Assembly (NCBI GenBank): GCA_003175695.1
Contig: PSRA01000122.1
Location: 1-43,283, forward strand
Direction of reading: 5' to 3'
Length of the DNA: 43,283 nucleotides
Source: Bacteroidota bacterium
GTDB lineage: Bacteria > Bacteroidota > Bacteroidia > Chitinophagales > Chitinophagaceae
In this document: positions 1 to 43,283 of the stretch, piece by piece
Layout of the letters: every line of letters begins with the position of its first letter
Position numbering within the stretch: position 1 is the first letter of the stretch
Program-made: the position numbers and the translations under genes
The notes under the pieces: model-generated
Told to the model about the DNA's origin: nothing
What the model saw: only the letters and a program-made list of their open reading frames with translations
The model's database searches: none

Positions 1-75
1 AACTGGTAGACGCGCAGGACTTAAAATCCTGTGACCAGAAATGGTTGTACGGGTTCAACTCCCGTCCCGGGTACC
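1..75 (+). tRNA. tRNA-Leu (UAA), 5' end cut by window
   Basis: The anticodon stem AGGA/TCCT carries the 7-base loop CTTAAAA, giving anticodon TAA. It is followed by a long variable arm (TGACCAGAAATGGTTGTAC region), a T arm with GGGTTCAACTCCC, and the 3' acceptor strand CCCGGGT with discriminator A at 73. The long variable arm and UAA anticodon identify leucine. The 5' acceptor strand and about the first dozen bases lie outside the window. Only CC follows the discriminator (74-75) and the next base is T, so the final A of CCA does not appear to be encoded. Confidence 0.93.
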
Positions 76-134
76 TCTCTCCCAATGGTGCATTTGACTT
101 AACTAAATTGCGTCAATCAACTAAAGATGCACCT

Positions 135-611
135 ATGCATTTCTGTAAGGTCAAGCGCATATTTCTGTTTGCCATTTTGATTATTGGTTGTACGAAATCT
201 CAAAACAGTGGATACAAGGGGCCTCCCCTCCTGTCTACTGCGCCCTGGCTGCTTCGTTATACAGATACCCTTGCTATATCAGGTTCGGGTTACAAGGTGG
301 TTCGAATTCCTGCGTCCGGTTGCGCCCGGACGGATACGATTAGATTCCTGCCCTTTAATATAGCCACAATCAAAAGCGATAGTAATTATGTTGTAACGGG
401 TTCTTGCGGCCTTCCAGTGCACGGGATTTGGCTTTCTTCTCCAGACAGCTTGAGCTCATTTGGATTGCCTTCCGACACAACGGGATTATTACCCGGGTAT
501 GCAAAGATTGAGCTGCTGACTAAAGACTCCATGACTCTTACGCAACGGTCCAGTTTTCGAAATCCCGACAGTCTTTTTGCCAACTTTGTCACGATGAGAT
601 ATTCTCACTGA
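135..611 (+). CDS. Small lipoprotein of unknown function
   Basis: This encodes 158 residues. The open frame extends back into the tRNA, but ATG at 135 is the sensible start because it opens a typical lipoprotein signal: a basic n-region (KVKR), a hydrophobic core, and lipobox IIGC with Cys19. The mature part is Ser/Thr-rich and contains several Cys residues. No family is recognised. The protein is probably anchored in the outer membrane or periplasm. It converges on the FtsX-type permease gene, with 26 bases between the stops and no clear terminator. Confidence 0.7.
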   Translation: MHFCKVKRIFLFAILIIGCTKSQNSGYKGPPLLSTAPWLLRYTDTLAISGSGYKVVRIPASGCARTDTIRFLPFNIATIKSDSNYVVTGSCGLPVHGIWLSSPDSLSSFGLPSDTTGLLPGYAKIELLTKDSMTLTQRSSFRNPDSLFANFVTMRYSH

Positions 612-637
612 ACTCAGACTCTTTTCAAGAAGCGAAG

Positions 638-3052
638 CTACTCAGCACGAAGGCTCTTTGTCGGATTTGCTACAGCAACCCGAATTGCCTGCCAGCATAC
701 AGTAACCAGTGCAATGAATATCGAAACAATGCCGGCTAGTACGAATATCCACCAGGAAAGCAATGTCTTATAAGCAAATCCCTCCAGCCATCTGCTCATT
801 AAATACCATGCAACAGGCGTGGCAATTAAAAAAGCAATCATGACCAATTTTACAAACTCTTGCGAGAATAGGGACACAATTTCCTTCACCGACGCGCCCA
901 ATACTTTTCGAACGCCGATTTCTTTCACGCGCTGCTCTGCTGAGAACATGGCAAGACCCAACAAGCCGAGACAAGAAATGATGATGGCAAGTGTTGTAAA
1001 CAAATTGGATAATTTGAAAATGACCATTTCAGCACGGTACATTTTTTCATATTCCTCTTCCACAAACTGGTAACCGAAAGCATATTTCGGATTGATATCC
1101 TTATAAACCTTTTCCAGGCTTGCGATCGCCTGTTTTGTTTCGCCGGGTTTGGTGCGTACCATTATCACTCCAAAATATTCTCCTTCTTTTACATCAATTA
1201 CCACAGGTTTAATTCTCTCACGCAACGATTGCGTGTTATAATCTTTCAATACTCCAATAATGTGTCCTCTTTTTCTCCAGGCGGAAATCCATTTTCCGAC
1301 AGGGTTTTTCATACCCATCTGCCTTACCGCTTCTTCATTCACCATAAAGGCATCAGTTGAATCAGTGGCAATGTCCTTTGAAAAGCTTCTTCCTTCAGCA
1401 ACCTGCAGCTTCATCAGCTTGATGAAATCAAATCCAACTGATGAAGGCAAAAAACCTACTTTATCATTGAGCGATTTTCCCTCCCAGTTTATGGCATCAT
1501 CCACCACAAAACTCATGTCATGCGGAGTTTCGGTGCTCCTATCTATCATAGCAATGCCGGGCATTTTTAAAGCTTCATTTTTAAACAACAGGTATTTGTT
1601 CTTATTTGCCAGCTCACCTTCAATCCGCACGTACAAAAGATTTTCGCGGTCGTATCCCAAATGGGAATTCTGAATAAAACCTATTTGGCGGGTTATAACG
1701 ATAGTTGAAATGATTAAAATGATTGAAAGCACAAATTGAAAAACTGTCAGACTTCTTCGAAATAAAACGGAGCCTTTCGTGAATTGAAGTTTTCCTTTCA
1801 AAACTTGAACGGGCTTGAGTGATGAAAGATATAACGCGGGATAACTTCCGGAAATCAAACCCGTGACAAATACAACCACCAGCAAAAAAGCCCAGAAAGA
1901 TAACTGTGTGATAGGCGGAACAATATGTTTTCCGGTAAAGGCATTAAATGCGGGTAATAAAGCGTAGACAAAGCCAATAGAGATTAGCAAAGCCAGAAAG
2001 GCAAAAAGCAATGATTCAGCAAAAAATTGCGCGATAAGGTAACCACGATTTGAACCAACTACTTTTCTCAGTCCTACTTCTTTTGCCCGTTTCACTGACC
2101 GGGCGGTTGTAAGGTTCATGAAGTTGATGCATGCAATGATGAGCACAAACAAAGCAATCAGGCTAAAAATGCGCACATATTCAATTCTTCCGGCGGTTGG
2201 TCTGCCATTTACAAAAATGTTGTGCAGATATTGATCTCCTAATAATTGTAAGCCGATAGTCGTTTTAGAATTGCCTTCTTTATCCAGGATCGGTCGCAGG
2301 TAGTCATTTATTTCTACTTCCACTTTGTTGGGATCAGCATGACTACTTAGTTCTGCGTAAGCGTATATATTGGGACTGGAAAATTCAAGTAATTTCTTTT
2401 GCGCATCCATGTTGAATAAAAAATCAAAATGCAGCGAGCTTTCTGACGGAAGGTTTTCAAAAACAGCCGTGACAGTAAAGTCAAGTTTATTTTCATATCG
2501 GACAGTCTTGCCCATGGCAAGGTGAGGGTTGCCAAAAAAAATCTCTGCCATCTTTCTTGAAATAGCAATACCATTCATTTGGGATAAAGCCCCTGATGCA
2601 TTGCCTTCGATAAGCGGATAACTGAAAATTTTAAAAAAATCTTTCCCTGCGCGCGATCCTTCCAGCTTAATTATTTTCTCACCGACCTGGAAAGTCTCCG
2701 GATGTCCCCAGGGCAACTCATACCCGGTGGCATAAAGAGCAAGGTGCTTTATCTCGGGAACCGCGCCAGGAACATCTTCCAGCACAAAATCCGGCACTAC
2801 GCCTCCATTTGCCTGTCGTAAAGGAGTAGCATATGAGCCATCTGATTTACCATTAGTTGTGGTTATCGTGTAGGCAACATAAAGATTGTCTTTATTCGCA
2901 TGAAAATTGTCGATGCCTTTTTCATCAAGAACCCATAAATAAATGAAGATGCAACAGCTTAATCCAAGCGCAAGCCCGGCAACGTTAATGATGGTATGCG
3001 TCTTATTCCTGATGATGTTGCGCCAGGCGGTCTTGAAGTAGTTCTTGATCAT
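638..3052 (-). CDS. FtsX/MacB-type ABC transporter permease
   Basis: The protein is 804 residues, the usual size of the duplicated MacB-like permeases common in Bacteroidota. An N-terminal membrane segment (about 20-43) is followed by a MacB periplasmic core domain. A first FtsX block of membrane helices (about 290-420) contains the family signature RAKEVGLRKVVGS. A second transmembrane segment and periplasmic domain follow, then a C-terminal FtsX block with EQRVKEIGVRKVLGAS. It ends in NPTKSLRAE. Such permeases work with a LolD/MacB-type ATPase in exporting lipoproteins, peptides or drugs, or in mechanotransmission across the inner membrane. No ATPase gene is adjacent, so the substrate is unknown. 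It resembles the permease at 24395-26824. Confidence 0.93.
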   Translation of the reverse strand: MIKNYFKTAWRNIIRNKTHTIINVAGLALGLSCCIFIYLWVLDEKGIDNFHANKDNLYVAYTITTTNGKSDGSYATPLRQANGGVVPDFVLEDVPGAVPEIKHLALYATGYELPWGHPETFQVGEKIIKLEGSRAGKDFFKIFSYPLIEGNASGALSQMNGIAISRKMAEIFFGNPHLAMGKTVRYENKLDFTVTAVFENLPSESSLHFDFLFNMDAQKKLLEFSSPNIYAYAELSSHADPNKVEVEINDYLRPILDKEGNSKTTIGLQLLGDQYLHNIFVNGRPTAGRIEYVRIFSLIALFVLIIACINFMNLTTARSVKRAKEVGLRKVVGSNRGYLIAQFFAESLLFAFLALLISIGFVYALLPAFNAFTGKHIVPPITQLSFWAFLLVVVFVTGLISGSYPALYLSSLKPVQVLKGKLQFTKGSVLFRRSLTVFQFVLSIILIISTIVITRQIGFIQNSHLGYDRENLLYVRIEGELANKNKYLLFKNEALKMPGIAMIDRSTETPHDMSFVVDDAINWEGKSLNDKVGFLPSSVGFDFIKLMKLQVAEGRSFSKDIATDSTDAFMVNEEAVRQMGMKNPVGKWISAWRKRGHIIGVLKDYNTQSLRERIKPVVIDVKEGEYFGVIMVRTKPGETKQAIASLEKVYKDINPKYAFGYQFVEEEYEKMYRAEMVIFKLSNLFTTLAIIISCLGLLGLAMFSAEQRVKEIGVRKVLGASVKEIVSLFSQEFVKLVMIAFLIATPVAWYLMSRWLEGFAYKTLLSWWIFVLAGIVSIFIALVTVCWQAIRVAVANPTKSLRAE

Positions 3053-3696
3053 TGGTCAAGCTGGATTTAAGTGAATAATATATTTGGTTGCGACGCGATT
3101 GGCATATCCTGGTATCTTTTTGTGATTCTACGTTTTTTGTTGAATTCCCAGTAGCCGTTTGAGAAGATGTTTTTGCCTTGCTCAAAAAGTGCTCAAAGCG
3201 TGTGCCAACGCGGAAATCCTTACTGGGCAATAGTTTTCCAGTGTTTAAGCCAACCGGATGTACCAAAAGTGAACACTTTCTGTGCGATTATAAACTTTGT
3301 CTTCGCGCATTTTTTTAACCGCAAGCGAAGCTGGAGGCAACGGTTGAAAGAGGGGAGAGCGATGATTAGTTTTGAAATAAAAAAATCGATAAAAATAAAA
3401 TCCTGGCTGCTACGGTAGCTTGTTTTGCAAAGGCCGTAATCGGCTGACCAGTGTCTAACGTTTAAGTGTAGTCGAAAATAGTTGTTGCAAAAAGCGACTT
3501 TTTCGTGAGTCCGTTAAAAGAATCGCGATACTTACCTATCACCCTGTTGATAAAATATCCAACCAATTTGAAATGGGTTCGCCCGGACGATTTCTCTAAT
3601 GGCACAATAGTTGTTTTATAATTTATACTTCACCCTGTTGCTGTGGAAATATTTTCACAATTACAAAGCAATATTTTACTATCAAATTTAATTTTT
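3053..3696. other. Divergent intergenic region, 644 bp
   Basis: This lies between the divergent FtsX permease and the first small secreted paralogue, so it should hold both promoters. Short open frames occur on both strands (3003-3266 minus, 3167-3418 plus), but they lack signal peptides, recognisable domains and sensible composition. I see no perfect TAnnTTTG promoter element, tRNA or strong hairpin. The last 35 bases before 3697 resemble the leader of the next paralogue (an AAAGCAAT...AATCAAATTT...TTTATG pattern), so the duplication that produced the pair included the leader. Confidence 0.5.
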
Positions 3697-4017
3697 ATGA
3701 AATCCACAAAATTGAAATTGGGAGCATTGGGAACGGTCCTGACCCTGGGATTATTTGCATTTACCACCGTTTTTTCCGGATCGATCAAGGGAAAAATTAC
3801 ACCCTCCGCTGCAGCTATGGGCGCCATGGCAATTTCTGGCACAGATACAGTTCGAGCGCTTATTGACAATGGCTCGTTTTCTATAAATAATGTAAAAGCC
3901 GGCACATATAAACTGGTCATCCAGGCTCTGCCTCCGTACAAAAATTTTGAAAAGGAAGGGGTGATGGTTGCCGATGACATGCCAACTGACGTTGGTGAAA
4001 TAAACCTGCAGAAATAG
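3697..4017 (+). CDS. Small secreted carboxypeptidase-regulatory-like protein, copy 1
   Basis: This encodes 106 residues starting at ATG 3697; the open frame upstream is longer, but here begins a signal peptide (MKSTKLK, then a hydrophobic stretch to about residue 24). The mature part begins with a beta-sandwich-like segment (IKGKITP) and has KAGTYKLVIQALPPY, the pattern of carboxypeptidase-regulatory/Cna-B-like domains in which a short tract describes a value carried by a beta strand. It is a paralogue of the next gene: 73 of 106 residues are identical by direct alignment, with no gaps. Function is unknown. The stop is 56 bases before the next start, so co-transcription is likely. Confidence 0.8.
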   Translation: MKSTKLKLGALGTVLTLGLFAFTTVFSGSIKGKITPSAAAMGAMAISGTDTVRALIDNGSFSINNVKAGTYKLVIQALPPYKNFEKEGVMVADDMPTDVGEINLQK

Positions 4018-4073
4018 TTGGTTTAACCCGCCGCATTAACAAAGCAATTTTTAACAATCAAATTTTATTCTTT

Positions 4074-4394
4074 ATGAAATCAACAAAATTGAAAATAGCA
4101 GCAATAGCCATGGTAGTAGCGTTTGGATTATTTGCGTTTAGAACCTTTAGTCCAGGAGCGATCAAAGGAACAGTTACTCCTACTGCTGCGGCTGTAAGCG
4201 CCATGGCAATTTCTGGAACGGATACATCAAAAGTCCTTATTGATAACGGCTCTTTTGCGATCAAAGAATTAAAGGCTGGTACTTATAAACTTGTCATCGA
4301 AGCCGTTCCGCCATACAAAAATTTTGAAAAAGAAGGAATCGAAGTTGCCGATAGCAAGGCCACCGACGTGGGTGAAATAAGCCTGCAGAAATAA
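4074..4394 (+). CDS. Small secreted carboxypeptidase-regulatory-like protein, copy 2
   Basis: This encodes 106 residues, the same length as the preceding gene and about 69% identical. It has a matching signal peptide (MKSTKLKIAAIAMVVAFGLFAF), the same IKG...TPTAAA mature N-terminus, and the same KAGTYKLVI and PPYKNFEKEG blocks. Divergence is concentrated in the signal peptide and in residues 52-66 and 89-96. The core strands are conserved, so both copies look functional. It is followed by a strong intrinsic terminator at 4437-4464, which ends this two-gene unit. Confidence 0.82.
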   Translation: MKSTKLKIAAIAMVVAFGLFAFRTFSPGAIKGTVTPTAAAVSAMAISGTDTSKVLIDNGSFAIKELKAGTYKLVIEAVPPYKNFEKEGIEVADSKATDVGEISLQK

Positions 4395-4436
4395 GTCGGT
4401 TTCAGGATTCTGGAATCTTATCGTTTGGATTTTCAA

Positions 4437-4464
4437 GTCGCCCCTCAAAAGGCGACATTTTTTT
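4437..4464 (+). terminator. Intrinsic terminator after tandem paralogues
   Basis: A 6-bp perfect stem GTCGCC/GGCGAC (4437-4442 and 4451-4456) encloses an 8-base loop, followed after one A by seven T (4458-4464). It lies 43 bases after the stop of the second paralogue and upstream of the next gene's start, as expected for a Rho-independent terminator. Confidence 0.8.
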
Positions 4465-4633
4465 GTGGATAACTCAAATAAAATAAATATATTAACAAGA
4501 CGTTGCACTATTAGGATCAGCTCATGTTCAATTTTTGAAATAAATTGCGCAGGCAATGTGAATAATCCGTAAACGCGGCCGTGAAATAATCAATACCAAG
4601 CAGCGTTGCACCTATTGACAAGTATAGTGAGTT

Positions 4634-5227
4634 ATGAAAGTTTACAATTTTACATTGGTGGCGCTGCTGGCATCATTAGCAATTGGATTTTACGGATGTG
4701 AAGGCAGGCCTGAAAGAAAAAAATTACCTGACTTTTTTAGCCTTGAGGGATGGGAAGACACACCCTTACCAAAGGCTGATAAAGTTCCTTTCTATCTGAG
4801 TGACACTACTATCACAGAAGGTGGCAAATTCGCCAGCTTTTTATCCATCACAATGGCCGATCCGATGTATGATTCAGTCGCGGTCCACATGGCCGAGAGT
4901 TATCAGCCTTTTGCCTCTATATTAATTGAAAAATGGGCTAAGGAAAAGAAGAAAGGCATTTTAATAGATCTTCGAACCACAACGGGCAGCAACATCCAAA
5001 GAGCAGATTTTCTTCTGAAAAAAAGCCTGCCTGATAATCCAAATTTTAAGATCCCAATCATATTTATCTGGGATCCATCATCTTCATACAGATATGATTA
5101 TTTCGTTAACGCGCTAGCCTCAATGCCTGACATAAAGTGCAGCCTTGTAAGTGAAAGCCGCCAGGTCGAAGGAGTTGGCAGGAACGACTGTTTTAGTCCT
5201 GTCCAACCAGACTTTGACCAGGAGTAA
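4634..5227 (+). CDS. Lipoprotein of unknown function upstream of a metalloprotease
   Basis: This encodes 197 residues. The N-terminus is a lipoprotein signal ending in the lipobox GFYGC (Cys22), and the following residues EGRPERKK do not suggest inner-membrane retention. The mature part has no motif I recognise. It has an alternating pattern suggesting an alpha/beta fold (GILIDLRTTTGSN, IPIIFIWDPSSSYRY). The next gene, a secreted metalloprotease, starts 44 bases downstream on the same strand, so the two are probably co-transcribed. A role as a partner, inhibitor or chaperone of the protease is possible but is only inferred from position. Confidence 0.72.
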   Translation: MKVYNFTLVALLASLAIGFYGCEGRPERKKLPDFFSLEGWEDTPLPKADKVPFYLSDTTITEGGKFASFLSITMADPMYDSVAVHMAESYQPFASILIEKWAKEKKKGILIDLRTTTGSNIQRADFLLKKSLPDNPNFKIPIIFIWDPSSSYRYDYFVNALASMPDIKCSLVSESRQVEGVGRNDCFSPVQPDFDQE

Positions 5228-5271
5228 AAATCGAGATCGAATATTATGTCACTCTTCAAAAAGCAAATATT

Positions 5272-7740
5272 TTGAAACCCAATCACATTAAGCCGCATCT
5301 ATTACTTGTCCCCGTCCTTGTTCTGGCATCTTTTTCTGCGATCTGCCAGGTGATACCAGCGCCATCAGACACTTTGGCCAAAAGAGACAGTGTTCCCAAG
5401 ATATACTCCAGGTCAAAAATTCAACCTTACAATAAGGTTATTACAAATAACTATATAACCCACCGGGGCCTGTTCACGGTGCATCAGTTGCAGGATACTA
5501 TATTTTTTGAGATCCCTGAGTCAATATTACACCGTGATATTATGGTAATTAACCGGCTAATAAAAGGGCCCGGCGGTACGGGTGTTTTCTCGGGAGAAGA
5601 ACTGGATGAACATACCATTCAGTTTGAAAAAGGCCCGGATTCTACTATCAGGATTAGATATGATTTGATAGTGAGCCAGGCTGATAGCGGGAGCGATATC
5701 TATAAGGCTGTTCAAAAATCAAACCTGAACCCAATAGTTATTTCATTTCCAATAAAAGCATTCAGCCCGGATTCGGGCTATGTAATAAATGTGTCGAAAT
5801 TTCTCAAAGACAGAACCTTTGTAAACAGCATTGACCCGGGTAGTTCTATTTCTAAAAGTGTTAACATTAATGGACTCAGGGATTTTTATGTCGAGTCAGT
5901 GCACGCCTATCCCATCAACGTGGAAATTTCGATCAGCAAGAATACCGACAGCAAAATACAGGGACTACCTCCAGGTACCCCAGTTACGCTTGAAACCCAT
6001 ACTTCTTTCATTGAGCTTCCGGAAAAACCCATGGAGCAAAGGGCATTCGATCCCAGGGTCGGTTATTTTGCGGACCAGGTCTACGCATTCGACGACCGCC
6101 AGCAAAAAACTGAAGACCGTAGATTCATTCTCCGCTGGCGCCTGGAACCAAAGGATGAGGATATTGAAAAATGGAAAAGAGGAGAATTGGTTGAGCCGAA
6201 GAATCCTATTATCATATATATTGATCCGGCCACACCAAAACAATGGCGGCCTTATCTGATCAAAGGAATCAACGATTGGCAGAAGGCTTTCGAGCAGGCC
6301 GGTTTCAAAAATGCAATAATGGGAAAAGAGTGGCCGGAATATAACCCGCTCATGCAGATGGATGACGCGAGGTATTCTTTTATCAATTATCTGCCTTCGG
6401 AAACAGAAAATGCATATGGTCCGAATATCCACGATCCACGCAGCGGCGAAATTATACAGACTCATATAGGCTGGTATCACAACGTGATGCAACTGTTGCA
6501 TGACTGGTATCTTATCCAGGCAGGTGCTACGGATTCAAGAGCAAGGCATCCGAAATTTGATGAAGAATTAATGGGTCAACTGATCAGGTTTGTAAGTAGT
6601 CATGAAGTAGGACACACACTTGGCCTCAGGCATAATTTCGGCAGCAGCAGTCAAACTCCCGTTGACAGTTTAAGAAGCAAAACTTACCTGGAAGCGCATG
6701 GGCACACTGCCAGCATCATGGACTATGCAAGGTTTGATTATGTGGCGCAGCCCGAAGATGATATCCCGGAGTATGACCTTTTCCCAAGAATTGGCGAATA
6801 TGATAAATGGGCAATCGAATGGGGATATAAATCCAGCAACGTTTCGGGATTTGAAGAAGATAAAAAAATCATGCGCCAGCTTATTGTTGACAGTCTCAGC
6901 AGCAACCCTCGGTTGTGGTTTGGTAACGGAGAAATTAAAAACAATGTTGATCCTCGCTGTCAGACCGAAGATCTTGGGGATGATGCGATGAAGGCGAGCA
7001 CATACGGCATAAAGAATTTACAAAAGATATTGCCCAACCTGCCTGAATGGACTAAGGAAGAAGGCGGAATTTATGACGGTCTTGACCAAATGTACCGGGC
7101 ACTTGAAAACCAATATTTCCGATATATGCAGCATGTCATGATGAATATCGGAGGCGTATACACTACGCGGCAGAGTGAGGGGCAAAAAATCGCTGTCTAT
7201 GAGGCCGTGCCCGCAGCTAAAGTTCGGGGTGCGCTTGACTTTTTCGACAAGCAGCTCTTCACGACACCTTATTGGATACTGGATAGCAACGTGATCAGCA
7301 AAGTTTCGATGCCATCACAACCTAATTTTGTAGAAGACCTTCAGATAAAAGCTTTAAATAAATTACTTGACATCGGTAAGATAAACCAGATTCTCGCGAA
7401 CAGAAAACAGTTTGGTGATAAAGCATTATCGGTTGATGAATATTTTAAGACCATACATCAAATTATCTGGAAAGAACTGAAAACAGGCAAGACTATTGAT
7501 CCCTACCGGAGAAACTTGCAGAAATCTTATGTAGGTGCTTTGCAGGAAATTCTCACTTCCAATAAACCTGAAGTTACTGAAACGGATGTGTATTCGATTG
7601 CCAGGGCAGACTTCATTCGACTTCAAAACGAAGTGCGCCAAGCCATCCCGAAACTTAAGGATGATATCAATAAATATCATTTGCAGGATATTGATGTTAG
7701 AATAAAAAATACCCTGGAAGCAAAACTGTCGATGCAGTAG
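5272..7740 (+). CDS. Secreted zinc-dependent metalloprotease (DUF5117/DUF4953 metzincin)
   Basis: This encodes 822 residues starting at TTG 5272, the only start codon in frame ahead of the signal peptide (HLLLVPVLVLASFSAICQ). The N-terminal and middle regions match the DUF5118/DUF5117 domains usual in this Bacteroidota family. The catalytic domain carries the metzincin zinc site HEVGHTLGLRH, with H444, E445, H448 and H454, and a Met-turn SIMDYARFDY about 20 residues later. It therefore hydrolyses peptide bonds, presumably outside the cytoplasm. The length is usual for the family and the gene is intact. It follows the unknown lipoprotein and is followed by a hairpin region. Confidence 0.9.
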   Translation: MKPNHIKPHLLLVPVLVLASFSAICQVIPAPSDTLAKRDSVPKIYSRSKIQPYNKVITNNYITHRGLFTVHQLQDTIFFEIPESILHRDIMVINRLIKGPGGTGVFSGEELDEHTIQFEKGPDSTIRIRYDLIVSQADSGSDIYKAVQKSNLNPIVISFPIKAFSPDSGYVINVSKFLKDRTFVNSIDPGSSISKSVNINGLRDFYVESVHAYPINVEISISKNTDSKIQGLPPGTPVTLETHTSFIELPEKPMEQRAFDPRVGYFADQVYAFDDRQQKTEDRRFILRWRLEPKDEDIEKWKRGELVEPKNPIIIYIDPATPKQWRPYLIKGINDWQKAFEQAGFKNAIMGKEWPEYNPLMQMDDARYSFINYLPSETENAYGPNIHDPRSGEIIQTHIGWYHNVMQLLHDWYLIQAGATDSRARHPKFDEELMGQLIRFVSSHEVGHTLGLRHNFGSSSQTPVDSLRSKTYLEAHGHTASIMDYARFDYVAQPEDDIPEYDLFPRIGEYDKWAIEWGYKSSNVSGFEEDKKIMRQLIVDSLSSNPRLWFGNGEIKNNVDPRCQTEDLGDDAMKASTYGIKNLQKILPNLPEWTKEEGGIYDGLDQMYRALENQYFRYMQHVMMNIGGVYTTRQSEGQKIAVYEAVPAAKVRGALDFFDKQLFTTPYWILDSNVISKVSMPSQPNFVEDLQIKALNKLLDIGKINQILANRKQFGDKALSVDEYFKTIHQIIWKELKTGKTIDPYRRNLQKSYVGALQEILTSNKPEVTETDVYSIARADFIRLQNEVRQAIPKLKDDINKYHLQDIDVRIKNTLEAKLSMQ

Positions 7741-7774
7741 GTTACTACCCTCTCTTATTACTTTTTAACCACAG

Positions 7775-7822
7775 AGATAAACGGAGGCACCCCAAGTATT
7801 TAGAGTGCCTTCATGTTTATCT
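7775..7822. repeat. Large interrupted inverted repeat after the metalloprotease
   Basis: Arm AGATAAAC (7775-7782) plus GAGGCAC (7784-7790) pairs with GTGCCTT (7805-7811) plus GTTTATCT (7815-7822). The small internal mismatch includes a two-base bulge, and the loop is 14 bases. There is no T-run, so it is either a degenerate terminator or a repeat-family hairpin. The flanking CCACAGAGATA...GGAGGCAC resembles the CCACACAGAGACACAGGCAC stretch near 24138-24157. Confidence 0.6.
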
Positions 7823-7907
7823 GAGGCCCTCCTGTGCACACTACTTTAAAAAAATTTGAAGAGTGGGCTGTTATTTGCACAATAAAATACATAAGAAAGA
7901 TGTATTC

Positions 7908-7915
7908 TAATTTTG
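7908..7915 (+). promoter_or_regulatory. Perfect -7 element (TAATTTTG) before the DUF5686 gene
   Basis: TAATTTTG fits the Bacteroidota -7 consensus TAnnTTTG exactly. No TTTG lies at the expected distance upstream (the nearest, 7874-7877, is 30 bases away). It is only 7 bases before the TTG start, so either the transcript has almost no leader or the motif is fortuitous. Confidence 0.3.
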
Positions 7916-7922
7916 TCCATAT

Positions 7923-10493
7923 TTGAGTTCCGTTTCATTTTTAAAAAAGAAAGCGTCCGAAATCAATCATCGTATCTGCATATTGTTAATGACTGTTTTG
8001 ATTTTCAGTAAGGGTGTTGCCCAAACCAGGCTCATCAGGGGAACTGTTATTGATTCTGCTTCGCATGCGGCGCTGGCGAATGTGAACGTTGTTGAATTGA
8101 ATAAGACCAGGGGAACAATTACCGACGCGAAGGGAAAATTCAATATCAAAATTGATAATAGAACAAAGCAGCTGGTCATCACGGCGACCGGATATAAGCC
8201 TTACCATCTTATCCTAACTGATACGTCGGATACTGACCACCTTGTCATGCTTTCCAAGTCATTCACTACCCTTGCCCCGGTGGTAGTGGAAGCCAAAAAA
8301 ACCCGCTACAGAAATAAGAATAATCCCGCTGTCGAGCTGATCCGGTTGGTAATTGCCAACAAAGCGAAAAATGGCCCCAGGTCGGCCGCCTATTTATCTT
8401 ATGACCAATATGAGAAAGCCAGGATATTAGTAGACAAACCACCGGACTTCATCATGAATAACTTCGTCATGAAGAAATTTCAATTTGTGACTGAAAATAT
8501 TGATACTGCGCTGATCCCTGGAAAAGAGCTCGTACCCGTTTATCTTGAAGAAGTATTTTCTCAAAATCATTTTCGCAAACAACCAGAAAAGAAAAAAAAG
8601 ATTGTAACGGCGAAAAAATCAACTGATTTGGGCGAATATCTTGACATGACCGCAATCAGTCAGATTTTAAAAAGGCTTTATGAAGAGGTCAATATCTATG
8701 ACAATTCTGTCGATATCTTCACAATGCAGTTTTTAAGCCCGATAGCGGACATTGCTCCCACTTTTTATAAGTATTTTATTGTAGACACTGTCGAAGAGAA
8801 TGGCATCAAAATCGTGAAACTGGATTTTATGCCTCGGAATCCCGAAGACCTGCTATTTAAAGGGACATTATACATTACATTGGATGGCAGGTATGCCGTG
8901 AAGCGGATAAAGCTTGATGTTAGTAAGCATATTAACATCAACTACATCCGTCATTTTGAAGTGGAACAGGAGTTTGAAGAAGGTACCGGGAACCATTATT
9001 ATCTGGCATCATCCCGCATGGTCGCTTTTTTCAGTCCATTCCCCAATACACCTGCAGTTTATGGAGAACGGATTATTGATACAAAGAATGTGACGGACTC
9101 TGTCATTGCGGAAGATGCAATGAAGGGAAAAGAGATAGATACTCTGGCACTTGCTTATGCGCAACCAAATGACTATTGGCAAACAGAGCGTCCGATTGCG
9201 CTCAGCCAGGTTGAAGCCAATACTTACATAATTACAGACAGCCTGGTCAGGATGCGGCCATACACCAGGCTAATGGATATTGCCACTTTGCTTACAGCAG
9301 GATATAAATCAGTTGGAAAATTTGAGATAGGCCCAGTCGGTAGTTTCTATTCCTTTAACAGCGTTGAAGGGAACAGACTGCAATTCGGTATCAGGTCAAA
9401 ACCTAAATTAAGCACACGATACTTTCTGAGTTCCTACGTAGCATATGGATTCGGTGATCAGCGCTGGAAATATTTTGTCAGTGGCACCTATTCAATCAAC
9501 CACAAATCCATTTACACATTTCCTTTTAACTATATACAGGCAAGCTACATGCATGACACCCGGATATTGGGTCAGGAGGATGTTTTTACGCAGGCAAATA
9601 GTTTCCTTGGTTCTTTTAACCGTGGTATTAATAATTCATGGTTATATAATAACATTTTCAGGATATCATATGTGCACGAACTTGAAAATCATTTCTCCTA
9701 TACAATTGGAATGAAGTATTGGTACCAACAGCCGACGGGATCACTCCATTATGTTTTTAAAGGCAACAACAGCGAGGCCGATACACTGGAACAGATAACT
9801 ACAACAGAATTATCGTTGACGGTGCGATGGGCACCGCATGAGCAGTTTTACCAGGGCAAGGCAACCCGCAGGGATGTTATCAACAAATATCCCATTATCA
9901 CTTTGCAATATGCTAAAGGAATTCCCGGATTATTCGGTGGCCAGTATAGTTATGACGCTTTTGATTTAGCCGTATTCAAACGGTTTTATCTTGCTCCTCT
10001 GGGATTTTCAGATATCGGTCTCAATGCCGGCTATCTGTTCGGTAACCTTCCTTATCCTTTACTGATTATTCATCCAGGAAACCAGAGTTATTTTTACAGT
10101 TCTAATTCTTACAACCTGATGAATAATGGAGAGTTCCTGAGTGATCACTACGCATCGATGCGCATCGACCATTATTTTAATGGTTTTTTCTTCAACAAAA
10201 TTCCTTTAATTAAGAAACTGAGGCTAAGAGAAGTGATAGAAGCCAAAGTTCTCACTGGTGGCTTGCGGGATGAAAATAATCCGGCCGTTAATCCCACTCA
10301 AATGCAATTTCCGACTACTAACGGAATGACCTCGTCTTTCCCATTGGGAGGGAGATTCTATTTCGAGGCTGGATTTGGCATTTATAATATCTTCTCCTTT
10401 TTGCGTATTGACCTGGTCAAAAGATTTAGTTTTTTGAGCAATCCTAATATTTCAACGCTGGGTGTAAGGTTCAGCACGAATTTGAATTTCTAG
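7923..10493 (+). CDS. DUF5686 and carboxypeptidase-regulatory outer-membrane protein
   Basis: This encodes 856 residues. The signal peptide ends near GVAQ. A carboxypeptidase-regulatory-like domain follows (about 35-105: IRGTVIDSASHAALANVNV, with ITDAKGKF). Then comes the DUF5686 region, predicted to be an outer-membrane beta-barrel and rich in aromatic and Gly residues, ending in the C-terminal strand FSTNLNF. Start choice: TTG 7923 gives a full signal peptide with a basic n-region; ATG 7989 would leave a very short one. DUF5686 proteins are widespread in Bacteroidota and of unsettled function. The gene is 182 bases from the protease and 157 bases before the cytochrome. Confidence 0.88.
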   Translation: MSSVSFLKKKASEINHRICILLMTVLIFSKGVAQTRLIRGTVIDSASHAALANVNVVELNKTRGTITDAKGKFNIKIDNRTKQLVITATGYKPYHLILTDTSDTDHLVMLSKSFTTLAPVVVEAKKTRYRNKNNPAVELIRLVIANKAKNGPRSAAYLSYDQYEKARILVDKPPDFIMNNFVMKKFQFVTENIDTALIPGKELVPVYLEEVFSQNHFRKQPEKKKKIVTAKKSTDLGEYLDMTAISQILKRLYEEVNIYDNSVDIFTMQFLSPIADIAPTFYKYFIVDTVEENGIKIVKLDFMPRNPEDLLFKGTLYITLDGRYAVKRIKLDVSKHININYIRHFEVEQEFEEGTGNHYYLASSRMVAFFSPFPNTPAVYGERIIDTKNVTDSVIAEDAMKGKEIDTLALAYAQPNDYWQTERPIALSQVEANTYIITDSLVRMRPYTRLMDIATLLTAGYKSVGKFEIGPVGSFYSFNSVEGNRLQFGIRSKPKLSTRYFLSSYVAYGFGDQRWKYFVSGTYSINHKSIYTFPFNYIQASYMHDTRILGQEDVFTQANSFLGSFNRGINNSWLYNNIFRISYVHELENHFSYTIGMKYWYQQPTGSLHYVFKGNNSEADTLEQITTTELSLTVRWAPHEQFYQGKATRRDVINKYPIITLQYAKGIPGLFGGQYSYDAFDLAVFKRFYLAPLGFSDIGLNAGYLFGNLPYPLLIIHPGNQSYFYSSNSYNLMNNGEFLSDHYASMRIDHYFNGFFFNKIPLIKKLRLREVIEAKVLTGGLRDENNPAVNPTQMQFPTTNGMTSSFPLGGRFYFEAGFGIYNIFSFLRIDLVKRFSFLSNPNISTLGVRFSTNLNF

Positions 10494-10616
10494 CAGCTGG
10501 GAAAGTTGTTGTCAGTATATAAATAATCCTCTTCATGGTCTGTATTTGGCGGCAACTTTCTGAATTTTCATCGCATTCCTAAAGGAAAAGGACAGGTCAT
10601 TCTTACCCTTGCATAG

Positions 10617-10624
10617 TATTTTTG
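10617..10624 (+). promoter_or_regulatory. -7 element (TATTTTTG) before the cytochrome c gene
   Basis: TATTTTTG matches TAnnTTTG perfectly and ends 26 bases before ATG 10651, a normal leader length. No TTTG -33 element is visible at the usual spacing, so this is only a partial promoter call. Confidence 0.35.
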
Positions 10625-10650
10625 TTGTAAGCCAGACTAAATTTAGCTAT

Positions 10651-10971
10651 ATGAAAAAAACAATAATTGTTTTTGCGTTTGCTCTGATAGCAGCTTGCGC
10701 ACCTGTCAAACTCCTTCAGCCCACCCAAGCTGATGCTGACCGGGGCAGTCAGAAATTCCCGGGTTTTTCGCTTAGTGAGCTCAATGAAGGCAAAAGTATC
10801 TATGAAGCTCATTGCAACAAGTGTCACCGTTTTAAGGTTCCTGAATCCAGGGATGAGATGAAATGGGATATGGTAATTCCAAAAATGGCAAAGAAAGCAA
10901 AATTAGATAGCGTTCAGGAAAGCCTTGTTCTAAAATATGTGGTGACCATGAGTACTGCTAAGACAAAATAG
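10651..10971 (+). CDS. Lipid-anchored single-heme cytochrome c
   Basis: This encodes 106 residues from ATG 10651, which opens a lipoprotein signal (MKKTIIVFAFALIAAC, Cys16). One heme-binding motif CNKCH lies after a short charged linker (KSIYEAHCNKCHRF), and an axial Met can be supplied by the IPKMAKK stretch. Size and layout match small c-type cytochromes of Bacteroidota that carry electrons in the periplasm. The di-heme peroxidase at 17915-19735, eight kb downstream on the same strand, is one plausible acceptor, but this is an inference from the family and not from adjacency. The open frame extends upstream to 10609; that part is not part of the protein. Confidence 0.85.
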   Translation: MKKTIIVFAFALIAACAPVKLLQPTQADADRGSQKFPGFSLSELNEGKSIYEAHCNKCHRFKVPESRDEMKWDMVIPKMAKKAKLDSVQESLVLKYVVTMSTAKTK

Positions 10972-11356
10972 AAATACAACTTAACTATTGAGCCCCGCGC
11001 TTTATGCGCAATACCTCGCCACGTCGTTTAGGCGTCAAGGTAATTGATTAAATCTTGATACAAATCGTGCATGGTTAATTTGTGATCCTATTGCCGCTCT
11101 CAAAATGCAGGTCGGAAAAAGTTCGTTCTTCCATCGGTCGCTCTTGTGTGAAAGGAGCACTCAATGGATTCTGAAGAAATTCTGTAAATATTCTAAAGCC
11201 CAAAATAAGATAGGAAAAATTAATTACCTCCAAATTAATTTGCCATTATAATTTGATCATAGAATAGTAATCAAATCTTTAATTCCTTTTTTTTAACATT
11301 TTCAGTCTTCTCTTCAAGTCATATTTGTCGGACATCACAACACCCGCTACTACAAG
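10972..11356. other. Intergenic region with possible control sequences, 385 bp
   Basis: This is the presumed promoter region of the five-gene TonB operon. Visible features are a direct repeat AAATTAATT at 11217-11225 and 11232-11240 (15-base period) and CATATTTG at 11320-11327, a 7/8 match to TAnnTTTG ending 29 bases before ATG 11357. The hairpin GCGC-TTTAT-GCGC after the cytochrome stop has no T-run. No gene is supported here. Confidence 0.5.
11320..11327 (+). promoter_or_regulatory. Candidate -7 element (CATATTTG) of the TonB operon
   Basis: It matches the TAnnTTTG consensus at 7 of 8 positions and lies 29 bases before the receptor start. It overlaps a short imperfect palindrome TGTCGGACA (11326-11334) that could be an operator. 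There is no clear -33 TTTG. Confidence 0.28.
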
Positions 11357-14125
11357 ATGCAATCCAGACCAAGGCCAGCTGATTTGACCGTACGGTTATT
11401 TTTTTTCCTTCCATTTCTTTTTTTGTTTTTGAATGCCTCCTCTCAAACCGGAACTATCACCGGAAAGATCACCAATGGTCAGAGTAAGGAGAATTTGTCC
11501 AATGCTGTAGTCTCTCTCACAAATTCGAAATATAAGAAGTTCACAAATAATTCGGGAGAGTTCACATTAGCAAATGTTCCCGCAAATGAATATGAATTAA
11601 CCGTTGAATATGTTGGATTTACAACTTATACCCAACGTGTCCACCTGAAGGCAAACGAGACTTTGCGGTTGGATATAGCTGTTATACCAAACGGAAAGAG
11701 CCTGGAACAGGTTACGGTATTTGGCAGACTTAGCCAGGAGACTGAAGCCGGGGCAAGACAAAGGGAACAATACGCAAATAATATTGTAAATGTGGTCTCG
11801 GCCAGGGCGATGGAAAGGTCTCCGGATATCAATGCTGCCAATGTTTTGCAGAGAATGAGCGGTCTTACCATCCAGCGGAGTGGAGGTGGGGACCAGGCAT
11901 TTCCCATCGTTCGTGGACTGGATCCCAATTACAGCAACACGTTAGTCAATGGCGTAAAAATTACGAGTCCGGATGATAAATCCAGGTTCGTGCCTTTGAA
12001 TGTGGTGCCTTCAGATTTGCTGGGAAGTATCGAGGTGCATAAAACCTTGTTGCCTGAAATGGAAGGGGATGCAATTGGCGGATCCGTGAATTTGTTAATG
12101 AAAGATGCGCCGGAAAAACAAGTCTTTAAGGTTCTCGCCTCGGTGGGCTACAGCAAGATTTTTATGGATCGGCCTTTCCTGACGTTTTCCAAAAAGGATA
12201 TTCAACAAAAGAGCCTGATTGAAAAATACGGCTCTTCTTACATCGCGCAACCAAATGACTTCAGCAGAACCAACCTTGACTTTAAAGAAACAACTGCATG
12301 GCCAAATGTTGTGGCGGGTATTGTTTTCGGTCAAAGGTTTTTTAGGAACAAGCTGGGATTTATGATCGCCAATAACTTCCAAAACCAATACTACGGGAGC
12401 AATTCAATCTTCAACCAGGTTGCTCCTGACGTGCATGCCGGTGGTGCCGCGATCGTATCAGATTATGCAAATAGATACTTCTCTACACAGGAATTAAACA
12501 ATGGATTGACGCTTCACTTAGATTATCAATTCAATGAAAAAAATAAGATTCTACTTACCAATATATTTTTATACACTTCTCTGTCGCAGGCAAGGAATAT
12601 CATTGATACTTCCATCCTGGGTGGCAATGGTGGTAGAACAGTTCCAGGTACAGGTCCTGTATCAACAGATTTTACGTCTGTGACCAGTAAGCAAATCATT
12701 CAAAATCTGAAACTTGAAGGAAAGCACATTCTTTCCAATCATTTTTTGCTTGATTGGGCTGGAGTATGGTCATATGCAGCCAAAAGAACTCCTGATTTCG
12801 CCAATCTCGCTATAAATAGTAAGATCGACACCATGCACACTACTCATGATATTAATGGGCCATATGTTTTTGTTAAGACGCCTAATTATTTCGATCAAAT
12901 TACCAGGATCTGGCAACATAACGAAGATATGGATCTGGATGGGATCCTTAACCTGGCGTATAGGCAAAAAATTGCATCAAATGGATCATTTGAATTTAAA
13001 ATTGGAGGTCTGTATCGCCATAAGTCAAGGTCCAACATCCAGGATGAATATGACCTCAAGCCAACAACGAGCAGTAGTGGTATCAAACAACAATTCAACG
13101 ATATATATTCGGCTCAATGGCTAGTATATAATAGTAGTGGAACTTATGACTATGATAAGAACAAATATAAACTCCATGAAAATGTTGCTGCCGGATATGG
13201 ACAATTCAGAATTGCTTTTCCGATCATTGAAGTTGCCGGTGGCCTGCGTGTTGAAAATACCCAACAGGGATACCAGTTGTTCACGTTTTATGCGACCGGT
13301 ATCAATGGAGTGGACAAGAGCTACACCGATTTTCTTCCGAGTATTGACATAAAATTTAAACCGAATAGTCTCACAAATATTCGGGCGTCTTACTATAAGG
13401 CCATAGCCAGGCCAAATTTTTATGATTTGGTACCAGCAGAACGTATCAGCACAACTACTGCCAATTCGACCACCGGTAATCCTTATTTGAAACATACGGT
13501 TGCAGACAACTTCGATCTGAGGTATGAGTACTTTCCACGGGAAGAAGACCAGGCATTCGCAGGTGTATTTTATAAAAAATTAATGGATCCTATCGAATAC
13601 GCTTATGTCAATGGAACTAAGATACAACCAGTAAATTATGGCGATGCTACAGATTATGGCCTGGAGCTGGGCTGGACGCATTACTTCGGAAAAATCGGGA
13701 TAACTGGCAACTATACCTACATATACTCTAAGATCTATTCTATTAAATCTTACTATGACTTGAATACCGGATACATCAATACTGACACATTGCAGAAACG
13801 TTCTTTACAAGGTCAGACCAATCACGTCTTGAATGTTTCTTTGCTATACAAAAGTATTCCGAAAAAATTCTTTGCTGAATTAGCCTTCCAGTACCTGGGT
13901 AAATCTATCGCTCTTGTCTACCCGATATTTGGTTACGATTATTATCAACAACCTCAATACAATCTGGCTTTTTCAGCAGAAAAGGAATTAAAAAACCATT
14001 TCACTTTATTCACCAAGATCAATAATATTCTCAACACGCCGGTAAAGAACGAAATCAATAACCTGCTGGTGGTGAATGATATTACAAAATTCAATTTCAG
14101 TATTGGATTCAGATATCAGAGATAA
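11357..14125 (+). CDS. TonB-dependent outer-membrane receptor
   Basis: This encodes 922 residues. A signal peptide (ends ...NASSQ) is followed by a carboxypeptidase-like regulatory domain at about 31-115 (GTITGKITNGQSKENLSNAVVSL). The plug domain contains VLQRMSGLTIQRSGG and RGLDPNYSNTLVNGVKI, and is followed by a TonB-dependent barrel with typical aromatic C-terminus FSIGFRYQR. There is no N-terminal STN signalling domain and no sigma/anti-sigma pair nearby, so regulation is unlikely to be of the FecIR type. It is an importer for a large or scarce ligand such as a siderophore, a metal complex or a glycan; which one is unknown. No SusD partner follows. It is the first of five co-directional genes separated by 25-62 bases. 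Confidence 0.93.
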   Translation: MQSRPRPADLTVRLFFFLPFLFLFLNASSQTGTITGKITNGQSKENLSNAVVSLTNSKYKKFTNNSGEFTLANVPANEYELTVEYVGFTTYTQRVHLKANETLRLDIAVIPNGKSLEQVTVFGRLSQETEAGARQREQYANNIVNVVSARAMERSPDINAANVLQRMSGLTIQRSGGGDQAFPIVRGLDPNYSNTLVNGVKITSPDDKSRFVPLNVVPSDLLGSIEVHKTLLPEMEGDAIGGSVNLLMKDAPEKQVFKVLASVGYSKIFMDRPFLTFSKKDIQQKSLIEKYGSSYIAQPNDFSRTNLDFKETTAWPNVVAGIVFGQRFFRNKLGFMIANNFQNQYYGSNSIFNQVAPDVHAGGAAIVSDYANRYFSTQELNNGLTLHLDYQFNEKNKILLTNIFLYTSLSQARNIIDTSILGGNGGRTVPGTGPVSTDFTSVTSKQIIQNLKLEGKHILSNHFLLDWAGVWSYAAKRTPDFANLAINSKIDTMHTTHDINGPYVFVKTPNYFDQITRIWQHNEDMDLDGILNLAYRQKIASNGSFEFKIGGLYRHKSRSNIQDEYDLKPTTSSSGIKQQFNDIYSAQWLVYNSSGTYDYDKNKYKLHENVAAGYGQFRIAFPIIEVAGGLRVENTQQGYQLFTFYATGINGVDKSYTDFLPSIDIKFKPNSLTNIRASYYKAIARPNFYDLVPAERISTTTANSTTGNPYLKHTVADNFDLRYEYFPREEDQAFAGVFYKKLMDPIEYAYVNGTKIQPVNYGDATDYGLELGWTHYFGKIGITGNYTYIYSKIYSIKSYYDLNTGYINTDTLQKRSLQGQTNHVLNVSLLYKSIPKKFFAELAFQYLGKSIALVYPIFGYDYYQQPQYNLAFSAEKELKNHFTLFTKINNILNTPVKNEINNLLVVNDITKFNFSIGFRYQR

Positions 14126-14150
14126 AATCGATAACCTTAAAAAAAATAAA

Positions 14151-15377
14151 ATGAAAGAAAGACTTTCGCATTTGGCAATTGTTGTTACGATTTTTGCATT
14201 TGCAGCCTGCTCCAAGAGCAGTACTGAAACAACCAAAGTTATTCAACCCACAGTTCCGGCCTCTAACCCAATCTCGCCCGGTAACATAACGGGTTTTGTA
14301 AAAGGAACGTTGACTACCGGTAACACATACACGATAACTGGAGATCTCACCGTTAAATTAGGGGATACGCTTGCTTCTCAACAAGGAGTTACCGTGATCG
14401 TTTCGAATGATGCTCAAATCAATATACAAGGAGTGTTATTGCTTGTTGGAACCAAAGATCAGCCCATTTCATTTAATTCTTCTTCCAAACAACCAGGATC
14501 CTGGGGAGGTTTTCAGTGCGATAGTGCGCAATCTGTAACAATTAAATGGACCCACGTGGACAATACCGGTGGTCCCGATCCATCCGCAAGCCCGAGAAAG
14601 ACAGTTTTTGTCAATGCGCCGATCCCGGTCGACATTGAAGATTCCTGGTTCACCAATGGACAGGATGACCTGATTAGGTGTCAAAATGGAGCCACGATCA
14701 AAATTTTAAGGAATACAATTTTATGTTCTGGCAGCACGGATGGTGAAGCTATCAACTTAAAGAGTGGCGTAACGGGAACCGTCGCATACAACGTTGTGTA
14801 TAGCCAGGCCGGAACAGGAGTAAAACTGGAAACCAGCAGCACGAAACCGCTTCCGCAAACTTCAGTTGATGTATATAATAATACTTTGGTCTGTAACGGA
14901 TGGAGAAGAGGACAGGCGGAACCCGGCAGAGGTGTTTCTATCGGACTGAATGCGAAAGCCAATGTGTATAACAATATTATGATGAATAACTACCAGGGCT
15001 TGGAAATATTCCAGGATGCGGATACTTCAGCTGCGGATACTCATTATGGAAATAATTTGTTCTACGCATCTGTCGATACTTACCAGGACACAACACAAGG
15101 CGGAAATCTTGCCATTAATATCAGGAATAATTTTTATCCCGGTGATGGCGTAGGAAAACCTCAACCCACTGATCTTATATCAACAAAAGTGGGAGATAAA
15201 GACCCTCTTTTTACAGCATTCGACGGGAAAGTGGCGACTCCGAATGGAGCACCTACCAGTAACGATTTTCATTTGCAGCCTGGTTCTCCTGCCTTGGGTA
15301 AGGGAAATCCCACTTATAATAATGATATTGGTGCGTATACTTCTTCCGCAGATCCAACAAAGAGCAATCAACATTGA
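14151..15377 (+). CDS. Right-handed beta-helix lipoprotein
   Basis: This encodes 408 residues from ATG 14151, 25 bases after the receptor stop. The frame is open further upstream but overlaps the receptor. The signal ends in a lipobox FAAC (Cys20). The central region holds repeated short beta-strand rungs with N/D and G ladders (INIQGVLLLVGTKDQPISFNS, VNAPIPVDIEDSWF, TVAYNVVYSQAGTGVKL, VYNNIMMNNYQG), as in pectate-lyase-like right-handed parallel beta-helix proteins. I see no catalytic residues for a lyase. It may bind the same ligand as the receptor on the cell surface. Function is inferred only from position and fold. Confidence 0.75.
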   Translation: MKERLSHLAIVVTIFAFAACSKSSTETTKVIQPTVPASNPISPGNITGFVKGTLTTGNTYTITGDLTVKLGDTLASQQGVTVIVSNDAQINIQGVLLLVGTKDQPISFNSSSKQPGSWGGFQCDSAQSVTIKWTHVDNTGGPDPSASPRKTVFVNAPIPVDIEDSWFTNGQDDLIRCQNGATIKILRNTILCSGSTDGEAINLKSGVTGTVAYNVVYSQAGTGVKLETSSTKPLPQTSVDVYNNTLVCNGWRRGQAEPGRGVSIGLNAKANVYNNIMMNNYQGLEIFQDADTSAADTHYGNNLFYASVDTYQDTTQGGNLAINIRNNFYPGDGVGKPQPTDLISTKVGDKDPLFTAFDGKVATPNGAPTSNDFHLQPGSPALGKGNPTYNNDIGAYTSSADPTKSNQH

Positions 15378-15439
15378 TGGAGAGTTTTTGTGTGAGCTGA
15401 ATAATCTTTTTAACCTTTAATAAACCATTTGTTTAAAAT

Positions 15440-16450
15440 ATGGCTAAGCGTCTTTTTGCATCGGTGTCTTTATTTTTTCTTTCGCTTTTGATATCCGGAG
15501 TATTTGCACAAACTGGTCCTTACACTTTTGACAAGAAGATTGAATTACCCGGGGATGGTGGATATGATTATCTGGTAATAGACACAGTCAATAGAAGGTT
15601 ATATGTTTCACACGGAAATAAGGTGGATGTGGTGGATCTTGAAACCGAAAAACCCGTCGGAAATATTGATGGAATGGAAGGAGTTCATGGCATAGCAATA
15701 GCCTACGACGTTAACAAAGGCTTTATCAGTGACGGCAAAGTAAATGCCGTCACTGTTTTTGATCTTAAGACATTGAACAAGATTTCTACTATTCCAGTCA
15801 GCGGAAAGGACCCCGATGCAATTACCTATGACCAATATTCGGGTCGGGTCTTCACATTTAACGGAGACAGCCATAATTCGTCTGTAATTGACGCAAATAG
15901 CCTGAAGGAAATTGGAACCGTAGAATTGCAAGGCGCACCGGAGTTTGCTGTGCCTGATGGACAAGGGAAAATCTATAACAATATCGAAGACAGAAACGAG
16001 TTGTGTGTTATCGACACGCGGGCTCTGAAGGTAATCGACCATTTGCCACTAACTCCATGCGGAAAACCGACCGGCCTTTACCTTGATCGCGCGAATGCGA
16101 GGCTATTTTCAGCCTGTCGTACAAACCAGGGAATGAGTGTGGTCGATTTTGCTTCGAAAAAAGTAATCACTACCTTGCCTATAGGCGCCGGTGTTGATGC
16201 AGTCACATACGATCCGGTGACAAAATTTATTTTTTGCTCTAATGGTGACGGCACGACGACAATTATCAAACAAGAATCAGCTGATCAGTACAACGTAGTT
16301 CAAACCCTTACCACCCAATACAGAGCCAAGACCATGGCAATTGACCTGCGCACGCACAAGATTTATCTGAGTGCGCCGGAATTTGAAAAAGGAACCAAAA
16401 ACCGAATTCCAGGCAGTTTCAGGGTTTTGGTATACAAGCTACAATCCTAA
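15440..16450 (+). CDS. Secreted YncE/YVTN-family beta-propeller protein
   Basis: This encodes 336 residues with a classic signal peptide (MAKRLFASVSLFFLSLLISGVFAQ). It then has about six repeats of the form D...RLYVSHG...VDVVDLET, FISDGKVNAVTVFDLKT, AITYDQYSGRVFTF, LFSACRTNQGMSVVDF, typical of the YncE-type YVTN seven-bladed propeller. Such proteins bind ligands or DNA or act as scaffolds in the periplasm; enzymatic activity is not evident. It sits in the middle of the operon, 62 bases after the beta-helix gene. The C-terminal coding end precedes the next gene's start by 25 bases. Confidence 0.82.
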   Translation: MAKRLFASVSLFFLSLLISGVFAQTGPYTFDKKIELPGDGGYDYLVIDTVNRRLYVSHGNKVDVVDLETEKPVGNIDGMEGVHGIAIAYDVNKGFISDGKVNAVTVFDLKTLNKISTIPVSGKDPDAITYDQYSGRVFTFNGDSHNSSVIDANSLKEIGTVELQGAPEFAVPDGQGKIYNNIEDRNELCVIDTRALKVIDHLPLTPCGKPTGLYLDRANARLFSACRTNQGMSVVDFASKKVITTLPIGAGVDAVTYDPVTKFIFCSNGDGTTTIIKQESADQYNVVQTLTTQYRAKTMAIDLRTHKIYLSAPEFEKGTKNRIPGSFRVLVYKLQS

Positions 16451-16475
16451 TACCGAATCTGAAATATTTTTCTAT

Positions 16476-17879
16476 ATGTTCTGGAATATAGTAAACATAT
16501 GTGCCTTACTGTTAGTATTTTCTGTTGTTTGTGATGCACAGGGCGCGGCAGAGGAGAAACATAAAAAATCCCAAAAAGAATCGGATCAAGATCCTTCTGA
16601 GGTGATGCCCGTCCTGATCAGAGGTCCTTATCTTCAAAAAGTAACTCCCAATAGCATAATGATCAGGTGGCGCACGGACGCGCTCAACCGAAGCAAAGTG
16701 TGGTTCGGAACAGATAAAGAATCTTTGAATTCAAGTGTTGAAGATTCTTTACTTGTAACAGAACACAAGATTGCCATTCATGGCCTGCAACCCAATACGA
16801 AATATTATTATAAGATTGGCGCCATCAAGCAAGTTCTTCAAGGCGATTCAAGCAATTATTTTTTCACATTGCCTCGGGCCGGTAGCAAGGGTACGTTCAG
16901 AATAGCAGCTTTTGGTGATTGCGGAAATAATTCAGTAAATCAGAGAAATGTCAGGGATCAATTACTGCGTTACCTGGGCAGGGATCGCCTGAACGCCTGG
17001 ATATTATTGGGAGATAATACTTATCCAAATGGAACGGATGCAGAATTTCAATCCAATTTTTTTAATGTCTATAAGGATAGCCTGTTGAAGAATGTTCCAT
17101 TATATCCCAGCCCGGGAAATCATGACTACCACGATGTTGAATTTTCTGCGGCCGTTGCTCAACAAACGCACCAGGTTGCCTACTATCAAAATTTCAGCAT
17201 GCCGGTAGACGGAGAAGCTGGCGGAGTGGCCTCACGTGAGCCATCTTACTATTCTTTCGACATTGGAAATATTCATTTTCTTTCTTTGGACTCATATGGT
17301 ATGGAACAAGGAATGCGGCTCTATGATACTTTAGGGCCGCAAGTGCAATGGATTAAAAAGGATCTGGAAAAAACCAGAAATGCTGATTGGGTGATAGCAT
17401 ATTGGCATCATCCTCCTTATACCATGGGATCGCACAATGGCGATAAGGAAGAGGAGCTGATAAAGATCAGGGAAAATTTTATTCCCATCCTGGAGAGATA
17501 TGGCGTGGATATCGTTCTTTGTGGTCATAGTCACGACTACGAGCGTTCCCGGCTTATGCAAGGTTATTACGGGAATGAGGCATCCTTTGATAGTACAAAA
17601 TTCCTGGTCAGTAATTCTTCGGGCCGCGGGGATGGGTCTCCCAACAGTCAGCCATATACGAAATCAAAATTGCATGGCAAAGGAACCGTTTATGTAGTTT
17701 CCGGATCAGCAGGACAGCTTGGAGGAATGCAACCAGAATTTCCGCACAACGCCATGTATTTTTCTGATGCAGAACATGGGGGTTCGTCTTTGATTGTCGT
17801 GAATGGAGACAGGCTTGACTTTAAGTGGATTTGTTCGGACGGGAAAATTCGAGATCAGTTCAGTATGATTAAGAAATAA
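16476..17879 (+). CDS. Purple acid phosphatase-like metallophosphoesterase
   Basis: This encodes 467 residues from ATG 16476; the open frame extends upstream into the preceding gene, but this start opens a signal peptide (MFWNIVNICALLLVFSVVCDAQG). An N-terminal fibronectin-like PAP domain follows (RGPYLQKVTPNSIMIRWRTD...). The catalytic domain has the complete metallophosphoesterase set: D148 (GDCGN), D180 and N181 (GDNTYP), N215-H216-D217 (GNHDY), H311-H312 (WHHPPY) and H351, H353 (GHSHDYE). It should hydrolyse phosphomonoesters or diesters in the periplasm or at the surface with two metal ions, usually Fe with Zn, Mn or Fe. Only 25 bases separate it from the YncE gene. Confidence 0.9.
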   Translation: MFWNIVNICALLLVFSVVCDAQGAAEEKHKKSQKESDQDPSEVMPVLIRGPYLQKVTPNSIMIRWRTDALNRSKVWFGTDKESLNSSVEDSLLVTEHKIAIHGLQPNTKYYYKIGAIKQVLQGDSSNYFFTLPRAGSKGTFRIAAFGDCGNNSVNQRNVRDQLLRYLGRDRLNAWILLGDNTYPNGTDAEFQSNFFNVYKDSLLKNVPLYPSPGNHDYHDVEFSAAVAQQTHQVAYYQNFSMPVDGEAGGVASREPSYYSFDIGNIHFLSLDSYGMEQGMRLYDTLGPQVQWIKKDLEKTRNADWVIAYWHHPPYTMGSHNGDKEEELIKIRENFIPILERYGVDIVLCGHSHDYERSRLMQGYYGNEASFDSTKFLVSNSSGRGDGSPNSQPYTKSKLHGKGTVYVVSGSAGQLGGMQPEFPHNAMYFSDAEHGGSSLIVVNGDRLDFKWICSDGKIRDQFSMIKK

Positions 17880-17914
17880 ACTCATTAAATTAAGGCTAAT
17901 CTGATCCAAAGTAA

Positions 17915-19735
17915 TTGCGTCTTTCAATCATCATCCTGCTTTTTGCAGGCGGCACGATGGCGGCCGCCCGGTGGAGTAACGTTGGTATACCTGAACCTAC
18001 GAACAGAACGATAGTCTTTCTGAAAACTAAGATCCCCGCATTTTATCAATCTGCCAAGAAGTTACATGAGTCTATCGAAAGATTGAATAATGATTCTGTG
18101 TCGATATCTGATTCGAAAAAATTATTGAAATCCTGCCGCCTTCAATACAAAAAATTATCATTCTGGTTGGAATACTTTTTCCCAATCCAGGCACAAGCCT
18201 ATAATTCACCCGCCAAATTTGAAGTAGAAAATTCTTCCACAGAATATGAACCACCTCATGGGCTTCAGCAGATCGAATCCCTGTTATTCAGTTCGAATCC
18301 TGCAAAATCAAAGAATGAAATATTGGAAGAGGCAAAAATCGTTATGGAATCTGCACGGGATATGGAATCACTTCTTTATCACTGGACTCCCTCTTATGAC
18401 CAGGTCTTCGAAAGTATCAGGCTTGAGCTCATTCGGGTCATGACACTTTACCCTGAAGGATATGATGCACCATTCCTAAAAAGTGGCATATCCGAGTCCA
18501 TCCAATCATTAGAAAGCATCAGCGAAATATTTAGTTACTATGTAGAACATCGGGATGTCGCGGGAAAAAGCATTAGTCGCGGCCTTCAACATGGAATTCA
18601 ATATTTGCAAAACCATTGCGAGTTTGAGAGCTTCGATAGACTTAAATTTCTTCGGGACTTTATGTTGCCTTTGGATGCGGGGTTCAACAGTTATATCAAT
18701 GCGAGAATTCCTGAAAGGCACTACCGGAGTATCTTCGACCGGAAATTTTCTGCTGACTCTAATTCACAGAATACGGCGCTGGAGAAATTAGGAAATAAGT
18801 TGTTTTTTGAAAAGGTACTGTCTGGGAACCAGTCAAGGTCATGTGCCAGCTGTCATGTGCCTTCAAAATATTTTACCGACGGATTGGCGAAAAATTTTGT
18901 GCTGGGCAAAGATTCTCTTCTTCCGAGAAATACTCCTACACTTATTTATGCGCAGCATCAATCAAGGCAATTTTGGGATGGAAGGGCGGCGAGCCTTAAA
19001 GATCAAATAAAAATTGTTTTGACAGGAAATTCTGAGATGAATTCTTCTGCCGGAGAGATTGAGGAGAAATTGAATAACAACCTGGAATACAAAAAAGAAT
19101 TTGCAAAGGTATTCCATCTTGAAAACGACAAAAGAATTCTGATGGACCAGGTTTGTGTGGCCATCGCTTCATTTGTGAGCAGTCTCTCACCTATGCAATC
19201 CAATTTCGACCGGTACATGACAGGGAATGATCAGGCCATTTCAACGCTGCAAAAAAAGGGCTTTAATTTATTTGCGGGAAAGGCCCAATGCGCGAGTTGT
19301 CACTTTATTCCTTTTTTCAACGGCTTGATTCCTCCCTTGTATAACCGAAGCGAATTTGAAGTCCTGGGAGTGCCGGCAACAAGTGATCTTAAAAATCCAT
19401 CACTCGATTATGACAGTGGATATTATGTCGTATCTCCAAATTGGTTTAATCGAGGTGCATTCAAGACTCCAACTATCAGAAACATTGCAAGAACCGGCCC
19501 TTATATGCATAATGGTGCATTTAAATCACTGGACCAGGTTCTGGAATTTTATGATAAGGGGGGCGGATTGGGGATTGGACTGCCGGTAACAAATCAAACT
19601 TTGCCTGATAAGTCGCTAGGACTAACTGATGGTGAGAAAAAAGCTGTTGTGGCTTTCCTTGAATCTTTGACTGATCCTGGGCAAGCATTTGGCGGCAAGA
19701 TAGAAGGCTTACATATACAGGCGCATCGCAAATGA
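17915..19735 (+). CDS. Imelysin-like domain fused to di-heme cytochrome c peroxidase
   Basis: This encodes 606 residues from TTG 17915; no earlier start is available and a short signal (RLSIIILLFAGGTMAAA) follows directly. The C-terminal half is a CcpA/MauG-type peroxidase with two c-heme sites, CASCH (C310, C313, H314) and CASCH (C459, C462, H463), and a distal Met531 in GPYMHNGAF. Residues about 20-280 are a helical domain resembling imelysin/EfeO, including H115-GLQQIE121 where the family has GxHxxE; here the central His of the motif is replaced by Gln. The peroxidase reduces peroxide with electrons from a small cytochrome. The fusion suggests metal handling joined with redox chemistry. 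It is the last gene of the operon; no terminator is visible after it. Confidence 0.85.
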   Translation: MRLSIIILLFAGGTMAAARWSNVGIPEPTNRTIVFLKTKIPAFYQSAKKLHESIERLNNDSVSISDSKKLLKSCRLQYKKLSFWLEYFFPIQAQAYNSPAKFEVENSSTEYEPPHGLQQIESLLFSSNPAKSKNEILEEAKIVMESARDMESLLYHWTPSYDQVFESIRLELIRVMTLYPEGYDAPFLKSGISESIQSLESISEIFSYYVEHRDVAGKSISRGLQHGIQYLQNHCEFESFDRLKFLRDFMLPLDAGFNSYINARIPERHYRSIFDRKFSADSNSQNTALEKLGNKLFFEKVLSGNQSRSCASCHVPSKYFTDGLAKNFVLGKDSLLPRNTPTLIYAQHQSRQFWDGRAASLKDQIKIVLTGNSEMNSSAGEIEEKLNNNLEYKKEFAKVFHLENDKRILMDQVCVAIASFVSSLSPMQSNFDRYMTGNDQAISTLQKKGFNLFAGKAQCASCHFIPFFNGLIPPLYNRSEFEVLGVPATSDLKNPSLDYDSGYYVVSPNWFNRGAFKTPTIRNIARTGPYMHNGAFKSLDQVLEFYDKGGGLGIGLPVTNQTLPDKSLGLTDGEKKAVVAFLESLTDPGQAFGGKIEGLHIQAHRK

Positions 19736-19833
19736 TTTAGTAACTTGTCAAACTCTAGTCTAGTCGCCAAAAGGAGCCCTTCCCGTTCCCTGGCAATCAT
19801 TTATCCTTTCTTAATTCAACCAAAAACAGCACC

Positions 19834-20250
19834 ATGGATCCAAAATCTAAAAAATCCGCTGGCATTCTTTTTATTCTTTTACCTACAGTTGCCTATGGCG
19901 GATTTAGTCTTCTAGGTTTTTTGTTAGATGCTCATTCAGGTTACATGGATAACCCTCTTCGCCAGAATTTATGGCGAGCTGGCCATGCACATGCTGGTGT
20001 GCTCATTATACTTTCGCTGGTTATCCTTAAATACATTGACGAAGCAAGACTTTCGGAAGGGACCAAGCAGTTAATTCGATGGGGCGTGCCTTCAACAGCT
20101 ATACTAATTCCAGCGGCATTCTTTTTTTCGATGTTGCGGCCGAGCGACAAGCAACCCAATGGACTCATTTATCTGGCGTATATAGGATTTTTTATTTTGA
20201 TAGTGACTCTGATAACCCTGGGAATTGGATTGTTAAGAAAAACAGATTAA
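19834..20250 (+). CDS. Small membrane protein of unknown function
   Basis: This encodes 138 residues with four predicted membrane segments (about 10-30, 48-66, 80-100, 112-133). A GHAHAG motif at the start of helix 2 carries two His in one turn, a pattern that can bind a metal or heme in membrane proteins, but no family is recognised. It follows the operon by 98 bases and may be an independent unit. Confidence 0.6.
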   Translation: MDPKSKKSAGILFILLPTVAYGGFSLLGFLLDAHSGYMDNPLRQNLWRAGHAHAGVLIILSLVILKYIDEARLSEGTKQLIRWGVPSTAILIPAAFFFSMLRPSDKQPNGLIYLAYIGFFILIVTLITLGIGLLRKTD

Positions 20251-20321
20251 GACAGCAATAATTGGAGCCACCAGGTAGGCATTCTTTTGACTGGTTTAAT
20301 CAAACCATTAAAAATTTGATT

Positions 20322-20666
20322 ATGAAAAAATTCATCATTCTTTACGCTGCACCCATTGAGGCAGTAAGACAAATGGCTGCAGTTCCAAAAGAAGAACAAG
20401 CAAAGGGCATGGAACTCTGGATGCAATGGTCGAAGAAAGCGGAAAAGCACCTGGTAGATTTGGGCAGCCCTCTTGGAAATGGAAAATCACTCAATCCAAA
20501 GGGAGCATTATCAGAAAGCGATAAGGATATCTGCGGATACTCCATGATGGAAGCGAATGACATGAGTGAAGCGATCAACCTTTTGCAAGGTCACCCACAT
20601 CTGGGCGGGTGGAACGCTGATTGCAGTATTGAAGTATATGAGGTTTTGCCAATCCCTGGCATGTGA
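20322..20666 (+). CDS. YCII-related domain protein (divergent, lacks DGPF)
   Basis: This encodes 114 residues from ATG 20322, which opens a typical YCII start (MKKFIILYAAP); the frame is open upstream to 20262, but without domain content. The pattern ...ELWMQWSKKAEKHLVDLGSPLGNGKSL, GYSMMEANDMSEAINLLQGHPHLG and the C-terminal VYEVLPI matches the YCII/DGPF fold (PF03795). Unlike the two genes at 38900-39696, the DGPF segment is absent. It is not next to a sigma-factor gene. The biochemical role of the family is unsettled; some are small chlorohydrolase-like or sensor proteins. Confidence 0.75.
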   Translation: MKKFIILYAAPIEAVRQMAAVPKEEQAKGMELWMQWSKKAEKHLVDLGSPLGNGKSLNPKGALSESDKDICGYSMMEANDMSEAINLLQGHPHLGGWNADCSIEVYEVLPIPGM

Positions 20667-20717
20667 TCTTAATTTATCAGAGATATCCGTCTTTTGATTT
20701 TATTCAAAAATACATTC

Positions 20718-21119
20718 ATGAAAAACCAGGAAGTCATTGACAAATTTTTTGACTTTTATAAGCGACGTGATTTTGAAGGAATGAAGCAAGTCGTATCGGA
20801 GAATATAGTCTGGTACTTTTTGGGCGACAATAAAGTAGCAGGCATCAAAAAAGGGCTACTAGAAGTTATCCAATTTTTTGACGGCATGGGCGCGATAATG
20901 AGTCAGTCAAAACCAACGGTAGAGAAATTGATTGTGGCCGAAAAAGATAATTACTTAATTGAATGCCAACATATCAAAACGAACCGACCTGACGGAATAA
21001 ATGTCGACCATCATGTTGCAGTTTTGTGGACCATAGAAGGCGGAAAAATCGTCAGCGGCCGCCATTTTTTTGCTGACCCCGTTGCTGTGAGTAGATATTT
21101 TAATGCGGTTGGTGGTTAA
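20718..21119 (+). CDS. SnoaL-like / NTF2-like protein
   Basis: This encodes 133 residues from ATG 20718. It shows the cone-shaped alpha+beta NTF2 fold pattern: an N-terminal helix (VIDKFFDFYKRRDFEGMKQVV), a strand with ENIVWYF, and the closing strands VAVLWTIEGGKIVSGRHFF. Family members are ketosteroid-isomerase or polyketide-cyclase-like enzymes or ligand-binding proteins; the substrate cannot be inferred. It lies 51 bases after the YCII gene and may share its transcript. Confidence 0.8.
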   Translation: MKNQEVIDKFFDFYKRRDFEGMKQVVSENIVWYFLGDNKVAGIKKGLLEVIQFFDGMGAIMSQSKPTVEKLIVAEKDNYLIECQHIKTNRPDGINVDHHVAVLWTIEGGKIVSGRHFFADPVAVSRYFNAVGG

Positions 21120-21182
21120 ATATTGGATGTAGTTTGAACATGCTCGTTATATTTACACCCTGATCAACCATCAACACATTAC

Positions 21183-22262
21183 ATGATTCGCCAAACGCCA
21201 ATCAATCCAACGATTTTATTGATTTTTATTTTGCTCCATGCGGCTATTTTTTCTGCTCCTGCGCAGGACACAGCGAAAAAGAGTTTCCACGGCTGGTGGA
21301 ATGAGGGCTATCCGCCACAACCTGCAAAGAATCCCAAGGCGAAATTATTACCGTTGATTCATGTCTACAAGAATCGATTTGTAAATGCCAAGGGAGACAC
21401 TTTATTATTTCGGGGATTATCGATTTCAGACCCAGACAAGATTGACCACGAAGGCCATTGGAATAAGAACCATTTTCAAAAAATAAAAGAATTAGGGACT
21501 ATGCTGGTTCGGATTCCTGTCCACCCGGTTGCCTGGCGGGAACGCACAGCTGTAAAATACCTACAATTGCTTGATCAGGCTGTTGAATGGTGTACAGACC
21601 TTGGTATGTACGTCATCATCGACTGGCATAGCATTGGTAATCTTAAAATGGAATTGTTCCAGGATCCGATGTACAACACATCGCAAAAAGAAACATTTGA
21701 ATTCTGGCGAACGATTTCAAAGCATTTTGCTGGAAACAATACTGTAGCCTTCTATGAAATATTTAATGAGCCAACGACTTACCGTGGACAATTAGGAAGC
21801 GTCAGCTGGGCTGACTGGAAGAAGTTAAATGAAGATATAATTCATTTGATCAGGGCATACGATGCAGAAAAAATTCCGCTGGTGGCCGGCCTCGACTGGG
21901 CATATGATCTTACTCCTTTGCGTGAAGAGCCGATCAACGCGGAAGGAATTGCATATGTCACACATCCTTATCCATGGAAACGCCAAGAGCCCTGGCCACC
22001 AAAATGGGAAGAGGACTTCGGTTTTGCAGCCAGCAATTATCCAATTATCGCAACCGAAATTGGATTTGGTGTGAAACCAGGAGAAACAATTGGCCCGGAT
22101 CATTATGGAAATCAGATTATAAAATTCTTAGAAGACAGGCACATCAGTTGGACAGCCTGGGTATTCGATCCCGAATGGGGCCCGCGAATGCTCAAGTCCT
22201 GGGATACTTATGAATTGACTCCAATGGGTGAGTTTTTCAAGAAAGCGATGCTGAAGAACTAG
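21183..22262 (+). CDS. Secreted GH5 endoglucanase-like glycoside hydrolase
   Basis: This encodes 359 residues with a signal peptide (ends FSAPAQD). The TIM barrel of family 5 shows the catalytic acid/base E196 in FYEIFNEP, the nucleophile E292 in IIATEIGF, and the conserved IDWH and HPY blocks. The gene is complete and of normal length. It probably cleaves beta-1,4-linked glucan or a related mannan or xylan; the substrate is not determinable here. It begins 63 bases after the SnoaL gene. A repeat-family hairpin starts 4 bases after its stop. Confidence 0.9.
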   Translation: MIRQTPINPTILLIFILLHAAIFSAPAQDTAKKSFHGWWNEGYPPQPAKNPKAKLLPLIHVYKNRFVNAKGDTLLFRGLSISDPDKIDHEGHWNKNHFQKIKELGTMLVRIPVHPVAWRERTAVKYLQLLDQAVEWCTDLGMYVIIDWHSIGNLKMELFQDPMYNTSQKETFEFWRTISKHFAGNNTVAFYEIFNEPTTYRGQLGSVSWADWKKLNEDIIHLIRAYDAEKIPLVAGLDWAYDLTPLREEPINAEGIAYVTHPYPWKRQEPWPPKWEEDFGFAASNYPIIATEIGFGVKPGETIGPDHYGNQIIKFLEDRHISWTAWVFDPEWGPRMLKSWDTYELTPMGEFFKKAMLKN

Positions 22263-22266
22263 AGAG

Positions 22267-22301
22267 TTCCACGCAAAGGCGCGGAGGGTAGCAGGGTGCA
22301 T
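22267..22301. repeat. Dispersed intergenic repeat, copy A
   Basis: The unit TTCCACGCAAAGGCGC... is nearly identical (2 mismatches and one gap over 34 bases by hand alignment) to 26833-26866. It lies directly after the GH5 stop, as the second copy does after a permease stop. A related unit is at 34220-34250. Such short dispersed repeats are common between Bacteroidota genes; function, if any, may be termination. Confidence 0.7.
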
Positions 22302-22421
22302 ACTCTTGCGACAGAAGGAAAAAAACTCTCTATTAATTTAATGAGTGGCATCCTTCTTTTGGAGAGATATTTGATAAATTTATAGGGAAAGGAGTTTTGC
22401 AATTCACTTAATTAGCCAGTC

Positions 22422-22808
22422 ATGAAAAATTCTTTCAGGGCAGCATGCATTCTTCTGCCTTTCATGGCATTCTTGACATGCCAGGGGCAGCAATTCACTA
22501 TTGAGCCGGTCCCCCCGGTCTTTTATGGTCAACCCACGGCAAAAATTCACGTAGAGCCCAATCCTGTACATCGAAATTCATTTTTCTATTTGCAAATAGA
22601 TTCCTGTGAACTAAATGACACTGACAGAGTGGTCATATATAATTCAACAGGATTCATGATTCAAAGCAGGGTGATCCGGATGCAGGCAGGACTAAACCGC
22701 TTTATAATAAATATTTCCGGATTTGAACCGGGAAGCTATGTTGTAAAAATATTCGGAAGGAATGCTCCAAACTATACTTTCTCCCAACAAATAACAGTTG
22801 AAATGTAG
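22422..22808 (+). CDS. Short secreted protein resembling T9SS C-terminal sorting domain
   Basis: This encodes 128 residues with a signal peptide (ends TCQGQQ). The mature part has the strand pattern of the Por-type secretion sorting domain: VEPNPVHRNSF, RVVIYNSTGFMI, LNRFIINISGFEPGSYVVKIFG, ending FSQQITVEM. A type A sorting domain is usually a C-terminal part of a longer cargo protein. Here it is the whole mature protein, so it may be a free adaptor or a relic. The domain assignment is by pattern only. Confidence 0.68.
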   Translation: MKNSFRAACILLPFMAFLTCQGQQFTIEPVPPVFYGQPTAKIHVEPNPVHRNSFFYLQIDSCELNDTDRVVIYNSTGFMIQSRVIRMQAGLNRFIINISGFEPGSYVVKIFGRNAPNYTFSQQITVEM

Positions 22809-22868
22809 GATGCACCTTAATCTATCCGATGAAGATGGTAATAGTTTTTGATTACAATCCATTTCAAC

Positions 22869-23318
22869 TCAATTTGCCAATCGCACATATCTTTCGATAT
22901 TCAACCTCTCAATTCCCGTACCCGCAACTTTTTCAATTCCTTTTTGGGTCAATGTATCATTCTGAATAGTGATGGTAAAGCTGAAATCATTGTTCTCCCA
23001 AACCCTGTCATTGCAATATTCCAGGTGTTCTGTGTATGTACTGTCGGATAGCGTATATTTCCCACCTCCAGCACCAAAGGAGGCAGATGCAGAATCTTTT
23101 CCTTTATTAAGGTCATGGCTAAGGAAAGCAAAATGATTGTTGTTGATTATTTTGATGAACTTTTTGTCCTTCGTGTATTGGGTTACCGTTGTATCCTTTT
23201 TATCTATAAGTGTTCCCGTGATTAATTGCCAGGTACCTTCAATGGGCATGGTATTTTTTTTGTTTTCGCATGCGGATAGAACTGAAACAAAGGCGACTAA
23301 AAAAGCAATTTTTTTCAT
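22869..23318 (-). CDS. Lipocalin-like lipoprotein (DUF4488-like)
   Basis: This encodes 149 residues with a lipoprotein signal ending LSAC (Cys17). The mature sequence has an N-terminal PIEGTWQLITG opening followed by alternating strands (KFIKIINNNHFAFLSHD, GGKYTLSDSTYTEHLEYC, FSFTITIQNDTLTQKG) typical of lipocalin-like Bacteroidota lipoproteins of the DUF4488 type. Ligand and role are unknown. It is convergent with the sorting-domain gene, separated by 60 bases. Confidence 0.72.
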   Translation of the reverse strand: MKKIAFLVAFVSVLSACENKKNTMPIEGTWQLITGTLIDKKDTTVTQYTKDKKFIKIINNNHFAFLSHDLNKGKDSASASFGAGGGKYTLSDSTYTEHLEYCNDRVWENNDFSFTITIQNDTLTQKGIEKVAGTGIERLNIERYVRLAN

Positions 23319-23477
23319 GTTGGATGAATTTCATTAAAAATAAAAAAAATTTGAATTTAGAAATAATTCATAGGTTGACATTTGTCAGTTGCCATTTGAC
23401 AGTTTTGACACTAGTTCTGCTGCATAAGAAACTGAAAATTCAATACACGCTGGAGTGATAGAGACTGTTAAATTATT

Positions 23478-24023
23478 TTAAATATCGAAAATTCCAGGTA
23501 AATATCTTTCCTTTATCAAATTGAGATGGTATAATTCATGACCTGCCAAATGGTACACGAGCGCCCGAACAGTGCAACCGGTGAAACTTCCAATACCCTG
23601 ACCCTTCCTTTCCCAGCAATCTTCTGGCAATCCTTTTAGAAGCGCAATGGTGGCATTTCTTACAGCTTCATATTCTTCAAAGATATTGTCGATATTCCGC
23701 TGGTCTGCATCTGCATATTGGTTGAACAGCTCCTGGTCAAATCCAGGCAAGCCGGTTTGGTCGTTACGGGCAAATCGTAATATGCGGTAGGCATATATTC
23801 TTTCATCATCAATAATATGAACCAGCACTTCCTTAATGCTCCATTTTCCAGGCGCATAACGATAATAGAGAGCTTTTTCTGGTAATGAATAAATGAGCCT
23901 TCTGGTTTCTTCGAAGTTATTTTTTAGATGCTCAATGATCTTTCCATCGTCAGGTAAGAGATCGATATACCTGCTGGCATATTCGGAGTAATCTCCAGGA
24001 TGAGGTTTTGAAATCGAGCGCAT
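23478..24023 (-). CDS. DinB family protein
   Basis: This encodes 181 residues from ATG 24023 (reverse strand). The upstream open frame adds about 40 residues without fold support. It shows the DinB four-helix layout with metal-ligand His residues: VLVHIIDDE in helix 2 and the closing motif YHLAGHELYHLNLI. DinB proteins bind a divalent metal, and many are bacillithiol- or mycothiol-dependent transferases; substrates here are unknown. The next gene is divergent. Confidence 0.85.
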   Translation of the reverse strand: MRSISKPHPGDYSEYASRYIDLLPDDGKIIEHLKNNFEETRRLIYSLPEKALYYRYAPGKWSIKEVLVHIIDDERIYAYRILRFARNDQTGLPGFDQELFNQYADADQRNIDNIFEEYEAVRNATIALLKGLPEDCWERKGQGIGSFTGCTVRALVYHLAGHELYHLNLIKERYLPGIFDI

Positions 24024-24394
24024 AGAATGGGATTTTTGATTGTGGAAATCAATTCGGCTTGAGTGATGAGGTTTGAGGGAAGTTACGTGAAATTTTTGGG
24101 GTGCGTCTAATGTCATCTTTAGTATTGGCATGATTTTCCACCACACAGAGACACAGGCACAAATAGAATTTATATTAGATCAAACTGTTTCAAAATAGAA
24201 AATCTATAGGGCCCTATGAATCTGTGTGCTGGGAAAGCTTGCCGGCTTATAAACGCACAACCCGCGTATCAAAATCGAACAATTGCAACTTCTCAATTAA
24301 TTTTATGTCATTGATACCGTGCTAGTTCGGAAAGCGGCATATTCTTAGATTGTATTGCGCGATACCGTTCACGAACTACCCGTAAAATCAGCAT
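24024..24394. other. Divergent intergenic region, 371 bp
   Basis: This holds the promoters for the DinB gene and the second FtsX permease. It includes the CCACACAGAGACACAGGCAC stretch (about 24138-24157), which resembles the start of the hairpin at 7769-7790, and a perfect 12-bp palindrome ATAGGGCCCTAT at 24206-24217. No TAnnTTTG element is apparent and no additional gene is supported. Confidence 0.5.
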
Positions 24395-26824
24395 ATGTTA
24401 AAGAACTATTTCATTGTTGCGTTCAGACAATTTTCCAAACAAAAAATGTATTCATTCATTAAAATCGGGGGATTCGCATTGAGCATTGCAGCTTGTATGC
24501 TCATCACGCTCTATATAAGGGATGAGTTGAGCTATGACAAATCCTATCCTGATGGTAACCGGATTTTCAGGGTGATTGAAGACTACAATGACAACGGCAA
24601 GATTGAATCGGGTGCAGATTGGCCCGCACCTATGGCAAAAGCAATGAAAGCAGATTTTCCGGAAGTAGAGAAATCTGGCCGTCTTATGCCGCATGAATTG
24701 TTTTACTGTGCCGGAAGTAATGAAGTGAGAAGATCTGACGAGGTTCAAAATACATATGAGGAAGGATTTTCATTCGCTGACCAGGAAATGTTGGACATAT
24801 TGAAGATCCCGATGGTTTATGGAGACCGCTCAAAAGCTTTGGCAGAACCTAAATCTATGGTGATTTCAAAGCGGATAGCTGATAAATATTTCGCTCACGA
24901 AAATCCCATGGGAAAAATTTTAGTTCTCAACAACGACAAGACCCGGGAGTATAAGATTGGAGGAGTCATGCAGGGATTTCCGTCAAACTCGCATATTCAC
25001 TACGATTTCCTTCTTTCTTTAACCGATTATCAATTATGGAACGATGAACAGACAAACTGGATGGCCAGCAACTATTATACTTATGTGATGTTGAAACCCG
25101 GAGTGAATGTTCAACAATTACAGGATAAGATGCGTCTCATCCTGACTAAATATTATTTACCTATAATGAGGGCATCCGGAGACGTGGAGGCAGACAAACT
25201 CCTGCAAAACGCAAAATTTGAACTCCAACCGGTTCGGGACATTCACCTGAAATCATATGATATTGAAGACGACTTAAGGCACGGTGATATCCGTTTCATA
25301 TGGCTTTTTGGAGCGATTGCCTGCTTTATTTTGATCATTGCATGCATCAACTTTATTAACCTGGCAACCGCAAAATCGAGTAATCGCGCAAAGGAAGTAG
25401 GCCTGAGAAAAGTTGTGGGCTCCCTCCGGGTTAGCCTCATTCAACAATTTTTGACTGAATCGGTTCTTTTAAGCGCGTTTTCCTTTTTGCTCGGATTATT
25501 GATTGCCTGGATCTCTCTTCCATATTTCAATGCTATGGCGGCTAAGTCACTATATATCCCATGGAGTCAATGGTGGATTTATCCAATTTTAGCCGGTTCA
25601 ACATTGATAGTTGGAATACTAGCGGGTTTATATCCGTCTTTCTATTTGTCTGCGTTTAAACCCATCAGTGTGTTGAAAGGGCAGGTGAGCCGGGGTGCCA
25701 GAAATTCTGTTCTTCGCAACGGACTCGTAATATTTCAATTTGCCACTTCTATAATTCTGATCATTTCGACTTTCATTATATACAGCCAGACAAAATACAT
25801 CCTGAACAAGAAAGTGGGATATGATAAAGATCATGTCATTCTTATACAGGGGACTAATACACTAGGGGACGAAGCCACGAATTTTAAAAATGAATTGTCG
25901 AAGCTCCCGCAAATAAAAGATGTGACAATAAGTGACTTCCTACCCATCTCAGGCACAAAAAGAAATGGCAACACATTCTGGAAATCAGGCAAAACCAGGG
26001 AAGAGAGCGGAATCTTCGCTCAGTCATGGACGGTAGATGAAGACTATATTAAAACACTTGGCATTAAGTTGGTCGAAGGCCGGAATTTTTCTAGTCAAAT
26101 CAAATCTGATTCACTGGCGGTGATTATCAATCAAACGATGGCAAAGAAAATGAATTTGAACAATCCTGTTGGGAAAAAAATAACGAATCGGTGGGCGGAT
26201 TTTACCATAGTTGGTGTGATAGAAGATTTCAATTTTCAAAGCCTCCACGACCAGATCGGAAGCATGTGTTTTCATCTTGGTGTAAGCAATTCAATCATCT
26301 CTGCGAGAATAAAAGCGGGAGATGTAAACAATACGATTGCTTCGATTACGTCTGTTTGGAAGAAATTTTCTCCCTCGCAGCCGATTCGCTATACGTTCCT
26401 GGACGAAAGTTTTGCGAGGATGCATGAAGATGTAAGCAGAATGGGTAAGATATTTTCCAGCTTTGCGACCCTGTCCATAATCATTGCCTGCCTTGGGTTA
26501 TTCGCCTTATCAGCATTCATGGCAGAACAGCGAACCAAAGAAATCGGTATTCGAAAAGTATTGGGCGCAACAGTCAGCGGGATTACAACAATGCTTTCGA
26601 AGGATTTCCTGAAACTTGTGTTTATTTCCATTGCGATAGCTTCACCCATTGCATGGTGGGCTATGAATAAATGGTTGCAGGATTTTGCCTATAGAATCAC
26701 CATCTCCTGGGAAATCTTTTTGTACGCGGGAATGCTGGTATTGCTCGTTGCCATGATCACCATCAGTTTCCAGTCAATCAAAGCTGCATTAATGAATCCA
26801 GTGAAGAATTTGCGGGCCGAGTAA
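24395..26824 (+). CDS. FtsX/MacB-type ABC transporter permease
   Basis: This encodes 809 residues with the same architecture as the permease at 638-3052: an N-terminal helix and MacB periplasmic core, an FtsX block with RAKEVGLRKVVGS near residue 330-345, a middle helix and periplasmic core, and a C-terminal FtsX block with EQRTKEIGIRKVLGAT and the terminal NPVKNLRAE. No ATPase is adjacent. The two copies are paralogues, not a recent duplication: signatures match but periplasmic loops differ. It is followed by a repeat and by DUF3667. Confidence 0.93.
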   Translation: MLKNYFIVAFRQFSKQKMYSFIKIGGFALSIAACMLITLYIRDELSYDKSYPDGNRIFRVIEDYNDNGKIESGADWPAPMAKAMKADFPEVEKSGRLMPHELFYCAGSNEVRRSDEVQNTYEEGFSFADQEMLDILKIPMVYGDRSKALAEPKSMVISKRIADKYFAHENPMGKILVLNNDKTREYKIGGVMQGFPSNSHIHYDFLLSLTDYQLWNDEQTNWMASNYYTYVMLKPGVNVQQLQDKMRLILTKYYLPIMRASGDVEADKLLQNAKFELQPVRDIHLKSYDIEDDLRHGDIRFIWLFGAIACFILIIACINFINLATAKSSNRAKEVGLRKVVGSLRVSLIQQFLTESVLLSAFSFLLGLLIAWISLPYFNAMAAKSLYIPWSQWWIYPILAGSTLIVGILAGLYPSFYLSAFKPISVLKGQVSRGARNSVLRNGLVIFQFATSIILIISTFIIYSQTKYILNKKVGYDKDHVILIQGTNTLGDEATNFKNELSKLPQIKDVTISDFLPISGTKRNGNTFWKSGKTREESGIFAQSWTVDEDYIKTLGIKLVEGRNFSSQIKSDSLAVIINQTMAKKMNLNNPVGKKITNRWADFTIVGVIEDFNFQSLHDQIGSMCFHLGVSNSIISARIKAGDVNNTIASITSVWKKFSPSQPIRYTFLDESFARMHEDVSRMGKIFSSFATLSIIIACLGLFALSAFMAEQRTKEIGIRKVLGATVSGITTMLSKDFLKLVFISIAIASPIAWWAMNKWLQDFAYRITISWEIFLYAGMLVLLVAMITISFQSIKAALMNPVKNLRAE

Positions 26825-26832
26825 GTGTGGTC

Positions 26833-26881
26833 TTCCACGCAAAGGCGCAGAGGTAACAGGGTGCATCCTTAGCGTCTTTGC
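26833..26881. repeat. Dispersed intergenic repeat, copy B, with stem
   Basis: The first 34 bases are nearly identical to copy A (22267-22301). GCAAAGGCGC (26839-26848) can pair with GCGTCTTTGC (26872-26881) with one G-U pair, giving a hairpin 15 bases after the permease stop. There is no T-tract. Confidence 0.7.
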
Positions 26882-27054
26882 TTACTTTCCTGCCGTTATG
26901 TGGAATGACACTATACGGTTAAAGCATTTACTCCTATTCCAGACTTGCATATTTCCCCTAACTTAGAATCCTGCGACAAAATAATAATGTGAGAACTTAC
27001 CGCGACAAGAATGACTCAAGCCTGGATTTCATAATTTGACTATATTTATTGACA

Positions 27055-27792
27055 ATGGAAACCGTCTGCAAAAATTGTAATCAGCCCGCTGCTCAAAATT
27101 TCTGTTCGAATTGCGGCCAAAAAACATCTACCACCCGCTTCAACCATAAGCACCTGATCCATGATTTCATTCATGGATTTTTTCATATTGATCATGGCAT
27201 CGTCTACACGGCCTGGGAACTCCTTCGCAATCCAGGAAGAGTCCTTCGCGATTATTTGGGAGGAAAGAGGATCCGTTATTTCAATCCGTTTACATTTCTA
27301 TTACTTGTTGGTGGTTTTGGTGCTTTTGTTCTTCCAAGATTGCATTGGACCAGTTTTTTCTTTGATGTGGGGATTATCGCACCAAAGGCGGCTGACCAGC
27401 ATGCCTGGAATTCATCTCTGCAACATTTTTCCCTGCGCCTATTATTATTTATCCCCTTTTATGCGCTGATTTCGCGACTATTTTATTTTAATAAGGATTA
27501 TAATTATTCTGAACACTTAATAGCGCAAACTTACATTCGAACAGAAGTAAGTCTCTTCATGATTCTTTTTTCTCCCATTCAATTACTGATTCAGACGGAA
27601 ACCTGGGCGAAGCCTTTGAAGCTTTTTTTTGTAGTTGGTTATGTTGTATATGTGGCATGGGCGTTCGCGGGACTTTTCGACGGAAAGATCACTTTTCTAT
27701 CCATGGTGAAAGGATTTTTTGTCGCCCTGTTTTCAATTGCCATAGAACTCATTATTGTCAATTGGATAATCATTAGGCAATTGCCGTTTTAA
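27055..27792 (+). CDS. DUF3667 zinc-ribbon membrane protein
   Basis: This encodes 245 residues from ATG 27055; a TTG two codons upstream is less likely. An N-terminal zinc ribbon has C5-x2-C8 and C17-x2-C20 (CKNC, CSNCG). It is followed by a segment (HKHLIHDFIHGFFHIDHG) and then about five membrane helices, the pattern of DUF3667 proteins. The molecular function is unknown. It is 230 bases from the permease and 45 bases before the isomerase gene. Confidence 0.87.
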   Translation: METVCKNCNQPAAQNFCSNCGQKTSTTRFNHKHLIHDFIHGFFHIDHGIVYTAWELLRNPGRVLRDYLGGKRIRYFNPFTFLLLVGGFGAFVLPRLHWTSFFFDVGIIAPKAADQHAWNSSLQHFSLRLLLFIPFYALISRLFYFNKDYNYSEHLIAQTYIRTEVSLFMILFSPIQLLIQTETWAKPLKLFFVVGYVVYVAWAFAGLFDGKITFLSMVKGFFVALFSIAIELIIVNWIIIRQLPF

Positions 27793-27812
27793 ATTGATGC
27801 GTCAAACTATCT

Positions 27813-27820
27813 TAAATTTG
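27813..27820 (+). promoter_or_regulatory. Perfect -7 element (TAAATTTG) before the isomerase gene
   Basis: TAAATTTG fits TAnnTTTG exactly and ends 17 bases before ATG 27838. A weak ATTG lies 16 bases upstream (27793-27796) as a possible -33 element, so the promoter is plausible but not strong. Confidence 0.38.
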
Positions 27821-27837
27821 AGTAAAATAAGCGTTCC

Positions 27838-28752
27838 ATGTCGTCAATTAGCCGGAGATCATTTTTGAAACATTCTTCCATCGCCATCACCGGTGCCGCC
27901 TATTCGAAACATTTTTTTTCCATGAATAAAACCACTCCGCGATTATCATTTTCAACTCTGGGTTGTCCTACATGGAATTTTTCGAAAGTTGTCGATTTTG
28001 CGGCTGCCAACGGATACCAGGGTATCGAGTTAAGAGGAATTGCCGGCGAACTGGATCTCACCAAATGTGCTGAATTCAGTGCGGGAGAAATTCAGAACAC
28101 TCTAAAAAAAATGGAAGACAAACAGCTCAGGTTTGTAGACTTGGGTTCATCGGCAGAATTGCATCACATGGATGCGGCAAAAAGAAAATTCAATCTGGAT
28201 GCTGCAAAAAAATTTATAGACCTGGCTGAAAAAATCAACTGTCCATTCATTCGCGTTTTTCCAAATTCATTGCCTAAGGATCAGGATCGGGATGCGACCC
28301 TGAATCTGGTCAGCCAGGGGTTGCATGAATTGGCAGAATACGCGAAAGACTCAAAGGTTTCAGTATTGCTGGAATCTCATGGGGAGCTGACACATACGAA
28401 TGATCTAATACGTGTCATGCAAAATGCGGAACATCCTCATGCGGGCATGATATGGGACGTATGCAATATGTGGACTGTTACAAAAGAACCACCGTCTGCT
28501 GTTTATAATCAATTGAATAAATATATTCGTCATACGCATATCAAGGACCTCAAATTGGTAAATGGCGAGATCCATTACGTTTTGCTGGGCCAGGGAGAGT
28601 CTCCAATCGGGGAGGCGCTCCGATTATTATATGATTCTAACTACAGCGGCTACTATAGTTTTGAATGGGAAAAATTGTGGCATCCCGAAATATTGGAACC
28701 CGAAATTGCGTTAGCAGATTATCCAAAGGCCGTGAAGAAATATTTTCAATAA
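27838..28752 (+). CDS. Secreted sugar phosphate isomerase/epimerase-like TIM barrel
   Basis: This encodes 304 residues. The N-terminus has a twin-arginine-type start (SRRSFLKHSS) and a hydrophobic stretch ending about AYSKHF, so export by Tat is possible. The rest is the AP-endonuclease-2-like TIM barrel (PF01261): GYQGIELRG, CPFIRVFPN, VSVLLESHG, WDVCN, HTHIKDL, GYYSFEW. Conserved Glu, Asp and His residues suit a divalent metal. The family includes xylose isomerase-like and hydroxypyruvate isomerase-like enzymes; which reaction it performs is unknown. Confidence 0.85.
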   Translation: MSSISRRSFLKHSSIAITGAAYSKHFFSMNKTTPRLSFSTLGCPTWNFSKVVDFAAANGYQGIELRGIAGELDLTKCAEFSAGEIQNTLKKMEDKQLRFVDLGSSAELHHMDAAKRKFNLDAAKKFIDLAEKINCPFIRVFPNSLPKDQDRDATLNLVSQGLHELAEYAKDSKVSVLLESHGELTHTNDLIRVMQNAEHPHAGMIWDVCNMWTVTKEPPSAVYNQLNKYIRHTHIKDLKLVNGEIHYVLLGQGESPIGEALRLLYDSNYSGYYSFEWEKLWHPEILEPEIALADYPKAVKKYFQ

Positions 28753-28862
28753 TTGAAACGGCCAACATCCAGTTATTAAGGGTCATCAAAATAACCGCTA
28801 AAGCCCGAACCTTCCCCCCTAAGGTCTAAAAATGTAAAGTCACGGTTAAAATTTTAGTTCAT

Positions 28863-28893
28863 TTTGATCTGAGAATGGATTTTTCTATACTTT
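28863..28893 (+). promoter_or_regulatory. Candidate promoter before the L,D-transpeptidase-like gene
   Basis: TTTG at 28863-28866, then 19 bases, then TATACTTT (28886-28893). The -33 box is perfect and the spacing typical; the -7 box matches the TA and one or two T positions of TAnnTTTG. It would give a leader of about 55 bases. Confidence 0.32.
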
Positions 28894-28954
28894 TATTTTT
28901 TCCCTGAAACGCCAGTTAAGTTTTTTTGTCACCAAAATCCGAATTAGAATAACT

Positions 28955-29668
28955 ATGAAGAACATCTTGCTTTTCATTTCGCTCTTTCATACTTCTATTA
29001 ACTGGCATAAACCCTCTCAAAAACAAGAAATTAGGACGATCTCGTATGCACCTGCCCTTTCACTGGTCAAGGTGGAAAGTATATATGACAGCCTGAACCT
29101 TTTGCAGGTGGGCCTGTCCAGAAAGGTATTCAACCTGGCGCTGATAGGATGGCAGAAGTTGAAAATAGCTGGTCTTATTGCTAACGAAAACATATTGTCG
29201 ATCGTAGATTTTAGTCAACCATCCAATAAAAAGAGACTTTATATCATCGACCTTGCCAACGTGGAACTACTATTCAACACATATGTTGCTCATGGGAGGA
29301 GATCTGGTAAAGAAACCGCTGATCATTTTTCTAACAGACCCAGGTCTTTAGAAAGCAGTATTGGTTTTTATGTAACTGCTAATCCATATATAGGTTCCAA
29401 TGGATATTCATTGCGGTTGAATGGTATGGAAAATGGATTCAACAGCAATGCATCACGCAGAGAAATTGTTTTGCATGGCGCAAATTATGTATCTGAAAAT
29501 TACATTAACTCTAACGGATTTCTGGGAAGAAGTTGGGGATGCCCGGCAGTACCGATGGAAAGCAGCAGGGATATCATCGATGTAATAAAAAACGGAACAT
29601 GTCTTTTTATTTATTCACCCCTGTCGTACTATCTGGCAGGTTCAAAAATCCTTAACAGCGAAAGCTGA
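28955..29668 (+). CDS. YkuD_2-type L,D-transpeptidase-like protein
   Basis: This encodes 237 residues with a short N-terminal signal (MKNILLFISLFHTS). The C-terminal half carries the murein L,D-transpeptidase catalytic-domain pattern (PF13645 type): the conserved His in VLHGANYV and the nucleophile Cys196 in SWGCPAVP, with GRSWGC before it. It would cross-link or edit peptidoglycan or anchor proteins, in the periplasm. Its last 27 bases overlap the 3' end of the convergent amino-acid permease gene. Confidence 0.83.
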   Translation: MKNILLFISLFHTSINWHKPSQKQEIRTISYAPALSLVKVESIYDSLNLLQVGLSRKVFNLALIGWQKLKIAGLIANENILSIVDFSQPSNKKRLYIIDLANVELLFNTYVAHGRRSGKETADHFSNRPRSLESSIGFYVTANPYIGSNGYSLRLNGMENGFNSNASRREIVLHGANYVSENYINSNGFLGRSWGCPAVPMESSRDIIDVIKNGTCLFIYSPLSYYLAGSKILNSES

Positions 29669-31258
29669 CTCTGTCACCACTTCATTACTGATGGTTCGAA
29701 CCGGTCCCCTGAACCATTTTTTAACTGATAAATTCCACCATAGCCATAATACGAGGAGAGTCGCTCCGAGCAGGATGGGTGCATAATTGACAGCGAGCCA
29801 GGTAAAATCTTTGTTGCCTGGAACGGCTGCTGGTTCAAATGGCAACAGAAAATATATTGAAGTCACCGCAATTTCAAGAACCGCCACCAAATTCATCCAT
29901 TTGTATTTTCTTCCCAGGCTCCATGCACCCGGCACAAATCGTTGACCCATTTTCCACCGGAGCCAGATAGGGATCAGAAATGAAAGATATAAACTGATAA
30001 CACTGATTGAAACGACCGCATAAAAAGCAGTCGGTATCCCTCTTGGACTCTTCCAGAGGGCTGGCAATGTAATGGCAATTCCAATGATCGACGAAATAAG
30101 GACTGCATGAACCGGCACTTGTCTTTTGTTTACTTTGGACCAATATCGATGTCCGGGGATTGCTTTATCTCTTGAAAAAGCATATAACATCCTGGAACAA
30201 GAAGTCAGGCAGGCGACCGAGCAAAAAAATTGGCCAATGGTGGAAATGATCAGTACCCACTTAAACAGGAGAGGCGATAACGCTGAGAATAGAATCGAAA
30301 TGACGGATCCGGCTCCGTATGGATTTACGGCCGGATCAAAAGAGCTGACGGTTGCTGGTTTCGTCGCGGCAAATAAAAAGGCTATCAATAACACATATCC
30401 GCCAATAGCGGAATAAAAGATAGATTTCCAGATTCCTTTGGCTGAAGAAATATTGGCTTGTTGAGTTTCTTCAGATAGGTGAGCAGAGGCATCAAAACCC
30501 GTGATAGTATATTGAGTTAAGAGAAATCCCAATGGTAAAATATAGATCCAATAAGTAATCCCGTTCGAAAAACCGGAGTTATTGATGCGATTGGTAAATA
30601 CCCAATTCAAATCCTGGTGTTGAGAAGGTCCAATTACAAGAATGATGATGATAGCAGCAGCGCCCAATACATGCCACCAAACAGATATATTGTTTATAAT
30701 AGCTTGAATCCTGCTTTCAAAACTGTTCAACAGGGTGCTGATTAACATGATCAACATGAACAAGAAGAATTGTTGAAATATGTAGTTGCCACCCAGGAAA
30801 TGTGTCGCATAGTCGCCACTGTAAGTGCTCAGGGTAATGTTCAGAAATGTCGCTGCTCCGTAAACAACCGAGGCGTTCACAGCGAGCAGGCCTATCAGAT
30901 TCAACCAGCCCGTAAAAAAACCTGCTTTCGCACCTCCTAATCTTGAAGCCCACCAGTATATGCCTCCCGATGTAGGATAAGCAGAAGCCAGTTCGGACAT
31001 GCAAAATCCAATGATCAGGATAAAAAATGAAATAAGGGGCCAGCCAATTGAAATGGCGATAGGTCCTCCGTTGTTCCATGCCTGCCCGAAGGTTGTAAAA
31101 CAACCACTCAAAATGGATATCATGGAAAAGGAAATGGCAAAATTCGAAAAGGCAGACCAGCTTCTTTTTAATTCCTGTTTATAGCCAAGTGATGCGAGAA
31201 GACGCTCGTCTTCGGAAGCGCCGGCGAGGTTCTCATTGCTAGTTTTTTGATTGTCCAT
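29642..31258 (-). CDS. APC superfamily amino acid permease
   Basis: This encodes 538 residues from ATG 31258; the open frame starts at a TTG four codons earlier. It has about twelve predicted helices and an N-terminal cytoplasmic tail (DNQKTSNENLAGASEDERLL). FAISFSMISILSGCFTTFG and the region GGIYWWASRLGG mark the family (eukaryote-like BAT1/UGA4 group of amino acid and polyamine transporters). It imports amino acids or related amines across the inner membrane. A candidate promoter with perfect -7 box TATATTTG on the minus strand (31268-31275) and TATG 19 bases upstream would give a very short leader. Confidence 0.87.
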   Translation of the reverse strand: MDNQKTSNENLAGASEDERLLASLGYKQELKRSWSAFSNFAISFSMISILSGCFTTFGQAWNNGGPIAISIGWPLISFFILIIGFCMSELASAYPTSGGIYWWASRLGGAKAGFFTGWLNLIGLLAVNASVVYGAATFLNITLSTYSGDYATHFLGGNYIFQQFFLFMLIMLISTLLNSFESRIQAIINNISVWWHVLGAAAIIIILVIGPSQHQDLNWVFTNRINNSGFSNGITYWIYILPLGFLLTQYTITGFDASAHLSEETQQANISSAKGIWKSIFYSAIGGYVLLIAFLFAATKPATVSSFDPAVNPYGAGSVISILFSALSPLLFKWVLIISTIGQFFCSVACLTSCSRMLYAFSRDKAIPGHRYWSKVNKRQVPVHAVLISSIIGIAITLPALWKSPRGIPTAFYAVVSISVISLYLSFLIPIWLRWKMGQRFVPGAWSLGRKYKWMNLVAVLEIAVTSIYFLLPFEPAAVPGNKDFTWLAVNYAPILLGATLLVLWLWWNLSVKKWFRGPVRTISNEVVTESAFAVKDF

Positions 31259-31267
31259 CACGGTAAT

Positions 31268-31298
31268 CAAATATAGCGCTTATCCTTCGAGCTTCATA
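31268..31298 (-). promoter_or_regulatory. Candidate promoter of the amino acid permease
   Basis: On the minus strand, TATG (31295-31298) and then 19 bases and TATATTTG (31268-31275), a perfect TAnnTTTG. Only 9 bases separate it from ATG 31258, implying an almost leaderless transcript. Confidence 0.35.
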
Positions 31299-31536
31299 TG
31301 GGATTGAAAAGACCCTGGTTAGGTCTTAATTACGTGCTGACCTGCTGTTCAGATTTGCATGAAAACATAAGGAAATGAGGGAACGTCAGTAATTAATGAT
31401 TTGATAAAAAATTACAGAGTTAAATAGTTGTAAAACTTGCTGATTTTTTTATAATTTAGAGGTTCTCTCGCAGGGCTGGAATCCTGCTACACTTCTTCCG
31501 GCTAGTCCCCTAAAATCCCATTAATATCCCGGTGAA

Positions 31537-31567
31537 TTTGTCCCTGATTATCCTATAGGTATTTTTA
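31537..31567 (+). promoter_or_regulatory. Candidate promoter of the acyltransferase gene
   Basis: TTTG (31537-31540), exactly 19 bases, then TATTTTTA (31560-31567), a 7/8 match to TAnnTTTG. This is the best-formed Bacteroidota-type promoter in the window, 32 bases before ATG 31600. Confidence 0.5.
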
Positions 31568-31599
31568 TTAGGCCTGTCGGCCCTCGTTCATTTACTCAT

Positions 31600-32631
31600 A
31601 TGAAAGCAAACTTGCAGCACATCGATGAGATCAGGTTTTTTACTATCCACCTGATCCTGATTAATCACTGGACCTACAGCCTTTATCTTGCGGAGAGTGG
31701 TTTTGATAATACCTTCGTCAATTTTTTTTTCGAAATAACGTCTCCTGCGCTTTCTCTTATTTCCGGTTATCTTTTCTTTTATAAAACAAAGGACCATTTT
31801 AATTTTCCAAAAAAACTGAGATCCAGGTTTCATAGCCTGATAGTACCGTACTTATTTTGGACTTGTATCTTTTTTGTCATTTATTTCCTGATGAAAGAGA
31901 TATCCCTGCACGTGTTCCACGTAAAATACTGGTATAACCCCGTTCAGCCAATCAATTTCAGTAACTTGTTGGCATCACTGGCTGATCCTCCGCTTGTAAA
32001 TTTTTGGTACCTGCAAAACCTGATATTGATCATTCCTTTCAATTTCCTGATCTATTACCTTGTCAGAAATAAGTATATTTTCTCTGTTTTCTTTTCCCTC
32101 ATCATCTGCATTTATGCTTTCAAGTGGTTTAATATTTATTTTCAGCCGCGATTTTTGCCGTATTATTTGTTGGGATGCTTCTTTGGATATCACGAAAAAT
32201 TTCTGCCGCGGATTCGACTTAATTATGCCTATTCAATAGCTATCATTCCGTTGCTATTTTATGCTACATCACAAACAATTTACCTTGAATATTCCAGCAT
32301 CCCGGTGATCATTTTGAAGATCCTGATCGTGTTCTTCTTTGTATTTTGTATCTATAATTTATTTGACTCGCACCAAAACAGTTTGTTATTCACCTATCTG
32401 AAGAAATATAAAGTTTATTCATTCTTTCTTTTTGCCATACATACGTTCATGTTCGCCATAGTTCAAAGAGCTTTACTCAGATTAGGTGCAAACGACTTCC
32501 TGCACAACAAATATTTCACTTTGTTGTTTCAGGTTGTTTCTTTGGTTGGGGTGCTATACCTGACATTTTTGCTCGCATCGTTTATCAGATCACGGTTTCC
32601 TAAATTCTTCTTATTCATAACCGGAAGGTGA
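31600..32631 (+). CDS. Acyltransferase family 3 membrane protein
   Basis: This encodes 343 residues with about ten predicted helices. The start HIDEIRFFTIHLILINHW has the conserved His and Arg residues of acyltransferase 3 (PF01757, OafA/YrhL type), which transfer an acyl group from the cytoplasmic side to a surface carbohydrate. The acceptor is not identifiable because no glycan-synthesis genes are adjacent. Confidence 0.83.
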   Translation: MKANLQHIDEIRFFTIHLILINHWTYSLYLAESGFDNTFVNFFFEITSPALSLISGYLFFYKTKDHFNFPKKLRSRFHSLIVPYLFWTCIFFVIYFLMKEISLHVFHVKYWYNPVQPINFSNLLASLADPPLVNFWYLQNLILIIPFNFLIYYLVRNKYIFSVFFSLIICIYAFKWFNIYFQPRFLPYYLLGCFFGYHEKFLPRIRLNYAYSIAIIPLLFYATSQTIYLEYSSIPVIILKILIVFFFVFCIYNLFDSHQNSLLFTYLKKYKVYSFFLFAIHTFMFAIVQRALLRLGANDFLHNKYFTLLFQVVSLVGVLYLTFLLASFIRSRFPKFFLFITGR

Positions 32632-32673
32632 TTCGACAAGCAGAAATTTGAATAAGTGAAGAGGGGGGAAGTC

Positions 32674-33147
32674 TTAAGCTCTTCGGTTGCTGTTGTTTTG
32701 CTTTGATTCCGCGGCAACAATGAAGACAGAAAGGATATCAGCGGTCTCATTTAAATTCCAGCGGATGAGTGCCTGCGGAATTTGTAATTCGCATATGCCA
32801 CCCTGGTAGCCCTGGCATATGTTTTCCAAATCTTTCAGAGCCTCGTCACGATGATAATGATGGTGTTGGTGGCAATCAACTTCAATGTGTATGTCAAATT
32901 GAGGGAAGATGATCTCATTTCTCTTAAGCCCTTCTTTCACTTCTAACACCGGATGAATTCCTCTGGCCTTCAGTGCAAAATAGAGTTGAATGGTTTCCCT
33001 GGTTGTATTAAAGACTTTTGTAATAAACCAAATCTGACAGTCCTCGCACAATGAATAGCCATACTTTTTTACGGATTTGTCTGAATGGAGGGCATCTATG
33101 GCCGAATTACATTGCTGGCAAATCCCTCGTTGATCAGGATCGCTCAT
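32674..33147 (-). CDS. Zinc-ribbon protein with possible DUF559-like nuclease core
   Basis: This encodes 157 residues from ATG 33147; an upstream frame adds 32 unconserved-looking residues and reaches into the region ahead of the divergent gene. A zinc ribbon is formed by C10-x2-C13 and C34-x2-C37. The second half (PVLEVKEGL...FDIHIEVDCHQHHH...LKDLENICQGYQGG...ELQIPQALI) resembles the DUF559/Vsr-type restriction-endonuclease fold, in which a D...IEVDG...H...D segment and a C-terminal LRIP strand recur. No methyltransferase or toxin-antitoxin partner is adjacent. It could instead be a sensor domain; the nuclease assignment is a pattern match only. Confidence 0.58.
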   Translation of the reverse strand: MSDPDQRGICQQCNSAIDALHSDKSVKKYGYSLCEDCQIWFITKVFNTTRETIQLYFALKARGIHPVLEVKEGLKRNEIIFPQFDIHIEVDCHQHHHYHRDEALKDLENICQGYQGGICELQIPQALIRWNLNETADILSVFIVAAESKQNNSNRRA

Positions 33148-33298
33148 CTTAAGGAGTTTTTGCCAATAACGTTTTGTGTGAAATTTTATTATGAAAAAAA
33201 TTCCTGAACTCGAATTTCTGGTATGACAGGTGGCTTCCGGCACCCATTTTGAGGCCTCTAAGGTGATCTTTCAGCTTGTTGCACTAAAATTTTTGTTT

Positions 33299-33658
33299 AT
33301 GACAACACAAGAAATTGCCAAGAAGCTTGTCGATTTATGCCGCAAGGGAAATTTTGACTCTGCGCATAATGAACTGTATTCCAAAGACGCGAAGAGCATC
33401 GAAACGATGGCTACACCTGCATTTCCAAAAGAAACAACAGGTTTAGATGCAATCAAAAAGAAGGGACAAATGTGGGAGTCCATGGTAGAAAAGACACATC
33501 AAATGACTGTGTCTGACCCATTGATTGCGGGAGATGCTTTTGCTGTTTCAATGGATATGGATGTCACTATGAAGGATCGTGGCCGCACACACATGAAGGA
33601 GATCTGTGTGTACAATGTAAAGAATGGGAAAATAGTTTCTGAAGAATTTTTCTCCTGA
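33299..33658 (+). CDS. SnoaL-like / NTF2-like protein
   Basis: This encodes 119 residues from ATG 33299, with the frame open upstream to 33230 but without extra domain content. It follows the NTF2 pattern: an N-terminal helical pair (IAKKLVDLCRKGNF), a catalytic-pocket region, and terminal strands ending KICVYNVKNGKIVSEEFF-like sequence. It is divergent from the zinc-ribbon gene. Function is not inferable. Confidence 0.8.
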   Translation: MTTQEIAKKLVDLCRKGNFDSAHNELYSKDAKSIETMATPAFPKETTGLDAIKKKGQMWESMVEKTHQMTVSDPLIAGDAFAVSMDMDVTMKDRGRTHMKEICVYNVKNGKIVSEEFFS

Positions 33659-33758
33659 TTTCCTTTTCATTAAAGGAACGGTTTTAAGATAGATTGATAC
33701 TGCGGTTGCGGGCCTAACATTTAGCAAGATTCCTAAGATGGAGCGTTGGCAGGAAAGA

Positions 33759-33766
33759 TAGATTTG
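33759..33766 (+). promoter_or_regulatory. Perfect -7 element (TAGATTTG) before DinB gene
   Basis: TAGATTTG fits TAnnTTTG at all four TTTG and both TA positions, 16 bases before ATG 33783. No -33 TTTG is visible at the usual distance. Confidence 0.35.
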
Positions 33767-33782
33767 CTTTCAATTTCATTTT

Positions 33783-34190
33783 ATGAAAGAAAATCTATTG
33801 ACCACGCTGGAGAATTCACGTACCTACACCATGCAGGTAGCGGAGAGTATGCCTGCCGAGGCATACTCTTTTAAACCGATGGGAGCGGCCTGGGAATACC
33901 GGGAATTGCTTCATCATCTTGCCTATGGCATTCAATGGTGGGAAGACAATTATGTAAAAGGTAAAAAAACGGACTGGAATCCGGCGCCTGCCAAGGGTAA
34001 GAAAAAGGAGATAATGGATTCGATCCAAAATGCCTATGACTCCCTGAGAGAAACAGTTATGGACTCAAAAGAGAGTCAGCATTTATTTGCAGGGTTTCAT
34101 GCGACGCTGGATCACATCACCCATCACCGGGGGCAGGCAACTATTTACCTGCGATGTAAGGGCATAACGCCTCCCGAATATACTTATTGA
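33783..34190 (+). CDS. DinB family protein
   Basis: This encodes 135 residues. Helix 2 carries the first metal ligand (LLHHLAYGIQWWE), and the C-terminal helix shows DHITHHRGQATIYLR, the DinB H-x3-H type motif. It is shorter than the other DinB at 23478-24023 and not closely similar. It likely binds a divalent metal. Substrate unknown. Stops 30 bases before a hairpin repeat and converges on the phosphoesterase. Confidence 0.85.
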   Translation: MKENLLTTLENSRTYTMQVAESMPAEAYSFKPMGAAWEYRELLHHLAYGIQWWEDNYVKGKKTDWNPAPAKGKKKEIMDSIQNAYDSLRETVMDSKESQHLFAGFHATLDHITHHRGQATIYLRCKGITPPEYTY

Positions 34191-34219
34191 AAATAGTTTC
34201 ATCCACCACCGTGGACAAC

Positions 34220-34272
34220 GAAGCGCAAAGACGCAGAGTCAGCAGTGTGCTGTCTTTGAATCTTTGCGCTTC
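34220..34272. repeat. Inverted repeat of the dispersed family, between convergent genes
   Basis: A perfect 12-bp inverted repeat GAAGCGCAAAGA (34220-34231) / TCTTTGCGCTTC (34261-34272) encloses 29 bases. The enclosed part contains CGCAGAG...CAG.GTGC also found in copies A and B at 22267 and 26833. Its position between two converging genes suits a bidirectional terminator, though a T-run is lacking. Confidence 0.7.
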
Positions 34273-34297
34273 CTTTACGCCTTTGTGTGAAGCCTCA

Positions 34298-35377
34298 TTA
34301 TTGCAGCTCCCGTTTCTTTGTCCCGTCATCATAATAAGTGAATATCTTGTCAGTCTCCCCCCCAAATTCAATTTCAAAGAAGCCTTTTAGATTCCAGAGT
34401 GCTAAATCTGTACTGTTTGCTGGCTGAAGATGTGGAATTTCTTTCTCAGATACATGGGCGGTTTTACTTCCGGCGCCGCTGATGATATAGTGAACTTTTT
34501 CAGGGGATAAATAATATTGAAGGGAATGAATATGCCCGGACGCATAATATATGCCCGGGTATTTTGTGAGAATGCCGAGAATTCGTTCAGCCATTCTATG
34601 GTTTGAAGGGAAATTGCTATTGGAAGCCTTTATCCTTCCAAAGAGATTCGGATTTTTCAGAATTCCGCTATTGGGACCTTTCGCATATACGGGATGGTGA
34701 GCTGCAACAATTACTTTTTTATCGTGCTGAAATGCGTCGGCAATCACGCTATCTAGGGTGGCATAAAATTTCTTCTCCGATGGAGTTTCTGCCGTATCCT
34801 TTTTCTTGAACTCGTCAATGATTAGCCTGTAGGAGTCGAGAAAAATTATTCGGATCGAATTATTATTGAGATCTACCCAAACAGGCCCAGGCTCCCCATC
34901 CCTGGGTAGAAATGTTTGACCAGGATTGGCTATCGACTTGTTCTGTGCAAGATTGGCTTCAATAAAGGATTGCTCCATCTTCAATTTTCCCTTTCCTTTC
35001 TCATAGTCCGTTATATTCCACCAATCATGATTGCCAGGGATGAAATATACATGTCCTTTGTAGCCTTCCAGGATATCCAGCTGCGACCGGACTTTTTTTT
35101 GAGTGAGGTCGCTGCTGTCGAATCCTTTGAAGCCATAAGGAATAACGCCTCCGAGATCGCTTTTGTAAGAATTGTCTCCAAGGAAAATGACTACACTATT
35201 TGGGTTTGCAGCCAGTTCTTTTCCCAGGTTCTTCAAGGTTTCCCCTGTATAAGCATCTTCGCCGGCATCTCCCACAAGAAAAACCTTAAAAACACTGTCC
35301 TGTGCCAGGATTTGGACGCACAAAAACAATGACAAGATGAATAGAAGGGAATATCTCACCTGCCGACTGTAGCCCAT
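34298..35377 (-). CDS. Secreted metallophosphoesterase
   Basis: This encodes 359 residues from ATG 35377 (frame open further upstream). The signal peptide is GYSRQVRYSLLFILSLFLCVQILAQ. The complete metallophosphoesterase set is present: GDAGE, GDNSY, GNHDW, AAHHPVY and SGHIHSLQY. It lacks the PAP N-terminal fibronectin-like domain of the protein at 16476-17879. It should hydrolyse phosphoesters outside the cytoplasm. It converges on the DinB gene. Confidence 0.88.
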   Translation of the reverse strand: MGYSRQVRYSLLFILSLFLCVQILAQDSVFKVFLVGDAGEDAYTGETLKNLGKELAANPNSVVIFLGDNSYKSDLGGVIPYGFKGFDSSDLTQKKVRSQLDILEGYKGHVYFIPGNHDWWNITDYEKGKGKLKMEQSFIEANLAQNKSIANPGQTFLPRDGEPGPVWVDLNNNSIRIIFLDSYRLIIDEFKKKDTAETPSEKKFYATLDSVIADAFQHDKKVIVAAHHPVYAKGPNSGILKNPNLFGRIKASNSNFPSNHRMAERILGILTKYPGIYYASGHIHSLQYYLSPEKVHYIISGAGSKTAHVSEKEIPHLQPANSTDLALWNLKGFFEIEFGGETDKIFTYYDDGTKKRELQ

Positions 35378-35481
35378 GTCCAATATTTTTAGGTGTTTTA
35401 GCTGAGGGCGCAAACAAAGCCCTGGTTGAAACATGCAAATAAATGTTACAACCAGGACAATAGAAAGTTAAAAAATCTTTT

Positions 35482-36366
35482 TTAACGAGTTGACTTTGGT
35501 TCCAATAATTTAAAAAATTGGTCGAGTTGAGGAAGTATAACAATCCGCGTGCGTCTGTTAGCCGCGCGGCCATCTTTTGTGTCATTGGAAGCCACGTTAA
35601 TATATTCACTGCGACCTGCTGCCGTAATGTGTGCAGGTGGCAAGCCGTATTTGTTTTGCAAAATCCTTACCACAGCCGTTGCACGCTTTACGCTGAGATC
35701 CCAGTTGTCAATAAGTGGAGGTCTGTTGTAAGGAACATTATCGGTATGGCCCTCAACCATGAATTCCGTATCGGGCTGGCCCTTTAAAACCAAAGCAACT
35801 TTGCCCAGGACTTCCTTGGCTCTGTCGGTTACAACGTAACTACCGCTCTTAAATAAGAGTTTGTCTGAAATGTCTATATACACTACGCCTTTATCAACTT
35901 TTATGTTGATGTCTTTGTCGTTCAGGTCACCAATAGCTCCTTTCAAATTCAGGACAAGTGCCATATTCAGCGAATCCTTACGGGCCATTTCTTTTTGAAG
36001 ATCCATGATATATGCATCTTTGGCTCCGATCGTTTCGAGTGATTTGTTAATGCTTGCAGCCTGTGCACTGGAAATGACGGACATGTCCTGCAACTGTTTT
36101 AAAGCCGTCGTATTATTTTCTTTCAGGAATGCGATTTGTTTATTCAAGTCGTCCACCTGTTTTTGAAGATCGCTTCTTTGTTGCGTGACACTGGCAGATG
36201 TATCATTACAAATCTTCAGGTCGCGTTGTAAGGCGGAATACTCCTTCATCAGCGAATCAAACCTGGCCTGCGCCATGGATTCCATTGTTTTGAATTTCTT
36301 GTTGCTTACACATGAAAAAAGTAAGAAAGCGGATACAGAAGCGGCAAGAAGAGCTTGAGGTTTCAT
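35482..36366 (-). CDS. OmpA-family lipoprotein
   Basis: This encodes 294 residues from ATG 36366. A lipoprotein signal ends FSC (Cys19). A long coiled-coil follows (about 25-150, leucine- and glutamine-rich, RSDLQKQVDDLNKQI). The C-terminal OmpA domain binds peptidoglycan: VDKGVVYIDISDKLLFKSG, EGHTDNVP, SVKRATAVV, GRSEY and NRRTRIVI are its usual blocks. It anchors the outer membrane to the wall. Upstream is the divergent GtrA gene. Confidence 0.9.
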   Translation of the reverse strand: MKPQALLAASVSAFLLFSCVSNKKFKTMESMAQARFDSLMKEYSALQRDLKICNDTSASVTQQRSDLQKQVDDLNKQIAFLKENNTTALKQLQDMSVISSAQAASINKSLETIGAKDAYIMDLQKEMARKDSLNMALVLNLKGAIGDLNDKDINIKVDKGVVYIDISDKLLFKSGSYVVTDRAKEVLGKVALVLKGQPDTEFMVEGHTDNVPYNRPPLIDNWDLSVKRATAVVRILQNKYGLPPAHITAAGRSEYINVASNDTKDGRAANRRTRIVILPQLDQFFKLLEPKSTR

Positions 36367-36576
36367 AACAATTGTATTTATGGATGATTGATTTTTTGGA
36401 ATATACACAATTAATTGAAATTTTTTCAGGACTTGCAGAATTCACGGTAAAACGCAGATTCGATAGAAAAATTACTATCGCAAGAACGCAAAAGAAGCGA
36501 ACAGTGAGCAATAACCGAAAATATTTTTCAAAATTTAAGTTAATGTTGAATTAATATTCTGTTGGTAGATTTACGT

Positions 36577-36951
36577 ATGCGAACCTTCTTGAAAGTGCAA
36601 GCTGCTTCAATAATTGGTTCTGCAGCCGACTACCTGATTACGATCCTGCTGCTGAAGATTTTTCATTTCTGGTACCTGGCCGCTAATTTCACTGGAAATG
36701 TTACAGGAGGCGCAGTACAATTTATACTTTCGAGGGGCTGGGCATTTCAAGGCGGACGAGGAGGAATTAAAATTCAAATCATAAAATACATCTTGTTTTT
36801 TGTTGGCAATATTCTACTGTCTGCATGTGGCGTATTCCTGCTCACTCACTTTGCAGGACTGGATCCTATCATTTCCAAAACAATTACTTCTATTCTGCTA
36901 GGCCTCACTTATAATTACTTCGTTCAAAAGAAATTTGTTTTTGGAAGGTAA
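36577..36951 (+). CDS. GtrA family membrane protein
   Basis: This encodes 124 residues from ATG 36577 (a TTG five codons earlier is less likely). Four predicted helices and the pattern FLKVQAASIIGSAADYLIT, GNVTGGAVQFILSR.WAF and GLTYNYFVQKKFVF match GtrA/DPMS-like proteins, which move lipid-linked sugars or assist cell-surface polysaccharide synthesis. The partner glycosyltransferase is not in the window. Confidence 0.87.
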   Translation: MRTFLKVQAASIIGSAADYLITILLLKIFHFWYLAANFTGNVTGGAVQFILSRGWAFQGGRGGIKIQIIKYILFFVGNILLSACGVFLLTHFAGLDPIISKTITSILLGLTYNYFVQKKFVFGR

Positions 36952-36992
36952 TTGATTACTGCCAGTGAATTTTTATCTTTGAACTGAAATTG

Positions 36993-37343
36993 ATGTGTTT
37001 GAAGTGCAAGGCATCCATATTGTTGGTAGTATTATTTGCCTGGTTATTTGAAAGCATTGCTTTACCTAAGAACTTTTTGGAATCAAGAGTTCATAAGCAT
37101 TATTGTTGTTCGAGTAAAAATGGCAAAAAGCATGATAATCGCCTGCCTGAGCGTTGCCCGGTTAACTGCGACGATCCGCTTTCTGATTGTAACAATTGCC
37201 CTTTATGTTATTCCGGAGTGATATTTGCAATGGCACACATTGTTGATTTTCCTGTGCGATCGAAGAAAGAATATCCTTTTGTTCAAGTGGATTATGTTGT
37301 AGGATATTATTCAAAAGCCTGGAAGCCACCTAATCAGGCTTAA
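36993..37343 (+). CDS. Cys-rich small secreted protein
   Basis: This encodes 116 residues from ATG 36993. A membrane or signal segment (about 8-24) is followed by a cluster of seven Cys between residues 38 and 72 (HYCC, ERCPVNC, DCNNCPLC), a spacing suggesting a bound metal or several disulfides. The remainder is hydrophilic. No family is recognised. It begins 41 bases after GtrA and 44 bases before the next small Cys-rich gene, so the two may be co-transcribed. Confidence 0.6.
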   Translation: MCLKCKASILLVVLFAWLFESIALPKNFLESRVHKHYCCSSKNGKKHDNRLPERCPVNCDDPLSDCNNCPLCYSGVIFAMAHIVDFPVRSKKEYPFVQVDYVVGYYSKAWKPPNQA

Positions 37344-37387
37344 TATTCCCACATACATTTAATTATTAAACATTAATCAATTAAAAT

Positions 37388-37543
37388 ATGAAGAAAATAT
37401 TTTTATTGGCTGTGACAGGTATCCTGTTATCGGGATCTGTAGCATTGGCCAAGGGCAAGCAGCAAGGCTGCAAGAAATGCCCATCACAACACTGCACTAA
37501 ACCATGTCCGGCCTGTCCGACTGGTAGTTGCAAGAAGAGTTAA
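37388..37543 (+). CDS. Cys-rich small exported peptide (51 residues)
   Basis: This encodes 51 residues, too short for many gene callers. The signal peptide (MKKIFLLAVTGILLSGSVALA) is predicted to be cut near ALA-KG. The mature part has six Cys at 28, 31, 36, 40, 43, 48 with basic residues between, so metal binding or disulfide-rich structure is plausible. The start is supported by its signal peptide and by the terminator 22 bases after its stop. I recognise no family. Confidence 0.68.
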   Translation: MKKIFLLAVTGILLSGSVALAKGKQQGCKKCPSQHCTKPCPACPTGSCKKS

Positions 37544-37565
37544 TTCTTTAGATTGAATTCTTCAA

Positions 37566-37597
37566 GGCTGTCTCCAATTTTGGAGGCAGCCTTTTTT
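37566..37597 (+). terminator. Intrinsic terminator after Cys-rich genes
   Basis: Stem GGCTGTCTCC (37566-37575) pairs with GGAGGCAGCC (37582-37591) with one G-U pair, loop of six, then six T (37592-37597). It also lies just past the stop of the convergent sigma-factor gene (37608), for which the reverse orientation lacks a clear T-run. Confidence 0.85.
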
Positions 37598-37607
37598 GTA
37601 AAGTATT

Positions 37608-38873
37608 CTAATTACAATGAAGTATTTTTTCCTGTAGCAATTTTTTTTCTGCTCTCGACTTGGTTTGAGTTAATGCAATAGAGAAGAATTCTTTTGCGAA
37701 ATTTTTATTTCCGGATTTGAAGTACATTTCGGCAAGAGACACATTATAATGGCAATTGTCTTTTAGCTCACTAATTTTCCGCAATTCCCGGATTGCAACA
37801 TCATATCCATCCGTTTCTCCAAGGACGAGGCAACGATTCAAAGCAACCACAGGATTAAAATTAATGGAGAGCAGAAGATCATATAAGCGAAGAATTCTCT
37901 TCCAATCTGTCGCCTCATACGTGCCGGCATTAGCATGAACAGAAGCAATTGCGGCTTCAATATGAAATTCGTGCATGGTGTCTCCACTAGCCGAAAACTC
38001 CAAGTATTCATTTCCTTTTTGGATCAGGTAATGGTTCCAACGATTTCGATCCTGTTCCTTTAAAAGCACAATTGAGCCATTCTCATCGATCCTGGCATCG
38101 AAGCGGGAAGCCTGGTAACACATCAGGCTTAGCAAGGCAAAACTTTGCGGCTGGTTAGTTCTGCGATTTTCAGTTAGTAAAAGCGTCAACCGCATCGCTT
38201 CTTCACAAAGATCTTCCCTGATTAATTTTTCGGGATGTGAGGAATGATAGCCTTCATTAAAGAGCAGGTAAAGTGTTTTCAAAACTGTATCGATTCTCTT
38301 TGGCATAGCCCGGCTACCGGGATAATCAAGAGGAATTTTTTCCTTCCTTAATTTTTCCCTTGTACGATACAGTCTTTTTTGAATCGTTTCTTCATTGCTG
38401 AGAAAAGCATCGGCAATCTCATGGACGCTGAGACCGCAAAGTGTATTCAGGATAAGAGTAATTTGGGCCTCTGTAGAGAATTTGGGATGACAGCATGCGA
38501 ACATCATGCGAAGCTGACTATCCTTGATCTCATCCTCTTTGAACATTTCGTTGACTGTCGGAACGAGTGTGTATTCGGATTTTAGAAGAAAGGAAATTTC
38601 GTTTTCAATTTTGTGCTTAACCTGTTGCCTCCGAATGATGTCAATGACCTTGTTTTTGGCAGTCACATATAGCCAGGCGCGGGGATTCTCGGGAATTTTT
38701 CCGAATCGCCAGGACTCCAAAGCTCTCAAAATGGTGTCCTGAACAATATCTTCTGCTTGTTCGATATTGGGAAAGCCAAACAGGCGGGTTAATACAGCAA
38801 CCATCTTTCCCGCTTCATGACGGAAAAGATGGTCAATGGTTTGGTTAATGTCGGTATGTGCGGTATTTGACAT
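37608..38873 (-). CDS. ECF42-type RNA polymerase sigma factor (DUF6596)
   Basis: This encodes 421 residues. The N-terminal part has sigma-70 region 2 (HLFRHEAGKMVAVLTRLFGF...DIVQDTILRALESW) and region 4 with the HTH (LSVHEIADAFLSNEETIQKRLYRTREKLR). It is followed by the long C-terminal extension with the LFNEGYHSS motif and TPR-like helices characteristic of ECF42. These are typically located beside DGPF/YCII genes, which are found here directly upstream. It redirects RNA polymerase to selected promoters; no anti-sigma factor is adjacent, so control probably resides in the C-terminal extension. It starts 26 bases after the second DGPF gene. Confidence 0.9.
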   Translation of the reverse strand: MSNTAHTDINQTIDHLFRHEAGKMVAVLTRLFGFPNIEQAEDIVQDTILRALESWRFGKIPENPRAWLYVTAKNKVIDIIRRQQVKHKIENEISFLLKSEYTLVPTVNEMFKEDEIKDSQLRMMFACCHPKFSTEAQITLILNTLCGLSVHEIADAFLSNEETIQKRLYRTREKLRKEKIPLDYPGSRAMPKRIDTVLKTLYLLFNEGYHSSHPEKLIREDLCEEAMRLTLLLTENRRTNQPQSFALLSLMCYQASRFDARIDENGSIVLLKEQDRNRWNHYLIQKGNEYLEFSASGDTMHEFHIEAAIASVHANAGTYEATDWKRILRLYDLLLSINFNPVVALNRCLVLGETDGYDVAIRELRKISELKDNCHYNVSLAEMYFKSGNKNFAKEFFSIALTQTKSRAEKKLLQEKILHCN

Positions 38874-38899
38874 GAAAGCCTTTCATCAATTCATGCAAT

Positions 38900-39241
38900 T
38901 TACATCTTCTGAATCGGCCTGACTTCTACCTTACCATCATTATCGAATATCGGGCAGTCCTTCGATATTTCTACTGCATCATTGATGTCCTTAGCGTTAA
39001 CAATAATGTAACCGCCGACCATTTCTTTGGCTTCGACAAACGGACCATCCGTAACAGCTTTCTTTTTTCCGTTTACTTGTTTGCCAACAGGCTGCAATGG
39101 ATCGCCGGCAACATAAGTGCCTTTTTTATTCATGGCGTCAATCCAATTAAACCATTTTTGCATTTCGGCTTGCGCGGCTTCAGAATTGCGATCCATTTCT
39201 CTTGGACCGGGTCCGCGAAATAAGAAGATGAACTTTTCCAT
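38900..39241 (-). CDS. DGPF/YCII domain protein, ECF42-linked, copy 2
   Basis: This encodes 113 residues. The start MEKFIFLFRGPG and the motif VTDGPFVEAKEMVGGYIIV identify the DGPF (PF03795) protein that accompanies ECF42. It is the middle gene of the sigma unit, 26 bases ahead of the sigma gene. It has its own copy of TGTCCG-N17-CGTCAT, the last T of CGTCAT lying 38 bases before the start codon (39280-39308), so it is likely transcribed by the adjacent sigma factor. Confidence 0.9.
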   Translation of the reverse strand: MEKFIFLFRGPGPREMDRNSEAAQAEMQKWFNWIDAMNKKGTYVAGDPLQPVGKQVNGKKKAVTDGPFVEAKEMVGGYIIVNAKDINDAVEISKDCPIFDNDGKVEVRPIQKM

Positions 39242-39279
39242 TTTTTAAATTTTTAATGATTACGAATGTTTTGCTTCGA

Positions 39280-39308
39280 ATGACGTTTCCAAGGGCAGAA
39301 TCCGGACA
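39280..39308 (-). promoter_or_regulatory. Candidate ECF42 promoter, TGTCCG-N17-CGTCAT, copy 2
   Basis: Minus-strand TGTCCG (39303-39308 as CGGACA) and CGTCAT (39280-39285 as ATGACG) separated by 17 bases. The same 12 specified bases and spacing recur upstream of the other DGPF gene. The -10 CGTC resembles ECF sigma promoters and the -35 resembles the TGTC core reported for ECF42. Confidence 0.6.
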
Positions 39309-39354
39309 TTTGAATTTAAAAGAACTGTATATCCAATATATATGGAGAATCTGG

Positions 39355-39696
39355 TTACCTGGTAATTTCCCGCAGGGGACGGATCTCTAGTTTTCCGTCC
39401 ATTTCGAATATGGGGCAATTTTTTGAAACTGATAGTGCTTCTTCCATATCACGGGCAAGTATGATTGTATATCCTCCAATCATTTCATTTTCTTCGATAA
39501 ACGGGCCATCCGTAACAACCTTGTTCTTACCACTCACCACCATCCCTGTCGGATGCAGCGGCTCGCTTCTTACCAATATATTCCTCGACCTCAATGTTTC
39601 CATCCATTCCAGCCACTTGTTCATGTGATGCTGCATGAGTTCAGGTGAAAGGGCTCTGATATTTCCTCCCCTAAAAAGAAACATGAATTTTTCCAT
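39355..39696 (-). CDS. DGPF/YCII domain protein, ECF42-linked, copy 1
   Basis: This encodes 113 residues, the same length as its neighbour, with the matching MEKFMFLFRG start and VTDGPFIEENEMIGGYTII. It is divergent from copy 2 in the first half. It starts the three-gene minus-strand unit, 113 bases upstream of copy 2. The candidate sigma promoter 39733-39761 lies just ahead. Role unknown; the family is usually encoded with ECF42 sigma factors. Confidence 0.9.
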   Translation of the reverse strand: MEKFMFLFRGGNIRALSPELMQHHMNKWLEWMETLRSRNILVRSEPLHPTGMVVSGKNKVVTDGPFIEENEMIGGYTIILARDMEEALSVSKNCPIFEMDGKLEIRPLREITR

Positions 39697-39732
39697 TGCA
39701 GAGATTTTTTTAATCAGTGGAGTTACAGGGTT

Positions 39733-39761
39733 ATGACGAGTGGTTCAATCCAAATCGGACA
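39733..39761 (-). promoter_or_regulatory. Candidate ECF42 promoter, TGTCCG-N17-CGTCAT, copy 1
   Basis: Minus-strand TGTCCG (39756-39761 as CGGACA) and CGTCAT (39733-39738 as ATGACG) with 17 bases between, the last T 36 bases before the start codon at 39696. It is identical in both boxes and in spacing to the element before copy 2. Confidence 0.6.
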
Positions 39762-39843
39762 ATGTTCACAAAAATTTATTTGTGGCCCCATCCTCTATAA
39801 TAAACAAAGTTTTGTGTACACACCTGCGGGATCAAAAAACTGA

Positions 39844-42369
39844 TTATTCATTGAGCAAATCCTCGAGGCCCGAGATCATATAATGGTGCTCATAAAGGTA
39901 TTGAATCAATGACCCCAATTTATTATAAAATTTATCCTTACGCCTTGGATCAGCACCAGCATGTATTAAGATGATAAATCCATTCAATCCATCCTGTTTT
40001 TGTTGATCTGCCACCAAAATACTTTGCCAAATGGAACTACTGCTCAAATATTCTTTCATGGCAGGATAAGTATAGTCCGCATTGGTTCTGATGCCTGGTG
40101 TAAAACATATCAATTTCATGCCCATTTTTTCTGACCAATTCGCGATACTATCATTCCACCATTCGTAGGGTGGGAGAAAAAATGTTGCCTTTTCCAGATC
40201 AATCCCCGCCAATTTCATTTTCAGTAGATTTTCTTTCAAATCTTTTTGAAACAAAGAACGCGTTACAAGCAACTGATCCCTGTTCTTCCAATCGCAGTAA
40301 AGCAAATGTTTGTTTGAGTGTGGACCGAGGAAATGTCCCTCTGATTTTAATTTTTGGATGGCGGAGGAAAATGCAGGATTGGAGTAAAAATTTCCTGTAA
40401 AAAAGAAGGAAGCTTTTGCGTTGAACCGATGAAGTGCATCTATGATGGTATCCAATCCTTCTCCAAACTCATCTCCGGTAAAAACAATAGATACTTTCTT
40501 AACCAGCGAGTCGCCACGAACAAGCGCCCCATGATCATGAATCCTTCGTGCTTTCGATCCTTCCCTCTTAGCTTCGCCTTCCCTTGAAGCAAGCAGGTAA
40601 ATCAATGAAGCAGTTCCATCCATGGTGGGTTCATTGGTACTGTAATCGCCGTAGTCATCATGGTATACGGCTAAATCACTTTGAAATGGCGCATAGGCAT
40701 CTGGTTTATGCAGTTCTACGCCCAGCAAATGGCTATAAATGCTGGTGTAGACCGGGCCGTCCACCATACCGCCATCTACCGGATAATTTTTAAGATGGGA
40801 AAAAGAAGAATGCGGATCTTCGGGGGTGTCACCCCAGGATGGCAATCCATAAACCATACTGGTTCCCCAGGGATTGCAGCCAAAAAGCCAATCTACACAA
40901 GCTTGTTCCAAGGGCAGGTACCGGGTGTCATGTGATAGTTGTCGATACCAATAGCACTGAATAGCAAATGAAACGGTCAGGTTATTGCTGCACCAAATAA
41001 AAGGTATGCCCCGATAGAACGCGTTCCGGCTTGCTTTTTTCCAAACTCTTTCTATGCCTTCCCGGTAGTATCCAATGAGCTTTTCTTTTTGTTCTCCTGA
41101 CAAAAGTTTGGCCAACTCATAATGTCCGAGATTGATGAATGGATACCATTGGTAATGCCTGGCAGTGTCCTGGCCGAACCAGGGCGTTACAGGTTCTTCA
41201 TCGGCCCATCCGTTAGCCTGAGTCATTAATTGAGAACGATCTTGAAAATTCTTGGCATCTTTATTTTTTGCTGATAACACTTCGGCAGCAGCCAATTCCA
41301 TGTCATCTGTCCAGTTATCTTCTTCATAAAAATACGGCGCTCCGCCCGGTGCAGTTTGGCAAACGCCCGGTTTTCGAATGCCTAACAAGAATGCCTGTTC
41401 TGATTTTTCAAAAATCTTTTTCGCATATTCGGCATCGATAGAATTGAAGAGATTAGCACCTAGCGCAAATGCACTCGAAAATTTACCTGCAGTTGATGCC
41501 ACGCCTGTCGACCTGTTTTTGTATTTTAATAAACCCTGCGGTTCACCGGTGCAGAAATAAACGGGTCGTTCCAATCCTTTTCCATAAAAGTTTGTGTCTT
41601 CTTTTGGAATGCGCATTCCCTTGTGATCTCTGTCGTCCGCTAGTTGGTTGAACATCCAGTCATCCTTTGGAAACATTTTAAGAAGCCAATCAAGGCCCCA
41701 CTTTGCTTCATCCAACACATCCGCTATCCCGTTTTTGCCCTCAAGTCCATTGGCTAGTTTGTCGTCCCCAAATATTTCCGGGAAATCACGATAAGCTGCC
41801 AGCAGGTGATAGGTTGCATTGGCGGACGTAGCAGAATATTGAAGATAGTCTGTCGCGTCGTGCCAGCCACCGGAGACGTCAATATGCGTACCATCGGGCA
41901 CAGGCGCATATACGGTAAAACCATCATGAGTATGACAGGAATCCTTCAAAAAAGGATTGAACCCACTACGCTGCTGGCGCATGTACCGCAGGCAGAAATC
42001 GGCTGTATGATCATAAACGGTATCACTGATAGCAAAGACCGCAGAACGGGTTTTACTGGTTTGAATGTAATAGTGTCCTGGTTTGCCAAAGGAGGAAAAA
42101 TCGAGGCGATAGGTTTGCCTGAATGGGCCGTAAGATCCAAATGCCTTACCCGAAGGGAATGAATAATTCTGCTTTTCATTTTCCGCATTCACCAGTAGGA
42201 AACTGTCGATGTGATTTTCGAGCTTAGTTCCCCAGACAGCTGTTTTGTTACCTTTCAAAGTATAGCCAAGTTGATTGACTCTTATCCAGGTTTGGATAGT
42301 CGGGCTTTGCGCCATTGATTGAGAAGAAAAGGCAAATGCAAGTATGGTGAGTACTCTTTGTACGGTCAT
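39844..42369 (-). CDS. GH9 glycoside hydrolase fused to CE4 polysaccharide deacetylase
   Basis: This encodes 841 residues with a signal peptide (ends SQSMAQ). An Ig-like CelD_N domain (about 25-105, IRVNQLGYTLKGNKTAVW) precedes the GH9 catalytic domain, with GGWHDATDY (D171, D174) and the acid E580 in STNEPTMDG. A NodB-type deacetylase domain follows after about 625: D633 (TGDE), H684 and H688 (GPHSNKH), and the LPPYEWW and LIHAG blocks. The protein may cleave and deacetylate one polymer such as an acetylated glucan or chitosan-like chain. It is the second gene of a two-gene unit, 50 bases after the GH5-like enzyme. Confidence 0.85.
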   Translation of the reverse strand: MTVQRVLTILAFAFSSQSMAQSPTIQTWIRVNQLGYTLKGNKTAVWGTKLENHIDSFLLVNAENEKQNYSFPSGKAFGSYGPFRQTYRLDFSSFGKPGHYYIQTSKTRSAVFAISDTVYDHTADFCLRYMRQQRSGFNPFLKDSCHTHDGFTVYAPVPDGTHIDVSGGWHDATDYLQYSATSANATYHLLAAYRDFPEIFGDDKLANGLEGKNGIADVLDEAKWGLDWLLKMFPKDDWMFNQLADDRDHKGMRIPKEDTNFYGKGLERPVYFCTGEPQGLLKYKNRSTGVASTAGKFSSAFALGANLFNSIDAEYAKKIFEKSEQAFLLGIRKPGVCQTAPGGAPYFYEEDNWTDDMELAAAEVLSAKNKDAKNFQDRSQLMTQANGWADEEPVTPWFGQDTARHYQWYPFINLGHYELAKLLSGEQKEKLIGYYREGIERVWKKASRNAFYRGIPFIWCSNNLTVSFAIQCYWYRQLSHDTRYLPLEQACVDWLFGCNPWGTSMVYGLPSWGDTPEDPHSSFSHLKNYPVDGGMVDGPVYTSIYSHLLGVELHKPDAYAPFQSDLAVYHDDYGDYSTNEPTMDGTASLIYLLASREGEAKREGSKARRIHDHGALVRGDSLVKKVSIVFTGDEFGEGLDTIIDALHRFNAKASFFFTGNFYSNPAFSSAIQKLKSEGHFLGPHSNKHLLYCDWKNRDQLLVTRSLFQKDLKENLLKMKLAGIDLEKATFFLPPYEWWNDSIANWSEKMGMKLICFTPGIRTNADYTYPAMKEYLSSSSIWQSILVADQQKQDGLNGFIILIHAGADPRRKDKFYNKLGSLIQYLYEHHYMISGLEDLLNE

Positions 42370-42419
42370 AATTTACCTTGGGCCGTTTTTTTCGGATGAA
42401 GAAGCCCGCACACGATTTT

Positions 42420-43283
42420 TTATTTCTTTCCTGTCAGTGATTTTATCAGGACTATTTCTTTTTCGTCGAATGGCGCTCCGTTTGGCCGGAAAATATCGTG
42501 AAACCAGGTTTTCGGTTCCTCTCCACTGGGAATCGGGGTATCCCATGCGTACATAGTATTGGTCTTGCCTGCAACGAGGCCCCAATTGATAGCTGCAATA
42601 TTTTGATTTTTCAGGATGGGCATGATGTTGTCGAATCTGCTACCACGCAATCTTGCCATATATTCTGTGCAAATCAAAGGACGGCCATATTTTTCCAGAG
42701 TATCGATGCAATGTTGATGTCCTTTTTCATTTTCATAGTTGTGATAAGTAATTACATCAGATTGCGATAGTTGGAATGCATTCAGATCATGAAGGTCCTG
42801 ACTCCAAACGCCGGCACTTAAGGGTTGTTCCGGATTAATTTGACGTCCCCATTGAAAAATTTTTTCCAGCAGTGGCAAACTCTTGTTGCCATATCCTGAA
42901 TTGCCAGGTTCATTATACAGATCCCAAAGCAGGATTCTTTTGTCGTGTCTGAATTCTCCCATGATGTCCTTCACATACACTTCAAGCGTTTTGACAATGG
43001 CAGGAGAATCTGTAAGCAATTTTCCCGGATCACGAATCCAACCTGAGTTATGAATTCCAATCTTGGGTGCAGGTTGCTTTCCTGTTTTGTAAGTATCATT
43101 CCAACAATCATCAAAAAATACAAACAGAGTGACAACATGATGTTTATTGGCAATATCAAGGTACTGATGCATGCGCTTCTTGAATCCGTCCGGATCTATT
43201 TGCCAGGCCGCGTGATGCAAAAAAACACGCATACAGTTGAGTCCGATTGATTGCGCATATCCTAATTCTCTGTCAATGGTAGT
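42420..43283 (-). CDS. GH5-like glycoside hydrolase, 5' end beyond window
   Basis: The coding frame continues to the right edge, so the start is outside the window; the edge gives 17 further codons (TIDRELGYAQSIGLNC) ahead of the first visible Met at 43232. The catalytic acid/base is in LYNEPGNSG (E codon 42909-42911) and the nucleophile in CTEYMARL (E codon 42663-42665), the pattern of GH5-type cellulase/mannanase-like enzymes. It is followed by the GH9-CE4 gene, suggesting joint polysaccharide degradation. Confidence 0.87.
   Translation of the reverse strand, partial: TTIDRELGYAQSIGLNCMRVFLHHAAWQIDPDGFKKRMHQYLDIANKHHVVTLFVFFDDCWNDTYKTGKQPAPKIGIHNSGWIRDPGKLLTDSPAIVKTLEVYVKDIMGEFRHDKRILLWDLYNEPGNSGYGNKSLPLLEKIFQWGRQINPEQPLSAGVWSQDLHDLNAFQLSQSDVITYHNYENEKGHQHCIDTLEKYGRPLICTEYMARLRGSRFDNIMPILKNQNIAAINWGLVAGKTNTMYAWDTPIPSGEEPKTWFHDIFRPNGAPFDEKEIVLIKSLTGKK

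Follow-up and report, generated by a model that had tools for sequence, protein, structure and literature searches.

Which sigma factor reads a sequence element that stands in two identical copies before two neighboring DGPF genes? The question is raised by a single operon in the window, that is, the whole stretch of 43,283 nucleotides of Bacteroidota DNA analyzed here. From the comparisons reported below, we consider it very probable that both copies, designated P1 and P2, serve as promoters for the ECF42 sigma factor whose gene closes their own operon, an arrangement that would form a self-activating loop. We infer a start of transcription at the CGTCAT boxes, the use of this sigma, and positive feedback from sequence comparison.

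Two copies of a promoter-like element

In the preliminary description, TGTCCG-N17-CGTCAT was placed twice on the minus strand, at 39761 to 39733 and at 39308 to 39280, with the CGTCAT boxes ending 36 and 38 bases before the ATG codons at 39696 and 39241. Both the coordinates and the distances were reproduced. No third TGTCCG-N16-18-CGTCAT was found anywhere else in the window. The parts of the two candidate promoters are as follows.

39756..39761, minus strand: -35 element TGTCCG of P1 (P1 motif score, 20.5)
39733..39738, minus strand: -10 element CGTCAT of P1, 36 bases ahead of the DGPF1 ATG
39770..39781, minus strand: A/T tract AAATAAATTTTT upstream of P1, positioned like a proximal UP element
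39303..39308, minus strand: -35 element TGTCCG of P2, the putative internal promoter (P2 motif score, 16.6)
39280..39285, minus strand: -10 element CGTCAT of P2, 38 bases ahead of the DGPF2 ATG
39313..39324, minus strand: A/T-rich stretch TTCTTTTAAATT upstream of P2, a weaker match to the tract

The element had been described as bipartite. Both boxes are real, but as read from the aligned loci the element is tripartite, consisting of an A6T4-like tract, TGTCC, a spacer, and CGTCAT, about 40 bases ahead of the DGPF start.

The repeat had also been called unlikely by chance. The exact pattern appeared in none of 100 dinucleotide shuffles of the whole window. When any repeated 6-N-6 dimer was allowed (any 6-mers, gap of 10 to 25), 97 of 1,000 shuffles of the 482 bases contained one. 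Since the pattern was picked after it had been seen, and since shuffles yielded some dimer at this rate, the repeat alone is suggestive, not decisive. Requiring an equal offset to both ATG codons (within 3 bases) lowered the frequency to 5 of 3,000 shuffles. Thus, the earlier statement holds in part.

The operon and its sigma factor

On the minus strand, the genes run in the order DGPF1, DGPF2, sigma. The features of the operon that matter here are given below.

39355..39696, minus strand: DGPF1, YCII-family protein of 113 amino acids, probably an extra copy (YCII [PF03795] match)
38900..39241, minus strand: DGPF2, YCII-family protein of 113 amino acids, the conserved partner of the sigma gene (YCII [PF03795] match)
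37608..38873, minus strand: ECF42-type sigma factor of 421 amino acids (Sigma70_r2, Sigma70_r4_2 below its cut-off, DUF6596)
38640..38642, minus strand: codon of sigma residue D78 (region 2.4), the proposed reader of -10 base 1
38376..38378, minus strand: codon of sigma residue K166 (region 4 recognition helix), which goes with TGTCC and not with TGTCG
37564..37593, plus strand: terminator-like hairpin of 13 pairs followed by a T tract, directly past the sigma stop

Three terminator-like sites were counted in the region, against a shuffle mean of 2.3.

In Pfam, the sigma factor matched Sigma70_r2 above the cut-off. The match to Sigma70_r4_2 (E of 1.5e-4) reached 21.8 bits against a cut-off of 25.7, and region 4 is therefore the weaker call. 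DUF6596 covered residues 193 to 293 (E of 3.3e-35), which corresponds to the C-terminal extension of ECF42 sigmas, some 200 residues long and rich in TPRs in the members described, and the YCII/DGPF neighbor typical of the group is represented by the two YCII genes directly upstream. No TPR family was found by Pfam at an E value of 0.001, and no ECF42 model was named among the best 25 of 67 NCBIfam matches. Taken as predicted domains, the set is the ECF42 architecture, and the adjacent gene had accordingly been named correctly as an ECF42-type sigma on the strength of Sigma70_r2, the sub-threshold Sigma70_r4_2, and DUF6596.

In the mechanism that we propose, region 4 of the ECF42 sigma, with K166 in its recognition helix, would bind TGTCC, and region 2 would read the first base of CGTCAT via D78. 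The A/T tract would sit at the position of an UP element upstream of P1 and P2. P2 would drive the conserved DGPF2-sigma unit, while P1 would drive the added DGPF1 and could run on into DGPF2 and the sigma gene. Once active, the sigma would raise the synthesis of itself and of both DGPF proteins.

Comparison with known ECF promoters

The -35 and -10 letters and their spacing match ECF41 and ECF42 promoters, which agrees with the earlier remark that the spacing and the CGTC box suit an ECF sigma. As in ECF42-type promoters, a -35 TGTC and a -10 CGTC are separated by 19 bases between the tetramers. The fifth -35 base, which is G (TGTCG) in Sinorhizobium, is C in the window. These letters make the element the Bacteroidota version of the ECF42 promoter already known.

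A close parallel is the ECF42 sigma RpoE10 of S. meliloti. Among its targets with mapped starts, SMb20475 has TGTCGG-N17-CGTCAT and SMc01149 has TGTCGG-N17-CGTCCT (PMC6180224). There, as here, the ECF42 sigma adjoins a YCII gene, and the window element differs from the SMb20475 promoter by one base. In contrast to that system, the window has C for G as the fifth -35 base, a site for each of its two DGPF genes, and an upstream A/T tract. Overexpression of RpoE10 did not raise its own YCII-sigma operon (PMC6180224), so autoregulation is not universal among ECF42 sigmas.

Streptomyces venezuelae has an ECF42 sigma whose C-terminal extension spans about 200 residues and which has a YCII-family gene nearby (PMC8999054). 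The window sigma resembles it in both the extension and the YCII neighbor, although the S. venezuelae system is actinobacterial. It has been proposed that a partner protein, perhaps YCII itself, switches the ECF42 extensions (PMC8999054). At four Streptomycetaceae loci and one Rhodococcus plasmid locus, no site of the window form was found ahead of the sigma gene. Liu et al. are said to have given the letters TGTCGA for the S. venezuelae ECF42 promoter in 2018.

Autoregulated ECF41 promoters carry TGTCACA at -35 and CGTC at -10 with a spacer of 16 ± 1 (Wecke et al. 2012, PMC3426412). The likeness to the window covers the TGTC and CGTC boxes, the frequent order of partner gene first and sigma gene second, and a C-terminal part fused to the sigma. 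ECF41 is set apart from the window by its -35 TGTCACA, by a SnoaL-like extension, and by a partner that is a carboxymuconolactone decarboxylase, an oxidoreductase, or an epimerase. No Bacteroidota ECF42 promoter was found in the literature searched, whose reach did not extend to Casas-Pastor et al. 2021 and Todor et al. 2020.

The operator of some transcription factor, with a housekeeping sigma driving transcription, could likewise appear as a bipartite site that is repeated at a set distance from the start codon. The halves of the element are nevertheless not palindromic, its letters and spacing are those of ECF41 and ECF42 -35 and -10 boxes, and no TTTG/TAnnTTTG-type site was found within 150 bases before either gene. 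The letters also couple to region 2 of the sigma, as reported below. We hold an operator to be highly improbable and continue with the reading of P1 and P2 as ECF42 promoters.

Recurrence of the element in other genomes

The element was followed in a first set of 58 genomes, the source genome included. A match at an E value of 0.001 was obtained in 50 of them, many of these being weak matches to other sigmas. A second set consisted of the best 80 of at least 586 named loci from a separate search. By record title, these were mostly Bacteroidota, with a few Acidobacteria, one Ignavibacteria, one "Proteobacteria," and one Planctomycete. A YCII frame was present in 88 of 92 first-set entries and at 72 of 80 second-set loci.

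For the first set, the 120 bases ahead of 96 YCII starts were used. Left out were L020, which shares its place with L049, one upstream more than 80% identical (reducing 97 to 96), and five YCII frames without a settable start. Among gapped dimers sought de novo in the 96 upstreams, TGTC-N20-GTCAT occurred 12 times, TGTC-N19-CGTCA 11 times, and AAAA-N13-TGTCC 19 times, whereas in 10 shuffled sets the top count over all dimers was 6 to 8. The two-block motif learned from this set was TGTCC, 16 bases, and NTYGTYAT. It scored at least 12 in 57 of 96 upstreams; the spacing was the common one in 52 of these 57, and the site lay 25 to 45 bases from the ATG in 47 of the 57. Because refits of the motif on shuffled sequence often gave scores of 8 to 9, the claim of conservation is restricted to scores of at least 12.

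In the second set, three of 81 YCII frames were dropped for want of a usable upstream, leaving 78. The first-set motif scored at least 12 in 61 of these 78 YCII upstreams, compared with 0.4% of shuffles, and in 56 of 69 once loci shared with the first set were removed. Six loci of the second set (L139, L188, L191, L202, L211, and L216) lie on contigs that also occur in the first set. They are counted in the 61 of 78 and in the 112-element figures below but are excluded from the 102 aligned elements, the residue-base tallies, and the coupling and tree tests. This motif test bears on chance resemblance, which could appeal to the roughly 10% of region shuffles that contained some repeated dimer. 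Other genomes of the phylum have the element in the same position, so that chance resemblance is hardly credible, and we regard it as excluded by the test on the second set.

Across 102 aligned elements, TGTCC was almost invariant, with C as the fifth -35 base in 98%. The next two letters were most often GG (26/102), and the -10 consensus was TTCGTCAT. AAAA lay between positions -20 and -7 upstream of TGTCC in 63% of the 112 elements, compared with a mean of 18% and a maximum of 26% in mononucleotide shuffles, and in 68 of 107 elements after removal of repeats. Column counts over the 112 elements gave an A run followed by a T run. The tract resembles a proximal UP element.

The eight closest ortholog loci with the region present (L139 to L146, from the best 80 of at least 586) encode sigmas 66 to 70% identical to that of the window. 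The site was found by scan at seven of them. At the eighth, L141, TGTCCGG...TCGTAATA was seen by eye beyond a misplaced start. Hence, presence at orthologous loci, one of the points on which the preliminary description had staked its proposal, was found at seven loci by scan and at one by eye.

Thirty-six of 90 first-set sigma rows had no site scoring at least 12 within 120 bases of a YCII start. Among them, L081 and L091 carry the site before an upstream dehydrogenase gene, and L096 is truncated by a contig end. A third set came from 148 genomes of the phylum, 32 of which gave matches, and its 35 loci were scanned with the base-1 column masked. Three loci had no YCII gene; 11 of the 32 loci having a YCII gene scored below 10, and 21 sites remained. 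A strict search for TGTCSG-N16-18-CGTC found the pattern at 3 of 103 YCII genes. This result was not taken against conservation, since start codons had been misplaced and the fixed sixth base was too strict.

In general, the element had been proposed as a candidate autoregulon promoter, and this stands insofar as the same element recurs with the same spacing and at a similar distance from the DGPF/YCII start before ECF42 operons in many Bacteroidota, but autoregulation is something that we infer.

Paralogs in the source genome

The source genome (4.58 Mb, 275 contigs, 78.8% complete) encodes three full-length ECF42 sigmas, each with a YCII gene beside it, and has seven YCII matches overall. 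A search of this genome had been recommended, and it found the strict pattern TGTCCG-N16-18-CGTCAT only at the two window sites and at C215:13531, where the spacing is 16. The C215 match lies inside an 809-codon open frame of the opposite strand. The looser TGTCC-N17-19-CGTCAT gave the same three matches, against four for the reversed pattern.

Each paralog has a related site of its own. The site of the C89 paralog is TTTGTTAT and that of the C264 paralog is TTTGTCAT. Ahead of the second YCII gene of C264 stands TGTCCC-N17-TGTCAT; the motif scan found no site upstream of the first YCII gene of that paralog. The window sigma has D78, and C is the first -10 base in both window sites, whereas the two paralogs have N78 and T.

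Several related genomes appear richer in such sigmas. Between 10 and 15 matches to the window sigma were obtained in each of G002, G007, G009, and G014, some of them weak matches to other sigmas, and an expansion of ECF42 paralogs is apparent in these genomes of the same genus.

Coupling of sigma residue 78 to the first -10 base

If the sigma of each operon reads its own promoter, promoter letters should change along with the protein. On the sigma tree of the first set, the -10 tetramer required 16 changes, while shuffles required 30.4 on average and 25 at minimum (0 of 300 as low). A weaker signal came from the two bases that follow TGTCC (23 changes versus 30.5, 0/300), and two control letters from the spacer required 32 versus 34.9 (12/300). 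When sigma columns were compared with the variable promoter positions over 101 pairs, residue 78 and -10 base 1 stood out with a z of 6.1. The next combination, residue 81 and the same base, reached 4.3, and no others exceeded 4.0. No one sigma residue was set apart in this way for the fourth -10 base or for the bases that follow TGTCC.

Residues were counted at sites scoring at least 12 in the first set and at least 10 in the second and third sets. The combinations of residue 78 and -10 base 1 were as follows.

First set (54 of 90 sigma rows with a site): D/C 19, N/T 28, N/C 1, T/A 1, T/T 1, T/G 1, Y/C 3
Second set without repeats: D/C 51, N/T 4, T/A 2
Third set: D/C 5, N/T 15, Y/C 1

With the three sets pooled, D78 went with C in 75 of 75 cases and N78 with T in 47 of 48. 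The sole N/C exception, L054 (spacing of 15, score of 13.3), was retained. The few rows with T at residue 78 had A in three cases, T in one, and G in one, and a single E (L245) went with CGTC. Among the 132 pooled rows, one pair was at least 95% identical.

Shared ancestry was taken into account with a quick tree. By parsimony, six D/N changes and seven base changes fit seven joint changes. In 2,000 random placements of six changes, with at least 20 rows per state, the minimum was 10 joint changes and none was as good. Of 555 residue splits, the one at residue 78 fitted best, agreeing in 122 of 123 rows; residue 81 came second with 114. An independent-pairs sign test was nonsignificant (3 to 4 starred pairs, 6 overall), and 3 to 6 pairs are too few for significance; the branch-placement null is the stronger test.

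These counts bear on which sigma uses the window sites. The presence of three full-length ECF42 sigmas in the genome and the TGTCC common to nearly all Bacteroidota sites found would fit cross-regulation, in which the sites are mainly promoters of another ECF sigma of the same genome, such as the C89 or C264 paralog. Against this, the paralog sites have T with N78 and the window sites C with D78, and the D/C and N/T pairing holds in 122 of 123 pairs. Cross-regulation is thus very unlikely. Direct reading of the sites by the ECF42 sigma of the operon is supported by the residue-base coupling.

Known structures give some context for residue 78. Counted along an alignment with Mtb SigL, residue 78 falls on D79 and residue 81 on R82. 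In SigH, N92, eleven residues past the conserved Trp, contacts the template base at -11 (PMC6411747). The reading of C by Asp and of T (template A) by Asn would be chemically plausible. The coupling bears on what reads the C at "-14," a point left open by the SigL structure paper (PMC6372665). The more interesting by-product of this work is the one-residue, one-base coupling.

The sigmas with Tyr78 (L077, L086, L088, and L258) go with a CATT box in place of CGTC, which means that the box differs at its second base as well. L279, with Asn, has TATT.

Residue 166 and the fifth -35 base

The second position of interest lies in region 4. A comparison sample of 20 ECF42 plasmid loci from other phyla was examined for sites ahead of the sigma gene. 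A TGTCG...CGT site with 19 bases between the tetramers was found at nine of them (L232, L236 to L240, L242, L244, and L245), and residue 166 was Gln in all nine. Six of these sites stand just before a YCII-like gene, those of L242 and L245 before another gene that leads the operon, and the placing of L240 is unclear. L241 (Paraburkholderia) has TGTCCA with Lys166. No such site was found at 10 of the 20 loci, namely one P. putida, three cyanobacterial, one Nitratireductor, four Streptomycetaceae, and one Rhodococcus locus, where residue 166 was Gln in six, Arg in two, and Ala in two.

The ECF42 sigma gene of L228, a P. putida plasmid locus, has no annotated YCII gene next to it; it lies between two IS6100 copies, beside an MBL-fold hydrolase gene.

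In Bacteroidota, residue 166 was Lys in 65 of 65 second-set rows (L139 to L203, repeats included, site or no site). Among the 54 first-set rows that have a site, 53 had Lys; L063, with the weak site TGTAC, did not. The acidobacterial loci L205, L212, and L217 have TGTCCG with Lys166. Residue 166, as K or Q, therefore appears associated with TGTCC or TGTCG, with few independent changes behind the association.

Todor et al., in PNAS in 2020, reportedly used autoregulation to pair ECF sigmas with their promoters and derived amino acid-base rules. For ECF42 sigmas, we lean slightly toward a portable two-letter code made up of residues 78 and 166, in which changes of residue 78 insulate paralog loops. 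In this code, residue 78 would set -10 base 1, with Asp for C, Asn for T, and perhaps Thr for A, and Tyr78 would go with the CATT box. Residue 166 would set the fifth -35 base, with Lys for C and Gln for G. In Bacteroidota genomes with several paralogs, changes of residue 78 could then insulate the self-activating loops from one another.

Probable origin of the two promoter-DGPF units

The window has two promoter-DGPF units, while the eight closest ortholog loci have a single DGPF gene each within the fetched flanks. DGPF2 is 54 to 66% identical to these eight proteins and DGPF1 49 to 55%; DGPF1 and DGPF2 share 47% identity with one another (53 of 113 residues). With DGPF2 as the conserved partner gene, P2 would be the ancestral promoter. 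Hence, P2-DGPF2-sigma is probably the ancestral unit, and P1-DGPF1 an added unit with its own promoter.

Tandem DGPF genes with the same element, next to a single DGPF gene at each of the eight closest loci (fetched flanks), might also mean that the second element is the leftover of a tandem duplication of promoter and DGPF, with only one of the two in use. The spacers are nevertheless unlike outside the 12 bases, and the two proteins share only the 53 of 113 residues. The elements as a mere mark of recent duplication were therefore set aside. That the boxes persisted while the sequence around them drifted is suggestive of selection on both. The Ignavibacteria-labelled locus L179 likewise has own sites for two of its three YCII genes (scores of 17.6 and 12.5), so internal sites also occur elsewhere. 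A duplication leftover is thus unlikely, and the reading of P1 and P2 as two promoters in use is preferred. In the first-set loci L035, L038, L039, and L065, which also have tandem YCII genes before the sigma, no convincing site precedes the later genes, which score at most 12.5 and have poor -10 letters.

Size of the regulon

A Bacteroidota ECF42 promoter motif should make target genes predictable from genomes, and ECF42 is a widespread sigma group. A scan of the 58 genomes with TTGTCC-N17/18-CGTCATW gave 40 matches, compared with 56 for the reversed pattern. Twelve of the 40 stand ahead of a gene that matches the YCII profile; at ECF42 loci, two more precede a short-chain dehydrogenase gene, and one further match lies ahead of a SnoaL-like gene. 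The longer spacing was found in 13 of these 15 well-placed matches versus 20 of 40 overall. Overlap with an open frame of more than 150 codons was seen in 22 of the other 25 matches and in 8 of the 15 well-placed ones. Thus, the search of related genomes suggested in the preliminary description recovered YCII genes; the pattern is enriched by its placement but not genome-wide. A large regulon was set aside, since the strict pattern is no commoner genome-wide than its reversed form. The motif points instead to a very small regulon, made up of the loop itself and, in some relatives, a SnoaL-like or dehydrogenase gene.

The genes of L112 and L219 were checked against Pfam, and that of L115 was assigned by likeness to L112. 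L112 and L115 (G009:C2 and G014:C10) are ECF42 loci with the site before a short-chain dehydrogenase gene instead of a YCII gene; at L112, a DUF4440 gene comes after the dehydrogenase gene. In the nearest relative, G015, a SnoaL-like gene lies on another contig (L219, 1279-1632, minus strand), with TTGTCC-N18-CGTCATA 40 bases before its ATG, and is a candidate second target.

Other genes in the window

Two further observations concern the neighborhood of the operon. On the plus strand, a frame at 37388-37543 encodes a 51-amino-acid peptide with a signal-like start, six Cys, and no Pfam match; it is preceded by a Cys-rich frame of 117 amino acids at 36990-37343 and followed by a 13-pair hairpin with a T tract. 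On the minus strand, an 841-amino-acid frame at 39844-42369 encodes a single protein in which CelD_N is joined to a family 9 glycosyl hydrolase and to a polysaccharide deacetylase domain.
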